Assembly (NCBI RefSeq): GCF_030814135.1
Contig: NZ_JAUSUQ010000004.1
Location: 186,001-250,000 of the forward strand
Source of the DNA: Caldalkalibacillus uzonensis
Lineage (GTDB): Bacteria; Bacillota; Bacilli; Caldalkalibacillales; Caldalkalibacillaceae
DNA: 64,000 bases
Reading direction: 5' to 3'
The first letter of the stretch is position 1, and every line of letters starts with the position of its first letter. Positions 1 through 64,000 of this stretch are shown piece after piece. A model generated the notes under the pieces. It saw nothing but the letters and a program-made list of their open reading frames with translations, was not told the origin of the DNA and did not search any database. The translations under genes and the position numbers were made by a program.

Positions 1-120
1 ATCAGGTCGAAGCCGGGTGAGGGGACCCGCATAATACTCAAACTACCCAAGCAAACAAAGGGCATACAAGGAGGTGGCAGCTCATGTATAAGGTCTTACT
101 TGTTGAGGATGAAGCTTTAG
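1..120 (+). CDS. Sensor histidine kinase, C-terminal end only (cut by window start)
   Basis: An open frame enters from the left edge and stops at TAG 118-120. Its translation contains SKPGEGTRIILKLPK, the usual end of a HATPase_c domain (the G2 glycine box followed by a final beta strand). It overlaps the start of the downstream response regulator by 37 bases, which is typical of a translationally coupled kinase/regulator pair. By analogy with YesM/YesN pairs it is probably a membrane sensor kinase for a sugar, but the sensor part lies outside the window. Confidence 0.75.
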   Translation: MRSKPGEGTRIILKLPKQTKGIQGGGSSCIRSYLLRMKL

Positions 121-1676
121 AGCGACAAGCCTTACGGAGCATGTTAGAAAGCATGTTCGATGACCTTGACGTGGTTGGAGAAGCTGAAAATGGCAGGAAA
201 GCAATCGAACTGGCCGAAGCACTTCATCCTGACATCATTACCATTGACATAAAAATGCCCGGCATGGATGGCCTTCAAACCATTGAAGAAATTAAAAACA
301 TCCATCCCAATGCCCGTTTTATCGTCTTATCAGCCTATGATGCTTTTGATTATGCCCAAAAAGCAATTGAGCTCAACGTCACACACTATGTGTTGAAACC
401 CTATAAACGTGCAGAACTGAAAGAAAAGGTCCACCGGGCATGTCAGCAAATTGACCGGGACAGGGCCGAACGTCTGGAAAAATTAAAACTGAAAGACCAA
501 CTTGGCCATATGAGCACACTGGCAGAGATTGAGTGGGTATCCACCCTCATTTATGACCAAATCCACGACCTGTCATTTGAAACACTAACTGACCTGTTAG
601 GGATTCATTTTACTTATGGGGCGGGTGTGATTGTCTATGTGCAACCTAAATCCAATGCAGCCAGTCAACCCAAAGGGGACGCCCCTTGTAGACAGGCAGT
701 GTACCAGACTGTCAAAAACCAACTCAAAAAGCAGATGCAATGCCTAGTTGGCCCTATGACTGGCGATCATATACCCGTGTTTATTTTTATGGATGGGAAT
801 GGGATGTCTGTCAGCTTAAGGAGCCATATTGTTGTCAGCCTGCGTAACGTCTTCCAGCAATTGTCTGCCAAGAATATCCTTACTGATTGCCATTTGATTG
901 CCGGTGTGGGCCGCCCTTCTCGCACTTTGGCAAGCCTTAAGCAGTCTTACCATGAAGCGATGCTGGCCGTCAGGGGCCGGTCCGTGAAAGGAAACATCCG
1001 CTTTTATGATGATCTGCTCCTGAATGAAAAGGATCTCCATATCCCCTTTGAAAAAGAAAAGCGGTTACTGCAAGCGGTGCAACACGGCCAAACGGAATCC
1101 GCAGTTCAGATCTTGAACGAGATTATGGATGAAGTGAGCGTTGGCTTTCAAAACCAGTTGGTTGAGGTCAGCCGCTATCTGTCGGAGCTGTTTATTATCC
1201 TAACCCGTATCAGCGAAGAAGCAAGAATGCTGACGCAGGAGTTAACTTCTTTTCTCCACGCCGCTTCTGTCGAACAATTAAGAGAAACGGCCTTGTACCG
1301 TTTACAACTCATATTGGCTCAGATCAACAAAGAGGGACACCACCATAGTGAAGATATCCTTAACAGAGCAAAATCCTATTTACATGACCATTACAATGAA
1401 GATATTTCATTAGACATGGTGGCCCGTCATGTTGGCCTAAGTCCCTATTATTTCAGTAAATTGTTTAAAGAGCAGATGAGCATGAATTTTATCGATTACC
1501 TCACCCAGCTTAGAATTGACAAAGCTAAAGAACTGATGTTGACCTCCAATTTGAGTGTCAAAGAAATTTGCTTTGAAGTCGGCTACCGTGATCCAAACTA
1601 TTTCAGCCGGGTCTTTAAGAAAAGCGAAGGGATCACACCTTCACAATTTCGTCGCCGGGTGTACCGAAAAAAGTAA
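84..1676 (+). CDS. Two-component response regulator, AraC family (YesN-like)
   Basis: This 530-residue DNA-binding response regulator starts at ATG 84 behind AAGGAGGTG. The N-terminal receiver domain (about residues 1-120) shows the acidic pair E8/D9, phospho-acceptor D55 in TIDIKMPG, S83 and K105 in LKPYK. A middle region of about 300 residues resembles the degenerate GGDEF-like linker of YesN proteins. The C-terminal AraC double helix-turn-helix spans about residues 428-528 and ends in GITPSQFRRRV. It is coupled to the kinase whose tail precedes it. The nearest downstream genes are a sugar ABC importer, so the pair probably activates that importer (inference). The IS110 remnant now lies between regulator and target. 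Confidence 0.9.
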   Translation: MYKVLLVEDEALERQALRSMLESMFDDLDVVGEAENGRKAIELAEALHPDIITIDIKMPGMDGLQTIEEIKNIHPNARFIVLSAYDAFDYAQKAIELNVTHYVLKPYKRAELKEKVHRACQQIDRDRAERLEKLKLKDQLGHMSTLAEIEWVSTLIYDQIHDLSFETLTDLLGIHFTYGAGVIVYVQPKSNAASQPKGDAPCRQAVYQTVKNQLKKQMQCLVGPMTGDHIPVFIFMDGNGMSVSLRSHIVVSLRNVFQQLSAKNILTDCHLIAGVGRPSRTLASLKQSYHEAMLAVRGRSVKGNIRFYDDLLLNEKDLHIPFEKEKRLLQAVQHGQTESAVQILNEIMDEVSVGFQNQLVEVSRYLSELFIILTRISEEARMLTQELTSFLHAASVEQLRETALYRLQLILAQINKEGHHHSEDILNRAKSYLHDHYNEDISLDMVARHVGLSPYYFSKLFKEQMSMNFIDYLTQLRIDKAKELMLTSNLSVKEICFEVGYRDPNYFSRVFKKSEGITPSQFRRRVYRKK

Positions 1677-1831
1677 GACAATAAACGGTTGCAGTTTGTT
1701 GTACGTTAAACCATAACAATTTTATGCTGTTCTATAACAATATTTTGCTATGTCATCACCAATTCGAAAACGGCATCCACCCTAACTCAATAAACTCCAG
1801 CAAAAAACAAAAAACAACAGCTTTTTCCCCA

Positions 1832-1860
1832 CTGACTAGACAGGTATTCATGTTTTAATA
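1832..1860 (+). promoter_or_regulatory. Weak sigma-A-like promoter
   Basis: CTGACT at 1832-1837 and TTAATA at 1855-1860 are separated by 17 bases. Both hexamers are poor matches. The call rests on spacing and on the cre-like site just downstream. Confidence 0.3.
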
Positions 1861-1865
1861 GAGAA

Positions 1866-1879
1866 TGGAAGCGATTACA
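1866..1879 (+). promoter_or_regulatory. cre-like catabolite control site
   Basis: TGGAAGCGATTACA matches the CcpA consensus TGWAANCGNTNWCA at 13 of 14 positions (G for W at position 3). It sits just downstream of the putative promoter, a position suited to repression by a roadblock. This fits carbon catabolite control of a sugar importer. Confidence 0.5.
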
Positions 1880-1962
1880 AATCGAAAAAGAGCAGCGGTA
1901 TGATGTCAAGAGACTAATTTGAACAAAATCGCTGCTTTAACGGAGGTGTAGCGAAAAAAGGC

Positions 1963-2028
1963 AATAGGAAACTAAGCCCACCCTACCTAGATTTTCATAT
2001 ATTTCCTATTAAACTAGAAACTGGTGGG
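1963..2028 (+). repeat. Two interlaced inverted repeats (possible pseudoknot)
   Basis: AATAGGAAA (1963-1971) is complementary to TTTCCTATT (2002-2010). CCCACC (1977-1982) is complementary to GGTGGG (2023-2028). The arms alternate (first arm A, first arm B, second arm A, second arm B), which is the arrangement of an H-type pseudoknot if transcribed. The block lies directly beside the 3' end of the IS110 transposase remnant and could belong to the end of that element. Confidence 0.35.
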
Positions 2029-2051
2029 ATTGGTGATGAGAGAAAGTGAAT

Positions 2052-2811
2052 CTAAGCTCTTTGTCGGGTCACCCCTTCCGGTTCGTAAAGTCGATTGGTC
2101 TTCAGCAGATAAAAGACCAACCGCACCAGTTTACGGGCTGTAAGCGCAAGGGCACGTTTCTCGGCAAATTCTTTCGGCTCCGCTTTCTTTTTCGCATAGT
2201 ACTCAGCAAAAACAGGGTCGTGCACCCGGACACTGTTTGCCGCTTCGATCAGGTAGTACTTGAGATAGCGGTTGCCGGAACGAATGAGCCGGGTTCGGTT
2301 TGCTGTAAATTTCCCAGACTGGTGTTCCGTCCAGGCCAGGCCGCCATACTTCGCCAATTCTTTATGGCTTTTAAACTGGTTGATGTCCACTTCAGCCAGA
2401 ATGCCGGAAGGGATGGGGGAGATGACCGGCACGAAGCTTGGCGGCAATGAACCAGGCATCCACCCGATCGTTTTTGGGGGCGTCCAAGTAATGTGCCTTC
2501 TTGAATTCCTTGATGAGACTGGGATTAAAGACATAGACGTTCTTGTTTTGGACACCGAAATTCAAGTGACGATGGATGTACATGGCCGCGTGAGTCGAAT
2601 AGCATCCCGTGTGTTCCAAGCCAAACAGAATCTGCTCAAAGCCATGCTTTTGCACAAGTTTAGAGATACGCTCTTGTAATTCCAGGATACCGGGGCGATT
2701 GTTGGTGATGCTAAACCGGCTGAGGGGCCGTTTCTCCTCGTCCCGGGTCAGACAGCAAACCACGTTGCTTTCGCTGCCTACATCGATTCCGACAAACAAG
2801 GGGGAAGTCAT
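2052..2811 (-). pseudogene. IS110-family transposase, internal deletion plus frameshift
   Basis: The start is ATG 2811 behind AAGGAGGTGATCGAT. The first part (to about 2415) keeps the DEDD RuvC-like catalytic half: D in VGIDVGSES, E in LEHTGCYS, and the aspartates of DAPKNDRVDAW. After RAGHLPHPF the frame runs into a stop at 2392. The C-terminal Transposase_20 part is in another frame (about 2415-2052), beginning at GILAEVDINQF with the RSGNRYLKYYL and SVRVHDPVFAEYY regions. The two parts total about 250 residues against roughly 400 for the family, so about 150 residues including the start of the helix-hairpin-helix region are missing. The protein cannot be functional as written. Confidence 0.85.
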
Positions 2812-3195
2812 ATCGATCACCTCCTTCTCATGAAAATCACAGTGCCTACGATCCTGGGATGTCCCTGGGAAACCCATGAACGACAGCCTTGCGAGCTATT
2901 GGAATACACCAGGGATCATCGGTGCACGTGCCTCCCTCTGCTTCGAGGAGGGATGATCGGCTGGGAAACAGTCAGCGTGTAGGTCTATATCATGGGGCCA
3001 GGGGAACACTCTTTTTTCGGAAGACACCCTATAAAGGGGCAACAGGGGGAAATCGGAACATTCCCTTGGTAGACACCTAAGGCTATTTTCCCAAAGACAG
3101 CCCAAGATCGTAAACACCGAAATGAACTGGATAATGACTAGCGCGCTTACGCTTGCTTGCTTCTCATTCGCGTTCGCTTGCTTCGCAAGCAAACG
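2052..3195 (-). mobile_element. IS110-family insertion sequence remnant
   Basis: The element carries a rearranged IS110-type DEDD transposase gene (2052-2811) and, upstream of it on the - strand, several hundred non-coding bases. IS110 elements are known to keep a structured bridge RNA in a non-coding end. Exact ends cannot be fixed because IS110 elements lack clear terminal inverted repeats; the right limit given is the end of a hairpin at 3171-3195. It sits between the regulator pair and the importer and appears immobile. Confidence 0.55.
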
Positions 3196-3317
3196 CTCAT
3201 TACGAAGCTATGTCCTCCATCACCAAAACGAATCTTTATTCAATTTTCAAGGAACAGTTTTAGGTTTGAAAGACCTTCAAATGAAGGCTTAAACATAATA
3301 TACAAGGGGGAAATCAG
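2812..3317. other. Non-coding region: possible IS110 bridge-RNA locus, then importer leader
   Basis: No convincing gene in about 500 bases. Bases 2822 to roughly 3195 lie upstream of the transposase on its strand, where IS110-group elements encode the bridge RNA. A hairpin at 3171-3195 (CGTT, mismatch, GCTTG, loop CTTCG, CAAGC, mismatch, AACG) is visible. From about 3200 the sequence becomes AT-rich and leads to the binding-protein gene. The palindrome CCTTCAAATGAAGG (3274-3287) sits 30 bases upstream of the GTG start and is a candidate regulator site. Confidence 0.4.
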
Positions 3318-4652
3318 GTGAAATTCAAACATTTAGCCATTTTATCCGCTTTGTTATTGTTAATGGGCATTTTCATGGCTGCTTGTGGATCAGAGACAGA
3401 AACCGACGCTGGTGAAGCAGACACTGAAAATGAAGCTGAAGCACCTGCCAGTGAAGCACCTGCTGAAGGTAAAAAGCCACTTGAAATTTTCAGCTGGTGG
3501 ACAGGTGCCGGTGAAGAAGCAGGCTTGTTAGCCCTGATTGAGTTATTCGAAGAAAAACATCCCGATGTTGAAGTGATCAATGCTGCTGTAGCTGGAGGGG
3601 CTGGCACTAATGCCCAGGCCGTTTTGGCCAGCCGCATGCAAGGTGACGATCCGCCGGGTACTTTCCAGATTCATGGCGGTGCAGCTTTAAACACTGGCTG
3701 GGCTGCAGCTGGTAAAATGGAGCCGCTGAATGACTTGTACGAGGAACAAGGCTGGTACGACAAGTTCCCTGAAGATTTGATCGAACTGGTCACCAGTGAC
3801 GGCGATATCTACTCCGTCCCTGTCAACATTCACCGCAGCAACGTCCTGTGGTATAACGTCGCCATCTTTGAAGAGCACGGCTTGACACCGCCGACCACCT
3901 TCGATGAATTTTTTGCAGTGGCTGAGGCTTTACAAGAAGCTGGCGTCACACCACTGGCACTGGGCGACCGTGAACCCTGGACGGCCTCCCATCTTCTGGA
4001 GTCAGTGATGCTGGGCAAGCTGGGTGCCGAAAAGTATAACCAGCTGTGGACCGGTGAATTGAAGTTTGACAGCCTTGAATTCACAGATGTGATGGAAACG
4101 TTCAGTCAAATGCTGGACTACGTTAATGATGATCATGCTGCCCGCAACTGGCAAGATGCTTCCCAAATGGTAGCTAATGGAGATGCTGCCATGAACGTGA
4201 TGGGCGACTGGGCAGCCGGTTACTTCGCCACAGACCTTAACCTTGAACCGAACAAAGACTTTGGCTGGGTGGCGCCACCCGGAACAGAAGGCATGTTCAT
4301 GGTGGTCACCGATACCTTTGGGTTGCCTAAAGGTGTGGAAGATCCTGAAGTTGTCAAAGACTTCTTAAGAGTACTTGGCTCTGTTGAAGGTCAGGATGTC
4401 TTCAATCCGCTCAAAGGGTCCATTCCGGCTCGTGTGGACGCCGATGTATCTAAATATAACGAATACGGACAACAAACGATTGAAGAATTCAAAAAAAGCA
4501 CTTTAACGCCAAGCTTGGCCCATAACTCTGCTGCACCAGCCGGCTTTGTGCAACAGTTCAACCAGGCTGTGAACATCTTTGTTTCTTCTCGCAATGTGGA
4601 CCAGTTTATCCAAACTGTCCAAGCGGCCCAAGATGAGCATATCAACCAGTAA
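3318..4652 (+). CDS. Sugar ABC importer, substrate-binding lipoprotein (glucose/mannose-type)
   Basis: A 444-residue extracellular solute-binding protein of COG1653 (family 1) that captures sugar for the two permeases that follow. The GTG start at 3318 is preceded by AAGGGGG. A signal peptide ends in the lipobox MAACG with acylated C23, followed by a strongly acidic flexible linker (about residues 24-52). The mature part begins LEIFSWWTG and contains GGAGTNAQAVLASRM and DDPPGTFQIH, which I recall from glucose-binding proteins of Thermus/Deinococcus-type importers, so glucose or mannose is the likeliest ligand (inference). A hairpin terminator after the gene probably lets it be expressed above the permeases. 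No ATPase gene is linked. Confidence 0.85.
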   Translation: MKFKHLAILSALLLLMGIFMAACGSETETDAGEADTENEAEAPASEAPAEGKKPLEIFSWWTGAGEEAGLLALIELFEEKHPDVEVINAAVAGGAGTNAQAVLASRMQGDDPPGTFQIHGGAALNTGWAAAGKMEPLNDLYEEQGWYDKFPEDLIELVTSDGDIYSVPVNIHRSNVLWYNVAIFEEHGLTPPTTFDEFFAVAEALQEAGVTPLALGDREPWTASHLLESVMLGKLGAEKYNQLWTGELKFDSLEFTDVMETFSQMLDYVNDDHAARNWQDASQMVANGDAAMNVMGDWAAGYFATDLNLEPNKDFGWVAPPGTEGMFMVVTDTFGLPKGVEDPEVVKDFLRVLGSVEGQDVFNPLKGSIPARVDADVSKYNEYGQQTIEEFKKSTLTPSLAHNSAAPAGFVQQFNQAVNIFVSSRNVDQFIQTVQAAQDEHINQ

Positions 4653-4665
4653 GTTGATGTTTGGT

Positions 4666-4695
4666 AGGTGGTAGTGAACCTACCACCTTTTTCTT
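4666..4695 (+). terminator. Intra-operon terminator / attenuating hairpin
   Basis: AGGTGGTAG (4666-4674), loop TGAAC, CTACCACCT (4680-4688) form a perfect 9-bp stem followed by TTTTTCTTTC. It lies between binding protein and permeases, the usual place for partial termination that favours binding-protein synthesis. Confidence 0.75.
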
Positions 4696-4790
4696 TCATT
4701 CTGTTTTGATTGCAGCTGGATAACTAGCTACTGCTGGACAGACATCGCCATTATAGTATGCATCTTGTTTGACATAAGGGGGGAGATACA

Positions 4791-5762
4791 GTGAATGGCA
4801 CTAACGTAACTGTCAACAATCAAAGTGAAATGGTATCCGCTATCAACAGACCCAAGCCAAACCGGGACAAAATCATGGCTATTCTGTTCATCATGCCCTC
4901 TATTGCAGCCGTTGGCATCTTTGTATACGGCTTTATCAGCTGGACCGGTTACGTATCCCTAACCAACTGGAATACCCTGGTCAAAGATTTATCATTTGCC
5001 GGTTTGAAAAATTACATCTTCCTATTTAATGATTACCGCTTTCAGTCAGATTTAAGAAATACCCTCTTTTTTACCCTGTTCTTTATCTTTGGCACTTTAG
5101 GGTTGGGTTTTCTCCTGGCCGTATTGATTGACCAAAACATCCGGCAAGAGTCCTTATTCCGCAATATTTTTATGTTTCCTATGGCCTTGTCCTTTGTCGT
5201 GACAGGGGTGGTATGGCAGTGGCTGCTTAATCCCAGCACAGGTGTTAACCTCATTTTAGCCAAGTTGGGTATGGAAAACTTACCCAGGTGGTACACTGAT
5301 ACTTCCATTGCCTTTAGCTTCCCCCTTGGGAATATCGAATTTGGTATTCCGGTCGCCATAATTGCCGTGGTGATCGCTGCCGTGTGGCAGATGACCGGTT
5401 TCTCCTTAGCTATGTACTTGGCTGGTCTTCGGGCCATTCCAGATGAATTGAAAGAGGCAGCTCGTGTGGACGGTGCAACTGAGTTCCAAATCTACCGTAA
5501 AATTATTTTCCCCATGCTGCTGCCCATTACAATTAGCATTACCATCATCATGGCGCACATCTCCCTGAAAATCTTTGACCTCATCTATGCCATGACCGGA
5601 CCGGGAGCGAATTTCGTCACTGATGTCCCAGGGGTGTACATGTTTGAAACCACCTTTCGCGGCAACTTTTATGCCAACGGGGCAGCCATCGCAATGATTA
5701 TGCTCATCTTCGTTGCTATATTTATCGTTCCGTACCTCATAGCTAACAGAAAGGGGGATTAA
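4791..5762 (+). CDS. Sugar ABC importer permease (MalF-like)
   Basis: A 323-residue inner-membrane permease of the CUT1 class. The start is GTG 4791 behind AAGGGGGGAGATACA. After a cytoplasmic N-terminus of about 28 residues there are six or seven hydrophobic segments. The EAA loop that docks the ATPase lies near residues 218-240 (DELKEAARVDGATEFQ, then the conserved P of IIFPMLLP). It forms a heterodimer with the next gene product, 3 bases downstream, and both follow the binding protein. The ATPase must come from elsewhere in the genome, as for MsmX-energised importers. Confidence 0.9.
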   Translation: MNGTNVTVNNQSEMVSAINRPKPNRDKIMAILFIMPSIAAVGIFVYGFISWTGYVSLTNWNTLVKDLSFAGLKNYIFLFNDYRFQSDLRNTLFFTLFFIFGTLGLGFLLAVLIDQNIRQESLFRNIFMFPMALSFVVTGVVWQWLLNPSTGVNLILAKLGMENLPRWYTDTSIAFSFPLGNIEFGIPVAIIAVVIAAVWQMTGFSLAMYLAGLRAIPDELKEAARVDGATEFQIYRKIIFPMLLPITISITIIMAHISLKIFDLIYAMTGPGANFVTDVPGVYMFETTFRGNFYANGAAIAMIMLIFVAIFIVPYLIANRKGD

Positions 5763-5765
5763 CAA

Positions 5766-6587
5766 ATGCCAGCAATCCGCTTAAGCCGTCTATCTCTCTA
5801 TCTGGTGCTGACCACCATGGCTGTCGTCTTTATCATGCCTGTCTATGTGATGGTGATTACCAGTTTAAAACCCATCGACGAAGTTTCCTTGGACCGCATG
5901 TGGCAGCTGCCCACCTCTATCTCTTTTGAATCGTATAAATATGCTTATGAACGGCTGGCTCCTAACCTGTTAAACACCATTTATCTCGTGGTTCCGGCGA
6001 CGATCCTGTCAGCCCTGTTGGGTTCCTTGAATGGCTATGTCTTGTCCAAGTGGCGCTTTAAAGGTTCGGAGTGGGTGTTTACCTTTTTGTTATTTGGCAT
6101 GTTCATTCCCTACCAAAGCATTTTGATCCCGCTCATTGAGTTCCTGCGCCAAATTGGTTTGTACAACTCGATCGGCGGCTTGATCCTGGTCCATGTGGTG
6201 TACGGCATTCCCATCACAACCCTGATTTTCCGTAACTTTTATGCGGCCATTCCAACCGAACTGATTGAAGCAGCCAAAATTGACGGTGCAGATTTTCTGG
6301 GTATTTACCGCCATATCATGCTGCCCCTCTCAGTTTCCGGGTTTGTGGTGGTTTGCATCTGGCAATTCACCAACATCTGGAACGAATTTCTGTTTGCCGT
6401 CAGTATCACCAGCTCCGGTTCCCAGCCGATCATGGTCGCCTTGCAAAATCTGTCCGGCAGCCAGATTGTCCATTGGAACGTGCAAATGGCGGGTGCCCTG
6501 ATTGCCGCTTTGCCCACTTTGCTGGTCTATATTCTGGTTGGTAAATATTTTGTCCGGGGCTTATTGGCCGGGTCGGTTAAAGGCTAG
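5766..6587 (+). CDS. Sugar ABC importer permease (MalG-like)
   Basis: A 273-residue partner permease with six predicted membrane helices. ATG 5766 follows AAAGGGGGATTAACAA. The EAA loop ([20 protein letters not shown], about residues 165-185) and the downstream [12 protein letters not shown] helix are typical of the MalG side of CUT1 importers. It ends the operon; a strong bidirectional hairpin lies 42 bases after the stop. Specificity cannot be read from the permease; the binding protein suggests glucose/mannose. Confidence 0.9.
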
Positions 6588-6628
6588 GAAGGACAGGGTA
6601 TAGCCTAACAATATTTAATGCACTAAAA

Positions 6629-6664
6629 AATCGCCCCGACCTCAATCATGAGAACGGGGCGATT
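6629..6664. terminator. Bidirectional rho-independent terminator
   Basis: AATCGCCCCG (6629-6638) pairs with CGGGGCGATT (6655-6664), with an inner CTCA/TGAG extension. On the - strand it is followed by a T6 run, on the + strand by only TATATTG. It therefore ends the convergent - strand operon most strongly and the + strand importer operon more weakly. Confidence 0.8.
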
Positions 6665-6675
6665 ATATTGTGCAA

Positions 6676-7287
6676 CTAGCCCTGAACCTCATCCATATAA
6701 CCCTGTACCTTTTGATATATCAGTTTATTGTGGAAATATATTACAACCGTAACGACACCGAAGACAATAAGATAGGGATAGAAGACTACAATTAAAACCG
6801 CAATACCATTAACCAAAAGCAGCACAAGCGTTAGAGCCACCTGCCGAGCTGCCAAGACGAAGGACAATAAGATCCGCTTCCAAAATGAAACATCAAGCAT
6901 CACCGTTAATGGGATAAAGTAAATGTGCAAAACCAGTCCTATGCTGACTACCACGAGCATGAGCCCCAATGTTAATATTTCCATGACTTCACTCAGACCC
7001 ATGAGCAACAGGCTGTAGTAGGCATACACTGAAACAAGCAGGATACCGAGTAACAAAGCGTAGCCATAACTTTGGATCCAATACTGTTTTACACCTTGGA
7101 AAAAGGAACGGCTCACTCCAATCCTTCTGCCCGTCACCCATTGGTATAACACATGGAATAAAGCAAAGGTTGCCGGTGGAAGTGTTATTATTGGCAAACA
7201 AAGGAGCAACCACAACAGATTGAGAAACCAAAAATCAGTAACTGTATCCAATTTGTCTTTAAAAGACGATTCAAAAAATCCTTGCAT
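6676..7287 (-). CDS. YesL-type membrane protein (DUF624)
   Basis: A 203-residue integral membrane protein of the DUF624/YesL family, which accompanies many Bacillales sugar importer operons; its role is not established. The N-terminus has the family pattern of a short amphipathic start, then FLNLLWLLLCLPIIT. About five hydrophobic segments follow, separated by the basic loop GRRIGVSRSFFQG. The start at 7287 is chosen because AAGGATG lies 8 bases upstream; ATG 7296 overlaps that ribosome site. It is the last gene of the LacI-headed operon and follows the GH2 gene by about 50 bases. Confidence 0.75.
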   Translation of the reverse strand: MQGFFESSFKDKLDTVTDFWFLNLLWLLLCLPIITLPPATFALFHVLYQWVTGRRIGVSRSFFQGVKQYWIQSYGYALLLGILLVSVYAYYSLLLMGLSEVMEILTLGLMLVVVSIGLVLHIYFIPLTVMLDVSFWKRILLSFVLAARQVALTLVLLLVNGIAVLIVVFYPYLIVFGVVTVVIYFHNKLIYQKVQGYMDEVQG

Positions 7288-7336
7288 TGTGTTCATCCTT
7301 GAAATAAAAACTTTGAATCCTTAACATGAGGTTCAT

Positions 7337-9445
7337 TCAGAACTTTTGATCAAAGCGCTGTACAGCAGCTACCACTTCAAATTGCTCCTGATTAGCTGTA
7401 AGTACTTTATCTCCTTGTCTTAACTCCAGCACAATGTCATATGTGCCTGGTTCCAAGGTTTCAGGTACTTTCCAGAAAGGTTGGGCTCCTAGTCCTAATT
7501 TTATTATAGGACAGACAGATTGTGCTGCAATATTCCAAGTATGATCGCTAACATAATTAAAGTACACTTGGCCTTGTTTGTCAGTAATCATGACTTTTAA
7601 TGAGACATCCTCAAATGAATAAGGGTAATCATTAACCACTACAATTTGTTTAAACAAAGGATACCCGGGATTGACTTTCTTACGTAACATCTCAATAGAG
7701 ACTAAAAGCGGTGCATAGGCTTGTTTTAATGCGTAGTATCCTTTTTTAGGCTGGCGGTGATAATCAACCACGGACCAGGTGATACTTGGCCAGCAATCGA
7801 CAAACATAAATTGAAATAAGCTGGTCACTTTTCCTTTATTCCGCCGGTAATTTTCAATGGCAAACTTCAGAAGGTCCGCTTGGTATTGCTGGCTGTTGGC
7901 GATAAATTCTTCCAAGGAGTCTCCCATGTTAATCCCCGCAACATTAAATGTCTCATCATATTGAAAATCGTGATAAGCCCATACTTCCCATTTGGGCGGC
8001 CACAGCTCCTCCGGCTTCATCATATCCCGCATCATCTTCAGGTTGGGCAAAGCCTGAGCTCCAAATTCAGTGACAAATGGTGCTCCTGGCAATCCTGTAT
8101 ACTCTTGATAGGAACCATGATACCATCCAGGATACACATGCTCGGTAAAATCAGAAGCTTCTTTAACAATACGCTTGGCATCTTCCTCTTTGACCGCCCA
8201 ATAAAGAAGGGGATCAAGATAATCCCTGTTGGTACTGGGCTCGTTATGACAACACCAAATCATAATTGAGGGATGATTGTAAAATTGATTAACCATCTCC
8301 TTAATTTGTTTAACGGCATTTGCGGTAAAGCGATCGCTCTCTTCATACGACCATTGTAAGGCAAAATCCTGCCACACAAATATTCCTTCCCGATCGCAAG
8401 CTTCAAAAAACTCCTTTCGCGTAACATGGGCGTGAACACGAACCCCATTAATGTTTGCTTCCTTCATCAGGTTAATGTCCTGTGCAATCTGTTCACATGT
8501 GAATTCACTCAACCATTGGGTAGGAATATAATTGGTCCCCCTGATAAACACTTGGCGGCCGTTTAAATAGATGCGTCCCTGTTCATCCTGGAACACTTCT
8601 CTGATACCAAACACTTCTTGTATTTGGTACTGTGTTTCTATCCCTTCTATTTCTAATGTCACTGTTAGCTGGTACAAGGCCTGTTCTCCTTGATCCCATA
8701 TCCACCACAACCGGGGCTCAGCAATGGTTACAACTGTATACATTTTTTGAGTGCCTCTATCGAGCATGACTTCTTGGGAGCATTCATAATAGACGTTATC
8801 AGCAAAGTTATGAGGCTGGATGTGATAGTGAAGAACCGCCTGACACCGCTCAGACACATTCACCTGTGTCTCAATCGTAAGCACTGCTTCGTTTTGGCGT
8901 AAATGAGGCGTAATTTTACATCTGTCAATTTTAGCTTGAGGTGTTGAATAGAGCCACACATCATGCCAAATGCCGCCCGTATTTTGATCTTGCCCCCGTT
9001 CCTCATCCCAGGAACCGGGACGCGCATCGTGATGATTTAAAACGCCTTTAATCAATTGCTTTTTATTAGGCCATACCGTCCCCGGTGTTTCTAAAGGAGA
9101 CGTTACCCTGCATACAAACTCATTAACTCCTTGTTTTAATAAGGACGTCACTTCAAATTCATGCGTTTGAAAATAGCCCTCATGTTCCCCCACTTTATGG
9201 CCGTTAACATAAACTTCATTAAAATAGTCAACCCCTTTAAATTGAAGCCAATAGCGGTCAGCAGGTTGAAGTGTCTCAAGGGTAACCAAACGCTTCAACC
9301 ACACGGAGCCATGATAGTTATGGAGCCCTTGTTTTTCCCAGTTGGAAGGGACCTTCATGGTCCCTTGCCAGTCCTGCTCTGTTAGTTCTTCAAAACGGCA
9401 ACTCTTCAAGGAAAAAGCCCATTCGCCATTAAGAGAAAGCTTCAC
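7337..9445 (-). CDS. Glycoside hydrolase family 2 (beta-mannosidase/beta-galactosidase type)
   Basis: A 702-residue cytoplasmic exo-glycosidase (no signal peptide). The start is GTG 9445, two bases after the GH35 stop. An N-terminal jelly-roll sugar-binding domain (LNGEWAF, VPSNWE, VDYFNEVYVNGHKVGEHEGYF) is followed by an immunoglobulin-like domain and a TIM barrel from about residue 300 (GTNYIPTQWL). The general acid/base is E402 in CCHNEPS and the nucleophile is E460 in FVTEFGAQ. The 58-residue gap between them is shorter than in LacZ or beta-glucuronidases as I recall them. Substrate is uncertain: beta-mannoside, beta-galactoside or beta-glucosaminide are all possible. It presumably trims imported oligosaccharides together with the GH35 enzyme. 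Confidence 0.8.
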   Translation of the reverse strand: MKLSLNGEWAFSLKSCRFEELTEQDWQGTMKVPSNWEKQGLHNYHGSVWLKRLVTLETLQPADRYWLQFKGVDYFNEVYVNGHKVGEHEGYFQTHEFEVTSLLKQGVNEFVCRVTSPLETPGTVWPNKKQLIKGVLNHHDARPGSWDEERGQDQNTGGIWHDVWLYSTPQAKIDRCKITPHLRQNEAVLTIETQVNVSERCQAVLHYHIQPHNFADNVYYECSQEVMLDRGTQKMYTVVTIAEPRLWWIWDQGEQALYQLTVTLEIEGIETQYQIQEVFGIREVFQDEQGRIYLNGRQVFIRGTNYIPTQWLSEFTCEQIAQDINLMKEANINGVRVHAHVTRKEFFEACDREGIFVWQDFALQWSYEESDRFTANAVKQIKEMVNQFYNHPSIMIWCCHNEPSTNRDYLDPLLYWAVKEEDAKRIVKEASDFTEHVYPGWYHGSYQEYTGLPGAPFVTEFGAQALPNLKMMRDMMKPEELWPPKWEVWAYHDFQYDETFNVAGINMGDSLEEFIANSQQYQADLLKFAIENYRRNKGKVTSLFQFMFVDCWPSITWSVVDYHRQPKKGYYALKQAYAPLLVSIEMLRKKVNPGYPLFKQIVVVNDYPYSFEDVSLKVMITDKQGQVYFNYVSDHTWNIAAQSVCPIIKLGLGAQPFWKVPETLEPGTYDIVLELRQGDKVLTANQEQFEVVAAVQRFDQKF

Positions 9446-9447
9446 GA

Positions 9448-11811
9448 TCAGCCATCCTCTCTATCCTTGGTTAAGATTAAGGTCAAGGGATCCGTAATCC
9501 CTTCGATTTTTAATTTGCCATGGATGGGCTGCTCCTCCAGATTTGACCTCCATTTTCCTTCCATCGTAAGCGCTATTGACCCTTGCCGGCCAATGGGGAT
9601 AACTCGGAGCTCTATCTTTCCTGTTTCTTGATAAAGATCAGTCAGCTCGACGGTGGCATAGCGTATCGTGATATCATCATTTAGGCGGTAATAACGGACA
9701 AAAACCGCACCGGACCTGGGGGGCAAGGTAATGGTTTCACCGTCAAACAACGGGGAACCGTGTTCATAGATGACAGCTGTTTTCTCTACCTCATCATAAT
9801 TATTAATAAAGATAAAAGAATCACTCCCATTGGTCCGTTCCACAAGGGAAAGGTCCGGATCACTTGCTGTAAGATGGGGTCTGACACCCACAACCTCTGC
9901 CAGTGCTTTAATCACCTCAAGCTGATAATGGTAATCATGCCCCATCCCTATACCGAGTACCAAAATTTGACCTTTCCCCACTCGCTTTGTATAGGCAGCA
10001 ACTTCTGGTTTTGCCCCTTCTGTAAAGGCCGCTATCACTTCGCCGTCATATTGGGAAAACTTGAGCCGCTGCTTCACATTAACCGAGTCAATGCCTAACA
10101 CGTCTACCCGGCTAATGCCAGGCACAACCTCCCATTCTCCTAACTGGAGTTGATCAGCAAGGACCGTACATGGCTTGCCATACAAATCATGTGTCGGAAT
10201 CTCTGGATACAAGACCAGCCTTCCCCCAGCCTGCACATAGTTTGCTAGCTTACGCTGAATATCTTCGTTCATATACGCACTGGAGAATACCCATAGAGTG
10301 GGCACTTTCTCCACATCTAACTCTTTTAGCAAGTCAACCGCTTCATAGTGAATGTTGGCTGCGGCCAATAAACGCTGAATACCATCAAAGGCAAAGGTTT
10401 CCCGCTTCGCAGCCAGCTCATTCACCATATCCCGGTCCCGCTCATCTGTCACCTCAGTCATATAATCATCAGGATTAAAGGCGATATAAGTGTGTATGTG
10501 TTTGGAAGCACTTAACAAACGTTGTCCGATCGTTCGAAACAGATGTCCCAAATGTTTGGCTTTAGCATAATTGGGCCTTTCCTGCCCTTTGGAATCAATG
10601 GGAGCCTGCCATTCATGGCGTCTGCCAAACAAGCCAATCTGTTCATAGTTTTCACCGGCAACAAACATATAATAGTTTAAAGCGTTCATACCATGGGCTA
10701 CACAGGTACGGGTATTTAAATCCAGATCTTGTGGGTAAAGCCGCGGCCGGTCTGCTAACCGTCCTGATTGAAACTCAGCTGAAAATAAGGGCTGTTCGGG
10801 ATGAGATATGGATTTAGTCAACGAACAACTCAGGATTAAGTCATGATAAGTGTCATAACCGATATGTCCAGGGTAAAAGTCACCTGCCACAACAACATCA
10901 TCTAGTTCAGCCGTTTTATATAACTGGGACAAACCAATGGGGTAATCTACACCACGGCTGTAGATAGAAAAATCTTTAAACCCATGTACATTCACAATGA
11001 ACGGGACCGTTATTCCTGTTTGCTTGGCAAATGATCTTAAATGATTGACATAATCTTTAATATAGTCCCGCCAAAACCGGCGCCATTCAAAATGAAAAGA
11101 AGGATAATGGGCGGGTAATCCAGCTTTAAATATATTGACAAAATCAGTAAATGACGATTCAGATAAACCATACTTCGTGTTAAAGGCACTTATGGTTTGA
11201 TATTGCCCCTCAAGATAAACTGCAAACTTTTGCAAAGTATCTTCATTGTAGTCCGATGTGTTGGTTACCCAATGCAGCATGCCGATCTCATTGCAAAGTT
11301 GATACATGATGACGCTTCCGTTTTCATTAATCTGCATGGGGGCAATAACCTTGTTAACTGCACTGTACCAGTTCTTCACTTTCTCTAAGAATAAAGGATG
11401 TTGATAGGAGACGACTCGCGTAGGATGATCAGCTCCGCTCCGTTGTTTGGCAATGACCTGCGGATAGTTTTCCAAAAGCCAACCAGGGATGCCTTCATTC
11501 TTTACCTCTGCCATGACATAGGGGCCAGGGCGGACAATACAGTACAGCCCTTTATCTTTAACCAGTTTAAGAAACGATTTTAGATCACGTTCACCTCTCG
11601 TCTCTCCGGTAAAATCGAAGGCGCCTTCCTCATATTCATGCCAAATCCACGGCACATAGGTACTCACCAGGTTGCAGCCTGCTTCAATAATTTTATCCAA
11701 ACGCTGGCTCCACTCCGCCTGCGGAACGCGGTAATAATGAAATTCAGCACCATATAGAAACGTTTCCTGACCATTAATGATAAATTTCCCTTGTCTCCAT
11801 GTGACTGTCAT
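9448..11811 (-). CDS. Glycoside hydrolase family 35 (beta-galactosidase or exo-beta-glucosaminidase type)
   Basis: A 787-residue cytoplasmic exo-glycosidase. ATG 11811 is preferred over ATG 11826 because GGAGG lies inside the first candidate and 8 bases before the second. The TIM barrel starts at about residue 15 with GAEFHYYRVP, EAGCNLVSTYVPW and VRPGPYVMAEV, all GH35 hallmarks. The acid/base is E175 in YQLCNEIG and the nucleophile is E346 in LFSAEFQSG. A Rossmann-like, GH42-type domain (about residues 460-650) and C-terminal beta domains follow, a plan also seen in archaeal GH35 exo-beta-glucosaminidases. The substrate is therefore open between beta-galactosides, beta-glucosaminides and the beta-1,2-linkages reported for some GH35 enzymes. 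Confidence 0.85.
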   Translation of the reverse strand: MTVTWRQGKFIINGQETFLYGAEFHYYRVPQAEWSQRLDKIIEAGCNLVSTYVPWIWHEYEEGAFDFTGETRGERDLKSFLKLVKDKGLYCIVRPGPYVMAEVKNEGIPGWLLENYPQVIAKQRSGADHPTRVVSYQHPLFLEKVKNWYSAVNKVIAPMQINENGSVIMYQLCNEIGMLHWVTNTSDYNEDTLQKFAVYLEGQYQTISAFNTKYGLSESSFTDFVNIFKAGLPAHYPSFHFEWRRFWRDYIKDYVNHLRSFAKQTGITVPFIVNVHGFKDFSIYSRGVDYPIGLSQLYKTAELDDVVVAGDFYPGHIGYDTYHDLILSCSLTKSISHPEQPLFSAEFQSGRLADRPRLYPQDLDLNTRTCVAHGMNALNYYMFVAGENYEQIGLFGRRHEWQAPIDSKGQERPNYAKAKHLGHLFRTIGQRLLSASKHIHTYIAFNPDDYMTEVTDERDRDMVNELAAKRETFAFDGIQRLLAAANIHYEAVDLLKELDVEKVPTLWVFSSAYMNEDIQRKLANYVQAGGRLVLYPEIPTHDLYGKPCTVLADQLQLGEWEVVPGISRVDVLGIDSVNVKQRLKFSQYDGEVIAAFTEGAKPEVAAYTKRVGKGQILVLGIGMGHDYHYQLEVIKALAEVVGVRPHLTASDPDLSLVERTNGSDSFIFINNYDEVEKTAVIYEHGSPLFDGETITLPPRSGAVFVRYYRLNDDITIRYATVELTDLYQETGKIELRVIPIGRQGSIALTMEGKWRSNLEEQPIHGKLKIEGITDPLTLILTKDREDG

Positions 11812-11832
11812 CGTTTTTGCCTCCATTGATTC

Positions 11833-12363
11833 TTAGTTTTCTAGCTGTTCAATTTTCAATAATTGGGCCTCGGCTTCTTCTCTTACCCACTCCCGTGAAC
11901 CAAAAGCATCAATGGCCAATTCAAATATCGCTTTAGCTTTTTCATATTCTCCTGCTTCGATGTATAAGCGTCCGCTCTGCAACAATATCTCCGGCAGATG
12001 GCGGTTGTTGAGATTGAAATATTGTTGAAAAAGGGCAAAGCCTTCATCAGCTGATAACTTTTCATATATAATCACATCTATTTTTTCTTTGGCTTCATAA
12101 TAAATTCCTGGTTTAGGAATCGCCCACCGGCTGGACCACAGCATTAACACATGTTCATACCCACCTGTAAAGACGTAGGCCTGCTCTTGTTCGTCGTAGA
12201 CTTCCCCACCCTTTAAGGCCTTCCCATAATCACCCCGCTCAAAATTGGCATCCGCTTGTTCCATAAATTTTTTTGCATTTTGATAGGTTTCAAACCAAAC
12301 ATAGGCATAGACACCGCTAGCAAACAAAATGACAGAAATGGTAACTAAAAGCACTTTTTTCAT
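11833..12363 (-). CDS. Membrane-anchored TPR-like protein of a sugar operon
   Basis: A 176-residue protein of unknown function. ATG 12363 follows AAGGAGAGAGCTTG; a TTG one codon earlier is less likely. Residues 4-22 form one membrane anchor (VLLVTISVILFASGVYAYV), so the rest is probably outside the cell. At least two TPR-like helical pairs are visible: FMEQADANFERGDYGKAL near residue 33, and ILLQSGRLYIEAGEYEKAKA near residue 126, the latter a good TPR consensus. It lies between the permease and GH35 genes, 9 and 21 bases from its neighbours. A role as an importer-associated scaffold or sensor is inference. Confidence 0.6.
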   Translation of the reverse strand: MKKVLLVTISVILFASGVYAYVWFETYQNAKKFMEQADANFERGDYGKALKGGEVYDEQEQAYVFTGGYEHVLMLWSSRWAIPKPGIYYEAKEKIDVIIYEKLSADEGFALFQQYFNLNNRHLPEILLQSGRLYIEAGEYEKAKAIFELAIDAFGSREWVREEAEAQLLKIEQLEN

Positions 12364-12375
12364 CAAGCTCTCTCC

Positions 12376-13197
12376 TTACTTTAAGCCCACACCGGTAAAG
12401 GCTTCGATGAAATAACGTTGCAAGAAGAAAAACACGATCACAACTGGCACAGTCACTAAAGTAGTGGCTGCCCACAGTTGCTCGAGAAACCGCCCAGGAA
12501 TCACTTCCTTGAATTGGTATAACCCCAGCTGAAGGGTATACATGGATTCATCCCTTAAATACAACAGAGCCATAAACAAATCATTCCAACTATGCATAAA
12601 GGTTAAGATGCCGACCGTAGCCAATACCGGTTTAATCATCGGCAGCACAATTTTGTAAAACACCTGAATTTCGTTGCAGCCATCCATACGCGCCGCCTCC
12701 AAATAATCATTGGGAATCTGGATTAAGAACTGCCGGATGAGAAATATGTTGTAGGCGCTAACAGCCACCGGGATGATCATCACACGGTAGGTGTTCACCC
12801 ATCCCCAGTTATACAACATGGTATACGTGGGAATGAGTAATAATATGGCTGGAATCATCATTGAACCCAGGACCACTTTAAAAATGATATCCCGTCCAGG
12901 AAAATGCAGCTTGGCTAAAGCATAAGCCACCATAGCGTTTAGAATGACGTTTAAAATCGTTACACTGACAGAAATAATCAGGCTGTTTTTGAACAACACG
13001 CCCATGTTTAATGTGGTGAACACCTTCACATAACCCGAAATCGTCCAGTTTTGGGGCAGCGACAACGGATAGTGCATAATTTCGGTCCCCGGCTTAAACG
13101 AATTCATCACCATAATGAAAAAAGGATACATGACAATGACTGACCCTAAAATAAGTACACTGTATATTGCAATTTTGGACCACCTGATGTTGAACAT
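12376..13197 (-). CDS. Sugar ABC importer permease (MalG-like)
   Basis: A 273-residue CUT1 permease with six predicted helices. ATG 13197 is preceded by GGGGGTAGCCTC. The EAA loop reads YLEAARMDGCNEIQVFYKIV (about residues 165-185). The N-terminal helix and the MVMNSFKPGTEI motif that follows it are typical of MalG-type subunits. It pairs with the product of 13209-14135 (11-base gap) and is served by the binding protein at 14211-15554. No ATPase gene is present in the operon. Confidence 0.9.
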   Translation of the reverse strand: MFNIRWSKIAIYSVLILGSVIVMYPFFIMVMNSFKPGTEIMHYPLSLPQNWTISGYVKVFTTLNMGVLFKNSLIISVSVTILNVILNAMVAYALAKLHFPGRDIIFKVVLGSMMIPAILLLIPTYTMLYNWGWVNTYRVMIIPVAVSAYNIFLIRQFLIQIPNDYLEAARMDGCNEIQVFYKIVLPMIKPVLATVGILTFMHSWNDLFMALLYLRDESMYTLQLGLYQFKEVIPGRFLEQLWAATTLVTVPVVIVFFFLQRYFIEAFTGVGLK

Positions 13198-13208
13198 GAG
13201 GCTACCCC

Positions 13209-14135
13209 CTAACTTTCTCCATGGCGGTTAATCAATTTCCACTGAATGGTGGTTAAAATGAGTATCACCACAGCAAGCAACAGTCCTAACGTTGCTGCAT
13301 AACCCATCGACATGTCATCAAATCCAGTTTTATACAAATAGAGAACAGGTGTTAGTCCCGCATGATAGGGACCACCTTGTAAATCAAAAATCATGAACAC
13401 TTCAGTAAACATTTGCATTCCATTAATGACGTTCATGGTCATCACAAACAAAATTTGAGGTTTAAGCAGGGGGAGGGTAATTCTAAAAAACTGAGTCCAC
13501 CAGCTGGCCCCATCGACCCTTGCTGCCTCATACAGCTCCTTATTAATGGTTAATAAGCCTCCAAGAAAAATCATCATTTGTACTGCAAACCATTTCCAGC
13601 TGTTAAAAATGGCCAAGAGCGGCATAGGTAACCATTTTGAAAAGGTCCAGAACACGGGTCCATCTAAGAGTCCCACCGACATCATGATGCGCTGTACCGG
13701 CCCATTGGGACTGGCCAAAAACTCAAAAATAATCATAGCCACGGCAATGGAGGTGATGACTGGCAAAAAATAGATGGTCCTAAAGATGCCTGCACCTGCT
13801 GTAATTTCCTTTAACAACAAAGCCATCCCCAAAGAAATAACAAAGGTAAGGGCGATGAAAATAGACTGATTGTAAAGAATGTTGAACAGCGCTTTCCAAA
13901 ACAGTGGATCTTGAATGCCATTGATCCAGTTCTCAATACCTACAAAGCGCGCTCTTTCGGGTTGTAAGACATTGATATCTTGAAAGCTCATTTTAAAAGC
14001 CAAAAATATGGGCACTGAAAGAAAAATGATAAAATACAAGATCCAGGGTAAAGAAAACAGATACCCGTATAAAGTTTGTGAATTCACCCTTAACCTCGAA
14101 GGTATGCTTGTTACTGGGCGCAGCTTAATTTGCAA
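13209..14135 (-). CDS. Sugar ABC importer permease (MalF-like)
   Basis: A 308-residue CUT1 permease. The best start is TTG 14135 behind GGAAGGGAATAACA. The first helix (GYLFSLPWILYFIIFLSVPIFLAF) follows a basic N-terminus, and about six helices are predicted. The EAA loop is ELYEAARVDGASWWTQFFRI (about residues 195-215). It follows the binding-protein gene by 75 bases that contain a perfect 14-bp hairpin, suggesting differential expression of the two. Confidence 0.9.
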   Translation of the reverse strand: MQIKLRPVTSIPSRLRVNSQTLYGYLFSLPWILYFIIFLSVPIFLAFKMSFQDINVLQPERARFVGIENWINGIQDPLFWKALFNILYNQSIFIALTFVISLGMALLLKEITAGAGIFRTIYFLPVITSIAVAMIIFEFLASPNGPVQRIMMSVGLLDGPVFWTFSKWLPMPLLAIFNSWKWFAVQMMIFLGGLLTINKELYEAARVDGASWWTQFFRITLPLLKPQILFVMTMNVINGMQMFTEVFMIFDLQGGPYHAGLTPVLYLYKTGFDDMSMGYAATLGLLLAVVILILTTIQWKLINRHGES

Positions 14136-14163
14136 TGTTATTCCCTTCCTTCATGACGTAACA

Positions 14164-14196
14164 GAATAGCTTGTATCACGGCGATACAAGCTATTC
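14164..14196 (-). promoter_or_regulatory. Perfect 14-bp hairpin between binding-protein and permease genes
   Basis: GAATAGCTTGTATC (14164-14177) and GATACAAGCTATTC (14183-14196) are exact inverted repeats with a 5-base loop. No T-run follows on the - strand, so it is more likely an mRNA-stabilising or processing stem-loop protecting the upstream binding-protein message than a terminator. Confidence 0.65.
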
Positions 14197-14210
14197 CGTT
14201 CTCGTTTATA

Positions 14211-15554
14211 CTAGTTTTGATGCAAAATTTGGCGAGCTTCTTCTGCTGCACGTTCCACGGCCTCTTCAGGTGTCAAGTTGTGGTGAATCACAGTTTCAAT
14301 GTAATACTGCAAGATAATATTGCTAACATCATCCAACTCAGCTACGGGTTCATTGATAATGGCATGTTCAAGTTGCTCTACGAAAGGCTTAATATCTTCG
14401 GCCTGAAAATATTCATGGTTTTGCAGGCTTTTCAATGTGGGTAATTGTTCCAAAGCCTTAAGTGACTCCAGGTTAATGTCATCTTCCATCATAAATTTGA
14501 TAAATTCGAAGGCCAGCCGTTCTTGTTCCGGATTGCTTTTGAAAATCATTAGAGAGCGACCATCAAGCGTGGACCAGTGGGTATCCCCTTTTTGGCGGAC
14601 AGGGATGGGCGCCACCCCGACATCTTCACCAATCACCATCGGCCCATCTTTTGCTTCAGCCAGATTGGCTTTCCATCCGTAACCGAATTGCAGCCACATC
14701 CCTACATTCCGGCTGAAGAAATCATTGTTTTCCATTTGTTCAGGTGCGTATTCTTGTGCTTGACGCATAAATGTCAAGAAATCGGCAAACCCAGCTTCTT
14801 CTTCGTCAAACACCACATCCGTTCCTAACTCATTAAACAACCCATACTTTCCATCATTAAAGTTATAGTAGATTTGAGCTTTCATTGTCCAATACCAACC
14901 GCCCCAAGCCAGGGCTTCATTCCAGAATACATTTCCAAATACTTTGGATCCATCCTCACGGTCAGGCAAATTGTGAATCGCTTCAGCAGCGGCCAAGTAT
15001 TCCTCAAACGTTGTAGGCGGATTGTCAGGATCTAGTCCCGCTTCTTCAAACAATGCTTTGTTATAAATCATCATTTGTGTGGTCGCATTCCAAGGAACAT
15101 AATATTTACCGCCAAAATGCTCTTGAACATAGTGTTCACTCACTCTGTCAAACAACTCATCAGCTCCTGGCATCTCTGCCAAGTTGACAATCATCCCTTG
15201 CTGGGCAAATTTGGCTGGTTGATAGCCAAACACCCCGACCAGAATATCCGGGATATCTCCTGCAGCTAAGCGAGCTGTCAGCTGCCCGCCATCAGGCTCC
15301 TGCTCCACATTGACTTTGACATTCGGATGTCTTTCCATAAATTTTTTGGCCAAAAAGTTCCGGGTATGATCATAGTAATAACCTCCTGCCGGAACCATAA
15401 TCGTAATTTCCCCTGACAATTCATTTTCCTCTTCATTGGTGGCGCTTTCATTTTCGCCAGTATCAGGTTGTGCTGGCTCTTCACTGTTTGAACAGGCAAC
15501 GACAACAAGCAGAAGAGCAGACAGCAGCGCTAAAACTGACATAAGCTTTTTCAT
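14211..15554 (-). CDS. Sugar ABC importer, substrate-binding lipoprotein
   Basis: A 447-residue family 1 extracellular binding protein. The signal peptide ends in VVVACSN with acylated C21, followed by an acidic linker (about residues 22-48) and the mature start GEITIMVPAGGYYYDHTRN. The conserved SBP_bac_1 landmarks are recognisable: GDIPDILVG, MIYNKALFEEAGLDP and PPTTFEEYLAAAEAI. The upstream leader contains GGGGG close to ATG 15554. It is the first gene after the LacI regulator, so its ligand is presumably the oligosaccharide cut by GH35 and GH2. Ligand identity cannot be read from sequence. Confidence 0.88.
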   Translation of the reverse strand: MKKLMSVLALLSALLLVVVACSNSEEPAQPDTGENESATNEEENELSGEITIMVPAGGYYYDHTRNFLAKKFMERHPNVKVNVEQEPDGGQLTARLAAGDIPDILVGVFGYQPAKFAQQGMIVNLAEMPGADELFDRVSEHYVQEHFGGKYYVPWNATTQMMIYNKALFEEAGLDPDNPPTTFEEYLAAAEAIHNLPDREDGSKVFGNVFWNEALAWGGWYWTMKAQIYYNFNDGKYGLFNELGTDVVFDEEEAGFADFLTFMRQAQEYAPEQMENNDFFSRNVGMWLQFGYGWKANLAEAKDGPMVIGEDVGVAPIPVRQKGDTHWSTLDGRSLMIFKSNPEQERLAFEFIKFMMEDDINLESLKALEQLPTLKSLQNHEYFQAEDIKPFVEQLEHAIINEPVAELDDVSNIILQYYIETVIHHNLTPEEAVERAAEEARQILHQN

Positions 15555-15594
15555 GTTTAAAAAATCCCCCTTTTTATGTTATTTTGGAAAGGAC

Positions 15595-15614
15595 GCCTGC
15601 CCATTAGGGCTGGC
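15595..15614 (-). promoter_or_regulatory. Short hairpin between lacI-type regulator and binding protein
   Basis: GCCTGCCC (15595-15602) and GGGCTGGC (15607-15614) form a stem with one mismatch and a TAAT-type loop. No T-run follows. It may weakly attenuate or protect the message downstream of the regulator gene. Confidence 0.3.
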
Positions 15615-15636
15615 CCCCTCATTCCCTTGGGTTTGC

Positions 15637-16638
15637 TCAGATTAGATTTTGCGGCTTGGCAACAGACCCTCGGATGACTAAATCCGTGCTCAGGTCATAG
15701 CGTCTATTAATCTCTTGATTGTCAAAAGCTTGGAACAAGAGGTGGGCGGCTAATGTACCTGCCTCATATTTAGGTTGTTTAACCGTGGTCAAAGGAGGAT
15801 TAAGATACTGGGCAATTTGAATATCATCAAACCCCATGACAGAAATGTCATCAGGAATCTTAATCCCCATTTCTTCAAACGCCTGATATCCACCCAATGC
15901 CATCTCGTCGTTAGCATAAAAGACAGCCGTCGGTAAATCCCCCTGCATGATCAGCAGTTTGGTCGCGTGATAACCTCCCTCACGGGTAAAGTTACCCGTG
16001 AAGGTCCACTTGGACTGATAGGCAATATCATACTCTTCAAGGGCTTGCTGGTAACCCTTCATGCGATTAATACTATCTACTGAATTAGACGGACCGCTAA
16101 TAAAAGCAATATCTCGGTGTCCCTGCTCAATGAGATATTTTGTTGCTTGATAAGCACCTTGGGTATTATTGACGAGCACGCTAATAATATGCTGATCCTC
16201 TAAAAAACGGTCCAGTACAATGATTGGAAATCCATCGCGAGAGGAGGCCATAATAACCTCATCTGAGATGTTATGGGCAAGGATAATCACGCCATCCACT
16301 CTTTTTTCCGTTAAAAATTTAATCGCTGTTGAGTCTTTGCCTCCAATAGAACTGCATGCTATTAAGTCATAGCCATTAGCCATCGTGACTTCCTGAACAC
16401 CTTTGATTAATTCCGAATAATACGGACCAGAAAGATCACTTAATATCAGTGCGATTGTTTTGGTTTTGCTCTTTTTCAAGTCCATGGCTAGGCCATTTTT
16501 TTGATAGTTTAATTGCTTGGCAGCTTCCAATACTTTCATTTTTGTTTCAGGTTTCACGTTTCCTTTGCCATTTAGAGCGTAAGAAGCAGTGGAGACAGAG
16601 ACTCCTGCGAGCTTTGCCACATCTTTGATGGTAGTCAT
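15637..16638 (-). CDS. LacI-family transcriptional repressor
   Basis: A 333-residue repressor heading the GH35/GH2 operon. ATG 16638 is chosen because AGGTGATC precedes it; GTG 16647 lies inside that ribosome site. The N-terminal helix-turn-helix is TTIKDVAKLAGVSVSTASYA (residues 2-21), with hinge helix AMDLKKSKT near 50. The periplasmic-binding-like effector domain follows (IALILSDLSGPYYSELIKG; FYANDEMALGGYQAFEEMG; DDISVMGFDDIQIAQYLNPPLTTV). The palindrome ATCGAAACGTTTCGAT lies 26 bases upstream and a near copy lies before the divergent gene, so it very likely represses itself, the operon and the secreted hydrolase. Confidence 0.92.
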   Translation of the reverse strand: MTTIKDVAKLAGVSVSTASYALNGKGNVKPETKMKVLEAAKQLNYQKNGLAMDLKKSKTKTIALILSDLSGPYYSELIKGVQEVTMANGYDLIACSSIGGKDSTAIKFLTEKRVDGVIILAHNISDEVIMASSRDGFPIIVLDRFLEDQHIISVLVNNTQGAYQATKYLIEQGHRDIAFISGPSNSVDSINRMKGYQQALEEYDIAYQSKWTFTGNFTREGGYHATKLLIMQGDLPTAVFYANDEMALGGYQAFEEMGIKIPDDISVMGFDDIQIAQYLNPPLTTVKQPKYEAGTLAAHLLFQAFDNQEINRRYDLSTDLVIRGSVAKPQNLI

Positions 16639-16663
16639 TTCGATCACCTGTACGTTTATATGT

Positions 16664-16679
16664 ATCGAAACGTTTCGAT
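16664..16679. promoter_or_regulatory. LacI-type operator 1
   Basis: ATCGAAACGTTTCGAT is a perfect 16-bp palindrome with the central CG typical of LacI-family operators. It lies just downstream of the - strand promoter (-10 at 16691-16696), so a bound repressor would block the operon. Confidence 0.8.
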
Positions 16680-16690
16680 TTTACACTTAT

Positions 16691-16719
16691 AGAATAATTG
16701 ATTAAATCACATAAGTCAA
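16691..16719 (-). promoter_or_regulatory. Promoter of the LacI-headed operon
   Basis: On the - strand TTGACT (-35, 16719-16714) and TATTCT (-10, 16696-16691) are 17 bases apart. Transcription would start about 16684, immediately before operator 1. Confidence 0.6.
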
Positions 16720-16761
16720 TATTAAATTGCACTCCAATTCAAAAAACACCTCTAAAAACGC

Positions 16762-16790
16762 TTGAAAAATAAAGAACTATTTACTATTAT
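16762..16790 (+). promoter_or_regulatory. Promoter of the secreted hydrolase gene
   Basis: TTGAAA (16762-16767) and TATTAT (16785-16790) are separated by 17 bases. The predicted start near 16797 places the cre-like site and operator 2 in the early transcribed region. Confidence 0.6.
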
Positions 16791-16807
16791 AAAAACAAAC
16801 ACAAGTA

Positions 16808-16821
16808 AGATAGCGCTTTCA
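16808..16821 (-). promoter_or_regulatory. cre-like catabolite control site
   Basis: Read on the - strand, TGAAAGCGCTATCT matches TGWAANCGNTNWCA at 13 of 14 positions. It lies just downstream of the + strand promoter, where CcpA binding would repress. Confidence 0.45.
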
Positions 16822-16835
16822 TTTTTTAGTTTGTA

Positions 16836-16851
16836 ATCGAAACGTTTCAAT
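16836..16851. promoter_or_regulatory. LacI-type operator 2
   Basis: ATCGAAACGTTTCAAT differs from operator 1 at a single position. It lies downstream of the + strand promoter and 172 bases from operator 1, so the same repressor can control both directions, possibly by looping. Confidence 0.75.
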
Positions 16852-16873
16852 AACTAATTAGAAGGAGGTGGTG

Positions 16874-16921
16874 GTGAAATCTGTCGTCTCGCCTTCTATT
16901 AAACACTCTAAATTTCCATAG
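16874..16921 (+). CDS. Possible 15-codon leader peptide
   Basis: GTG 16874 follows a near-perfect ribosome site AAGGAGGTGGTG and opens a short frame, MKSVVSPSIKHSKFP, ending at TAG 16919-16921. That is 13 bases before the ATG of the secreted hydrolase and abuts its own GGGAGGGAAT ribosome site. The strong site with nothing else to serve suggests real translation, perhaps coupling. There is no family to compare with, and chance is possible. Confidence 0.35.
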   Translation: MKSVVSPSIKHSKFP

Positions 16922-16934
16922 GGAGGGAATACAT

Positions 16935-18305
16935 ATGAGGAAAGTTCTGATCAGCGTGCTTATCATCGTTCTTATTGCGGCACTGTTCTTACCTTACACC
17001 CAGAACGCTCAAGCTTCCGTAACTACAGAATTAAACCAAGGGCAGAAAAAGGCTCTAGAGAAGCAACTGTTTGCCATCGCCAAGCAAACATATAAATACT
17101 TTGAAACGTTCACAGACCCAGAGACTGGTCTTACTTTGGACAGAATCGACCTGGAAAACGGTACTGTTGTAGAGTATACTCACACTTCACCTACCAACAT
17201 TGGCATGTATTTACTCAGTACCATTTCAGCTGCCGAACTTGGAATCATTTCAGAAGCAGAAGCAAAAGAAAAGATCAAAACAACACTCCAAACCCTAGAA
17301 CAGCAAGATACCTGGAACGGATTATTTTATAACTGGTATTACACAAGTGACGGCTCTCTAAAAACAGATTGGGGGAAATTCATTTCCACTGTAGACAATG
17401 GGTGGTTAACGGCCGCTTTAATTGTAGTTGGGCAAGCCTATCCGGAGCTTCAAGAACTTACAGTCCCCTTGATCAACGCCATGGACTATTCCCATCTATA
17501 TGACCAGCAAGTGGGTCAATTTCACGGTGGATATGATGTGCTTCGTCAAACGCTAACTGAGTTTCATTATGGCATGTTTTATACTGAACCAAGAGTGGCC
17601 AGTTATATAGCTATCGGTAAAGGAGATGTTCCCGTAGAACACTGGTGGCGTATGTATCGAACTCTTCCCAAAGAGTGGGACTGGCAACGCCAAATTCCTC
17701 AAGGATATTTTGAATATTATGATGGAGTAGAGGTCTTTCAAGGACATTATGAGTACAAAGGCGTTAAATTCGTCCCCAGCTGGGGAGGCAGCATGTTCGA
17801 AGCACTTATGCCAAGTCTCGTGCTTAAGGAGAACGAACTAGGCACAAAGGCACTTGGTATAAATAACAAACGCCATGTCCAGTTGCAAATTGCCTATGCT
17901 GAAGAAAAAGGATACCCTGCCTGGGGGTTTTCTCCTGCTGCAATACCAAATGGATATTCTGAGTTTGGCGTAGCCGAGCTGGGAACTTGGGGGTACGATG
18001 ACAAAGCTACTGTGACGCCCCACGCCACTTTCCTGGCCTTAGACCATGCCCCAGATAAAGTTTGGGAAAATATTAAATACTTGAGATCATTGAATGCCTA
18101 CGGTCCTTTTGGATTCTATGACTCAGTGAATATGGAGACCGGTGTCGTTGCAAAAACATACCTTGCCCTAGATCAGGGTATGACCATTGTTGCTATTGCT
18201 AACTACCTGTTGGATGGAGTCATACGCAACTATTTCCATCAAGACTCTATTGGTAAAATCCCTGAACACCTCTTATATCGCGAGAGATTTTCTATCCTCG
18301 ACTAA
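16935..18305 (+). CDS. Secreted PF10091-type glycoside hydrolase (GH144/GH189 relative)
   Basis: A 456-residue exported (alpha/alpha)6-barrel protein. ATG 16935 follows GGGAGGGAATACAT. The signal peptide is about residues 1-27, with likely cleavage after NAQA. The first half (YKYFETFTDPETGLTLDRI; STVDNGWLTAALIV) resembles DUF3131/glycoamylase proteins. The second half (PSWGGSMFEALMPSL; TPHATFLALDHAP; GPFGFYDSVN; QGMTIVAIANYLLDG; FHQDS) matches the glycoamylase region of cyclic beta-1,2-glucan synthases and GH144 beta-1,2-glucanases. It is probably an endo-acting enzyme releasing oligosaccharides for the divergent importer operon, with which it shares LacI operators. Beta-1,2-glucan as substrate is inference. 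Confidence 0.72.
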   Translation: MRKVLISVLIIVLIAALFLPYTQNAQASVTTELNQGQKKALEKQLFAIAKQTYKYFETFTDPETGLTLDRIDLENGTVVEYTHTSPTNIGMYLLSTISAAELGIISEAEAKEKIKTTLQTLEQQDTWNGLFYNWYYTSDGSLKTDWGKFISTVDNGWLTAALIVVGQAYPELQELTVPLINAMDYSHLYDQQVGQFHGGYDVLRQTLTEFHYGMFYTEPRVASYIAIGKGDVPVEHWWRMYRTLPKEWDWQRQIPQGYFEYYDGVEVFQGHYEYKGVKFVPSWGGSMFEALMPSLVLKENELGTKALGINNKRHVQLQIAYAEEKGYPAWGFSPAAIPNGYSEFGVAELGTWGYDDKATVTPHATFLALDHAPDKVWENIKYLRSLNAYGPFGFYDSVNMETGVVAKTYLALDQGMTIVAIANYLLDGVIRNYFHQDSIGKIPEHLLYRERFSILD

Positions 18306-18314
18306 ACAACCCAA

Positions 18315-18353
18315 AAATCCCCCTATCAGCCCATTGGGGAGCCAGGGGGATTT
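18315..18353. terminator. Bidirectional terminator
   Basis: AAATCCCCCT (18315-18324) pairs with AGGGGGATTT (18344-18353). T-rich tails follow on both strands (ATTTGC on +, TTTTTGGG on -). It separates the convergent hydrolase and kinase genes. Confidence 0.75.
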
Positions 18354-18377
18354 ATTTGCTTTACGATGAAAAGTATT

Positions 18378-19348
18378 TTACACCCAGATATTATTTACTT
18401 CTCCATAATACTTCACCAGTGCCGCAGCACCCACTAACCCCACATCGCCGCCCAGACTGGTCCGCTCAAACTGCATCCTTTCACTAACACCTGGCAATGC
18501 TTTCTGTCTGGCGATTTTAATGGCGGTTTTAATAGAAAGTCCCCCGCTTTGCTGACACCGCCGCCAAATACGATTTTTTGAGGATTATATAAGTTAATGA
18601 TGTTGGCAATGCCAACGCCCAGATAATAACGGGTTTCTTCGACAATCTCCATGGCTAGCGGATCGCCTGCTTTTGCAGCCTCAAAAACATGTCTGGCAGT
18701 GAATCCATCAATGTCCCTCAAGGGCGATGCTTGCTCCGTCTGTGTCAGTTTAGCCTTGGTCCGTTTCACAATGCCAGTACCGCTGGCAATCGCCTCCAAA
18801 CAGCCTTTGTTGCCACATCCGCACACAGGCCCATTTACATCAACCACCATATGCCCCACTTCTCCGGCATTCCCGTTCTCTCCTAAAAGTAAGCGTCCAT
18901 CAATCAACACACCGCTGCCAATACCTGTGCTGATTGTCATGTAGATCAGGTTGTTCGTTCCCTTGCTACTGCCGTAATAGTATTCTCCTAACACAGCAGC
19001 GTTCGCATCATTATTCAAATAGACAGGCACGTTAAATGCCTCGCTCAGGATGTCGCGTAAAGGGATATGCTCCCATCCCGGCAAATTAGGCGGGGATAAA
19101 ACAACCCCCGGATACGGATTAAGAGGGCCGGGACAGCCAATGCCCAGCCCCATGATTTGATCGTGTCGTACATCGATACCTTGCCGGTCGCACACATGAA
19201 AAACAGCTTCCTTAATACGGCTAATCACCGCTTCTGGACCCTCAGCGGCAAGTGTGTCTCTTTCTTCTCTGTCAAGCATCTCTCCTGCTTCTGTAAACAA
19301 ACCAGCCCGAATTAATGTGCCTCCAAGATCCACTCCTATGATGAACAT
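18378..19348 (-). pseudogene. glcK: ROK-family sugar kinase (glucokinase type), frameshifted near C-terminus
   Basis: An ATP-dependent hexokinase of the ROK family. ATG 19348 is favoured (GGAGG 7 bases upstream); ATG 19351 is possible. N-terminal phosphate loop IGVDLGGTLIRAG, catalytic D in NNDANAAVLGE, GHMVV and the zinc motif CGCGNKGCLEAIASG are intact. After GGGVSKAGDFLLK the frame as written ends at 18434 with an unrelated tail. Adding one base to the A4 tract (T4 at 18527-18530 on +) restores TAIKIARQKALPG and GGDVGLVGAAAL, giving a normal 323-residue protein ending at 18378. It is either a true frameshift or a homopolymer sequence error. It is the last gene of the mannoside locus. Confidence 0.82.
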
Positions 19349-19662
19349 CATTACTCCTCCCACTATGCTGTCTAGGAATGTCTTGCCAAATTGGTAAATT
19401 TGGCGGGCAGGTCATTGTTCTAGCTTACGTCCAATGGTCCAGAAGTGCAACCCCCGATGCCCTGAATGTCTTGTACTTCCAATACCGTGTAGCTTAACAG
19501 TCCTTCGATCACTTCTTTTATCCTTTCATCATTACAAGGGAAGAGACAGTCATTTCAATGAGAATCATCTTATGCTTTAGTACATGTTCATGTTTATTAA
19601 CATACCAACCGCTGTTTTGGTTCCTCCTATATATGTCCCAATGGTACAACTTATGTGTTACA
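19349..19662. other. Intergenic region with a decayed reading-frame remnant
   Basis: On the - strand, bases 19551-19420 read as 43 codons without a start, including NDERIKEVIEGLLSYTVLEV and ending GGCTSGPLDVS then TAG. Just upstream in another frame is HKMILIEMTVSS, so a one-base shift would join them into a 60- to 70-residue product. Codon usage looks gene-like, but I recognise no family. A GGAGG at about 19622-19626 on the - strand lacks a usable start. This may be a broken small gene between the alpha-mannosidase and the kinase. Confidence 0.3.
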
Positions 19663-22600
19663 CTAACTTTTAATCACAAAATCTATCATAAACGTTTTAA
19701 TCTCATAAGGGTTAATTGTAAATTCCAACGCTTGGCCTTGTTTCTTTTCACCACAAGGATTTTCCATTAAATCAACTTCCTGCCATGAGAGAATAGGGAG
19801 ATCACTGGTCAGGCATACTTTACCTCTCCACCCTGTATATTCGTGAAGACGCAAAATAAGTTTGTTATGGTCTTCTGCTTTTTTGACTGCATCGATCATG
19901 ATGTTTGTAACCGATGATCTGAACATAGACATCATATTCTTTTCCGCTTTACCCTTAGCGAATGTTAAAGGATTATTCAGATGCCATGCGTGCTGAACAG
20001 TCTGCCCTTCATACCAGTTTCCTTCATGAGGGAACAAGGCATAGGTAAACAGGTGTTCACCTTGGTCCTGCTGAGGATCAGGATAGGTGGCCGACTTAAT
20101 CAATGTCAAACGCAGTACATTATCCTTAACATCATGTCCATATTTACAATCATTCAACAAACTCACACCATACCCATTTTCTGACAAATCCACCCATTGA
20201 TGGCCTACTGTCTCAAAACGGGCCATATCCCAACTGGTATTCCAATGTGTCGGCCGCTTCACATTTCCAAATTGAATATCATAGGTAGCTTCCGTGGCCC
20301 TTATATTTACCGGAAAAGCCACTTTCAATAGTTTTTCCTGTTCGTGCCAATCTACCTTTGTAGCAAAATCAATCCGCTTATGATCAGCATAAACGATCAT
20401 GTCTTGACTGATGGTGGATTCCATGTATTGCCATTCAAACCGGATGACAGCAGCCAACGGGCCCACAGCTTTCAATTTTACTGTTTTCAATTCACAAACT
20501 TCTTCGACTTTCTCCTGGTAGTAAAGGTCAATATCCCATGCGTCATACCGCAGTGGTTTATCCTCAAATACCTGAAGTAAATTTCCTTTTGATTGGGGTG
20601 CTAATACATCCCTTTCGGCCTCCACATCATATATCCGAACTAGTTGGCCTTTATCGTTCCATTCAATCTCATAATAAGGGGTTTTTATGCCAGATAAAGA
20701 ATACTCAAATGGCACAGGCTCTTGTTGATGTTTATTTGGCTCATCTGGGATAAACCGAATGGATGTATAGCCAAGAGGTGGGAGATTGGTCACTTTGACC
20801 CACCATTCCCCATCTATCAGTTGAGAGGTTAGTGAATTGCCGTCCATATCATACCATTTCCCACTTAACAAATCATCTCCTGCCGGTATCCGTACGATAT
20901 CATCCCGTTGCCAGGAAGAGGAATTAAAGATTGTAAATGCGTGAGCTTCACGATCAGATTGGATCAATAAGTTTGCGGCCTTTTTCCAGCATCCTTGACC
21001 AATCTGCTGTGCTTGGTCATATTCTTCCCGGCTATCTTCATAAACTTCAGCAATGGAAGAGCCGGGAATAATATCATGAAACTGATTTCGTAAAATAATT
21101 TTCCATCCTTCATTTAGTTGTTGTTGAGGGTAAGTATCCCAGCCTTTTTTTATGCTGGCCAAAGCGCTTAACCACTCTGTTTCTCTATATAACAGTTCCA
21201 GCTTACGATTCATCCGTTTATTATAAGCCTGACTGGTATAGGTGCCACGATGATATTCCAGGTATAATTCTCCGTCCCAGGTATGCACATATTGGTCTGT
21301 CTTTTCCACTCTATCGTGCAATCGTTCGAAATATTGATCCACCCGCCCTGTCTTTACATGCGGCATTCCAGGACACCTGTCCAATCTCCGGCGCATTTCC
21401 AGCATTTCACGGTTAACACCCCCTCCGCCATCCCCATAGCCATACGAAACTAATAACTCCTGATTTATATGCTTATCTTGGTAAGCATCCCACGCACCTT
21501 TGATGGTGTCTGCTCTTATTTCCCCATTGTAGGTATATAACCACCCTTCCGTATTGGGTTTGGGTGTCGTAATAAAATGGGTTAAAATTTCGCTTCCATC
21601 AATCCCCCGCCATATAAATGTATCATGTGGCATGCGATTATATTGATTCCAACTAATTTTAGTCGTCATAAATGTCTTAATACCTGATTTTTTGAGAATT
21701 TGCGGTAATGCCCAACTATATCCAAACACATCAGGCAGCCAAAGATATTTACATTTTTTACCGAATTCCTGTTCAATAAAGCGGGAACCTATTAAAATTT
21801 GCCTCACTAACGATTCTCCGGACGGAATGTTACAATCCGCTTCAAGCCACATCCCACCGTCGACTTCCCAACGTCCTTCCCGAATCTGCTGACATATCTG
21901 TTGATAGATCTCTGGATAATCTCGTTTTAAATAATCATACAATTGAGGTTGTGTTTGAAGGAAAATGTATTCTGAATATTTTTCCATTAAACGCAAAACA
22001 GTCAAAAATGATCGCGCTGCTTTTTCTCGGGTATGCTTTAAACGCCATAACCAGGCCACATCGATATGGGTATGGCCAATACACCAAATAACAATCGGGG
22101 AACGTTTTTCTAATTCATTAAGTTCATTGTTAAGATATTGCCTGGCTTGTTCAACGGAACGATAAAACTGAACAGAACCCGGACTTGACCAGTTAATTTT
22201 CTTAAATGCATTATCCACCAACCGGAGTAATTGATGTCTTTCAGGCGCTGATGAATCTAACACATTCACAGTGTCCAGAATTGCCTTACTGGTAAAGTAA
22301 AGATCATCCGCTGCTTCGTTTAACCACGCGATTTCAGCCTGTCTGATTCTATGCTCTTGAGCCTCAGGTTGTCCCCCTCCTTCTAACCCGGACCATAATC
22401 GGAACATCAAAGACACTTTTGTTCCGACAAGCGTATTGGAGAGGAAAACCTCTTTATGGTTAGAATCAACACCTTGATAGGGTTCGTTATTGACATACAG
22501 CATCGACTCGAATCCCGAGTTATTCCCACTACCGGTTTTCCCAAAATCAAAAAGACCTACAACCGTTTTATCCTGCCATTTCCTAGGAATCTCCACTTCC

Positions 22601-22806
22601 GCCGCAATCCAAACATACAGATCACGCCCTGTCCAATAGTCTCCTATTTTAATTTGATCCCATCTTCCGGACTGCGGAGGACGAGTTCCAACACCCCCCT
22701 CCTTATCAGTCTGCATCTTAAGTGACTTAATTGTGATACGATCACAATAACGATATTGACTCATTTCCTCTATTCTGTTTCTCAACTTTTCTTCAGTCCA
22801 AAACAT
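19663..22806 (-). CDS. GH38 alpha-mannosidase
   Basis: A 1047-residue cytoplasmic zinc-dependent retaining alpha-mannosidase. ATG 22806 is chosen because GGGAGGT lies just upstream; GTG 22821 overlaps it. An N-terminal lectin-like region of about 230 residues precedes the GH38 barrel. The barrel has zinc ligands H247 and D249 in GHTHIDVAWLW and nucleophile D359 in LWLPDVFGYSWALP. FHDIIPGSSIAEVYEDSREEY (about residue 600) marks the middle helical domain, and C-terminal beta domains follow. The length fits the class of bacterial and lysosomal alpha-mannosidases of about 1000 residues. With ManA and a ROK kinase beside it, the pathway is alpha-mannoside to mannose, mannose 6-phosphate and fructose 6-phosphate. 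Confidence 0.95.
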   Translation of the reverse strand: MFWTEEKLRNRIEEMSQYRYCDRITIKSLKMQTDKEGGVGTRPPQSGRWDQIKIGDYWTGRDLYVWIAAEVEIPRKWQDKTVVGLFDFGKTGSGNNSGFESMLYVNNEPYQGVDSNHKEVFLSNTLVGTKVSLMFRLWSGLEGGGQPEAQEHRIRQAEIAWLNEAADDLYFTSKAILDTVNVLDSSAPERHQLLRLVDNAFKKINWSSPGSVQFYRSVEQARQYLNNELNELEKRSPIVIWCIGHTHIDVAWLWRLKHTREKAARSFLTVLRLMEKYSEYIFLQTQPQLYDYLKRDYPEIYQQICQQIREGRWEVDGGMWLEADCNIPSGESLVRQILIGSRFIEQEFGKKCKYLWLPDVFGYSWALPQILKKSGIKTFMTTKISWNQYNRMPHDTFIWRGIDGSEILTHFITTPKPNTEGWLYTYNGEIRADTIKGAWDAYQDKHINQELLVSYGYGDGGGGVNREMLEMRRRLDRCPGMPHVKTGRVDQYFERLHDRVEKTDQYVHTWDGELYLEYHRGTYTSQAYNKRMNRKLELLYRETEWLSALASIKKGWDTYPQQQLNEGWKIILRNQFHDIIPGSSIAEVYEDSREEYDQAQQIGQGCWKKAANLLIQSDREAHAFTIFNSSSWQRDDIVRIPAGDDLLSGKWYDMDGNSLTSQLIDGEWWVKVTNLPPLGYTSIRFIPDEPNKHQQEPVPFEYSLSGIKTPYYEIEWNDKGQLVRIYDVEAERDVLAPQSKGNLLQVFEDKPLRYDAWDIDLYYQEKVEEVCELKTVKLKAVGPLAAVIRFEWQYMESTISQDMIVYADHKRIDFATKVDWHEQEKLLKVAFPVNIRATEATYDIQFGNVKRPTHWNTSWDMARFETVGHQWVDLSENGYGVSLLNDCKYGHDVKDNVLRLTLIKSATYPDPQQDQGEHLFTYALFPHEGNWYEGQTVQHAWHLNNPLTFAKGKAEKNMMSMFRSSVTNIMIDAVKKAEDHNKLILRLHEYTGWRGKVCLTSDLPILSWQEVDLMENPCGEKKQGQALEFTINPYEIKTFMIDFVIKS

Positions 22807-22838
22807 GTGCCAACCTCCCACTCAAACTAAAATAGCAT

Positions 22839-23816
22839 TTAATAAAATGCCCTGATGAGAGTGAAACGTTTGGTTGTTTTAAGGCGATATGCAGATAACT
22901 GAGCCGGTACCAACACTGTATCAGTCCGTTTTAATGGCATCGTCATATCGCCCGTTTCTAAGTTCCCTTCTCCATCTACCACAATCAGAATATCCGGATT
23001 GCTTGTTTTTCCTGTTGTCAGGGTATATTCTCCTGCTGTCAGTTCTATCTTTTCCATTGTAAAATAGGAGCAGCTCACCAAACGGTGGTGAGTGATGCGC
23101 TCATCAACAAACACGGTCTTAATTTCAACCTGGCCGCTTTCCCTGTGTACATCCTGTCCATATTGCATCACATCAGCTGCTTTGTCTACATGCAGTGTTC
23201 GGCCCCGCCCTTGCTCATCAACACGGTCCCAATCATATACTCGATAAGTGATATCAGATGTTTGTTGTATTTCCAATACAATCGTTCCTCCCAATAAAGC
23301 GTGAAGTGTTCTGGAAGGAACAAATACGACATCACCCTTTTTTATGGGTTTATAGTTGAGATACTTGTGCACCTGCTGTTCTCGAATGGCTTGAAAGTAC
23401 GCCTCGCGATCCGGAAATGTATGACCGTAAATCACTTTTCCGTCAGGCTTGGTGTGAAGAATATACCAAGCTTCAGTTTTGCCATAATCTCCTTCCACTC
23501 TTTGGGCATACGTATCATCGGGATGAATCTGTACAGACAAGTCGCTGGTTGCTTCCAAAAATTTGATCAACAAAGGGAACCGTGGTTGTGGTGACTGCCC
23601 AAGATAGGCTTCCGGTGCCATGTCTATTAATTCCTGTAGCGTCTTACCAACCAAGGGACCATCACTAACGACACTTAAGCCATGGGGATGACCGGAAAGC
23701 ACCCAATACTCCCCAATTGGGTGCTTATCCTTGACACCGAACCATTCTTTTAACTGATGGCCGCCCCAAATCCGTTCTTGAGGAATGGGCTTAAATTTTA
23801 CAGGATATATTTTCAT
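22839..23816 (-). CDS. manA: Mannose-6-phosphate isomerase, class I
   Basis: A 325-residue zinc cupin enzyme interconverting mannose 6-phosphate and fructose 6-phosphate. The short Bacillus-type form is recognised by RIWGGHQLKEWFG at the N-terminus, the metal-binding QIHPDD and KTEAWYIL motifs, and SRTLHALLGG. The start at 23816 overlaps the stop of the preceding ROK kinase by 4 bases, so the two are translationally coupled. It is followed by GH38 after 32 bases. Its position makes mannose the released sugar of this locus. Confidence 0.93.
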   Translation of the reverse strand: MKIYPVKFKPIPQERIWGGHQLKEWFGVKDKHPIGEYWVLSGHPHGLSVVSDGPLVGKTLQELIDMAPEAYLGQSPQPRFPLLIKFLEATSDLSVQIHPDDTYAQRVEGDYGKTEAWYILHTKPDGKVIYGHTFPDREAYFQAIREQQVHKYLNYKPIKKGDVVFVPSRTLHALLGGTIVLEIQQTSDITYRVYDWDRVDEQGRGRTLHVDKAADVMQYGQDVHRESGQVEIKTVFVDERITHHRLVSCSYFTMEKIELTAGEYTLTTGKTSNPDILIVVDGEGNLETGDMTMPLKRTDTVLVPAQLSAYRLKTTKRFTLIRAFY

Positions 23817-24742
23817 ACCGGTTCTTCCTCTCTATGGTGAAAAATTAACGCCGCTGCTCCAATCAAGCCAACGTGCTGCTTCAACTGAGCCGGCACAATT
23901 TCTGTTTTTCGTCCGGAAGGGTTTAAGGCATAACGGTGCACATAATTCCGCACCGCATCGAACAATGGCTGTCCTGCTTGTGATACTCCTCCGCCAATCA
24001 CGATTTTTTCAGGATCAAAGAGGTTAATTAAATTGACACAGCCCATACCTATATATGTGAAAACCTGATCGATGAGTGGCACTATCTGCTCATGACCTTG
24101 CCTGTAAAGCACAAAGACATCTTCCGCCGTTAAATCACGGTTCATCACTTCTGATGCCATCCGTGAAATGGCTGTTCCTGAAGCTAACCATTCCAGACAT
24201 CCACGTTGCCCGCAACGACATATGCCTTGTGTTGGATCAATGACCATATGTCCAACTTCTCCGGCATTCCCCCGTGCTCCGGTCACCAAACGTCCATGAA
24301 GAAACAGTCCTGCCCCTATTCCTGTGCTTATAGTCAAGTATATAAAATGTTCACTGTCTTGGGCTGCTCCTATCCATTTTTCTGCCAACGCAGCTGCATT
24401 GGCATCATTTTCAAGGATCACTGGTGTTGAAAGCCTCTCTTGTAAAAGATTCACTATAGGAATATCCTTCCATTTAGGCAAATTGGGTGGGCACGTAATC
24501 CTCCCTTGTCTTGCCTCCAACGGCCCTGGAGCACAAACGCCTATCCCCAAAATATCTTTTGGGGAATAATCTCCTTCTGTAAGCAACTCTTTAATAATAT
24601 CCTCTATCTCATTGATCACAGCCATAGGGGAAGCTGTCGTATCGGTGGGTATCATCTGATATGGTCCTACCTGACCATATGCATCTACAATCCCGGTTGC
24701 GATCTTTGTTCCCCCAATATCAATCCCTATTGCATGTTTCAT
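23813..24742 (-). CDS. ROK-family sugar kinase (probably mannokinase/glucokinase)
   Basis: A 309-residue ATP-dependent hexose kinase. ATG 24742 follows GGGAGAGAAACAT. It shows the ROK landmarks IGIDIGGTKIATGIVD, LENDANAAALAEKW, TISTGIGAG, GHMVIDP and the zinc site CRCGQRGCLEWLASGT. It overlaps manA by 4 bases, which suggests that its product mannose 6-phosphate is handed to ManA. Specificity for mannose is inferred from this coupling; ROK kinases are often broad. A second, frameshifted ROK kinase ends the same locus. Confidence 0.9.
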   Translation of the reverse strand: MKHAIGIDIGGTKIATGIVDAYGQVGPYQMIPTDTTASPMAVINEIEDIIKELLTEGDYSPKDILGIGVCAPGPLEARQGRITCPPNLPKWKDIPIVNLLQERLSTPVILENDANAAALAEKWIGAAQDSEHFIYLTISTGIGAGLFLHGRLVTGARGNAGEVGHMVIDPTQGICRCGQRGCLEWLASGTAISRMASEVMNRDLTAEDVFVLYRQGHEQIVPLIDQVFTYIGMGCVNLINLFDPEKIVIGGGVSQAGQPLFDAVRNYVHRYALNPSGRKTEIVPAQLKQHVGLIGAAALIFHHREEEPV

Positions 24743-24789
24743 ATGTTTCTCTCCCTTTCGACCACTGATGCAACATCATGTCTACTCTG

Positions 24790-26853
24790 TTAGCTTAATA
24801 AAACATACCCAATAAAAGCGCCGGGCCAGGAAAACCAGTGGCGTGAAGTGACATGTCCCTCATGCTCATCTACGGCCTCTGAGAACATACCGTCCCATTG
24901 TACTATAGTACAAAGCTTTTTCAACACCTTCTCTTCCCGCTCCTTATTTTTGATAAGGCGGGCGAAAAGCAACTCCTGGGCATCCCCAAGAGGCCAGGGA
25001 TGTGGTGTGTGTACGGAGCCCAAACCAGCATATTGGCCGGTATAATATCCGCCGTGATTGTCCTTACTGAAAGCAAAATTCATCGTGTTAAGCCAAGTCC
25101 GGTCGTCGGCTGTACAAAACCCCCACATAGGAGCTAAAACGGTGGGTAAATCGTTGGCATCATGATAAAACTGATAACGTCCGTTTAAATCTGTCAAATA
25201 GGCAAAAAGGGTTTTGTCCCCATGTTGCGTCTTAAAACTGTGCCAACAATCCTTCCAAACCCGCTCAGCCCACTCAGCCAAATTCCACTCACAAAACTTA
25301 AACTCATGGTTAAGGCGGGCCAGCTGCTCAAACGTGTACCATAGCAACACTTGGCTGGAAAAATGATAGGGATAATCTACCTTATCATCAGCCGGTGTCT
25401 CTCCTGTTTTAAACAACCACTGCTCACTGGCTTTACATTCCAGCAACATCTGTAAAACAGCTTTAATCTTGGGCCCAACCCGTTCAACCACATTGCGGTC
25501 ACCATAGGTGAAATAAAAGTCGCACAGCTCCAAAAGAGGATAACATTGCTGGTCTAACTGGAAGACGTGGTCCTTGCAATAGCCATTGGTTAAATAAGCC
25601 CTGCCCCAGTATCCTTGTGGGCGTTCAGCCATCTCAAACATCCACAATAAATGACCTTTAATTGTGTCTCGGATGTGATCTCTTAAAATAGTGCTTTTTG
25701 CCCCTGGATACAGCTTTTCTATCTGCCGATCTGCTGCTAACAAAAAGGAGAGCATATAATATGCATCACGATTCCACGATAAGGGCAACAGCTGATGATC
25801 AGTCATAATACAATGATGCTCGGCAGAAACCGGTACCTTGCAACAACCTAAAATATAGGCCAAGTTGCGCTTGATGATCAAGTCTGTCACATGAGCGGGT
25901 AAAGACGGTTTCTGTGACCCTGAACTTGGTTGATCGCGCCCTTCTGCCAAAATTTTCTCTGCATAGTTGTTAATCAGCGTATTAAGGCGGTCCAGCTCCT
26001 CAGTCAAACAGGCCACTCTTCTCGCTTCCCATTCAGCACCGGATACTGTCGTAATATTGTCACTGTCGCTGGTATCCATTAGGGTATACAAGACTTGAAT
26101 CACTGCTTCTTCCTCAGGCTGCAAGACCAACTCGTGGAAACTCGTATATTCCACAGGTTGCCCAGATTCCCCCTTGCCGGTTTTAAGTGTCAAGGGACAC
26201 TGATTAAGATAAGCCCATATATATGCCCTGGCCTGTAGGTTAGGGTTGAACAGTTGCAACTGCCCTCCCGCTGCCGTCCATATATTTTCCACCGGTGGGA
26301 TGGGAATAGGACCTCCTTCGGTAAGCTGCCCATAACTGCATCGATTTAAGCTCAACTTACCTCCTACAGTGAAGGGCAAGACAACCTTTTCCGCTCCCTT
26401 GTTGTATACTTTCAATGTGTGTACAATAGAGGGCTGCTGAGCTATCTCCACAACTGAGAAATATGAGCAATAGTGTAAATGACCACTCCTATAAGAGATT
26501 AATACTTGCTCTCCATCAACAATATATATCTGTTTGAACACATTCGGATCACCAACCTCAACGCCAAATCCGCCGTCAGCACCATGCTTCTCTGCCAAAT
26601 CGACCAATGTTCGGCGATATTGCCGCACAAAAACACTGTCGTACCACTTATCATCAGGGAATTGAGCCAGTGGGGTTAAGGTAATAAAGCCATGCTTTTT
26701 ATGCGGTGCATTGATGGAACTAATCCGACCATTCATGCCAATGCTGACTGTGATGCGGCCATTACCAATATCAAGGGGTTTCTTATTGGGTACATTGAGT
26801 ACCGGAATCAGTTCCGGCGCTGACTTTTCCTTGTTTTGGTCACATTCTCTCAC
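24790..26853 (-). CDS. GH125-like (alpha/alpha)6 glycoside hydrolase with extra N-terminal domain
   Basis: A 687-residue protein without signal peptide. GTG 26853 behind AGGGTG is favoured; GTG 26862 is also open. About residues 30-280 look like a beta-sandwich domain. The C-terminal 380 residues follow the layout of GH125 exo-alpha-1,6-mannosidases: LPLSWNRDAYYML, FQLDQQCYPLLELCDF, FYHDANDLPTVLAPMWGFC, then GQYAGLGSVHTPHPWPLGDAQ. GH125 proteins are usually about 430 residues, so this is a divergent, enlarged relative, and catalytic residues are not assigned with certainty. It lies between the amidase and the ROK kinase in an alpha-mannoside operon, which supports a mannosidase role. Confidence 0.6.
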   Translation of the reverse strand: MRECDQNKEKSAPELIPVLNVPNKKPLDIGNGRITVSIGMNGRISSINAPHKKHGFITLTPLAQFPDDKWYDSVFVRQYRRTLVDLAEKHGADGGFGVEVGDPNVFKQIYIVDGEQVLISYRSGHLHYCSYFSVVEIAQQPSIVHTLKVYNKGAEKVVLPFTVGGKLSLNRCSYGQLTEGGPIPIPPVENIWTAAGGQLQLFNPNLQARAYIWAYLNQCPLTLKTGKGESGQPVEYTSFHELVLQPEEEAVIQVLYTLMDTSDSDNITTVSGAEWEARRVACLTEELDRLNTLINNYAEKILAEGRDQPSSGSQKPSLPAHVTDLIIKRNLAYILGCCKVPVSAEHHCIMTDHQLLPLSWNRDAYYMLSFLLAADRQIEKLYPGAKSTILRDHIRDTIKGHLLWMFEMAERPQGYWGRAYLTNGYCKDHVFQLDQQCYPLLELCDFYFTYGDRNVVERVGPKIKAVLQMLLECKASEQWLFKTGETPADDKVDYPYHFSSQVLLWYTFEQLARLNHEFKFCEWNLAEWAERVWKDCWHSFKTQHGDKTLFAYLTDLNGRYQFYHDANDLPTVLAPMWGFCTADDRTWLNTMNFAFSKDNHGGYYTGQYAGLGSVHTPHPWPLGDAQELLFARLIKNKEREEKVLKKLCTIVQWDGMFSEAVDEHEGHVTSRHWFSWPGAFIGYVLLS

Positions 26854-26934
26854 TGATAACACCCTATTCTGTCAATTTTTTAGAAATACCATTATCCTAA
26901 CGATGGATTAACGTTCTTACCCACTGTTTCAAAT

Positions 26935-27744
26935 TTACAATCCCCATTTCTTATACAACTCCGGTCTGCGGCTGCGTAAGACAGGCTCTTGCTGTCTTTC
27001 TGTAAGAATTTGAGAAAGGTCAATTGCTGTAACGAGGACTTCCTCCCCATCACCTGCTTGAGCAAGCACTTCTCCCCGCGGATTAACCACCATACTGTGC
27101 CCACAATAAGTTATATTTTGCTCCGTTCCCACTCTGTTAACGGCGACGGTAAACAATTGATTGTCCTGCGCCCGGGCACGGGTCCGCAAATGAAGAAGAT
27201 ATTCATAATTTTTAGGTACTGCAGAGGGAATGACAATCAACTGTGCACCTTGCAAAGCCAAAATCCTGAATATCTCCCCGAAAGCGTGATCGTAGCAAGT
27301 TGCGGTGCCTAACCTGATACCCAGAACATCAAAAACCGGAAAAGTGGACCCGCTTCTGAAAAATTGATGCTCCGTAGGATAGAGATGAACTTTGCGATAC
27401 TTACCGATATATTCGCCTTTTCCATTAAGAACAAAGGTGGTGTCATAAAGAACGCCTTCTTGCAATTCATCCCGCTCAACAATATTGGCCACCACTGCTG
27501 TCTCCCATTCCAAGGCTTTTTGCGCCAACCGTTCTGTCGTCGGTCCTGGGATTGTCTCTGCCAATTCGTAAAAATCCTTACTGATTAATTCTAAATGATA
27601 ACCGGTTGTAAATAATTCAGGGTAACACACGAGATCCACTTCGGCACCTACTTGGTCGAAATAACGCTCTGCTTTGCTCAGGTTACTCTCTTTGTCTTTT
27701 AATGTACAATCCATCTGTACAACACCAATTGTTAATTGGGACAT
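26935..27744 (-). CDS. Nitrilase-superfamily carbon-nitrogen hydrolase
   Basis: A 269-residue amidase of the CN-hydrolase family. ATG 27744 follows GGGAGGTGGAATTA; ATG 27762 lies before that site. The catalytic triad is E43 (CYPELFTTGYHL), K118 (GKYRKVHLYP) and C150 (GTATCYDHAF), so it should be active on a small amide or carbamoyl compound. The sequence does not tell the substrate. It sits inside the alpha-mannoside operon, 36 bases after the permease stop and before the GH125-like gene. This is an unusual place and suggests that the imported mannoside carries an amide, or that a general omega-amidase was recruited. Confidence 0.85.
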   Translation of the reverse strand: MSQLTIGVVQMDCTLKDKESNLSKAERYFDQVGAEVDLVCYPELFTTGYHLELISKDFYELAETIPGPTTERLAQKALEWETAVVANIVERDELQEGVLYDTTFVLNGKGEYIGKYRKVHLYPTEHQFFRSGSTFPVFDVLGIRLGTATCYDHAFGEIFRILALQGAQLIVIPSAVPKNYEYLLHLRTRARAQDNQLFTVAVNRVGTEQNITYCGHSMVVNPRGEVLAQAGDGEEVLVTAIDLSQILTERQQEPVLRSRRPELYKKWGL

Positions 27745-27780
27745 TAATTCCACCTCCCTCATCTAAGTACTGAAATAACC

Positions 27781-28623
27781 TTATCCCTTAACCGCTCCAC
27801 TGGTTAGCGCACCAACAATAAAACGCTGCAGGAGAATAAACACTAACATAACCGGTAAGATGGCCAGCATACTGGCCGCAGCAAGGTAATGGGTTGTTAT
27901 GGCATCTATTGTAGATTGCAGGTTGACCAATCCGACGGAGACAGGGTATAACTCGTTGTTGTCCAGCAGGATAAACGGAATCACAAATTGGGACCAGCTT
28001 TGAACACCAACCAAAATAGAGGTTGACACAATTCCCGGAACACTCACAGGGAGGATCACCTTAAGCAACGTTTGCAATCGGGTGCAGCCGTCTACAATGG
28101 CTGCTTCGTCTATGGCTTGGGGAATAGTATCGAAAAATCCTTTCAGAAACCATGTGCTAAATGGTAACTGAATAGCCACATAAACCAAAATTAAACTGGC
28201 ATGGGTGTTGATCAAATCAACCTGGACAAAGAAACGATACAATGGAATGGCAATCACCACAGGAGAAATCATTTGAAACATGATCACAGCAAACAAGGAG
28301 ATTTTTTTATATTTAAAGTTAAATCTAGAAAATGCATATGCAGCAGGAATGGCCACGAGCAAAGTAAATAATACCGTTAACAGCACAATTTTGGCCGAAT
28401 TATACAGGTAATTGACAATGTTAGTATTTTGAAATACATGCAAATAGTTAGCAAACTGCGGGTCAGTTGAAAACCAAATTAATGGTGTAGCAAACAGCTC
28501 CTGTACGGATTTCAGAGATAGTGACAACACCCAAAAAATCGGAAACAAAAAGAATAGCAAGACAAATACGTAAGCCAAGTAGATGCCGCTGTTAATCCAA
28601 CGTTCCTTATGATGTTTACTCAT
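27781..28623 (-). CDS. Sugar ABC importer permease (MalG-like)
   Basis: A 280-residue CUT1 permease with six predicted helices. The EAA loop (AIDEAAIVDGCTRLQTLLKVI) lies at about residues 172-192. The first helix YVFVLLFFLFPIFWVLSLSL is followed by the family motif SLKSVQEL. It begins one base after the stop of the other permease, so the two are co-translated. It should carry the mannoside bound by the product of 29599-30918. No ATPase is linked. Confidence 0.9.
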   Translation of the reverse strand: MSKHHKERWINSGIYLAYVFVLLFFLFPIFWVLSLSLKSVQELFATPLIWFSTDPQFANYLHVFQNTNIVNYLYNSAKIVLLTVLFTLLVAIPAAYAFSRFNFKYKKISLFAVIMFQMISPVVIAIPLYRFFVQVDLINTHASLILVYVAIQLPFSTWFLKGFFDTIPQAIDEAAIVDGCTRLQTLLKVILPVSVPGIVSTSILVGVQSWSQFVIPFILLDNNELYPVSVGLVNLQSTIDAITTHYLAAASMLAILPVMLVFILLQRFIVGALTSGAVKG

Positions 28624-28624
28624 C

Positions 28625-29560
28625 TTAAGCCACCACCTGCTTCTTCTCCATGTAGTGGAAGTAGATTATTGTCATCAAGGTGTTGATCGCCAGAAGAACC
28701 ACCGCCGTTGCTGCTCCTTGCCCCAATTCAAATTCACGGAAAATACGGTTGTAGATGCTCAGAGCAATCACCTCTGTGCTTTGCCCCGGACCTCCTCCAG
28801 TCAAAGCCATCACCATATCGAAGGTATTGAACGTATCTACTGTGATAATGATCAGGTTAATCAGTAAGAGAGGGGCTAAAGTGGGAATCACCACATAAAC
28901 TAAGCGCTTAATAGCATTGGCTCCATCAATCATGGCCGCTTCAATTATATCCCTGGGCAACGTTTGCAAGCCAGCGTAAATCATGATCATACTGAATGCG
29001 GTACCCCTCCAAATGTTAGCCAAAGTAACCGAGATTAAAGCAACATTGGGGTCGGATAAGAAAGGCAAACTCCATCCAAAAAAAGAGTGAAGCATATAAT
29101 TGATGACACCAATTTGGGATTCGTTATACAACATACTCCAAATGATTCCTATAATCACCCCTGGAATGGCCCAAGCGGACAAGACAGACGTACGGACCAT
29201 GACTGTGCCAGTTAAACCACGTTTAACTCCCTGATCGATAAGCAAAGCGATGAGACAACCCAGCAACATTTGAAAGAGAACACTAAAGAAAACAAAAAAC
29301 AGAGTAATCAAGATCATACGGGAGAATCCACTTGAGGTAAACAAGGTGAGATATGAACTTAAGGTATAGTCATATTCAGCACTAATTAAGTTGGCATTGG
29401 TAAAGCTGAGGCGAATCATATCCACAATGGGATACAGAAAAACAAAAACTAGTATCATTGCCAAAGGAAATAACCAAGGTACCGGGGAATTCCCCAGCAC
29501 CTTGAAGATAGACACTTTTGCTGACGAAGTCTGTTGATAATCAAGTTTCAGGTTTGTCAT
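28625..29560 (-). CDS. Sugar ABC importer permease (MalF-like)
   Basis: A 311-residue CUT1 permease. A cytoplasmic N-terminus of about 30 residues precedes the helix LFPLAMILVFVFLYPIVDMI and about five more helices. The EAA loop reads DIIEAAMIDGANAIKRLVYV (about residues 208-228), and the family motif ALTGGGPGQSTEVIALSIYN follows near 255-275. It lies 38 bases after the binding-protein gene and forms the channel with the next permease. Confidence 0.9.
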   Translation of the reverse strand: MTNLKLDYQQTSSAKVSIFKVLGNSPVPWLFPLAMILVFVFLYPIVDMIRLSFTNANLISAEYDYTLSSYLTLFTSSGFSRMILITLFFVFFSVLFQMLLGCLIALLIDQGVKRGLTGTVMVRTSVLSAWAIPGVIIGIIWSMLYNESQIGVINYMLHSFFGWSLPFLSDPNVALISVTLANIWRGTAFSMIMIYAGLQTLPRDIIEAAMIDGANAIKRLVYVVIPTLAPLLLINLIIITVDTFNTFDMVMALTGGGPGQSTEVIALSIYNRIFREFELGQGAATAVVLLAINTLMTIIYFHYMEKKQVVA

Positions 29561-29598
29561 GTTACCCTCTTCCTTATACCTTAAGATTAACTAACGAC

Positions 29599-30918
29599 CT
29601 ATTTAGCCACTGCATTCCAAGCTTCTTCTAGAGCTTCTTCAGGAGACTTGTTTCCGGAGACGATATCTGATACAGCAATCTGTAACTGTGTAGAGATTTC
29701 CGGATAGACTGTGGCTGCTGGTCTCATCCGTGCAAATTCAGCCAAGTGCTCTCTAAAGATATCGGTAAATTCATTTCCTTCATATGCTTCATGTTCATAA
29801 ACCGAATGGCGCGTTGGCAAGTAGCCGCCCAATGTGCACCATGAGGCCATTCCTTCATCGCCGACAAATGTCCGCATCAGAAAATCAAAAGCAAGCTCCT
29901 GTTTAACAGGGTCATCGGTAAATATACCCCAGGCCCAGCCACCTGCCGTCGTTGCTTGTTGACCAGCTTCCCGCTGCGGCAATGGAGCGACGGCCCATTT
30001 AGCCATGTCGTCCTCACTCAGAATTTCAGCCAATTGGTTGACCTGCCAATTTCCACCGATGAACATGGCCACATTTCCGCTTGCCACCTCAGAGTTCAAA
30101 TCCCCTTCCGAACCATAATTGGCTAACCGTTGCGGGCTATACCCTTTTTGCACCATATCGTGCAGGAAGGTCAATACATTTAACATATACTCCCTGTTCT
30201 CACCTGTTCCAAAGGCTGGTTGATCTTGATCATCCACCAAAGAACCACCTTGAGCCCAGAAGAAAGGTAACACAGAGGTGACAATGGTTCCTTCACCACG
30301 TCCTCCCGGAAACAGAAAAGCTTCATAGCCATCAGCTTTTAACTGTTCACTTAGGGCAAACAGCTCATCCCAAGTAGCAGGAGGACTGTCTACCACATCA
30401 GTGCGGTAGTACAACACCCGTGTATCTGTAGTAAATTGAATGCCGTAAATTTGTCCATCAGGACCTCTCATAATGTCTTGAGCAAACGGAAAGAAATCTT
30501 CAATATCCAATCCTGCTTGTTCAAATAGAGGATCCAAAGGTTGTAAATAATCATAAAAACGAGGTAAAATATAAGAATCGATTTGTGCTATAGCTGGCGC
30601 ACGTCCCTGAGCCGCTTGCTCCATCAAGCGTGCCATCGCTTCAGAAATATTGGAAGACAGAACATCCGGCTTAATTTTCACATTACCATGCTCGGCTTCA
30701 AATGCATCAATTTGATTTTGTAAGTATTCCACCCGTTCAGGACCTGGTGATTGTAATGAATATGCCGGGTGCGCCAGCCATTCAATTTCAATTACCTCTC
30801 CCGTTGCTTTTTCATTCTCTTCAACTTCATCTGTCTCTTCTACGGTACCATTGTTACCGCAACCTGCGATCACGACCAGCCCCAACATCAGGGCCAGTAA
30901 CATTTTCCATCTTCGCAT
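29599..30918 (-). CDS. Sugar ABC importer, substrate-binding lipoprotein (mannoside locus)
   Basis: A 439-residue family 1 binding protein. ATG 30918 follows GGGGGAGTATAC. The signal peptide ends in VVIAGCGNN with acylated C20, then an acidic linker to about residue 42. IEIEWLAHPAY opens the mature domain, and QIYGIQFTTDTRVLYYRTDV and SPPATWDELFALSEQL are typical of this superfamily. It is the first transport gene after the ROK repressor. The ligand is presumably an alpha-mannoside oligosaccharide because GH38, ManA and ROK kinases follow in the same operon. Confidence 0.88.
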   Translation of the reverse strand: MRRWKMLLALMLGLVVIAGCGNNGTVEETDEVEENEKATGEVIEIEWLAHPAYSLQSPGPERVEYLQNQIDAFEAEHGNVKIKPDVLSSNISEAMARLMEQAAQGRAPAIAQIDSYILPRFYDYLQPLDPLFEQAGLDIEDFFPFAQDIMRGPDGQIYGIQFTTDTRVLYYRTDVVDSPPATWDELFALSEQLKADGYEAFLFPGGRGEGTIVTSVLPFFWAQGGSLVDDQDQPAFGTGENREYMLNVLTFLHDMVQKGYSPQRLANYGSEGDLNSEVASGNVAMFIGGNWQVNQLAEILSEDDMAKWAVAPLPQREAGQQATTAGGWAWGIFTDDPVKQELAFDFLMRTFVGDEGMASWCTLGGYLPTRHSVYEHEAYEGNEFTDIFREHLAEFARMRPAATVYPEISTQLQIAVSDIVSGNKSPEEALEEAWNAVAK

Positions 30919-30938
30919 GTATACTCCCCCTTTTTAAT

Positions 30939-30961
30939 GTTTAAAGCTTTTACGTTTAAAG
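30939..30961. promoter_or_regulatory. Direct repeat upstream of the binding-protein gene
   Basis: GTTTAAAG occurs at 30939-30946 and again at 30954-30961, 15 bases apart, directly before the ribosome site of the binding protein. It is a candidate site for the adjacent ROK repressor; no other support. Confidence 0.3.
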
Positions 30962-31054
30962 AAATAAAATGGTATATATCTTAATAACCTCTCTTGCTAA
31001 TCTTTTACCTATCTCACCCCCTTTAAGTGGTCATGTAACTGTGTGTACAGCGGT

Positions 31055-32260
31055 TTACAAATTGGAGAACAAGGAGAATGTTTCATTAATCACCAGTGCT
31101 GAAGCCCCTAAAACAACACCTTCTTTAAAACCGGACAGCACGACGGGAATGCGTTTCCCTGAAATACCTAGTGCACGAACTCTAAGAGTTGACTGAATGG
31201 CATCGCGCAGAAGTTGCCTGCCCTCACTCAATTTCCCTCCCACAATAACCAACTCCGGTGCTAATAAATTGACAGCATTAGCAATACCAACACCGAGATA
31301 TTGACCTGCTTCCTGTATGGTTTGCTGGGCCAGGTGGGACCCATTACAAGCAGCAGCAACAATATCTTCAAAGTGGATTGTTTCTGGATCGACATCCGCA
31401 ACAAGGGTTGGCTCATCAGGCATAGCCAGTTTCAATTTCTTCCTGAAACGCTCCACCACCTTTGGCAATGAGGAGAAGGTTTCCAAGCACCCGTAATTTC
31501 CGCATGAACATTTTTCTCCATACACATCAATGGTAGAGTGACCAATCTCTCCTGACTCACCAAACAATCCCCGATGTAGCTCCCCATCTATGACAATACC
31601 GCTGCCAATGCCCACATCAGCCATGATATACATAAAATTGTTGACCCCGATTCCCTGGCCGAACCACTTTTCCGCCAGTGCAGCAACATTGGCATCATTG
31701 TCAATGATAACTGGGAATTGCAAAATATCCTGCAGCATAGCTCTTAAAGGGATTTCCTTTTCGTTGTAAAAGTTAGGTGGCGAAATACACCCCTGCTCAT
31801 TTTCATTCAATGGTCCAGGCAAACCCACACCAACACCCAGAATTTTGTGACGATCAACGCTTGTTTCTTGTAAAATAGCCTCTAAAGTTTGATGAATATA
31901 ATCAAGGATACTTGATATTTTTTCTGTGGGCTGGGTTTCTTTCATTCTTAATGAAAGAAAGTTGCCTTCTAAATCGGTTAAAGCAACTTTAATCTTTGAC
32001 CTTCCCAGCTCTACACCAAATGCATAGTAGCATTGATGGTTAAACCCTAATAGGACTGGCCTTCTTCCTCCCTTTGAAACACCCAAACCAACTTCTTTTA
32101 ACACATTTTCCTTTAAAAGTTCTTCAATAATGCGTGTGATTGTCGGTTGGGGAATATCCATCCGCTCAGAAATTTCCACCCTGGAAAGGGGGCCTTCTTC
32201 CCGAATGAGTTTAATCACCCGTTTTGTGTTTATTTCTCTGCTTGATTGAACCGCTTTCAT
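31055..32260 (-). CDS. ROK-family transcriptional repressor (NagC/XylR type)
   Basis: A 401-residue regulator heading the mannoside locus. ATG 32260 follows GAGGAGCAAAAA. Residues about 12-65 form a winged helix-turn-helix (NTKRVIKLIREEGPLSRVEIS, then QPTITRIIEELLKENVL). The rest is a ROK sugar-sensing domain with DNDANVAALAEKWFG, GEIGHSTIDVYG and the zinc motif CSCGNYGCLETFSS. Several kinase landmarks remain, so sugar binding is likely. It is separated from the binding-protein gene by 136 bases and has a good promoter upstream. It probably releases the operon when mannose or a mannoside is present. Confidence 0.9.
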   Translation of the reverse strand: MKAVQSSREINTKRVIKLIREEGPLSRVEISERMDIPQPTITRIIEELLKENVLKEVGLGVSKGGRRPVLLGFNHQCYYAFGVELGRSKIKVALTDLEGNFLSLRMKETQPTEKISSILDYIHQTLEAILQETSVDRHKILGVGVGLPGPLNENEQGCISPPNFYNEKEIPLRAMLQDILQFPVIIDNDANVAALAEKWFGQGIGVNNFMYIMADVGIGSGIVIDGELHRGLFGESGEIGHSTIDVYGEKCSCGNYGCLETFSSLPKVVERFRKKLKLAMPDEPTLVADVDPETIHFEDIVAAACNGSHLAQQTIQEAGQYLGVGIANAVNLLAPELVIVGGKLSEGRQLLRDAIQSTLRVRALGISGKRIPVVLSGFKEGVVLGASALVINETFSLFSNL

Positions 32261-32305
32261 TTTTTGCTCCTCGGTTAATGTTTTGAATTATCGGTCGATA
32301 AGTTT

Positions 32306-32334
32306 ACTATACTAGATATTTATCTTTATTTCAA
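32306..32334 (-). promoter_or_regulatory. Sigma-A promoter of the ROK regulator / mannoside locus
   Basis: On the - strand TTGAAA (32334-32329) and TATAGT (32311-32306) are exactly 17 bases apart. A GATAA/TTATC inverted repeat (about 32297-32324) overlaps the -10 region and could be an operator. Confidence 0.65.
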
Positions 32335-32424
32335 TATGAAATTATCTAAAAATATTTAACCATTATCTAGGAGAATTAAGTGGGCTGCCTCAGATTAATC
32401 TTTGAACAGCCCCTTATACATGGG

Positions 32425-32547
32425 CTATTTGTCCAACTGAAATAAGCGTTGTTCCTCTGGAAGTTCCCTTTCAAATACATCGATACCCTTCACATCTGTG
32501 ATCCCCAGCATATCCCCGCTACCAGCCCCGTCTGTAAGGATACTCGG
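32425..32547 (-). other. C-terminal gene remnant of unknown family
   Basis: Downstream of the Fic gene, the - strand from 32547 reads PSILTDGAGSGDMLGITDVK and continues open for 41 codons to TAG 32425-32427, with gene-like codon use but no proper start. I do not recognise the family. An imperfect hairpin GGGCTG/CAGCCC at 32392-32412 follows. The remaining bases up to the ROK promoter show nothing else. Confidence 0.3.
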
Positions 32548-32555
32548 TTTTTTTC

Positions 32556-33650
32556 TTAGCGAAGTTTATCCAGAAGATTATAGTAGTAATATGTTTTGGA
32601 GCGAATTCTTCCATCTGAAAAAATTATTCTTTGATCTTCCAATTTGTTTAAATATCTCCTAATAGTTCCTTCTGACAAGCCTGTTAGGTTAGATAAGTTT
32701 TTTGAAGTAAATATTGGTCTTTGGAACATGACATCAATTACAGCACGAATATGACTGCTATTAATGATGGAACTTGCCCTTGCCAAATCATCTTCATATA
32801 ATTTATTCACTTCTTCAATTAAGCGGACATTTTTCTTGGCCTGAATACTCATGCATTCTAAGAAAAATTTAATCCATTGTGTCCAATCACCTCGATAACG
32901 AGTGTCATTTAGATAGCGATAGTATTTATGCTTATCTCTTTCTAATACATCACTAACAAAGAAATTTGGATAGTCTATGACACCTTTATTGAATAAATAA
33001 AGAGGTATTAGAATCCTACCTATTCTTCCGTTTCCGTCAAGAAACGGATGGATAGTTTCAAATTGTGCATGAATAATTGCAACTCTTATCAATTCGTCAT
33101 AATTATCTTGAGGATCGTTGATATATTTTTCTAAATTGGACATATATTCATCAACAAGATGTGGTTCTGGAGGAATATAGGTAGCTGTCTCAATCGTGCA
33201 GCCTTCAGGCCCAACAAAGTTTTGAATTTTCCTAAACTCTCCAGGCGAACGATTAGAGCCCCTTACATTATTGGATAACAATATTTTATGCATTAATTTA
33301 AAAAGACGCGTAGAAATCGGATAAGTTTTTAAAGCCTCCATTCCCTCAATTAATGCTGTATAGTAATTCAGTGCCTCTTGAGTATCCTTATTTGCTTTCC
33401 TGGTTTGAGCCTCCGCCTCCATGACTTCGTCTAATGTAACCTGTGTACCCTCAATTTTTGTAGATTGAACCGCTTCCTTAAGCATGACTGGCCTTAGCAG
33501 GAACTGAGGAGGCAACTTAGAGTTTTTTAACATAGTTTGGTATTCCACAATATTCTTATTCGCTTCGATTAACTCATGAATAAATTCAATCTGATTTATG
33601 ATCTCTTCCTTCAATGGTAGCATTAAAGGAACGAAAGGTTTTAATCTCAT
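32556..33650 (-). CDS. Fic-family protein, class II (AMPylation enzyme)
   Basis: A 364-residue stand-alone Fic protein. ATG 33650 follows GGATGATAAGTC. The Fic motif HPFLDGNGRIGR begins at catalytic H201, complete for transfer of AMP to a protein hydroxyl. The inhibitory helix motif lies N-terminal (S63-x3-E67-G68), which defines class II, so activity is self-restrained. A C-terminal winged-helix region (about residues 300-350, IFTSKNLSNLTGLSEGTIRR) may bind DNA. The target protein is unknown. The gene stands alone between the mannoside and beta-alanine loci in an AT-rich segment, so recent acquisition is possible. Confidence 0.9.
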   Translation of the reverse strand: MRLKPFVPLMLPLKEEIINQIEFIHELIEANKNIVEYQTMLKNSKLPPQFLLRPVMLKEAVQSTKIEGTQVTLDEVMEAEAQTRKANKDTQEALNYYTALIEGMEALKTYPISTRLFKLMHKILLSNNVRGSNRSPGEFRKIQNFVGPEGCTIETATYIPPEPHLVDEYMSNLEKYINDPQDNYDELIRVAIIHAQFETIHPFLDGNGRIGRILIPLYLFNKGVIDYPNFFVSDVLERDKHKYYRYLNDTRYRGDWTQWIKFFLECMSIQAKKNVRLIEEVNKLYEDDLARASSIINSSHIRAVIDVMFQRPIFTSKNLSNLTGLSEGTIRRYLNKLEDQRIIFSDGRIRSKTYYYYNLLDKLR

Positions 33651-33996
33651 GACTTATCATCCCTTACATTCATATTTATTATATATTGACCTTTAACAGT
33701 ACAATGTATGTCATTTACAATCATTTATTTCTTTTTTTGAATTTAATTATACACTTACATGACTTATTTGTTAAGATAGCGTAATACCTCAGAAACGTGA
33801 ACGCTTTCTCTAATCACATGCCACTGCAGTTAATGATGCAGTAAATGCGACTGCCCGTCGCACGAAAAAAAGACGGCATCATGTTAGCCGTCAAAATTTT
33901 GCACAAGCATAACCCCATACAAGAAAGAGGCTCCCTCCCGTTTATACACAAGCGGGAGAGCATCTATTCTCAATATCGCGTTTCCCTTGGCTGGTT
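33651..33996. other. Intergenic region with terminator and hairpin
   Basis: About 346 bases without a gene. The left 120 bases are AT-rich and probably hold the Fic promoter. A second hairpin, CTCCCG (33935-33940) with CGGGAG (33953-33958), lies close to the aminotransferase stop. The strong - strand terminator is listed separately. A weak cre-like sequence at 33796-33809 (12 of 14) is not supported further. Confidence 0.5.
33865..33892 (-). terminator. Rho-independent terminator after the aminotransferase
   Basis: On the - strand GACGGC (33892-33887), a 9-base loop and GCCGTC (33877-33872) are followed by seven T residues (33871-33865). It ends the dehydrogenase/aminotransferase operon. Confidence 0.85.
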
Positions 33997-35331
33997 CTAC
34001 CCAATCTCCGCCAATCCCTCTTTCAACACCTCTACAATAAAGGCGTAATCATCGTCCGTAATCGATAACGGCGGAGCCAGAGCGATCACGTTATTGTAAC
34101 CGGCCACCGTATCGCCGTTTTTAGTGATAATTAATCCTCTCTTCTTGCACGCTGCGATCACTTTGTTCACTTGTTCAACCCCAAGGGGGGCTTTTGTTTC
34201 TTTATCCTGCACCAGTTCGATGCCCACCAACAACCCTTTGCCGCGCACATTCCCCACATAGGGATGGGTCTCTTCCAATCCTTTTAGATCATTCAGCATA
34301 CGTTCCCCCAATTCCCGGGAACGCTCCACCAAACGTTCCTCTTCCATAATCTCAAGATTGCGCACCGCCACAGCACAGGCCCCCGGATGGCCGCCAAAGG
34401 TGTTCACGTGACGGAAATACTCATAGTTATCCGCTCCCTTGAAAGCCTCGTAGATCTCTCTCTTCACAGCTGTGGCGGAGAGGGGAATATAGGCGCTGGT
34501 AATCCCTTTGGCCATGCTAATAATGTCCGGTTTGATGCCATAATGCATAAAACCGAAGCGTTCACCTGTCCGCCCAAATCCGCAAATCACCTCATCAATA
34601 ATGAGCAATACACCATAGCGGTCACAAATCTCCCGTACAGCCTGCAAATAATCATCGGGAGGCATAATGATGCCGCCCCCGGTAATAATCGGTTCCATAA
34701 TGACGGCAGCTACTGTTTCCGGCAGTTCCCAGGCGAGTACCTTCTCCAGCTCTTCTGCCGCCTCCAGGCCCGGTCCCCGGTACAGATCTGGAGGTGTGAC
34801 ATGCAAGAAGCCTGTGCCTAAGGGCTCATAGCGATACTTGCGCTGCGCCTGTCCTGTGGCAGCCAATGCTGCCATGGTATTGCCGTGATAAGCCCGGTAG
34901 CGCGCCACAAATTTATACCGGTCATGTTCTCCCCGCTGCTTATGATACTGCCGGGCAATCTTGAAAGCTGTTTCGTTGGCCTCAGAGCCGCTGTTGGAAA
35001 AAAAGAAAACGTACTCATCTTGGCCGCCGAGCCACTCATTCAGTTTTTCCGCCAAACGAATGGCTGAGACATGGCTGTGGGTCATAGGGTAATAACTTAA
35101 CTGCTTGAGCTGTTCGTAGGCCGCTTGGGCCAACTCCTCCCGCCCGTAGCCCACATTCACACACCATAACCCGCTCATCCCGTCCAAATAGCGGTTGCCT
35201 TCAATATCTGTGATCCAGGCTCCCTCTCCTTGTTCAATAACCATGGTGGCCTCAGGCTGGTAAGGGCGCATGGCGTGCCAAATATACTTATCGTCCTTCT
35301 TTTTCAACGTTTCACTATGCTTGATCTGCAT
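33997..35331 (-). CDS. Class III omega-aminotransferase (beta-alanine:pyruvate type)
   Basis: A 444-residue PLP-dependent aminotransferase. ATG 35331 follows GGGGGAGAGTT. The PLP lysine is K275 in ISMAKGITSAY. Further fold-type I landmarks are SNSGSEANETAFKIARQYH, YRAYHGNTMAA, IIDEVICGFGRTG and HVNTFGGHPGACAVA. It probably moves the amino group of beta-alanine or a related omega-amino acid to pyruvate, giving malonate semialdehyde. The semialdehyde is used by the CoA-acylating dehydrogenase encoded 100 bases upstream in the same direction. The divergent PucR regulator is a common partner. Exact substrate remains inference. Confidence 0.88.
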   Translation of the reverse strand: MQIKHSETLKKKDDKYIWHAMRPYQPEATMVIEQGEGAWITDIEGNRYLDGMSGLWCVNVGYGREELAQAAYEQLKQLSYYPMTHSHVSAIRLAEKLNEWLGGQDEYVFFFSNSGSEANETAFKIARQYHKQRGEHDRYKFVARYRAYHGNTMAALAATGQAQRKYRYEPLGTGFLHVTPPDLYRGPGLEAAEELEKVLAWELPETVAAVIMEPIITGGGIIMPPDDYLQAVREICDRYGVLLIIDEVICGFGRTGERFGFMHYGIKPDIISMAKGITSAYIPLSATAVKREIYEAFKGADNYEYFRHVNTFGGHPGACAVAVRNLEIMEEERLVERSRELGERMLNDLKGLEETHPYVGNVRGKGLLVGIELVQDKETKAPLGVEQVNKVIAACKKRGLIITKNGDTVAGYNNVIALAPPLSITDDDYAFIVEVLKEGLAEIG

Positions 35332-35431
35332 AACTCTCCCCCATTTCCACTAAATTTATACACTTGTTCAAAACGTTTAAACGTCTGTTTAAGATCAATA
35401 TGCTCTGCCATACAGATTCAGTACCCCTGAC

Positions 35432-36892
35432 TTACAACCGGGAAGTAATCATCTTCTTGCGGGTGAAAAAGTTCACCCCATCCTTGCCATTGGCGTGCAA
35501 ATCCCCATAGAAGGAATCTTTCCAGCCAGAGAAAGGGAAAAAGGCCATGGGAGCAGGAACGCCCACGTTAACACCCAACATGCCTGGTTCTGCTTCCTCC
35601 CTAAACTGGCGGATGGCTCTGGCGTCATAGGTATAGATCGTTGCTGAATTGCCGAAACGGGAACGGTTCACGATGGCCAGTGCCTCATCCAAGGTAGCAG
35701 CCCTGAGCAGGCTAAGCACCGGAGCAAACAGCTCTTCCCGGGCAATGGTCATCTCCGGCTTGACATGATCAAAAATGGTGGCCCCTAAGAAATAGCCTTC
35801 CGGCCGTTTGTCCATCTCTTGCCGTCCATCACGGATCAAAACGGCTCCTTCCTGCAGCCCTTTTTCAATGTAACCCAACACCTTTTCCCGATGCTCCCGG
35901 CGGATCACCGGCGTGAGAAACACATCATCATCCAGACCGTAACCCATCTTGATGCGGTCCGCCTTTTCCTTCAACCGCTGGACAAACGCCTCCTGCTCAC
36001 CTACCAACACCACAGCACTGCAGGCCATGCAACGCTGGCCGGCACTGCCAAAAGCGGAACTTAAAACACTTTGCACAGCGGTGTCCACATCCGCATCCGG
36101 CATCACAATATGATGATTTTTGGCTCCGGACAAGGCTTGGACCCTTTTGCCGGAAGCAGCTGCCTGTTCATACACATATTTGGCTACCGGCTGAGAACCG
36201 ACGAAGGAGATCGCTTTAATCTCCTCATGTTCCAATAAACCGTTCACCACATCATGGGCCCCGTGGACCACATTAAACACGCCATCCGGCAATCCCGCTT
36301 CCTGCAACAACTCGGCCAAACGGTTGGCCAAGAGTGGCGTCCGTTCGGAGGGTTTTAAGACAAAGGTGTTGCCGCACACAATGGCAACGGGGAACATCCA
36401 GCAGGGCACCATCATAGGAAAGTTAAACGGCGTGATCCCGGCCACCACACCCAGAGGATAACGGAACAGCTCTGAATCCATATCATCGGCGATCGTGGAT
36501 AAAGACTCACCCATCAACAATGAAGGCGCACCTGAAGCAAACTCCACACACTCAATTCCTCGCAGCACTTCACCATAGGCTTCTTTGTAACTTTTGCCGT
36601 TCTCTTGCACGATCAACCGGGCCAATTCATCCTGGTGCTCCATCAGTAACTGCTGATACTTGAAAAAAATCCGCGCCCGCTTGGGAACAGGTGTTTTACG
36701 CCAGGAAAGATACGCTGCTTTAGCCGCCTGAACCGCTTCATCCACCTCTTGTTTGGTAGAGATGGGGACCTGTGCCAAAACTTCGCCCGTGGCCGGGTTG
36801 GGCACATCCAGATAGTGGCTTGTTTGAGCTTCTACCCATTGACCATTCACAAAATTTTTCAACTTCTCACCCTCTTTTATTGCCAGTCCCAT
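35432..36892 (-). CDS. mmsA: CoA-acylating (methyl)malonate-semialdehyde dehydrogenase
   Basis: A 486-residue aldehyde dehydrogenase converting malonate or methylmalonate semialdehyde to acetyl- or propionyl-CoA, CO2 and NADH. ATG 36892 follows GGGGGAGG at 7 bases and gives the usual length; an upstream in-frame ATG (36952) has no such site. [11 protein letters not shown] begins the fold. [14 protein letters not shown] and [14 protein letters not shown] are signatures of the MmsA group, and nucleophile C288 lies in [11 protein letters not shown]. It is coupled in order with the omega-aminotransferase, forming a beta-alanine to acetyl-CoA route. Confidence 0.9.
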
Positions 36893-36971
36893 TCTCAAAC
36901 CTCCCCCAATCTTATAAAATGACAATAACCCCGCTCTGTTCAACATTTCCATAAGACTTTCTTTAATTGTA

Positions 36972-37001
36972 AGAATAGAATACTATTTTTTGATCCTTCA
37001 A
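36972..37001 (-). promoter_or_regulatory. Putative promoter of the dehydrogenase operon
   Basis: On the - strand TTGAAG (37001-36996) and TATTCT (36977-36972) are 18 bases apart, in the short region between divergent pucR-like and mmsA genes. PucR-type regulators usually act in such regions. Confidence 0.4.
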
Positions 37002-37056
37002 ACTGTAAAATAATTACCACATTGAATTGGACATTTTGTCAAAGGAGGGTCTGCGT

Positions 37057-38316
37057 ATGCTTCAACCATCGCACATGACAGTACAAGATGTGTTGCAAAC
37101 CCGCCATTTTAAATATGCCAAGGTGATCGCCGGTAAACAAGGATTACACAGAGTGGTGAAGTGGGTGCATATCATAGAACTGCCTCAGGTGAGCCATCTC
37201 GTTAATGGACAGGAACTGATCCTGACCACTGGAGTGGGCTGGGGAGCGAGCCGAGAGATGCGACTCTCTTTTCTCCAGCAACTTATTGATCATCAAACCT
37301 CGGCGGTCTGTATCGAGCTCTACACCTATTTTGACCGTATTCCCAAAGAACTGATCGACCTGGCCAACCGCCACCACTTGCCGCTGATTGTCTTCACCCG
37401 GGAAGTGCGCTTTGTGGATATTACCCGTGATCTGCACACCCGGTTGATCCAGTACGCCAAACAAAAGGAAGCCCAAAAACAATGGCTGCTGGATTGGTTG
37501 GAAGGCAAGCACACTAAGGATGAAGTGAATCAGTATCTGAGTAACACCCTTGGTTTGAAGGAAAACTGGCTGGGTGTGGTGATCATAGTCAAACCTAAGG
37601 CAGGGGAAAAAGAAGCAAAGCGGCTGAAATGTGAATTTGCCCACACTCATACCGAAAACTGGCGCTCCTCCATGCTGTGGACGACCCGCTCTGTTTCTGA
37701 ACAACTGGGCTGGACCGTTCTCTCTCTGGAGCGCCAAGAGACAATCGTTCTTATCCTCTTTTACCGGCAAGAGATAGTGAATCAGAACGAGGATGTGACG
37801 CCGAATGGAACAGCGGGCTGGAAACACCTTCTGCAGCAAACTTGTAAAAAAATTTTGGACACAGCTGCCCCCCTGCCATTGCAAATCGGGGCGGGCCAGC
37901 CTTTTGACTGTGCCGAACAACTTGCCCACAGTTTGAAAACAGCTGAACAAACGCTAAAACTGCAGAGACAGTTAAACCGTTATGATATCATCTCCTATGA
38001 TGATTTCGGTATCTATCCTTTGCTGTCAATGATGGAACAGCATTATAATCTGCACGATTTTATCGAGACCCACATCGGAGCAGTGATCGCCTATGACCGG
38101 CAACATGGCACCAAGTTGCTCACTACATTAAAAACCTATTTAGCCTGCCACGGTTCCAAGCAGGAGACGGCACAGCAGCTCTACATCGTCCGCCAAACCC
38201 TTTACCACCGGCTCAACAAATTGGAAGAATTGCTGGGCAAGGACTTTATGTCCTTTGAAAGACGGGTAGCCATTGAATGTGCCTTGCTAGCTCATGAGTT
38301 ACAATGCACAATTTAA
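37057..38316 (+). CDS. PucR-family transcriptional regulator
   Basis: A 419-residue activator divergent from the beta-alanine operon. ATG 37057 follows AAAGGAGGG. The N-terminal PucR sensory domain (about residues 8-125) starts MTVQDVLQTRHFKYAKVIAG and contains RVVKWVHIIELPQ. A GGDEF-like middle region follows. The C-terminal HTH_30 domain (about residues 350-410) reads ETAQQLYIVRQTLYHRLNKL. PucR proteins control purine, amino acid and omega-amino acid catabolism. Here the likely targets are mmsA plus the aminotransferase, and perhaps the symporter genes that follow on the same strand. Confidence 0.9.
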   Translation: MLQPSHMTVQDVLQTRHFKYAKVIAGKQGLHRVVKWVHIIELPQVSHLVNGQELILTTGVGWGASREMRLSFLQQLIDHQTSAVCIELYTYFDRIPKELIDLANRHHLPLIVFTREVRFVDITRDLHTRLIQYAKQKEAQKQWLLDWLEGKHTKDEVNQYLSNTLGLKENWLGVVIIVKPKAGEKEAKRLKCEFAHTHTENWRSSMLWTTRSVSEQLGWTVLSLERQETIVLILFYRQEIVNQNEDVTPNGTAGWKHLLQQTCKKILDTAAPLPLQIGAGQPFDCAEQLAHSLKTAEQTLKLQRQLNRYDIISYDDFGIYPLLSMMEQHYNLHDFIETHIGAVIAYDRQHGTKLLTTLKTYLACHGSKQETAQQLYIVRQTLYHRLNKLEELLGKDFMSFERRVAIECALLAHELQCTI

Positions 38317-38487
38317 TTTATGTTCAGACATTTTGTTAAATATGAACTTGTCTTGTTTTAACAATGTGTCACTTCTATCCCCGTTCCTTGTACACTATGA
38401 TGTTAATAGAGGTCTCGTGTTAACTTTGTTTGTTTTTTAATTTTTTAAAACTTGTAAATATAATAATGATCGGAGGTGTGTTATTCG

Positions 38488-38655
38488 GTGTTTAATCTGC
38501 CTGCTGAGACGTTTTGGTGGTTAGTCCCTTGGCCTTTGATCTGGATGGCTTTGGCCATTATTCTTTATTTCAAACATAAACGGGAGGATGAACGGGAAGG
38601 CCAGCATCAGAACAACACCATTGACCAAAAAGAGGTGACACGATTTGAATCTTAG
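38488..38655 (+). CDS. Small single-span membrane protein ahead of symporter
   Basis: A 55-residue reading frame from GTG 38488, with CGGAGGTG 10 bases upstream, to TAG 38653-38655. The product MFNLPAETFWWLVPWPLI... has one aromatic-rich membrane helix (about residues 8-28), then a charged tail with KHKREDEREGQ. It overlaps the TTG start of the symporter by 11 bases, so translation is probably coupled. Small partner proteins precede many Na+/solute symporters, and this locus has a second such pair at 40900-42622. I do not recognise a named family. Confidence 0.6.
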   Translation: MFNLPAETFWWLVPWPLIWMALAIILYFKHKREDEREGQHQNNTIDQKEVTRFES

Positions 38656-40252
38656 CGGTGTTATATTTGTTATTTACTTACTTATATTATTGATCATTGG
38701 GATGTGGTACACCCGGACTGCTTCCCAATCGACTGATCAGTATCTCCTAGGCGGCAGACGTTTTGGGGCTGCTGTCACGGCTATGACCATGCAAAGCAGT
38801 TCAATGAGCGGTTATATGTTTATGGGAGGGCCTGCTTTTGCCTTTCAACAAGGTTGGTACGCTTTATGGTATGCCATCGGGGACGCAGGCGGAGCAATTA
38901 TTAATCTTTCCGTACTCGGAAAACGAATGCGGCGGTTGTCTGAAATCTTAGGTGCCCTGTCCCCCATAGAATATTTGGAGAAACGGTATGAGAGTGCCGC
39001 TGTCAGAATTGTGGGCTCCGTCATTTCCATCATCTTTCTCTTTTCCTATGTCTTTGCCCAGTTTATTGCCTCAGGTAAAGCATTGGCTACTCTGACCGGT
39101 TTTTCTTATGAATGGGCCTTGATCATTGGTGTAGGTGTTATTGTTGCCTATACAGTGGCAGGGGGTTATCTAGCCGTCGTCTACACCGATTTTGTCCAGG
39201 GGATTATTATGGTTGTCTGTGTCGTGCTGATTGGAATCATGGCCTTTTCTTATGTGGGAGGACTTTCCGGTCTCAATGCGGAACTTTCCTCCATTGATCC
39301 CACCTACCTGAGCTTATGGGGGAAAGATCTCGCCTACTATGGTCAGTGGGGTGTCGTACTTGGTGCCATTCTCATTTATGCCATCGGTTATATGGGCCTG
39401 CCGCATATCGTGGTTCGCCATATGTCAATGAGAAGCACCAAGACAGTAAAAAATGCGATTTTGGTGGCCGCCACCTGGAACCAGTTTTTCGTATTCACTC
39501 CTTACCTGCTGGGCTTGATCGGTATCGTGCTTCTCCCTAATTTGTCTGATCCAGAGATGGTGATCCCGGAACTGGCCTTTACGTTCTTCCCGGCCGTGTT
39601 AGCTGCCATCTTTCTCTCTGCTGTGATGGCTGCCATCATGTCTACGTCAGACTCCCTGCTCATGCAAGCTGGTACAACGCTGTCCCGCGATGTCTATCAG
39701 CGTTTTATCAACCCCAATGCCAGTCCGAAACAAATGGTGTTAGTGTCCCGGTTGTGCATTCTGATCGGCGGGGTCGTGGGGATCATTGTTGCTGTCTTTG
39801 AACCCCCTACCGTCTTTGCCCTTGTCATTTTCGCCTTTGGGGTTCTGGGCAACAGCTTTATTGTCCCCTACGTGGCTTCTGTCTATTGGAAAAAAGCCAA
39901 TGCCATGGGTGCCTTATGTGCCATGATCGGTGGCGCCGTAACCAACATTCTGTGGACCTCTTTGGAACTGGAAAGCGCAACGGCCATTCATCCCTTCATT
40001 GCTGGTTTGCTCGTTTCCATCTTGGGCATGGTAATCGGCAATCAATTTGGGCAAACACCATCCCAACGTATCCAGGAAGCTTTTGACGAAGCAAAAGGGT
40101 TGCGCTCTTTCACCAGTGCCATGGAGAAAAACATTTCCCAGGATCTTGCACCAGAAGCCAAGAATATTTCAACCTACTACTTCCACTCTCTTAAACCGAA
40201 TGCTCAAAAGGGGGAAACTGATGACCACTCAGCCCCTTATCCAGCCACATAA
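38645..40252 (+). CDS. Sodium:solute symporter (SSS family)
   Basis: A 535-residue Na+-coupled transporter with about 13 predicted membrane helices. TTG 38645 follows AGAGGTG at 7 bases. The first helix IFVIYLLILLIIGMWYTRTA, then DQYLLGGRRFG and TMQSSSMSGYMFMGGPAFAF, are characteristic of the PutP branch. Residues in AIMSTSDSLLMQAGTTLSRD near 325-345 correspond to the TM8 region that forms the second sodium site. Neighbouring beta-alanine genes make an amino or carboxylic acid a plausible substrate. The C-terminal tail overlaps the next gene by 32 bases. Confidence 0.92.
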   Translation: MNLSGVIFVIYLLILLIIGMWYTRTASQSTDQYLLGGRRFGAAVTAMTMQSSSMSGYMFMGGPAFAFQQGWYALWYAIGDAGGAIINLSVLGKRMRRLSEILGALSPIEYLEKRYESAAVRIVGSVISIIFLFSYVFAQFIASGKALATLTGFSYEWALIIGVGVIVAYTVAGGYLAVVYTDFVQGIIMVVCVVLIGIMAFSYVGGLSGLNAELSSIDPTYLSLWGKDLAYYGQWGVVLGAILIYAIGYMGLPHIVVRHMSMRSTKTVKNAILVAATWNQFFVFTPYLLGLIGIVLLPNLSDPEMVIPELAFTFFPAVLAAIFLSAVMAAIMSTSDSLLMQAGTTLSRDVYQRFINPNASPKQMVLVSRLCILIGGVVGIIVAVFEPPTVFALVIFAFGVLGNSFIVPYVASVYWKKANAMGALCAMIGGAVTNILWTSLELESATAIHPFIAGLLVSILGMVIGNQFGQTPSQRIQEAFDEAKGLRSFTSAMEKNISQDLAPEAKNISTYYFHSLKPNAQKGETDDHSAPYPAT

Positions 40253-40706
40253 ACTCAACCACTCAGGGGTGATCCAACTCCTGACTAAATTAGACCCAAA
40301 AGCACGTGTTATTCCCGAAGAACTTGTCTATTACCCCTACTATTTTTTACAATATCAACTTAACGCAAAGGCGCTCTTACGTCTCACAGGGAAAGTGGCC
40401 TGTACCATTGATGGGATCAGTGGCCAAGGGGCGCTGGTGGATGCTCCTCCGGAATGGAGACAGGCGCCCCCTGAACCCCTGAAAACATTACCGGTTCGTC
40501 TTATGGAAGATGAGGCCATTAAACAAGCGGAAAGCTTTGTGTACAACACCGCCATTCAAAAAGTCAAATATTTTACCACACCTAAATTGAAGCGTTTAAG
40601 TTGTAAATTGTTTCATCGTCCTTATTGGATCGTTCGCCATCACACCAAGTGCAAAGAGCATCATCTTATTGTGGACGCTATTACGGGTAAATATCACCCG
40701 TTATAA
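40221..40706 (+). CDS. Unrecognised 161-residue protein coupled to symporter
   Basis: ATG 40221 follows AAAGGGGGAAACTG and lies inside the end of the symporter gene, so the two are translationally coupled. The soluble product has no signal peptide or membrane segment. Visible features are VIPEELVYYPYYFLQYQL with an aromatic cluster, ACTIDGISGQGALVD, then PPEWRQAPPEP. A basic C-terminal half ends WIVRHHTKCKEHHLIVDAIT. The YYPYYFL segment followed by a DG-x3-G stretch looks like a small beta domain. I know no named family. The context suggests an accessory or regulator of the symporter. Confidence 0.7.
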   Translation: MTTQPLIQPHKLNHSGVIQLLTKLDPKARVIPEELVYYPYYFLQYQLNAKALLRLTGKVACTIDGISGQGALVDAPPEWRQAPPEPLKTLPVRLMEDEAIKQAESFVYNTAIQKVKYFTTPKLKRLSCKLFHRPYWIVRHHTKCKEHHLIVDAITGKYHPL

Positions 40707-40766
40707 TCCATTCATAAGGTATGAGCTGTCATACCAACCTTATGATGAGCAAGAGGTGAAAAAGGA

Positions 40767-40895
40767 TTGCATATTAATCCGGACCGTCTGCAAAATCGGA
40801 TTGAGGCATTAGCAAAGTGTCCTTTGGCGCAGGCGGCCGCTTGCGCCCTCTTGGTGCTTTATTCATCGCACGGTGCCATGACAAAGGAGGTGTAA
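40767..40895 (+). CDS. Possible 42-codon small ORF or decayed gene start
   Basis: TTG 40767, preceded by AAGAGGTGAAAAAGGA, opens a 42-residue frame ending at TAA 40893-40895, on the ribosome site of the next gene. The product starts HINPDRLQNRIEALAK, which resembles the N-terminus of M20-type N-carbamoylases and allantoate hydrolases. It then runs into an unrelated hydrophobic stretch, AQAAACALLVLYSSHG. It could be a truncated remnant of such a hydrolase, or a real small peptide coupled to the 70-residue gene that follows. Confidence 0.35.
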   Translation: MHINPDRLQNRIEALAKCPLAQAAACALLVLYSSHGAMTKEV

Positions 40896-40899
40896 AGCC

Positions 40900-41112
40900 T
40901 TGGATAAAAGTAAATTTCGAAAAATTTATTTCCTTTCAATCATTGTGTTGTTTTTAACTGTCTTATTTCCCGTTTTCCAACTAGGCAATAAAGCTTACCC
41001 AATCACTCTTGGCTTACCTTTCAGCTTCTTTTGGGTGATTATGTGGATCGTGATTACCTTCCTCATCGTCTTTATCCTGCACCGTCTTGACCCTGATAAA
41101 AAGGAGGAGTAG
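40900..41112 (+). CDS. Small two-helix membrane protein, symporter partner (DUF3311-like)
   Basis: A 70-residue membrane protein from TTG 40900 behind AAAGGAGG. It has a basic N-terminus and two hydrophobic helices (about residues 9-27 and 39-62: IVLFLTVLFPVF; FFWVIMWIVITFLIVFIL), ending in DPDKKEE. Size, layout and position directly before a symporter gene fit the small DUF3311/YhdT-type partners of SSS transporters. Its own stop is 4 bases before the symporter ATG. It is probably needed for assembly or activity of that transporter (inference). Confidence 0.75.
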   Translation: MDKSKFRKIYFLSIIVLFLTVLFPVFQLGNKAYPITLGLPFSFFWVIMWIVITFLIVFILHRLDPDKKEE

Positions 41113-41116
41113 AAGC

Positions 41117-42622
41117 ATGCTTGACTGGCAAATTGCAATGGTTATGATGATCGCTTATTTAGGCGTGGCACTCTTGATCGGTATCCTAGCCGGACGAGGA
41201 AGAGGAAAGCTTTCCCTTGATGAATTTACAGTAGCAGGCAGAAACTTAGGTTTGTTCGTGACCTGGTTTCTTATGGGTGGGGCCATATTCAGCGCCTTTA
41301 CCTTCTTAGGCGCACCAGGTTGGGCTTATTCCCGCGGTGCCCCCGCATTTTACATCACTGCCTATACCGCTTTCGCTATTTTGCCCTGGTATGTGATTGG
41401 ACCAAAAATTGGCCGCATTGGCCGTAAACGAGGGCTTTACTCTCTCGTCGGATTTTTACAAGGGCGTTATCCAATCAAATCCCTGGCCATTTTGGTTGGA
41501 TTAATCGTCTTTTTTGCATCCATTCAATACCTGGCTACACAGCTGAAGGGCATGGCCATCATCTTCAATATTATGACCGAAGGACGCATACCTTTGTGGT
41601 TAGGTGCACTCATGGCCTATGCTATCGTTGTCATCTACGTTGCCACAGGGGGACTCAGAGCTGCTGCCTGGTCAGACGTGTTCCAAGGCATGTTAATGCT
41701 TGTGATTTCATGGGCGGTTGGACTGGCAATTGTTTTCCAAATCCACGGCAGCATAGCTGAAATGTTTCAAAACATTGCCCAAGCCAATCCGGGCTTTTTG
41801 GAAATTGGAAATGAAGGCTCGACAATGTCCAAAATGGCTTACACCACCCTGATCTTAGTATCAGCCATTGGCTTCCTCATGTGGCCGCATCTGTTTTCCA
41901 GATCTTATTCCTCCAATGCATTGACCATCAAAAGAACAGTGATCGCCTATCCGCTGTTTGCCTTATTTGTCGTACCTTTATTGTTGGTCGGTTTTGCCGG
42001 GATCAGTTTAGTGGACCCGGGGCAACTGAATGAACCGGATACCATCTTGCCTTACCTCATTACAACGGTACTGCAGATGCCGGGTTGGTTGTATGGTCTC
42101 GTTGGGGCCGGTGCACTGGCTGCGGCTATGTCGACCGCAGACGTGATCACCCACAGTGCCTCACTTGAGTTTACAGATGGGGTGATCAAAAATATTTGGA
42201 CCAAACTGTCGGAAAAAACGGTTTTGATTGTGATGCGTACTGCTGTCGTTGTCATCGGTGCATTGGCTTATCTTGTCGCCGTTTTTGGAGGACAAGGACT
42301 GATTGCCCTTCTGGCCGGGGCGTATGGTTCCATTGTCCAGTTTGCACCAGCCGTCTATAGCGCAATGTACTGGAAGAGGGCAACTCCCACAGGTGTTGTT
42401 GCGGGGATGGCAGCAGGATTCGTTGTGAATTTTTACTACCAAATCATTAATCCCGTCACACCCTTAGATATCCATGCAGGTATTCTCGGGCTGATCGTCA
42501 ATGTTGCCGTTTTGATAACGGTCAGTTATTTAACCAAACCACAGTCAGCAGACTTGGTCAATGAGTATGTGGATGCCGAAAAAGAGGTATACACTGACGG
42601 AGGGAAAGTGGTCAAAATTTAA
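41117..42622 (+). CDS. Sodium:solute symporter (SSS family, PanF-like)
   Basis: A 501-residue transporter with about 13 predicted helices. ATG 41117 follows AAGGAGGAGTAGAAGC; an in-frame ATG 30 bases earlier lies within the small partner gene and has no good site. Landmarks are LDEFTVAGRNLGLFVTWF, GAPGWAYSRGAPAFY and ALAAAMSTADVITHSAS, the last being the TM8 sodium-site region. The PanF/ActP side of the family carries pantothenate or short organic acids. Here it is followed by an amidohydrolase, which suggests uptake of an amide or N-acyl compound. Confidence 0.9.
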   Translation: MLDWQIAMVMMIAYLGVALLIGILAGRGRGKLSLDEFTVAGRNLGLFVTWFLMGGAIFSAFTFLGAPGWAYSRGAPAFYITAYTAFAILPWYVIGPKIGRIGRKRGLYSLVGFLQGRYPIKSLAILVGLIVFFASIQYLATQLKGMAIIFNIMTEGRIPLWLGALMAYAIVVIYVATGGLRAAAWSDVFQGMLMLVISWAVGLAIVFQIHGSIAEMFQNIAQANPGFLEIGNEGSTMSKMAYTTLILVSAIGFLMWPHLFSRSYSSNALTIKRTVIAYPLFALFVVPLLLVGFAGISLVDPGQLNEPDTILPYLITTVLQMPGWLYGLVGAGALAAAMSTADVITHSASLEFTDGVIKNIWTKLSEKTVLIVMRTAVVVIGALAYLVAVFGGQGLIALLAGAYGSIVQFAPAVYSAMYWKRATPTGVVAGMAAGFVVNFYYQIINPVTPLDIHAGILGLIVNVAVLITVSYLTKPQSADLVNEYVDAEKEVYTDGGKVVKI

Positions 42623-42654
42623 ACCAATGTAACCATCGAGGGAGGGTGATCATA

Positions 42655-44259
42655 TTGTCAGCAGACTTTGTTTTTATCAATGGTCAAGTGATCACTGTGG
42701 ATCAGCGCAACACCGTTGTTGAGGCAGTCGCTGTGAAAGGCAACCGTATCCTGGCCGCTGGAAGCACTGCCAACATCAAAACCTTCATTGGACCACACAC
42801 TGAAGTGATCGATCTTAACGGGCGCAGTCTGCTCCCCGGTTTCATTGACGCCCATTTGCATCTGACCTTGCACGGGACAAACCAACTGGCTGTCAGCTGC
42901 AAGGATCCCCACATCGAATCAATTGGCGACCTGCTTACCGCCTTAAAGCAAAAAGCGGCTCAGACTCCTCCCGGCCAATGGGTAAGAGCCTGGGGCTTTA
43001 ACAACACCAAGATCAAAGAGAAGCGTTATCCGACCCGCTGGGAATTGGATCAGATCTCCACTGAGCACCCTATCATGATTATCCGTACCTGCGGCCATAT
43101 CTCTGCTGTGAACAGTAAAGCGTTGGAGATCGCCGGAATCAATGAACATACACCTGACCCAGACGGAGGAAAAATTGAACGGGATGCCAGTGGCATTCCA
43201 ACTGGGGTGTTAGTCGAAACAGCCCATATGGCTATGTTTGAAAAAGCCCAGTACACAGAAGCAGAGCTACGCCAAGGCATGAAACTGGCCTCTGACGCTT
43301 TTATTGCCGCCGGCATCACCAGTGTGCATGATGCCGGCGGCTATGGGCCGGAAAACATGCGTGTTTTACAGCAGGCCATCCAAGACGGGGACGTAAAAGT
43401 CCGTGTCTACGCCATGATCTGTTCCCTTAACAATTCTGACCTATTTGTGCAGCGCATGATTGACGCAGGAATCCTGACCGGTTGCGGAGATGAACGGTTT
43501 AAGATCGGACCAGCCAAAGTGTTTATTGATGGCAGCAGCAGCGGACCGACCATTGCTACCCGGGAAGGGTATACCAGTGATCCGGATAACTACGGTATCC
43601 TTTATTATTCCCAGGAAGAACTGAATGAGATTTTGGGCACGGCCCATGAAAAAGGATATCAAATCACAGCCCATGCCCAGGGAGACCGCGCGATCGAGAT
43701 GCTGCTGAACTGCATTGAGCAAGCCTTGAAGAAGCATCTGCGCACAAACCACCGTCACCGCATTGAACATGCCGGAGTGTCAACGCCTGACCTGATCCAG
43801 CGCATGAAAAAGCTGAACGTGGTCCCTATTCCCAATCCTCCGTTCATCTATGAATACGGCGATGGATACATCACCAACTATGGAGCGAGGGTAAACCACA
43901 TGTTTCCGGCCCGTGATTTTATTGATCAGGGCATCATCGCCGCCGGCAGTTCAGATTGTCCTGTCACTGATTATAACCCGCTGATGGGCATCTTTTCCGC
44001 CGTCAACCGGGTGACCCAGTCAGGGGTAAAAGCCGGAGAAAATCAGGCTGTCAGTGTGATGGAGGCGATCCGTATGTATACCTGGAACGGCGCCTATGCC
44101 AGTTTTGACGAACATATCAAAGGCAGTATAGAACCGGGCAAACTAGCAGATCTGGTGGTTCTTCATCAACCTATTCTCGATGTGCCACCTGAGGAAATTA
44201 AGGATGTTGGAGTAGATATGACCATGGTGGATGGGGAGATTGTTTATCACGCTGATTGA
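42655..44259 (+). CDS. Amidohydrolase, YtcJ family
   Basis: A 534-residue metal-dependent hydrolase of the amidohydrolase superfamily (Amidohydro_3). TTG 42655 with GGAGGG about 9 bases upstream is favoured over GTG 42646, which overlaps that site. The N-terminal beta domain ADFVFINGQVITVD leads to the metal motif DAHLHL with H67 and H69. RTCGHISAVNSKALEIAGI, TSVHDAGGYG, ITAHAQGDRAIEMLL and SDCPVTDYNPLMGI are the further family landmarks. YtcJ-type enzymes cleave amides, formamides or cyclic amides, and the true substrate is unknown. It ends the symporter operon. Confidence 0.88.
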   Translation: MSADFVFINGQVITVDQRNTVVEAVAVKGNRILAAGSTANIKTFIGPHTEVIDLNGRSLLPGFIDAHLHLTLHGTNQLAVSCKDPHIESIGDLLTALKQKAAQTPPGQWVRAWGFNNTKIKEKRYPTRWELDQISTEHPIMIIRTCGHISAVNSKALEIAGINEHTPDPDGGKIERDASGIPTGVLVETAHMAMFEKAQYTEAELRQGMKLASDAFIAAGITSVHDAGGYGPENMRVLQQAIQDGDVKVRVYAMICSLNNSDLFVQRMIDAGILTGCGDERFKIGPAKVFIDGSSSGPTIATREGYTSDPDNYGILYYSQEELNEILGTAHEKGYQITAHAQGDRAIEMLLNCIEQALKKHLRTNHRHRIEHAGVSTPDLIQRMKKLNVVPIPNPPFIYEYGDGYITNYGARVNHMFPARDFIDQGIIAAGSSDCPVTDYNPLMGIFSAVNRVTQSGVKAGENQAVSVMEAIRMYTWNGAYASFDEHIKGSIEPGKLADLVVLHQPILDVPPEEIKDVGVDMTMVDGEIVYHAD

Positions 44260-44279
44260 TAATCAGAGTCAAAATTGTT

Positions 44280-44320
44280 AAAAAAGTAGAGGAGGTAACC
44301 ACTTACGTGGCTACCCCCTC
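44280..44320 (-). terminator. Terminator of the deoR-type/rha operon, strand-biased
   Basis: The inverted repeat 44289-44302 with 44307-44320 has two A/C mismatches when read on the + strand. On the - strand these positions become G-U pairs, so the - strand RNA forms an uninterrupted 14-bp stem with a GUAA loop, followed by a T run (44285-44280). It should terminate the rhamnose operon well and the + strand amidohydrolase operon poorly. The rest of 44321-44434 shows nothing. Confidence 0.7.
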
Positions 44321-44434
44321 GTTGAACCGTTTGTACCCTAGATTAGGATTCTGTATCAGCACCATCTGACCATTCCTACATGGGCTACTGGCCCAGCACA
44401 GGTTCAATTGATCATGGCCAATAACTAAATGCTT

Positions 44435-45220
44435 TCACTCTCCTTCCTGCTTACGATATACTTCTTTGGCACGTGTCACTTGTACAGATACATCTTCAAA
44501 TTGTTGAATAAGCGCCTGGTCTGTTTTGGAATCAGTGATGATCATTTCTATCTTGTCAAGGTCGCACAAGAGGGTGAAAGCCTGAACCCCAAATTTACTG
44601 TAATCGGCCAATAGATAAACCCGGTCAGCAATATCAATCATTTTCCTTTTGACCAGGGCCTGCAACTCGTTAGATTCACTGATGCCCCACTTGGGATGAA
44701 GCCCATGGCAAGAAATAAATGCCTTGTTGACATGATAAAGTTCTAATGACCGTTCTGCCAAAGGGCCGATAAATGACAGTGAAGCCGGAGTGAGATTTCC
44801 TCCAGTTGAAATCACAGCTATTTTTTCCTTGTTGGCCAGCTCAAAGGCCACTTTCATGGAATTGGTAACTACCGTCAGAGGAATATCCGGCAAGATTTTG
44901 GCCACATACCAAGCGGTGGAACTAGCATCCAAAATAATGCTGTCGTGAGGTTCGATATAATTGAGGGTAGCCTTGGCCACTTCCTTTTTTTCCTCGACAT
45001 TGACTACTTCCCGTTCAAAGTAGGGAATCTCTGAGTTACCGCTGATGCTGATCGCCCCGCCATGGCTTCGTTTCAAACGTCCTTCATGTTCCAACTTTTC
45101 TAGATCTCGACGGATCGTTTCTTCTGTGACGCCAAAGATTTGGCTTAGTTCGGAAACCCGGACACTTCCCCGTTCATTGACAATTTCCACAATCTTTTCT
45201 TGTCTCTCTGCTACAAGCAT
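44435..45220 (-). CDS. DeoR-family transcriptional regulator (rhamnose locus)
   Basis: A 261-residue repressor, last gene of the rhaEW-rhaI-rhaB unit. ATG 45220 has GGGGAGG six bases upstream; ATG 45226 abuts that site. The N-terminal DeoR helix-turn-helix (residues about 3-55) reads ERQEKIVEIVNERGSVRVSE, then VTEETIRRDLEKLEHEGRL and the hallmark HGGA. The C-terminal sensor domain (DASSTAWYVAKIL, VVTNSMKVAFELA, GPLAERSLELYHVNKAFISC) binds a phosphorylated sugar in this family, here probably L-rhamnulose 1-phosphate. Candidate targets are the shared 22-bp elements before rhaEW and rhaM. Confidence 0.88.
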   Translation of the reverse strand: MLVAERQEKIVEIVNERGSVRVSELSQIFGVTEETIRRDLEKLEHEGRLKRSHGGAISISGNSEIPYFEREVVNVEEKKEVAKATLNYIEPHDSIILDASSTAWYVAKILPDIPLTVVTNSMKVAFELANKEKIAVISTGGNLTPASLSFIGPLAERSLELYHVNKAFISCHGLHPKWGISESNELQALVKRKMIDIADRVYLLADYSKFGVQAFTLLCDLDKIEMIITDSKTDQALIQQFEDVSVQVTRAKEVYRKQEGE

Positions 45221-45258
45221 AGCCATCCTCCCCTTTTAAACCTGGTCATGGATTTAAG

Positions 45259-46728
45259 TTAGCATTTTGTCATTGCGCGAAATTTGGCGTACGCCTCTGT
45301 CCAATGTTCATGATCTTCTGGTTCATATGTGGTGACGGGATAGGAGTGTCTGGACACAAGCCGGGCTTCCTGCAAACTGTTAATCTGTCCCTGAGCCATA
45401 TATTGAACCAGCAGATTCCCCACTGCTGTCGCTTCTACAGGCCCCGCCCAAACAGGCCGGCCTATGGCATTGGCGGTATATTGGCATAACAACGTGTTCT
45501 TGATGCCTCCCCCTACCATGTGTAACCCAGCAAACGACTTGTTGGCCAGTTGTTCCGTCCGTTCCAAAATGAGACGATATTTTAAAGCCAGGCTGGTTAA
45601 CACACAGTTAATGATCTCTCCCTGTGATTCGGGTACTGGCTGGCCGGTACGCTGACAATACTGTTTGATTTGGTCAGGCATATGGCTCGGTTTTAAGAAC
45701 ATGTGATCATCCGGGTCAATAAAGGAGACGAATGGCTGTGCATCCCGGGCCAGTCTAATCAACTGCTCATAAGACAGATTTGTTCCCTCTTTGGCCCAGA
45801 CACGCCGACACTCTTCAATGATCCACAACCCCATGATATTTTTAAGCAAACGGTAGGTGTTGTGGATACCGCCCTCATTGGTAAAATTCCAATTTAACGC
45901 ATGTTCAGTCAAAACGGGCTCTGTTACTTCTGTCCCTAACAAAGACCATGTGCCACAGCTCAGGTAAGCAAAATCCTGATCGGCTGCTGGTACGGCCACC
46001 ACAGCAGAAGCCGTATCGTGTTCAGCCACAGCCACAAGGGGGATAGCGTTCATACCTAAATCCTGGCTGACTGAAGATCTCAGCTGTCCATTGATTTTGG
46101 CCGGTTGGCTCACTTCTCCAAAAATATGGCCTGGCAGGCCCAATGCCTCAATAATGTGCTGATCCCACTGTTTGGAACGGGCATTAAACAGTTGGGTGGT
46201 GGTGGCATTGGTAAACTCACTTTGCTTCTCACCGGTTAAAAAAAAGCGTAACAGATCTGGGATCATCAGTAAATGCTCCGCCTGATCAAGAATAGGAGAA
46301 CCCGCCTTCCGCATAGCATACAAATGGTAAATGGTATTGATTGGCATAAATTGGATTCCGGTCCGGCTAAAAAGTTCTTTTTTACTGATTATCTGGCTTA
46401 CTTCTTCCATCATCCCTGCCGTCTGCGGGTCACGATAATGGTATGGATTGCCGAGCAGTTCATCATTTTTACCTAAGAGACCGAAATCGATGGCCCATGA
46501 ATCAATGGCCATGCTGCTGATGTGATCATATCCTGCATATTTACACTTTAACAACCCTAGCTGCAGTTCATGATAGATGCGCAATATATCCCAGTACAAG
46601 TGGGAGCCCACTTGTACGGGATCATTAGCAAAACGGTGAATCTCTTTAATATCCAGCCGCTCACCATTAAAACGTCCCACCACCGCTCTGCCGCTTGTGG
46701 CCCCCAAATCATAGGCTAAGGTAATCAC
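45259..46728 (-). CDS. rhaB: L-rhamnulokinase
   Basis: A 489-residue FGGY-family kinase that phosphorylates L-rhamnulose at O1. GTG 46728 overlaps the rhaI stop by 4 bases. The N-terminal phosphate-binding motif is LAYDLGATSGRAVVGRF; SSMAIDSWAIDFGLL and HYRDPQTAGMM are typical of RhaB. The C-terminal half shows LSCGTWSLLGTE and HMVGGGIKNTLLCQYTANAI. Gene order with isomerase and aldolase leaves little doubt about the role. Confidence 0.93.
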   Translation of the reverse strand: MITLAYDLGATSGRAVVGRFNGERLDIKEIHRFANDPVQVGSHLYWDILRIYHELQLGLLKCKYAGYDHISSMAIDSWAIDFGLLGKNDELLGNPYHYRDPQTAGMMEEVSQIISKKELFSRTGIQFMPINTIYHLYAMRKAGSPILDQAEHLLMIPDLLRFFLTGEKQSEFTNATTTQLFNARSKQWDQHIIEALGLPGHIFGEVSQPAKINGQLRSSVSQDLGMNAIPLVAVAEHDTASAVVAVPAADQDFAYLSCGTWSLLGTEVTEPVLTEHALNWNFTNEGGIHNTYRLLKNIMGLWIIEECRRVWAKEGTNLSYEQLIRLARDAQPFVSFIDPDDHMFLKPSHMPDQIKQYCQRTGQPVPESQGEIINCVLTSLALKYRLILERTEQLANKSFAGLHMVGGGIKNTLLCQYTANAIGRPVWAGPVEATAVGNLLVQYMAQGQINSLQEARLVSRHSYPVTTYEPEDHEHWTEAYAKFRAMTKC

Positions 46729-47945
46729 CAGCTGGCCCCGCCTTTGCCTCTGGAGGCGATTTTTTCGGCATATCCGCTATCCAGATAAGCTTGCATGGGA
46801 TCGACCGGTACACCCATCTCCTCCCGCACCGCAGCCAAGAGCGGGGTGACATCCTGTTCAAACGCCTGGCGAACGGCATGTTCTGCAGCAAGAACATCCT
46901 GCCTTTCTTGGGCCTGGCGGACTTCGTCAAAGTTAATCAGCAAGGCCTTGGCATACTGCGTCTGGACATTCAATACGGAGCGGATCATAGCCGGGATTTT
47001 GGGTTCAATATTATGACTTTGGTCGATCATGTAGGCAATGTTCTCAGCGGTTTTCCGCACGGCTGGATCAGCGTCCTGACCAGCGTCCAAAATCTGATAA
47101 AAAATGAGAAACAGTTCATACGGATTGATGGTCCCTACAATCAAATCATCATCGGCATACTTTCTGCTGTTAAAGTGAAAGCCACCCAATTTCTTCTCAT
47201 CAAGCAAATAGGCCACAATGTGCTCTACATTGGTGCCTGGCGCATGATGGCCGGTATCCACCAAAACCTGGGCCTTTTCCCCCAGTTTAAGCGCCATATC
47301 GTAGGCCATGCCCCAATCAGCCAGATCGGTATGATAAAAAGCCGGCTCAAAAAATTTATATTCAATTAACATGCGCATGTCAGGAGTTAATGCCTGGTAC
47401 AGTTCGGCCAACGCTTCCAATATCCAACGTTTCCTGGTGCGGATGTTGACCTGTCCCGGGTAATTGCTGCCGTCGGCAAACCACAGACTAATGGTGTTTG
47501 AGCCTACCACTTTGGCTATTTCCACACACTCCAGCAGATGGTTGATGGCCTTTTGTCTGATTTGAGGAATGGAGTTGGTCACGCTGCCGAACATATAGTC
47601 ATCGTCCTGAAACAGATTGGGGTTAACAGCACCAATGGACAGGCCTTGTGCCTGGGCATGCGCTTTTAATTTTTCATAGTCGTCCACTTTGTCCCAAGGG
47701 ATATGAATCGCCACTGCCGGACAAAGGCCTGTCAAGCGGTGAACCTGAGCCGCATCATCAATTTTCTCAAACGGGTTACGGGGCACCCCAACCTGCTGGA
47801 ACACTTTAAACCGAGTTCCCGAATCACCGTACCCCCAAGAAGGCGTTTCAATCTTTAAGGCCTTGAGTTTCTGCTTGACCTGTTCAAGGTCAATGCCTCT
47901 GTCCTGCTGCTGTTGTTCAAACAGGGCATAAGCCTTGTCATGCAT
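46725..47945 (-). CDS. rhaI: L-rhamnose isomerase (RhaI, Gram-positive subtype)
   Basis: A 406-residue TIM-barrel isomerase converting L-rhamnose to L-rhamnulose. It belongs to the RhaI type (Streptomyces/Pseudomonas stutzeri kind) and not the E. coli RhaA type. Landmarks are ETPSWGYGDSGTRFKVFQQ, the metal-site stretch MLIEYKFFEPAFYHTDLADW and VLVDTGHHAPGTNVEHIVA, with FHFNSRKYADDDLIVG. ATG 47945 follows GAGGAGTGATTTTTAA. It is coupled to rhaB by a 4-base overlap and follows rhaEW by 46 bases, the usual Gram-positive arrangement. Confidence 0.92.
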   Translation of the reverse strand: MHDKAYALFEQQQQDRGIDLEQVKQKLKALKIETPSWGYGDSGTRFKVFQQVGVPRNPFEKIDDAAQVHRLTGLCPAVAIHIPWDKVDDYEKLKAHAQAQGLSIGAVNPNLFQDDDYMFGSVTNSIPQIRQKAINHLLECVEIAKVVGSNTISLWFADGSNYPGQVNIRTRKRWILEALAELYQALTPDMRMLIEYKFFEPAFYHTDLADWGMAYDMALKLGEKAQVLVDTGHHAPGTNVEHIVAYLLDEKKLGGFHFNSRKYADDDLIVGTINPYELFLIFYQILDAGQDADPAVRKTAENIAYMIDQSHNIEPKIPAMIRSVLNVQTQYAKALLINFDEVRQAQERQDVLAAEHAVRQAFEQDVTPLLAAVREEMGVPVDPMQAYLDSGYAEKIASRGKGGASW

Positions 47946-47991
47946 TTAAAAATCACTCCTCTACTCTCAAAAACTGTATAGATATGCTTTA

Positions 47992-50058
47992 TTACCGGAC
48001 AAAGGCAGCGGGCACGCCTCCGTCAACGGTCAGCATACATCCGGTTGTTTTAGCCGCTCTATCAGAGGCGAAAAACAGAATGGCTTCAGCCACATCTTCT
48101 GGAAAAACATTGACCTTTAGCGTGGTGCGTTCTCTGTAAAATTCATCCAGTTGGTCAGGTTTAATCCCATAGGCAGCGGCCCGTTCTTCACGCCATTTGC
48201 TGTTCCAAATAGCTGAGCCTTGCAAGACGGCATCAGGCAGAACGGCATTGACCCGGATACCAAACTCTCCCCCTTCAGCAGCGATGCAGCGGGCCAGATG
48301 GACTTCGGCCGCTTTGGCTGCACTGTAGGCAGCGGCATGCTTGCCGGCATAAACCGAGTTTTTGGAGCCGACAAACACCATGCTTCCACCGCTGGATTGC
48401 TTCTTCATTATTTTGAAAGCCTCTCTGGCCACCAGGAAGTAACCGGTGTTAAGGACATCCATGTTCAGTTTCCATTCTTCTAGCGTTGTCTCGTCCAATG
48501 GACTGGAGGTAGCCAAACCTGCGTTGTTGACCACAATATCCACGCCGCCATAGGTTAAGACTGCCTGTTTGAATGCCCCGGCGACCAGATCTTCCTTGGT
48601 CACATCAGTTTTGACACCGATCGCCCGCCCCTCACCGTATGTTTGAATAAGATCTTCTGCTAATTGTTGTGCCCCTTCCTCATTCAGGTCGACAATGACA
48701 ACATGAGCCCCCTTTTCCACCAGACGGCGGCAGGTGGCGCTGCCAATGCCTCCCGCTCCACCGGTCACTAAGGCAACCTGCCGGGAAAGTTCTTTTTCAG
48801 GGGGAGCCAAGCTTAACTTATACAGTTCGAGTGGCCAGTACTCCACATCATAAGATTCCTTTTCATTGAGCGACACAAAACGCCCGAGGGTGGTGGCTCC
48901 TCTCATCACGGCAATGGCCCGGTGGTAGAGTGCACCACTCACTTTGGACATAAACCAGTTTTTTCCTGTGTTAATCATGCCCAGGCCAGGAATCAGGATT
49001 ACACGTGGTGCAGGCTCGGCCATTTGGTCACCTTCGTTTTTATTGCGTTCAAAGTATTGTTGATATTCCTCCTTAAAGCGAGCGATGCCTTCTTTTAATT
49101 TGCTGATGAGTGTTTTCGTGTCTTCCTGCCCTGGATGCCAGTCAATATAAAGAGGCACCCGTTTGGTGTGAACGAGATGATCAGGGCAGGCGGCACCCAC
49201 TTGTGATAGCGCAGGCGCATCATGGCTGTTCACAAACTGCAGCACATTTTCTGCATCATCAAAGGTGACAATCGCCTTTTTCTGGCCACTGACCTCACCG
49301 CGGATCACAGGCAGAATCTCAGCCAGTACCGCTCTACGCTCCTCAGTCGGCAACGCTTGGTACTTCGCTCCGCCAAAGAGCCTCTCCTCATCCACCCGGG
49401 ATTCGATATACCGTTCAGCCTCCTGAATAATGGAAATGGTGTTATGGTAACACTCTTCAGCCGTCTCTCCCCAGGTCACCAGGCCATGTTTTTCCATCAG
49501 GACCAATTCCGCCTTGGAGTTATTTTTTACCCCTTCAGCAATCATTTTTGACAGGGTAAACCCGGGACGGACATACGGCACCCAAACAAAGCGGTCACCA
49601 AAGATTTCTTCGGCAATGGCTTTGCCATTATCCGCACAGCAAATGCTGATGATTGCGTCAGGATGCGTATGATCCACATGTTTGAAGGGCAGAAAAGCAT
49701 GCAGCAACGTCTCAATTGAAGCCCGCGGGTGTGTGCTATCAATCATACAATGCGAAAGGTAAGCCACCATCTCTTCATCGGACATCTCGTCCCTCTCCAA
49801 TAAAGGACGGATATCCTCCAGTCTTAGACCGGTGAAGTTGTTGGCCTTCATGGTAGCCAGGTCAGAACCACTGCCTTTAACCCACATGACTTCAATTTCA
49901 CGGCGACGGAAATCCAGCTCGGTTGTTTTCATAGAGGTATTCCCTCCGCCCCAGTTAGCCACTGAGCGGTCAATTCCCAGTAAATTGGAACGATAAACCA
50001 GCTCTTCCAGGCCTGTTAATCCTGCTGCTTTCTCCTTATCCCACATATTTTTAACCAT
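47992..50058 (-). CDS. rhaEW: Bifunctional L-rhamnulose-1-phosphate aldolase / lactaldehyde dehydrogenase
   Basis: A 688-residue two-domain enzyme. ATG 50058 follows GGAGGTCATCAT. Residues 1 to about 400 are a class II aldolase domain with zinc histidines in DHTHPDAIISICCADNG and MEKHGLVTWG. Residues about 425-688 form a short-chain dehydrogenase: nucleotide motif ALVTGGAGGIGSATCRRL, catalytic S in FVGSKNS and YSAAKAAEVH. It cleaves rhamnulose 1-phosphate to DHAP and L-lactaldehyde and oxidises the latter to L-lactate. It opens the second rha transcription unit. Confidence 0.93.
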   Translation of the reverse strand: MVKNMWDKEKAAGLTGLEELVYRSNLLGIDRSVANWGGGNTSMKTTELDFRRREIEVMWVKGSGSDLATMKANNFTGLRLEDIRPLLERDEMSDEEMVAYLSHCMIDSTHPRASIETLLHAFLPFKHVDHTHPDAIISICCADNGKAIAEEIFGDRFVWVPYVRPGFTLSKMIAEGVKNNSKAELVLMEKHGLVTWGETAEECYHNTISIIQEAERYIESRVDEERLFGGAKYQALPTEERRAVLAEILPVIRGEVSGQKKAIVTFDDAENVLQFVNSHDAPALSQVGAACPDHLVHTKRVPLYIDWHPGQEDTKTLISKLKEGIARFKEEYQQYFERNKNEGDQMAEPAPRVILIPGLGMINTGKNWFMSKVSGALYHRAIAVMRGATTLGRFVSLNEKESYDVEYWPLELYKLSLAPPEKELSRQVALVTGGAGGIGSATCRRLVEKGAHVVIVDLNEEGAQQLAEDLIQTYGEGRAIGVKTDVTKEDLVAGAFKQAVLTYGGVDIVVNNAGLATSSPLDETTLEEWKLNMDVLNTGYFLVAREAFKIMKKQSSGGSMVFVGSKNSVYAGKHAAAYSAAKAAEVHLARCIAAEGGEFGIRVNAVLPDAVLQGSAIWNSKWREERAAAYGIKPDQLDEFYRERTTLKVNVFPEDVAEAILFFASDRAAKTTGCMLTVDGGVPAAFVR

Positions 50059-50112
50059 ATGATGACCTCCGACTTTTGTTTGTTTTTATTTGCGATTGTT
50101 TACATGTTTTTT

Positions 50113-50134
50113 ATTTTAAATTATTTTGTTTATT
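50113..50134. promoter_or_regulatory. Shared 22-bp element, copy 1 (candidate rhamnose operator)
   Basis: This AT-rich 22-mer upstream of rhaEW matches the one at 56925-56946 upstream of rhaM at 19 of 22 positions, in the same orientation relative to the genes. A promoter-like pair TTCAAA-16-TAAAAT on the - strand overlaps it. It is a good candidate for the DeoR-type regulator. The block AAACAAACAAAA also occurs near both genes. Confidence 0.5.
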
Positions 50135-50193
50135 TTTGAACATAGATTTGAAAAAAATTTAGCATTTTTATGAAACCCTATTAAAACTTACTG

Positions 50194-50236
50194 CAAAAAG
50201 GGACGGGGAAGCCTGATCAGACCAAGCTTCACCGTC
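50194..50236 (-). terminator. Terminator after rhaS
   Basis: On the - strand GACGGTGAAGC (50236-50226), a 13-base loop and GCTTCCCCGTC (50212-50202) pair with one mismatch. CC and five T residues follow (50199-50195). It separates the transport unit from the rhaEW unit. The rest of the 230-base gap carries the rhaEW promoter region. Confidence 0.75.
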
Positions 50237-50289
50237 TGTAATAAATGCAGAATTTTTGTGACTCCTCATTATTTATTTATAACGGTCTT

Positions 50290-51348
50290 CTAATAAACGT
50301 CCTTCCACTCATCAATGTTACTTGAATCAAATCTGAATGGGTCACCAAGCATGATCTGGCTGCCATCCCCATCTTCAACAACTTCTTTTTTGCCCAGTCT
50401 GCCGGCATCAAATGATTCCCCTGGCTCTCCGGTAATGATCCCCTCTACTAGAGCGTGTGCAGCATAGCCAGAGAGATACCCCACATCGATTGGGTTCCAC
50501 AAATACATCCATTGGCAAACCCCATTTTCAATGTATTCCGCCATTTCGCTGGGAAGTCCAAGACCGGTCAATTGAACCTTTCCTTGTAAACCTTTATCTG
50601 TTAAAACTTTGCCTGCGGCTGCAATTCCAACAGTTGTTGGAGCAATAATCCCCTTCAAATCAGGATAAGATCTTAACAGGGCTTCAGTTTCAGCCACACT
50701 TTTATCTCGAAGATCATCCCCATAGGCTATTTTGACCAGTTCAATATTTTCATACTTTGGATCCTCCAGCTCTTTTTTCATCCAATCAATCCACAAATTT
50801 TGATTCGTTGCTTGAGAGGTTGCACTAAGAATGGCAATCTGACCTTCTCCACCAATCATTTCATGAATCGCTTCAATTTGAATACGTCCAATACGCTCTG
50901 GGTCTGCTTGGTTAACATGAACCATCCGGCTCTGGGTATTGACGGCCGAGTCTAGCGAAAGAACCTTAATACCCCGATCCATTGCTTTCTTAAGGGCAGG
51001 CTGAAGGGCATCAGGATCATTGGCCACAACAGCAATCGCATCCACTTGTTGAGCAATGAGCTCCTCAATAATTTGAATTTGAGCCTCTGCTGTCGGTTGG
51101 TCAGGAGCTCTTAAGATCGCTTCTCCTCCAAGTTCTTCAATCGCGTTTTTAAATCCCTCCATCTGTTTTTCGCCGTAAGGATTACCAGTGTTTTTAAAAA
51201 TAATGGCATACTTTTTCTTCTCTTCCCCGGTGCTATCGCCGCCATTTTTAGTGTCCCCCTGGTCGTTAGTATCGGTTGTCGTACCGCATGCGGCTAACAG
51301 CCCCAGCATGAGTACAAATGATAGAGTCAATAACAGCCACCTTCTCAT
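50290..51348 (-). CDS. rhaS: Rhamnose ABC importer, substrate-binding lipoprotein
   Basis: A 352-residue periplasmic-binding-protein-type I lipoprotein of the RbsB/CUT2 class. ATG 51348 follows AAAGGGGGGTATCACA; the longer frame from further upstream lacks this site and spoils the signal peptide. The lipobox LLAACGTT has C21. KYAIIFKNTGNPYGEKQMEGF opens the domain, and AIAVVANDPDALQPALKKA and KVLSLDSAVN are typical of this fold. It follows two permeases and an ATPase and is closed by a terminator. L-rhamnose as ligand is inferred from the locus. Confidence 0.9.
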   Translation of the reverse strand: MRRWLLLTLSFVLMLGLLAACGTTTDTNDQGDTKNGGDSTGEEKKKYAIIFKNTGNPYGEKQMEGFKNAIEELGGEAILRAPDQPTAEAQIQIIEELIAQQVDAIAVVANDPDALQPALKKAMDRGIKVLSLDSAVNTQSRMVHVNQADPERIGRIQIEAIHEMIGGEGQIAILSATSQATNQNLWIDWMKKELEDPKYENIELVKIAYGDDLRDKSVAETEALLRSYPDLKGIIAPTTVGIAAAGKVLTDKGLQGKVQLTGLGLPSEMAEYIENGVCQWMYLWNPIDVGYLSGYAAHALVEGIITGEPGESFDAGRLGKKEVVEDGDGSQIMLGDPFRFDSSNIDEWKDVY

Positions 51349-51432
51349 TGTGATACCCCCCTTTAATAGATTTGACTTTTTATACAAAGCAGCTTGCGCT
51401 GTTTTGTATCTTTTATCAAGCATTTCTCGAAA

Positions 51433-52407
51433 TTAAGCACGGCCCCATCTCAGATTAGTCAGTGATACAGCTATAACGAGTAATAAGCCAATGATAATCA
51501 GCTGCGTTTGGGCAGCAACATTGAGGAGTCCCATGCCATAACGCAAGAAACCAACTAAAAAGATAGCAATAATAGGGCCAATCATCCGTCCTTTGCCACC
51601 TGCAGTGCTTACACCTCCCAGAACAACCATTGCAATAACTTCAAGCTCGTACATCATGGCAATGTTAGGACGGGTACTCCCCATTTTGGAGGTCAGGAAT
51701 AATGCAGTCAGAGCAGCCATCAGACCTGTAAGGGTAAATACAATCAATTTGATTTTGTCTACTTGAATACCCGAAAAACGGCTGGCTGTTGGGTTATTTC
51801 CTATAGCATAGACATATCTGCCAAATGTTGTTTTATGCAGCAAAAGAGCAAATATAACAGCAAACACGGCGAACACGATAAGAATAAATGGAAGCGGTCC
51901 TACATACCCCCATCCCAAAAAACTGAACCATTCCGGGAAGCCGCCTATCGCTTGATCTTCAAGGAGTACGTAAGCAATGCCACGGTATAAAATCATGGTG
52001 ACCAAGGTGACGATTACGGCCGACAATTCTTTAAATTTAACAATTAGCAACCCGTTAAACAGTCCACATAGTGTACCCACCGCCAAACAAATCAAAATAG
52101 CTAAACTCATTGGGACACCCATGCTGTAAAAATAGGCCATCGTCACCGAAGAAACGGCCACTATTGATGCAACAGAAATATCAATATCAGCCAAAATAAT
52201 GACAAATACCATGGCCAGAACAATAAATGCTTTGTCCAGAAAAGTCATTGTGGCATCCCTTAAATTGTAAATATCTGAGTAACCGGGAGCCAAAAAAGAG
52301 AAACTGAGGTTCACGATAATAAAGACGAGTACCAGCATATATTCCCACTGCAAAAAGTGCGTTTTCCAATTAATCTGTTTACTATCCAAGAGCACTCTGG
52401 ATTGCAT
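51433..52407 (-). CDS. rhaQ: Rhamnose ABC importer permease
   Basis: A 324-residue RbsC-type (CUT2) permease with eight or more predicted helices. ATG 52407 lies 3 bases after the stop of the other permease; GGAGG is present 12 bases upstream. The family coupling loop appears as YVYAIGNNPTASRFSGIQVDK, and AMVVLGGVSTAGGKGRMIGP is the conserved C-terminal motif. Together with rhaP, rhaT and rhaS it forms a complete importer, typical of rhamnose loci that carry two different permeases. Confidence 0.9.
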   Translation of the reverse strand: MQSRVLLDSKQINWKTHFLQWEYMLVLVFIIVNLSFSFLAPGYSDIYNLRDATMTFLDKAFIVLAMVFVIILADIDISVASIVAVSSVTMAYFYSMGVPMSLAILICLAVGTLCGLFNGLLIVKFKELSAVIVTLVTMILYRGIAYVLLEDQAIGGFPEWFSFLGWGYVGPLPFILIVFAVFAVIFALLLHKTTFGRYVYAIGNNPTASRFSGIQVDKIKLIVFTLTGLMAALTALFLTSKMGSTRPNIAMMYELEVIAMVVLGGVSTAGGKGRMIGPIIAIFLVGFLRYGMGLLNVAAQTQLIIIGLLLVIAVSLTNLRWGRA

Positions 52408-52410
52408 GAT

Positions 52411-53418
52411 CTAAATTTTCCTCCTCATCAGGTTGTTTCGTTCTACGCCTCTCTTAACCAAAGCATTTACAAGTACAGCAACCAAAATTATGGCTCCTTG
52501 AATCGCCATTTGCCAGAATGGAGAAACATTAAGCAGAGGCAATGCATTGTTTAAAATCCCCAAAAGTAAAGCACCAAGAAGTACACCTGATATTTTTCCT
52601 GTTCCCCCGGCTATGCTAACCCCACCCAAAACACATGCAGCGATAACCGTTAATTCATACCCCATTGCAGTATCAGGTTGAGCTGATGCAAATTTAGAGA
52701 CCCACAACACACCTGACAAACCGGCAAGCCCCCCCATAATGGTATAAACTAGAAACAAAATTTTAGTATTGTTTATTCCACTGACCTTTGCTGATTCAGG
52801 ATTGCTTCCCACAGCATAAATCTGCCTTCCTGTTCGGGTGTGGTTAACAAAGTAGTAGAAAATGACATAGACCATGATTGCAATGAAAACCAGTGTATTG
52901 ATGCCAAGGATGCTTCCTGTGGCAATAGATTTGAAACTGGCTGGCATTTCATTGGCACTGACCCACTGACCTCCGCTGATCATAAATGTCAGTCCGCGAT
53001 AAACGTTCATCATGGCTAATGTAGCAATGATAGGCAATATGCCAGCCTTAGCCACAAGAACACCTAAAACGTTTCCACAAATTATACCCACTAATATACC
53101 AAGCAAAATGGCCATAAAGACAGGCAGATCTGGATAAGAACTGACGGTTAACGCGGTGATCATCCCCGATAAGGCCAATGTTGCGCCAACAGACAAATCA
53201 ATACCCCTGGTTACAATCACGAGCATCATACCAACAGCCAGAATGCTGAGAATAGCCGTGTTGGTTAGCATGTCCCTTAAATTATCCAAAGTCAGAAAAC
53301 TCGGGTTTCTCAGTTGGATCAAAACAGCAAGTATGACTATAAAACCTAACAAACCAACTTCCCTGTACTTAGCAATACTGATACTGATAGTTGTCCTTTC
53401 AAGTATTTTTTCAGCCAT
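52411..53418 (-). CDS. rhaP: Rhamnose ABC importer permease
   Basis: A 335-residue RbsC-type permease. ATG 53418 follows AGTGGGGGACGTCA and is preferred over ATG 53439, which has no ribosome site. Landmarks are VTRGIDLSVGATLALSGMI, YAVGSNPESAKVSGINNTK and AACVLGGVSIAGGTGKISG. About nine helices are predicted. It starts 23 bases after the rhaT stop and is followed closely by rhaQ. Confidence 0.9.
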   Translation of the reverse strand: MAEKILERTTISISIAKYREVGLLGFIVILAVLIQLRNPSFLTLDNLRDMLTNTAILSILAVGMMLVIVTRGIDLSVGATLALSGMITALTVSSYPDLPVFMAILLGILVGIICGNVLGVLVAKAGILPIIATLAMMNVYRGLTFMISGGQWVSANEMPASFKSIATGSILGINTLVFIAIMVYVIFYYFVNHTRTGRQIYAVGSNPESAKVSGINNTKILFLVYTIMGGLAGLSGVLWVSKFASAQPDTAMGYELTVIAACVLGGVSIAGGTGKISGVLLGALLLGILNNALPLLNVSPFWQMAIQGAIILVAVLVNALVKRGVERNNLMRRKI

Positions 53419-53440
53419 TGACGTCCCCCACTTTGACATG

Positions 53441-54965
53441 TTATACTGCCGTATCCTGCACACCAGTGACCGCGTTTTTTATCATTGCGGCTTCTAAAAT
53501 GGTTTCTTGGGAGGCATCTTGTGCCTTAAGTGTAGCGGTCACCCTGCCCTCACGCATAACCACAATACGATCACTCATCCCGATCACTTCCGGCATTTCT
53601 GAAGAAACAAGAATAATCCCGTAACCTTGGGCTGCCAGATCACTGATGATCTCATATATGGCTGATTTAGCACCAACGTCGACACCCTTGGTTGGTTCAT
53701 CAAGAATAATAATATCCAAGTCAGCAGCCAACAGTTTGGCAAAAACGACTTTTTGCTGGTTTCCCCCTGATAAAGAACTGACTTTATCAAAGATACTATT
53801 AGCTTTAACCTGAAGTTTTTCACTAAGTTTTTTTGGCTACACTGGACTCACTTTTATCCTTTAACCACCCATGTTTAGAAAATTTCCCCAATGTAGATAA
53901 AGTAATGTTTTTATCTAAACCCCAGTCAAGTATCAAACCTTGTTGCTGTCTGTCTTCTGGTAAATAACCAATTCCAAAACCCATGGCCTGCAGCGGATTG
54001 GTGATTTGAATCCTTTTTCCTCTCAAATAGATGGCTCCCCGATCATAAGGGGTAAGGCCAGCAATAGCTTGACAAACTTCACTTCGCCCTGCGCCAACAA
54101 GTCCCGTAATACCCAAAATTTCACCCTGATGCAGTGTAAAAGTTACATCTGCAAAAAAACCTGTCTTACCAAGACCTTTCACCCGCAAAAGCTCTTCTCC
54201 TATTTTGTTTTCCTTTTTAGGGTAAAGTTGAGTGACTTCCCGCCCTACCATGGCAACGATCAACTCTTCCTTAGTAATATCATTAACGCCCCACGACCCA
54301 ATATATTTCCCATCCCTTAAGACAGTCACTTGACTGGCCAGCCTGTACATATCTTCAAATCTATGGGTGATAAAAATCACAGATACTCCTTTATCTCTCA
54401 TCTGTTCTGTAATCCGGTACAACTCTTCACTTTCTCTTGCTGACAGCGCTGCTGTCGGTTCATCCATAATCATAATCTTGGCCTCTGTAGAGAGTGCTTT
54501 GGCAATCTCCACAATTTGTTGCTGGGCAACACTTAACCCGCTCATTTGTGTTTTGGGGTCAATATCAGTTCCCAGTTCACGTAACAATTCTCTTGCCTTT
54601 TCATGCATTTCTTTCCACAGCAATCGCCCTGTCCATTTGTCAATTCTTTCATGCCCCATAAAAATATTTTCAGTTACAGTCAGGTCTGGAAAGCAGGTCA
54701 CATGCTGATAAATGGCTGCAATTCCTAATTTTTGCGCATCTTTAGGATTGTTTATCTCCACCTTTGTCCCATTAAAATAGATTTCTCCCTCGTCAGGAGA
54801 ATGGACTCCAGTAATAATTTTGATAAAAGTGGATTTACCTGCTCCATTCTCCCCCATTAAAGCGTGTATCTCTCCTGGCTTTAGCCGAAAGTGAACATTC
54901 TCTAAAGCTTTTACACCTGGGAATGATTTGCTTATTGATTTCAATTCCAGAACATATTCAGACAT
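53441..54965 (-). pseudogene. rhaT: Rhamnose ABC importer ATPase, one-base frameshift
   Basis: A double-domain sugar ATPase (RbsA class). ATG 54965 follows GGGAGTAGCG. The first domain is complete: Walker A GENGAGKST, signature LSVAQQQIVEIAKAL and Walker B IMIMDEPTAAL. The second domain starts with GLVGAGRSEV. After [11 protein letters not shown] the frame meets TAG at 53823. Removing one A from the A7 tract (T7 at 53828-53834 on +) restores [11 protein letters not shown], the second signature [11 protein letters not shown] and [11 protein letters not shown], up to the stop at 53441. That gives a 507-residue protein of normal length. It is either a real mutation, a sequence error or slippage at A7. 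Confidence 0.88.
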
Positions 54966-54998
54966 GACTCGCTACTCCCATCTCCTTATTGTCGTTTT

Positions 54999-56501
54999 TT
55001 ACCGGCAAATGGTGACGTATTCCACACCAAGAATCTCGGCCACCTTTTCAAATAATGAGGCATTGTGTCCAATAGACAAGGCACAATGATGAGTCGGTGC
55101 CTCAGCAAACCAACGGCTCATATACTCATCCGGATGTAAGGGAAACTTAACGGGTGTTTGAGTGTTTCCGATTCGCATAATCTCGCCATTTGTTGATTCG
55201 CCTTGACTAATGATCATTTTCAGCTTTCCCTCTCCGGTTTGGGTGATATTTAAAGTGGTCACCGGTCCTGTTCTTACTTTTGCTTCTACGGAAATTCCAC
55301 TACCTTGCTTCCCGTGATACAAACCCATGCCCCTTAAAATGGGTTTACCTTGGGAAATGGCAATATGAAAAGGACCATCATGCCCCAACAGTATCGTTTG
55401 GTCAATATAGTCAACCACTACAATCTCTGAGTAACTGCCTCCCCGTCCTAAAATATCGCAAATCTTCATGGCCACAGCTGTTTTAAGATCTCCTTCTCCG
55501 GAACAAGGAATCCCTTTGGCTGTTAGTAGCGAATGCCCCAAGATAAATCCAGCCTGCAACTTCTCATATTCACTGCCGGGAGAACCATGGTAGTAATAAG
55601 TAAGGGAATCTAAATCATACGCTTTAACCAGTTTTTCCTGAGCGACTGCAACCGTACAGGACCACTCCATTTGTTCATCAGTTGGTTTTCTGGCAATGGG
55701 GTCGGCTGGAGAATCCCCGCTGATTTCAAACATAGTCTTAACCTCTTCCATTTTGTTTCGTACTTCAGTAGGTGTCACTTCATCCACGAACTTGGCCAAA
55801 TCACACATCTCCAAAATTTCAACATGCAATCCTGTTTGAGCTTGTATCATCGTAAAATCGCTGTACATATCTAACATCCCGTTATAGGTATTACCTAAAA
55901 ATCCAAATCGGCTGTGTTGCAATGTACGTGCAACGCCTGCACTAAGTATCCATTCTTCAATTTCTTTCCATGCCCGGATAGCTTCAGGGCGTTCATGAGT
56001 CGTCTCATTGGTAAGGGAGATGGAAGGGGTATAGTCCAAACCAAGCAAACCATTAATGACACGGAAAGGAATACCCGCCCGATTGAAGGCGTTAGATAAC
56101 TCAGAAACAGGACAAGCACCGCAATGTGCCAACCACTCTCCTGTGGTTGTTTGAGCATAATTAATTCTTTCAGTAGGCTGTAGATTAAGAATGATAACAG
56201 GTTTCTGACAAATTTGATGAACCGGTAACACAGCTGCGCTGGTGGAATAGGTGGCTGAATGACAAAAGATAATATCTACACTATTTTTGTTAAACCACTC
56301 TCCTGCTTCCCGAGCTTTACCTTCAGTGTCAACAAGACCAAAATTATAAACCTCTCCAAATGTTTGCATTTTATTCTCGATAAATTGCCCGTACTCTAGC
56401 AATCTTTCCCTTAAGCCTTCAAACTGGTTCCAGTAAGCTTCAAGCCCGATAGAATATAAACCCACTCTCGCTTTTTTTGCCGGTTTGATTGGATCGAACA
56501 T
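54999..56501 (-). CDS. L-arabinose/L-fucose isomerase-superfamily protein of rhamnose locus
   Basis: A 500-residue protein of the AraA/FucI fold. ATG 56501 is favoured; GTG 56513 overlaps GGGAG. The N-terminal region (RVGLYSIGLEAYWNQFEGLRE) is Rossmann-like as in FucI/AraA. GFLGNTYNGMLDMYSDFT, CSGEGDLKTAVAMKICDILG and the C-terminal THHCALSIGHNASLFEKVAE fit the superfamily, including an EGD metal-site stretch. Its role beside a full RhaI is unclear: it may isomerise another deoxy- or pentose sugar taken up by the same importer. It lies between rhaM and rhaT in the transport unit. Confidence 0.7.
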   Translation of the reverse strand: MFDPIKPAKKARVGLYSIGLEAYWNQFEGLRERLLEYGQFIENKMQTFGEVYNFGLVDTEGKAREAGEWFNKNSVDIIFCHSATYSTSAAVLPVHQICQKPVIILNLQPTERINYAQTTTGEWLAHCGACPVSELSNAFNRAGIPFRVINGLLGLDYTPSISLTNETTHERPEAIRAWKEIEEWILSAGVARTLQHSRFGFLGNTYNGMLDMYSDFTMIQAQTGLHVEILEMCDLAKFVDEVTPTEVRNKMEEVKTMFEISGDSPADPIARKPTDEQMEWSCTVAVAQEKLVKAYDLDSLTYYYHGSPGSEYEKLQAGFILGHSLLTAKGIPCSGEGDLKTAVAMKICDILGRGGSYSEIVVVDYIDQTILLGHDGPFHIAISQGKPILRGMGLYHGKQGSGISVEAKVRTGPVTTLNITQTGEGKLKMIISQGESTNGEIMRIGNTQTPVKFPLHPDEYMSRWFAEAPTHHCALSIGHNASLFEKVAEILGVEYVTICR

Positions 56502-56547
56502 TTGGATTATCACTCCCAGCTTTTTAAATAAGGAATTTAATTTGAAT

Positions 56548-56561
56548 CGTAATCGCTTACA
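56548..56561 (-). promoter_or_regulatory. cre-like site between rhaM and the AraA/FucI-like gene
   Basis: On the - strand TGTAAGCGATTACG matches the CcpA consensus at 13 of 14 positions. It is inside the rha transport unit, where a bound CcpA could block elongation. Confidence 0.5.
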
Positions 56562-56588
56562 TTTTTGGACTAAGACTAGAATCTCTAT

Positions 56589-56903
56589 TCATTTTGCTTC
56601 AAAGTGAAATACTTCGGGAATCACTTTTATCGTTCCCCCATCATGATGTTGAATTAACAAATCAGACATATACTTTTGCCATCTAATATTGGCTTCATGC
56701 CTCTCCAGTTTAGCCATAGCTTCATTAAAGTTTTCTACTTCCATATAAGCAAACAATGTTCCACCATCCATAAAAATACTGTACGTCTTAATCCCAACAT
56801 CTTCAAAAGCTCGGAGCAACTCTGGATAAACAGCCTGATGCCGCTTGATGTACTCTTGTTGATCTTTCTCTCTGATACGCAATACAAAAGCTACTCTTTC
56901 CAA
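56589..56903 (-). CDS. rhaM: L-rhamnose mutarotase
   Basis: A 104-residue dimeric alpha-beta barrel enzyme interconverting alpha and beta anomers of L-rhamnose. The start is TTG 56903, with GGAGGGGGTAGGATTC in front. The family pattern is clear: RVAFVLRIREKDQQEYIKRH (catalytic H at about residue 22), YSIFMDGGTLFAYMEVENF and WQKYMSDLL. It is the first gene of the rha transport unit and follows the second copy of the 22-bp element. Confidence 0.93.
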   Translation of the reverse strand: MERVAFVLRIREKDQQEYIKRHQAVYPELLRAFEDVGIKTYSIFMDGGTLFAYMEVENFNEAMAKLERHEANIRWQKYMSDLLIQHHDGGTIKVIPEVFHFEAK

Positions 56904-57457
56904 GAATCCTACCCCCTCCGAAAAATTTGAAATTGTTTTGTTTAATTCTGATTTAAAATAATATTATTTTATGTTTTTGTTTGTTTGTTTTTGATTTTAT
57001 TTATATTGAATTATAAATGGAACTAGATTTAAAATCAATATTTTAATACCAAAAAAGTTAGACATTTTAAAAAGATTGTCACTCAGCAACAAAGGCTGAG
57101 CCATAGGTGGTATCACCTTGGATCAGCCCCTTGCTCATTCTATTAAAATGCGCTTGCCCTGCTAACATCTTTATCCTATCTCCGCAACCTTCACAATTGG
57201 AGACTGTCTTTTCAGTGATTATGGAAATTATTTTTTATTAAACGAATAATAATAGAAAAATGGCTTAATATGAGAGGCAACTGCATATGCAGGGTGGAAG
57301 GTGACCACTCCCTTTTTTATTTTAAGAAGGGAGTGGTACAGGTAAAGCTGACCATATACGATGTGTGAGTCAAGTCTTCGTGGGGTGCTCTCGACATTTC
57401 TGAGAATGGAAAAATGACCTTTTTTGAACACCAAAAAACAATGTTCAAAGCTTGTGC
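56904..57457. other. Intergenic region: rhaM control region and three hairpins
   Basis: About 550 bases without a supportable gene. 56925-57010 is very AT-rich, with the shared 22-bp element and runs of TTTG repeats. Then come an imperfect 14-bp hairpin at 57094-57128 (GGCTGA, CCA, AGGTG arms), a perfect 11-bp hairpin ACCACTCCCTT/AAGGGAGTGGT (57304-57314 with 57327-57337), and TTTGAACA/TGTTCAAA (57423-57430 with 57442-57449) right after the PLP-enzyme stop. None has a convincing T tail. 57140-57290 shows nothing. Confidence 0.5.
56925..56946. promoter_or_regulatory. Shared 22-bp element, copy 2 (candidate rhamnose operator)
   Basis: It matches copy 1 at 50113-50134 at 19 of 22 positions, differing at positions 5, 11 and 21. 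It lies directly upstream of the rhaM ribosome site, so a bound regulator would block the transport unit. Confidence 0.5.
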
Positions 57458-58663
57458 TCAAATTGCCTGCAGGGCTTGCAACACATCTGCCTTCAGGTCC
57501 TCGATATGCTCGATGCCGACTGATAAGCGTACGTAATTGGGCGGAATCCCGGCAGTACGCATTTGCTCCTCGGTCATGACGCCTTCCCACATCGCCGCTG
57601 TATGTACCACCAGTGAATCAATCCCTCCCAGGCTGACAGCATTAGGGATCAGTTTTAATGCAGAGACGAAGCGCTGCGTCTCCTCATACCCACCTTTGAT
57701 GGCAAGGGCAATCACCGCCCCAAAACCGCGCATCTGGCGTTTCGCCAACTCATGTTGCGGATGGCTGGTAAGACCTGGGTAATACACCTGCTCGATCTGC
57801 GGCTGTGCCTCGAGAAACTCGGCCAGGGCAAGGGCATTGGCGTTAATGCGTTCAATCCTTAACGGAAGTGTACGCAGACCGCGCAAAAGCAACCAGGCAT
57901 CCATTGGCGAGAGAACGGAACCGATGGAGATATGCGTCTGCCAAATACGCTCTGCCAACTCCTCGCTGGTGCAGATCACACCCGCTGTTAAATCATGGTG
58001 TCCGCCTAGATATTTGGTTGCGCTGTGAATGACCACATCCACACCCAGATCATGGGGACGCTGATTGATCGGTGAGGCGAAAGTGTTGTCGGCCACAACG
58101 AGGATGCCACGAGGGCGGGCCAGCTCCACTACGGCGGCCAGATCGGTAATCACCAAAGTTGGATTGGCTGGCGACTCCGTCATGATAAGCTTTGTATTAG
58201 GTCGAAGCGCTGCTTCAAAGGCCGAGATGTCGGCTTGCTCGACCAATGTCACTTCGACACCAAAACGAGGCAGCATCTCGTCCATGATTTTGGCGGTACT
58301 CATATAATGCCTGGTCTGTGCGATCACATGGTCGCCTGCGCTGACCAGCGTAAGAAGAGTTGTGGCAATCGCCCCCATTCCGGAACCGGTTACCAGTGCG
58401 GTTTCTGTGCCTTCAAGCTCAGCCATTATCTTCTTAACCCGCTCATGTACTGGATTACCGTATCGGGTGTAATACCTGGGATGGCTGGAAGTTCCGGCCA
58501 TTTCCGCAAATTGGGCGGAATTTTGCGCACGGAACGTGGCTGAGTAATAAATGGCAGGAGCCACCGTGCCATCATTGGTCACCCAATCATCGCCATGTAC
58601 CACCAAGGTTTCGTCCCGGAGTTCATCAAGATTGAACTGCTCATGAGGATCATGTTTGTTCAT
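57458..58663 (-). CDS. Cys/Met-metabolism PLP enzyme (cystathionine/methionine gamma-lyase type)
   Basis: A 401-residue fold-type I PLP enzyme of the trans-sulfuration family. ATG 58663 follows AAAGGTGTGAG at 9 bases. The PLP lysine is K217 in HSATKYLGGH. YYTRYGNPVHERVKKIMAELEG, GSGMGAIATTLLTLVSAGD, TESPANPTLVITD and NTFASPINQRP are family landmarks; the arginine in VRLSVGIEHIEDL binds the substrate carboxylate. Whether it is a gamma-lyase, beta-lyase or gamma-synthase cannot be decided. It stands alone, and its base composition is more GC-rich than the rha genes beside it, so separate acquisition is possible. Confidence 0.85.
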   Translation of the reverse strand: MNKHDPHEQFNLDELRDETLVVHGDDWVTNDGTVAPAIYYSATFRAQNSAQFAEMAGTSSHPRYYTRYGNPVHERVKKIMAELEGTETALVTGSGMGAIATTLLTLVSAGDHVIAQTRHYMSTAKIMDEMLPRFGVEVTLVEQADISAFEAALRPNTKLIMTESPANPTLVITDLAAVVELARPRGILVVADNTFASPINQRPHDLGVDVVIHSATKYLGGHHDLTAGVICTSEELAERIWQTHISIGSVLSPMDAWLLLRGLRTLPLRIERINANALALAEFLEAQPQIEQVYYPGLTSHPQHELAKRQMRGFGAVIALAIKGGYEETQRFVSALKLIPNAVSLGGIDSLVVHTAAMWEGVMTEEQMRTAGIPPNYVRLSVGIEHIEDLKADVLQALQAI

Positions 58664-58694
58664 ACTCACTCACACCTTTTCTTTATATTTTATT

Positions 58695-59267
58695 CTATAT
58701 CTTCCAGCCGCTCACCACTTTGGCTCCCAGGCAGCTCTTAAAATGCTCCACTGCCCAGCGATGACCTTCCTGGTTGAAACTTTGCACCGCATCCTCGTGC
58801 ACCACGATGTTAAATCCTTTGTTATACGCATCTACAGCCGTATGCAACACACAAATATCCGTGCACACGCCCACTAAATGAAGAGTGTTGATTCCCCGCT
58901 CCCTTAACTTAATCTCCAGGTTGGTACCGGCAAAGGCACTGTAGCGGGTTTTATCCAGCCATAAGATTTGTTGCTGATATTGGGGATTGTTTTTAATCGT
59001 GTCGTAATACGCTCCAAGCGCCCCGTACTGGTCCCGCCCTTTTGTCTCACGGATATTGTGGGGCGGAAACAACTTTGTTTCAGGATGGTAGGGATCCCCT
59101 TCATCATGGACATCAACGGCAAAGACGACGTAGTCGCCGTTTTCCACAAATTGCTTGGTAAGCTCTGTAATGCGCTCTTCAATGGCCTGCCCCGGCTCCC
59201 CGCAGGTCAGCTTTCCGTCGTCAGCGACAAAATCATGCGTATAATCAATGATAATCAACGCCTCCAT
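58695..59267 (-). CDS. pncA: Nicotinamidase
   Basis: A 190-residue cysteine hydrolase that converts nicotinamide to nicotinate for NAD salvage, closely resembling Bacillus YueJ. ATG 59267 has GGGGAG 8 bases upstream; GTG 59276 is less likely. The catalytic triad is D8 (IIIDYTHDF), K106 (LDKTRYSAFAGT) and C139 (VCTDICVLHTAVDAYNKGF). Metal ligands are probably D52, H54 and H70 or H61. The gene follows the Doc toxin gene by about 40 bases and may be read from the same promoter. Confidence 0.92.
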   Translation of the reverse strand: MEALIIIDYTHDFVADDGKLTCGEPGQAIEERITELTKQFVENGDYVVFAVDVHDEGDPYHPETKLFPPHNIRETKGRDQYGALGAYYDTIKNNPQYQQQILWLDKTRYSAFAGTNLEIKLRERGINTLHLVGVCTDICVLHTAVDAYNKGFNIVVHEDAVQSFNQEGHRWAVEHFKSCLGAKVVSGWKI

Positions 59268-59307
59268 GGCATTCACTCCCCATCAAATACAATTTTAACA
59301 GTATCCG

Positions 59308-59706
59308 CTATCGATATTCTTCAGTATGCTGTTTAAACCATTCAATAATATCAGAAAATTCAAGGTTCCCATTGGCCACAAGGACGATGAATACTTCATT
59401 TTCATCATCATCGGGTATGATCTTATAGCCATTTTTCTTTAAAAAGATGTCGGTAGCAACAAATGCTGTTCGCTTATTTCCGTTAAAAAAAGGATGGTTT
59501 CTTACTAACGATTCGAACAAAGCAGCTGCCTTTTCAAATAAGGTTGGGTAAGCCTCTTGACCAAATACGGTCTGTTGGGGCCGGTAGACTGCTGATTCAA
59601 GCAAACCTTGGTCTTTGATTCCTGCTTGCTCACCTTCTCCATACTTCTTCATCGCCATAAAATGAATGACTGCCACATCTCTGGGACTCAAATACCTTGT
59701 GGCCAT
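59308..59706 (-). CDS. doc: Doc-family toxin (death-on-curing, Fic fold)
   Basis: A 132-residue Fic-fold toxin. The motif HPFFNGNKRTA begins at H71; the GNK variant in place of GNGR marks Doc kinases, which phosphorylate elongation factor Tu. YLSPRDVAVIHFMAMKKYG and the YRPQQTVFGQEAYP segment are family landmarks. It starts one base after the antitoxin stop, a normal toxin-antitoxin coupling. Activity is expected because all motif residues are present. Confidence 0.88.
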   Translation of the reverse strand: MATRYLSPRDVAVIHFMAMKKYGEGEQAGIKDQGLLESAVYRPQQTVFGQEAYPTLFEKAAALFESLVRNHPFFNGNKRTAFVATDIFLKKNGYKIIPDDDENEVFIVLVANGNLEFSDIIEWFKQHTEEYR

Positions 59707-59707
59707 G

Positions 59708-59971
59708 TTATCTGTCCTTAAGTCTTTTTAATACCTCATGGTGTTCTTCGAAGGTTTCAGTAAGCATTTCCAACATCTCAGCATCCACTTGATCTTCCCA
59801 TTTGACCTTTTTGGTAATCATAATTTGCCCATCCTTAACCTCAAATTCAAGTTCATCCCCACGTTTAATGTTAAAAGCATCAGTGATCGCTTTTGGCAAG
59901 CCGACACCCAAACTGTTACCCATTTGGGTCACTTTGCGAATCTCTTTTTTACTCATCGCATTCACACCCAT
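59708..59971 (-). CDS. AbrB/MazE-type antitoxin
   Basis: An 82- to 87-residue antitoxin. An AbrB swapped-hairpin DNA-binding domain covers about residues 8-52 (RKVTQMGNSLGVGLPKAITD, then KRGDELEFEVKDGQIMI). The C-terminal tail EMLEMLTETFEEHHEVLKRL is an amphipathic helix that would neutralise Doc. The start is either ATG 59971 (AAGGAG 11 bases upstream) or ATG 59955. It precedes the toxin gene and probably represses its own promoter through the inverted repeat at 60028-60063. Confidence 0.85.
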   Translation of the reverse strand: MGVNAMSKKEIRKVTQMGNSLGVGLPKAITDAFNIKRGDELEFEVKDGQIMITKKVKWEDQVDAEMLEMLTETFEEHHEVLKRLKDR

Positions 59972-60027
59972 TCTCTTTTGATCTCCTTTTTAGTTTAGTT
60001 TAAAATGTGGCTGTTTATACGTTCATA

Positions 60028-60063
60028 CAATATATATGTAATAACATTATAACATGTATATTG
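60028..60063 (-). promoter_or_regulatory. Toxin-antitoxin promoter with flanking operator repeat
   Basis: TATAAT (60051-60046 on the - strand, with an extended TG) lies inside an inverted repeat: 60028-60039 (CAATATATATGT) pairs with 60052-60063 (ACATGTATATTG) at 11 of 12 positions. Binding of the antitoxin dimer to both arms would cover the -10 box. Confidence 0.55.
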
Positions 60064-60081
60064 GCAGCATTCAATCAATCC

Positions 60082-60114
60082 CAAAAAGAACCGCTGGCCA
60101 ACACCTGCCAACGG
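60082..60114 (-). terminator. Terminator after the aldehyde dehydrogenase operon
   Basis: On the - strand CCGTTGGC (60114-60107) and GCCAGCGG (60098-60091) form a stem with one G-U pair, followed by TTCTTTTTGG. It ends the symporter/M20/SDR/dehydrogenase operon before the toxin-antitoxin promoter. Confidence 0.7.
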
Positions 60115-60151
60115 CTACTCTCAAATCAAACAAACTCCCTTTCTATATACC

Positions 60152-61627
60152 TTAATCACCAATCTTGACCGCCACATTTTTCAACTGGGTATAGTTACGC
60201 AGAGCTTCCAAGCCTTTTTCCCGGCCAAAACCACTTTTTTTGTAGCCGCCAAAAGGCATCTCCACGCCCCCGCCAGCTCCGTAATTATTGATAAAAATCT
60301 GCCCGGCACGGATCTTCTTGGCCATCCTGTGGGCCCTGGCAATCTGCTTGGTCCAAATCCCAGTTACCAAACCGTACGGCGTGCCATTAGCCAATTGAAC
60401 AGCCTCTTCTTCATCCTCAAAAAGAAACACCGTCAGCACAGGGCCAAATATCTCTTCCTGAGCCAGACAACTGTCGGGCCCCAAGCCCTCCACCACCGTC
60501 GGTTTAAAGAAAAAACCATGTGGTGCTTCCTCAACAAGCACTCTTTCTCCCCCGGTCAGGATACGTGCTCCTTCCTGCTTGCCTTGTTCCACTAACTGTT
60601 CAATACGGCTGCCCTGTTTGTCGTTAATGATTGGCCCCAAATCAGGGTTATTGATGCCAATGCCCAGAGTTAATGTGGCCATGCGCCGCACCACTTGCTC
60701 CACAAACTGATCATAGATGTTTCTATGGAGAATGAGGCGGGAACCAGCTGAGCAGGTTTGTCCGGCGTTTTGTACAATGGAACGGACCACCCAGTTTAAC
60801 GCTTCCTCTTGGTCACAATCGTCAAAGAGAATATTGGGAGATTTGCCGCCCAGCTCCATGGTGACCGGTTTAATATTGCGGCTGGCCGCTGCCATCACCT
60901 TACTGCCCGTTTGCACAGACCCCGTAAAAGTGATATGGTCCACATCCGGATGATTGGCCAGGGCATCGCCCGCTTCATGGCCATAGCCGGTCACCACGTT
61001 ATACACACCAGGAGGAAAACCGGCTTGCTCCACCAAATAAGCCAAGTACAAAGCAGTCAAGGGGGTATCTTCGGCGGGTTTGATCACCACTGTATTTCCC
61101 GTGGCGATGGCAGCAGCCACACCTCTGCCTGTAATCTGCAAGGGATAATTCCAGGGCACAATATGGGCGGAAACACCGATTGGCTCCCGAACCGTGTAGT
61201 CTAAAATACCCGGGCTGACCGGAATGGTCTCTCCAAAAATCTTATCGGCCATTCCCGCATAATATTCAAAGTAACGGGCAGCAGCTTCCACATCGGCTTG
61301 GGCTTGGGAGAGAGGTTTTCCCGTATCCAGACTCTCCAGCTTGGCCAATGTTGCTTTTTCCTTGCGGATCAGTTGGGCCACTTGCCATAGCTTTCTAGCC
61401 CGCTCATCCGCTCTCATCTCCTGCCACTGGGCAGACTCAAACGTCTCCCTCGCCGCCTGCACAGCCCGGTCTACATCCTCTTGCCCTCCCCGGGGAACAG
61501 AGGCCAGCATTTCCCTGGTGGCCGGCTCAACTGTAGCAAAGGTTTTCTGGCTGACACTTTCAGTCCACTGGCCGTTAATATACATTAATGAAGGGATTGT
61601 ACCAATATCTATTAAAGATTGAGCCAT
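60152..61627 (-). CDS. NAD(P)-dependent aldehyde dehydrogenase (betaine-aldehyde type)
   Basis: A 491-residue aldehyde dehydrogenase. ATG 61627 follows GGAGGAATTTGACC; the longer upstream frame has no such site. Catalytic C292 lies in GQTCSAGSRL and the general base glutamate in TMELGGKSPNILF. VEPATREMLASVPRGGQEDVD and the C-terminal FGGYKKSGFGREKG are typical of the GbsA/BetB group of omega-amino or betaine aldehyde dehydrogenases. It follows an SDR and an M20 hydrolase in one operon, so it probably oxidises the aldehyde that the SDR makes from a released alcohol (inference). Confidence 0.88.
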   Translation of the reverse strand: MAQSLIDIGTIPSLMYINGQWTESVSQKTFATVEPATREMLASVPRGGQEDVDRAVQAARETFESAQWQEMRADERARKLWQVAQLIRKEKATLAKLESLDTGKPLSQAQADVEAAARYFEYYAGMADKIFGETIPVSPGILDYTVREPIGVSAHIVPWNYPLQITGRGVAAAIATGNTVVIKPAEDTPLTALYLAYLVEQAGFPPGVYNVVTGYGHEAGDALANHPDVDHITFTGSVQTGSKVMAAASRNIKPVTMELGGKSPNILFDDCDQEEALNWVVRSIVQNAGQTCSAGSRLILHRNIYDQFVEQVVRRMATLTLGIGINNPDLGPIINDKQGSRIEQLVEQGKQEGARILTGGERVLVEEAPHGFFFKPTVVEGLGPDSCLAQEEIFGPVLTVFLFEDEEEAVQLANGTPYGLVTGIWTKQIARAHRMAKKIRAGQIFINNYGAGGGVEMPFGGYKKSGFGREKGLEALRNYTQLKNVAVKIGD

Positions 61628-61680
61628 GGTCAAATTCCTCCTATCTATGATCTGCTGTCTATCATCATCCACTATATCGT

Positions 61681-62439
61681 CTATAATCCTCTGCCGCCAT
61701 CTACATTCAAGATGGCCCCGGTCACAATTTGAGCTTCATCAGAGCAAAGGTAAACGGCTGCATGAGCGATATCCTCCGGTTTAATCAGCCGCCCCAGAGG
61801 TACACTCTGTCTATAGATTGATTCCTTCGTTTCTTCAACATCAGCCCCCGCAGCAGTAAATTGACCCAGCATCTGCGTATCCGCAGGGCCAGGATTAAGG
61901 GCATTGACACGAATGTTAAATGGTGCCAACTCAATGGCTAGTGCCTGTGCCAATGCGACCAGCGCACCCTTGGAAGCAATATAGGCATTCAGACCCGGGC
62001 GAGGACGCTGACTGGAAATAGAAGCGATGGGTATGATGACTCCCTGCTGTTGCTGTTTCATATAGGGTACTACCGCCTTGCTCAACAAAAAGGCAGATGT
62101 CACATTAACATCTATGATACGATGCCACTCTTCTTTACTCACTTCCTCGACCGGAGTGGCTGGCTGGGCAATACCTGCCGCATGTACCAACCCATTCACT
62201 TTCCCCCACTGGTTATGAACCTTTTGCACAGCCTGTGTGACGGCAGTTTCAGAAGTGACATCCACCTTGGCAATGATGAGACGGCTTTCGTCCATGTCAT
62301 TAAACACCTGTTTAAGGGGATCCGTATTTAAATCCAGCGCCGCTACCTGAGCGCCTTCCCGTAAAAAGAACTCAACGATTTTAAGCCCCATGCCTCCTCC
62401 TGCTCCGGCAACAATCATTGTTTTCCCCTCAAGTCGCAT
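61681..62439 (-). CDS. Short-chain dehydrogenase/reductase
   Basis: A 252-residue classical SDR. ATG 62439 follows GGAGGATGACAA. The nucleotide motif is VAGAGGGMGLKIVEFFLREG with an acidic D after the second strand (ALDLNT), which favours NAD over NADP. NNAG is replaced by VHAAG. The catalytic S is in PIASISSQRP and the Y-x3-K in YIASKGALVALAQAL. ILNVDGGRGL ends the protein. The substrate is unknown. It lies between M20 hydrolase and aldehyde dehydrogenase genes with gaps of 19 and 53 bases. Confidence 0.88.
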   Translation of the reverse strand: MRLEGKTMIVAGAGGGMGLKIVEFFLREGAQVAALDLNTDPLKQVFNDMDESRLIIAKVDVTSETAVTQAVQKVHNQWGKVNGLVHAAGIAQPATPVEEVSKEEWHRIIDVNVTSAFLLSKAVVPYMKQQQQGVIIPIASISSQRPRPGLNAYIASKGALVALAQALAIELAPFNIRVNALNPGPADTQMLGQFTAAGADVEETKESIYRQSVPLGRLIKPEDIAHAAVYLCSDEAQIVTGAILNVDGGRGL

Positions 62440-62458
62440 TTGTCATCCTCCCTGCTTG

Positions 62459-63682
62459 TTATGCATATTCCTGATTTAAAAATTTAAGCGCCGCCTGACG
62501 ATAGATTTGGGTTGTTACTGCTAGTTCGTCTAAATCAATATACTCGTCTATGTGGTGGGGGATTTCCCGGTCCCCCGCTCCTGTTGTCACAATGGGTACA
62601 CCAGCCAGATGTAAAAAAGTTCCATCTGTAGCGCCAGGTACCCCGTTATAGACCGGCTGCCTGCCTGTCACCTGGGTGTACGCTGCCGCAATGGCCTGCA
62701 CAATGGGTTGCTCCTTGTCCGTTTTGGTCCACGGCCGGTCCTCGATCACCTCAAACTCTGCCTTAAAATCAGGATCAAGAGCTGCTAAACGGTCCAGTAC
62801 TCCTTGAATCTCTGCACTTAAGGTCTGGTGATCCTGACCAGGTATGGTGCGGATGTCCAGTGTGGCCAGGCACTGGTCAGGGACCACATTAATTTGCGGT
62901 TCTCCCTCCACAGGGGCCCGCAAAACAGTAGGCGTAATACTGGGCCAGCCTAACAGGGGGTGTTTACCCCAACGTTGTTTCTCCCTCTCTTCCAACTTCT
63001 CCAGCTCACAGATGACACGGGCCATGCGTGTATTGGGATTCACACCACTCAAAGGAATGGCGCCATGGGCCATTTTGCCAAAGGTTTTCAATACAACCCG
63101 CATGGCTCCCTTTTGAGCAATACAGATGTGATTTTCCTCCGGTTCACAAATAATGGCACCATCCACTCCTCTGGCCCAACCCCGTTCAATAAAATGCTTA
63201 ATGCCACTCATCATGCCTTCTTCATCACAAGGCACACAAAGGATGATTTTCCCATTAAATCTTTCCCCATCCCGCATAATGGAGTGAACAGCCGTAATGG
63301 CTGCAGCCAGATTGCCTTTGGTATCGTTTGTGCCGCGGCCATACATCCGGTTTCCTGCAATGCGTCCTTCAAAAGGAGGGTATGTCCAGGCTGACGGATC
63401 CCCTTCTGTGACCACATCAGTATGTCCCTCAAATAATAAGGTTTTTCCTGGACGTTTGGAATCCAGGATGCCAATCACATTAGGACGTCCAGGTTCTACT
63501 TGTTCCAGATAGACCTCCAACCCCAAATTTTTTAGATAATCATAAACAAATTGAGCCACTTTGCTCTCGTTTCCATCGGGATCACCGGGCCGGTACACAC
63601 TGGGAATACGTACCAGGTCTTGTGTCAGCCGGATCACTTCGGCTTTATCCCGTTGGAATCGCTGTTCTGTGTAGACGGACAT
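62459..63682 (-). CDS. M20-family metallohydrolase (ArgE/DapE/ACY1 group)
   Basis: A 407-residue di-zinc hydrolase removing an acyl group or cleaving an amide. ATG 63682 follows AAAGGGGGCCATAGC. Metal and catalytic motifs are FEGHTDVVTEGDPSAWTYPP, YGRGTNDTKGNLAA and VPCDEEGMMSG, where the paired glutamates are base and ligand; the late metal histidine is in REIPHHIDEY. It resembles ArgE/DapE-like deacylases with no arginine or lysine genes nearby. The neighbours (symporter, SDR, aldehyde dehydrogenase) point to breakdown of an imported N-acyl compound. Confidence 0.88.
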   Translation of the reverse strand: MSVYTEQRFQRDKAEVIRLTQDLVRIPSVYRPGDPDGNESKVAQFVYDYLKNLGLEVYLEQVEPGRPNVIGILDSKRPGKTLLFEGHTDVVTEGDPSAWTYPPFEGRIAGNRMYGRGTNDTKGNLAAAITAVHSIMRDGERFNGKIILCVPCDEEGMMSGIKHFIERGWARGVDGAIICEPEENHICIAQKGAMRVVLKTFGKMAHGAIPLSGVNPNTRMARVICELEKLEEREKQRWGKHPLLGWPSITPTVLRAPVEGEPQINVVPDQCLATLDIRTIPGQDHQTLSAEIQGVLDRLAALDPDFKAEFEVIEDRPWTKTDKEQPIVQAIAAAYTQVTGRQPVYNGVPGATDGTFLHLAGVPIVTTGAGDREIPHHIDEYIDLDELAVTTQIYRQAALKFLNQEYA

Positions 63683-63762
63683 GCTATGGCCCCCTTTGTC
63701 CCTGTTGAAAGACTTGTTGTTTCAGATATGACATCTGCTCTTCTATGACACCTGCTTCTTCC

Positions 63763-64000
63763 CTACGCTCCCCAGAAACGTGACACTACCTCCTGTTGCT
63801 GAGCCATAGTGCGGTGTTGGGTCAGCAAACTGGCAGCCACATAACCGATGAAGCCTAGCACAATGGGCAAGACAACACCGTGCATGCCCAACGGATTTTT
63901 CCAAAACAGATCAAAGAGAATATAAGTTGAAACGCCTACGATGATGGAAGCTAGAGCGCCATATTTGTTCCCTTTTTTCCAATACAGACCCATTATGATC
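63763..64000 (-). CDS. Sodium:solute symporter, C-terminal part (cut by window end)
   Basis: An open frame enters from the right edge on the - strand and stops at TAG 63763-63765. The visible 78 residues read IIMGLYWKKGNKYGALAS, then two hydrophobic helices (IVGVSTYILFDLF; GVVLPIVLGFIGYVAASLL) and a polar tail. The LYWKKGNKYGALAS loop before the last helices is the standard C-terminal region of SSS transporters of the PanF type. It is the first visible gene of the M20/SDR/aldehyde dehydrogenase operon and would import its substrate. Confidence 0.82.
   Translation of the reverse strand, partial: IIMGLYWKKGNKYGALASIIVGVSTYILFDLFWKNPLGMHGVVLPIVLGFIGYVAASLLTQHRTMAQQQEVVSRFWGA

Follow-up and report, generated by a model that had tools for sequence, protein, structure and literature searches.

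A long two-domain relative of GH125 mannosidases, linked to glucosylglycerate genes in homologous loci, may act on mannosylglucosylglycerate

RESULTS

The GH125L operon

The window, i.e. the whole stretch of 64,000 nucleotides of Caldalkalibacillus uzonensis DNA analysed here, carries on its minus strand an open reading frame at 24790–26853, which the earlier note had read as a gene of 687 aa. This reading stands, as the frame is kept in 24 other contigs, mostly from two phyla, and is thus not a chance ORF. The product, denoted GH125L, is a GH125-related protein with an N-terminal beta-sandwich. Two in-frame GTG codons may serve as its start, one at 26853 (687 aa, chosen in the earlier note) and one at 26862 (690 aa, chosen in the ORF list), and the former is preferable due to an AGGG ∼8 nt upstream. 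Residue numbers refer to the 690-aa reading unless stated, and 3 has to be subtracted for the 687-aa start. By eye GH125L has no signal peptide, and hence it is probably intracellular.

The same-strand order in the window is ROK regulator, solute-binding protein, two permeases, amidase, GH125L, ROK kinase, ManA and GH38, neighbouring genes being at most 136 nt apart and overlapping by up to 4 nt; a second ROK gene then comes after ∼300 nt. The ROK-type transcriptional regulator (31055–32260, minus strand; winged helix and ROK by sequence reading) has a 49% identical counterpart heading the L051 cluster. The ABC solute-binding lipoprotein (29599–30918) and the two ABC sugar permeases (28625–29560 and 27781–28623), all on the minus strand, have homologues beside GH125L in L031, L032 and L051, which are 49–57, 60–66 and 61–69% identical, respectively. 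An ABC ATPase-like gene at 53823–54965 was considered as the missing transporter ATPase and rejected, since it matches monosaccharide-type (RbsA-like) ATPases.

Between permeases and GH125L lies a nitrilase-superfamily amidase (CN_hydrolase, 26935–27762, minus strand; PF00795, 197.2 bits), in which, judging by eye, we take the nitrilase triad of Glu, Lys and Cys to be present. In four Bacillota loci, namely the window, L028:9144–9968, L029:9142–9963 and L034:9145–9969, amidases that are 67–71% identical immediately precede GH125L, and in two of the four a glycerate kinase then follows. Downstream of GH125L, the minus strand encodes a ROK family sugar kinase, a proposed mannokinase (23813–24742; PF00480, 268.8 bits), which also adjoins GH125L in L030, L051 and L084; the mannose-6-phosphate isomerase ManA (22839–23816; TIGR00218, 153.2 bits against a cut-off of 116.2), also found at the L030 and L084 loci; and a GH38 alpha-mannosidase (19663–22821; PF01074, 314 bits, with three more GH38 domains), found only in the window among the loci compared. 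The matches of the GH38 protein and of the amidase both exceed the cut-offs of Pfam. With GH38, ManA, ROK kinase, ABC permeases and binding protein, the operon is of the alpha-mannoside type, as had been proposed. Genes for phosphorylase, synthase, glycerate kinase and MGH1-like hydrolase were all absent from the window's operon. A divergently placed gene (16935–18305, plus strand) has a hydrophobic N-terminus and matches PF10091 (putative glucoamylase) and DUF3131.

Family and predicted fold of GH125L

GH125 was the sole Pfam family found in GH125L. Its model PF06824 matched the C-terminal part (residues 485–686) with 65.7 bits against a cut-off of 23.4, this match spanning only model positions 209–411 of 414, and GH125 entries also came first in PDB sequence searches; the kinship to GH125 claimed for the C-terminal part is thereby supported. 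When a profile of 23 long homologues (L045, L047 and L048 left out) was compared with one of 11 short GH125 proteins of the window's class, hhalign gave 99.4% with an E-value of 6e-22 over 333 columns. No Pfam match to PF22422 or PF03200 (GH63/MGH1-like) was seen in GH125L at an E-value of 1 or better.

The AlphaFold2 model of GH125L had a pLDDT of 87.4 and a pTM of 0.90. In the VIA comparison, ranks 1–9 were all entries of GH125-type exo-alpha-1,6-mannosidases (Z 29.8–31.4), the best being CpGH125 (3qt9, Z 31.4, 351 residues aligned, 2.8 Å), followed by the GH15 bacterial glucoamylase 1lf6 (Z 28.1, 509 residues aligned over both domains, 3.8 Å). In the Foldseek order by E-value, GH125-type, GH15 and GH116 entries were mixed at the top. 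Thus GH125L passes the PF06824 cut-off and has GH125 as its closest (α/α)6 fold. The comparison with other (α/α)6 families, for which the earlier note had called, gave no match that speaks against GH125, as GH125 leads the structural list and the acid and O2-binding residues of GH15 are absent.

VIA and hhalign place the catalytic (α/α)6 domain at residues 321–690 (24790–25902 with the stop codon, minus strand), preceded by an N-terminal domain of residues 1–320 (25903–26862, minus strand), a beta-sandwich with a linker helix (275–309). Modelled alone by AlphaFold2, the N-domain had a pLDDT of 85.0 and a pTM of 0.85, so that the beta-sandwich suspected in the earlier note is now predicted with good confidence, and the ∼250 extra residues noticed there agree with the 424–452 aa of the short GH125 proteins of the class. 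The best VIA match of the N-domain was the N-domain of a GH94 laminaribiose phosphorylase (Z 17.0, 236 residues aligned, 3.8 Å), and it resembles the N-domains of GH94, GH65, GH149, GH161, GH63 and GH15 enzymes and also GH95. Because the fold is common to all of these, the N-domain is a usual partner of (α/α)6 enzymes rather than a new domain. It contains 22 residues invariant across 23 sequences, including a block at 174–184, which suggests a role of this domain in function.

The tested −1 subsite residues are retained

According to PMC9883506, the −1 subsite residues of CpGH125 include Trp62, Arg64, Asp65, the acid Asp220, Asn302, which contacts O2 of mannose, and the base Glu393; the GH15 enzyme G1d has Glu430 as acid and Arg567 at the O2 position. 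The counterparts in GH125L, all encoded on the minus strand, are Asp492 (25387–25389) for the general acid, Glu662 (24877–24879) for the general base, Asn570 (25153–25155) for the O2 contact, and the stretch Trp363-Asn-Arg365-Asp366 (25765–25776) for Trp62/Arg64/Asp65. By HMMER alignments and hhalign, all six tested CpGH125 residues are identical in 23/23 long homologues; positions 62–65 were placed by hhalign and by the opening stretch of the SpGH125 alignment, which is weak there.

The earlier note had regarded the usual catalytic motifs as altered. The motif wording around the catalytic residues does differ (TPADD for RPSDD, SEAV for HEGF), but these changes do not touch the six residues, and we therefore reject an altered catalytic centre: with acid, base and four other −1 residues identical in every sequence, acidic residues occupy both catalytic positions, which was one of the checks that the earlier note had proposed. 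Via the CpGH125 alignment, the GH15 signature (Glu as acid, Arg at O2) is replaced in GH125L by Asp492 and Asn570.

Long forms constitute a separate clade

When one genome per species was scanned, at least 24 GH125L loci were found, in Paenibacillus, Cohnella, Bacillus, Alkalicoccus and Chloroflexota, with one labelled Pleurocapsa; since only two short peptide patterns were used, 24 is a lower bound. Long forms occurred in 2/398 genomes of the window's class and, at an E-value of 1e-30, in 7/199 genomes of the class of genome G414 (Anaerolineae), one of the seven being a fragment.

For the tree, 22 of the 26 GH125L sequences were used, without L043 and L046 (ORF choice) and L047 and L048 (incomplete). 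These 22 long forms constituted one clade (support 98/99), two paralogues a second (100/99) and the 11 short GH125 proteins a third (100/99), the three being parted by branches of ∼4–6 changes per column, distances of a size that is poorly determined. The separate group anticipated in the earlier note is thus seen as a clade of its own on very long branches, comprising Bacillota and Chloroflexota.

The window genome encodes a second long GH125-like protein of 615 aa (L086:7493–9340; G000:C3, ∼313.5 kb), which exceeds the PF06824 cut-off with 86.6 bits and adjoins a GH31 gene, a gene of weak glucoamylase/rhamnosidase ((α/α)6-like) resemblance and its own ABC transporter. Genome G079 has a similar cluster around a protein of 636 aa (L087:4203–6113). 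This second group resembles GH125L in length (615 and 636 aa) but is the separate paralogue clade of the tree. Moreover, a remnant of 22 residues at L016:1501–1566 (G017:C108:84134–84199), 77% identical to GH125L residues 413–434 in the 687-aa reading, lies just before a ManA-like frame and is probably a decayed GH125L copy. Thirteen plasmid records gave partial GH125-like matches, all of them covering less than 80% of the query.

Homologous loci carry glucosylglycerate and glycerate genes

Neighbours were counted by searching 25 fetched loci in a uniform way, i.e. the 24 of the scan and L084, with the window and L203–L205 counted apart; G582, a fragment only, was omitted here and kept among the 7/199. 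At least one of four glucosylglycerate or glycerate markers was present in 19/25 loci, a link that is new here and was missed by the earlier note. Glucosylglycerate phosphorylase was found in 13 loci (L030, L033, L038, L040–L046, L048, L050 and L084), a GT4 protein resembling mannosylglucosylglycerate (MGG) synthase in seven (L030, L033, L037 and L041–L044), glycerate kinase in five (L028, L030, L033, L034 and L051) and an MGH1-like hydrolase in four (L036, L044, L047 and L050), so that a phosphorylase or an MGH1-like hydrolase stands beside GH125L in 15/25. All four markers were absent from six loci (L029, L031, L032, L035, L039 and L049), and because the fetched spans vary in length, a missing marker is less certain than one that was found.

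The identity of the phosphorylases was examined by the hallmarks given by Franceus and Desmet (2020, PMC7178133), namely (T/S)ETN at beta-5 and a loop-A Glu. Both were found in 13/13 neighbouring GH13_18 proteins, of which those of L043 and L048 are 5′-truncated at the contig end; the proteins also match structures of glucosylglycerol and sucrose phosphorylases. The GT4 proteins had MGG synthase (NF041101) as the best NCBIfam match, with 230–456 bits over nearly the full model in the proteins scanned, and since the curated cut-off of 640 bits is not reached, they are denoted synthase-like only.

In L045:9986–13507, GH125L and glucosylglycerate phosphorylase are fused in one frame of 1173 aa. 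(L045 is labelled Pleurocapsa minor, probably wrongly, as its genome G415 falls in the class of G414, Anaerolineae.) Elsewhere the arrangement varies: the order phosphorylase–synthase–kinase lies upstream of GH125L in L030 and L033, the phosphorylase lies upstream with another transporter in L084, upstream of LacI in L040, L042–L044 and L048, and directly downstream of GH125L in L038 and L046, while L041 has the order GH125L–synthase–phosphorylase and L050 GH125L–MGH1–phosphorylase. Glycerate kinase is directly downstream of GH125L and overlaps it in L028 and L034. That the genes stay linked although their order has changed repeatedly speaks for a route in common. In three full-length loci that came to light only with the Anaerolineae sample (L203–L205), no marker adjoined GH125L, and the order binding protein–permeases–ATPase–GH125L was kept.

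Two further clusters were observed. In the L084 cluster, a glycerate kinase fragment of 28 residues (G038:C1:3507071–3507154, 25 bits) lies just upstream of the phosphorylase and suggests a lost kinase gene. A second cluster in the Cohnella genome that contains L028 (L207, G398:C59:180000–199000) has LacI, ABC, GDSL hydrolase, MGH1-like hydrolase, glycerate kinase and glucosylglycerate phosphorylase genes, and a synthase-like gene just beyond.

Genome-wide co-occurrence

With a profile built from 10/14 phosphorylases, partly from GH125L loci, phosphorylase matches of at least 600 bits were found in 20/26 GH125L genomes, comprising 15/15 of the L036–L050 group and 5/11 of the Bacillota; six Bacillota GH125L genomes had no match at this threshold. 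The phosphorylase was also found in 10/396 genomes of the Bacilli class lacking GH125L and, at an E-value of 1e-80, in 64/192 such genomes of the Anaerolineae class. Synthase-like matches of at least 150 bits occurred in 15/26 GH125L genomes, 5/11 in Bacillota, and none of the 396 other genomes of the window's class exceeded 31 bits. In G414's class, 80/199 genomes had a synthase-like match at an E-value of 1e-20.

Fisher tests, in which kinship is ignored, gave p = 5e-9 for the synthase (5/11 against 0/396) and p = 1e-5 for the phosphorylase (5/11 against 10/396) in Bacillota, where the 11 genomes had been chosen for having GH125L. For Anaerolineae, again ignoring kinship, the phosphorylase gave p = 6e-4 (7/7 against 64/192), and no association with GH125L was seen for the synthase (3/7 against 77/192, p = 0.59). 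GH125L is missing from most Anaerolineae genomes that carry the synthase or the phosphorylase, and Thermotoga maritima, from the control set, has a synthase match over the cut-off and no PF06824 match. We therefore rejected a universal MGG role of GH125L.

In the window organism, the parts of the proposed route are present and do not share one operon. On the window's contig, a phosphorylase of 601 aa, which has TETN and the loop-A Glu, adjoins a synthase-like gene (456 bits) at C4:298566–301707, ∼86 kb from GH125L, and LacI and an ABC transporter then follow. The genome has one glycerate kinase, on contig C11. As glycerate kinase is common (8/8 genomes searched, 5/14 controls), only its position beside GH125L carries weight.

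DISCUSSION

A proposed role in MGG salvage

From the predicted fold, catalytic set, clade, neighbourhoods and fusion we infer what GH125L does, on which substrate it acts and in which direction the route runs, with decreasing assurance as the claim narrows. GH125L is very probably an alpha-mannosidase of some kind, and its substrate is likely a mannosylated glycerate solute. More specifically, we lean towards an intracellular inverting exo-alpha-mannosidase, from a long two-domain GH125-related branch, acting on such solutes and most likely on MGG.

In this proposal, MGG would be taken up or drawn from the cell's own pool, and GH125L would hydrolyse it with inversion to mannose and glucosylglycerate, with Asp492 as acid and Glu662 as base. 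Mannose would be converted to mannose-6-P and fructose-6-P by ROK kinase and ManA, glucosylglycerate and phosphate to glucose-1-P and glycerate by the phosphorylase, and glycerate to phosphoglycerate by glycerate kinase. A mannosidase is supported by Asn570, which corresponds to Asn302 where a GH15 enzyme has Arg567, and by the five other −1 residues, all in 23/23. An outflow of mannose is indicated by clusters that contain both ROK kinase and ManA (the window, L030 and L084) or just the kinase (L051), and an outflow of glucosylglycerate by the 13 neighbouring phosphorylases, one of them fused. Furthermore, the seven synthase-like neighbours support MGG as the solute, and the five glycerate kinases, overlapping in two loci, support the glycerate step. 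This route has no need of the GH38 enzyme or the nitrilase of the window.

A bolder version, which we regard as improbable, is that GH125L founds a GH family of enzymes for mannosylated glycerate solutes and opens a pathway of MGG salvage that has not been described. Where a nitrilase gene is linked (window, L028, L029 and L034), the amidase would first turn an amide of the solute into the acid, and amidase, mannosidase and glycerate kinase would then act in one route. Mannosylglyceramide of Rhodothermus is an example of such an amide.

Alternative explanations

The alternative that survives best, although we consider it unlikely, is that GH125L is a classical exo-alpha-mannosidase which scavenges mannose from oligosaccharides of alpha-mannan or N-glycans (alpha-1,6 or alpha-1,2) that the cell imports, and that the glucosylglycerate genes are mere neighbours in sugar-uptake islands. 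Scavenging would suit a window operon with GH38, ABC uptake, ROK kinase and ManA and no glycerate gene, the known GH125 enzymes, which are alpha-1,6-mannosidases by their PDB entry titles, and the absence of glycerate markers from 6/25 loci and all three later ones. However, mere neighbourhood is argued against by the in-frame fusion in L045, by a link kept in several gene orders, by the glycerate kinases overlapping GH125L in L028 and L034, and by strong phosphorylase matches in 20 of the 26 GH125L genomes.

It is rather improbable that the natural substrate is mannosylglycerate instead of MGG, in which case one cut would give mannose and glycerate directly. In L051, L028 and L034 a glycerate kinase accompanies GH125L and the locus lacks a phosphorylase, and genomes G421 and G404 have neither a phosphorylase nor a synthase match at the thresholds used; but G398, the genome of L028, carries both elsewhere, and in most of the other loci phosphorylase, fusion and synthase indicate that glucosylglycerate is an intermediate.

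We see very little chance that GH125L is a glucosylglycerate hydrolase or another alpha-glucosidase of GH15/GH63 type, as its GH15-like two-domain architecture might suggest, because GH125 entries outrank GH15, the acid is Asp rather than Glu and the O2 position Asn rather than Arg, and an MGH1-like hydrolase or phosphorylase already adjoins GH125L in 15/25 loci. The least credible is an inverting alpha-mannoside phosphorylase: the N-domain matches are mainly to GH94, GH65, GH149 and GH161 phosphorylases, but this fold is also found in GH63, GH15 and GH95 hydrolases, and the general base expected of a hydrolase, Glu662, is invariant, and GH65 and GH94 phosphorylases are not known to have such a base.

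Comparison with known systems

If the proposed role of GH125L in MGG hydrolysis is true, a mannosidase feeding the phosphorylase would close the cycle of MGG, a rare stress-protecting sugar, whose salvage could then be tested in ordinary Bacillota. The GH125 relatives would extend beyond enzymes that trim N-glycans and mannan, and would include members with the N-domain of the wider (α/α)6 enzymes. MGG synthesis is described in the literature, and according to a 2020 review (PMC7178133) the phosphorylase is the only known possible glucosylglycerate sink in many producing organisms. Among the papers accessible to our search, no enzyme removing mannose from MGG was found, and the accessible part of a 2024 glucosylglycerate review names none.

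MGH1-like hydrolases of mannosylglycerate or glucosylglycerate (PF22422, GH63) are related by the solutes proposed and by being neighbours of GH125L in 4/25 loci, but they are a different family, as GH125L has no PF22422 match at an E-value of 1. The GH15 glucoamylase and glucodextranase (1lf6, 1ug9) share the two-domain architecture, with 509–519 residues aligned, and differ in the Glu acid and, for G1d, Arg567 at O2, where GH125L has Asp and Asn. The closest known system is GH125 itself (CpGH125, 3qt9/5m7i/6rqk; SpGH125, 3qpf), with which GH125L shares the (α/α)6 fold, acid, base and the tested −1 residues. In contrast to the short GH125 proteins, GH125L is ∼250 residues longer and has a beta-sandwich that they lack, its identity to the GH125 structures is 16–18% in structural alignment, and its gene context indicates glycerate glycosides.
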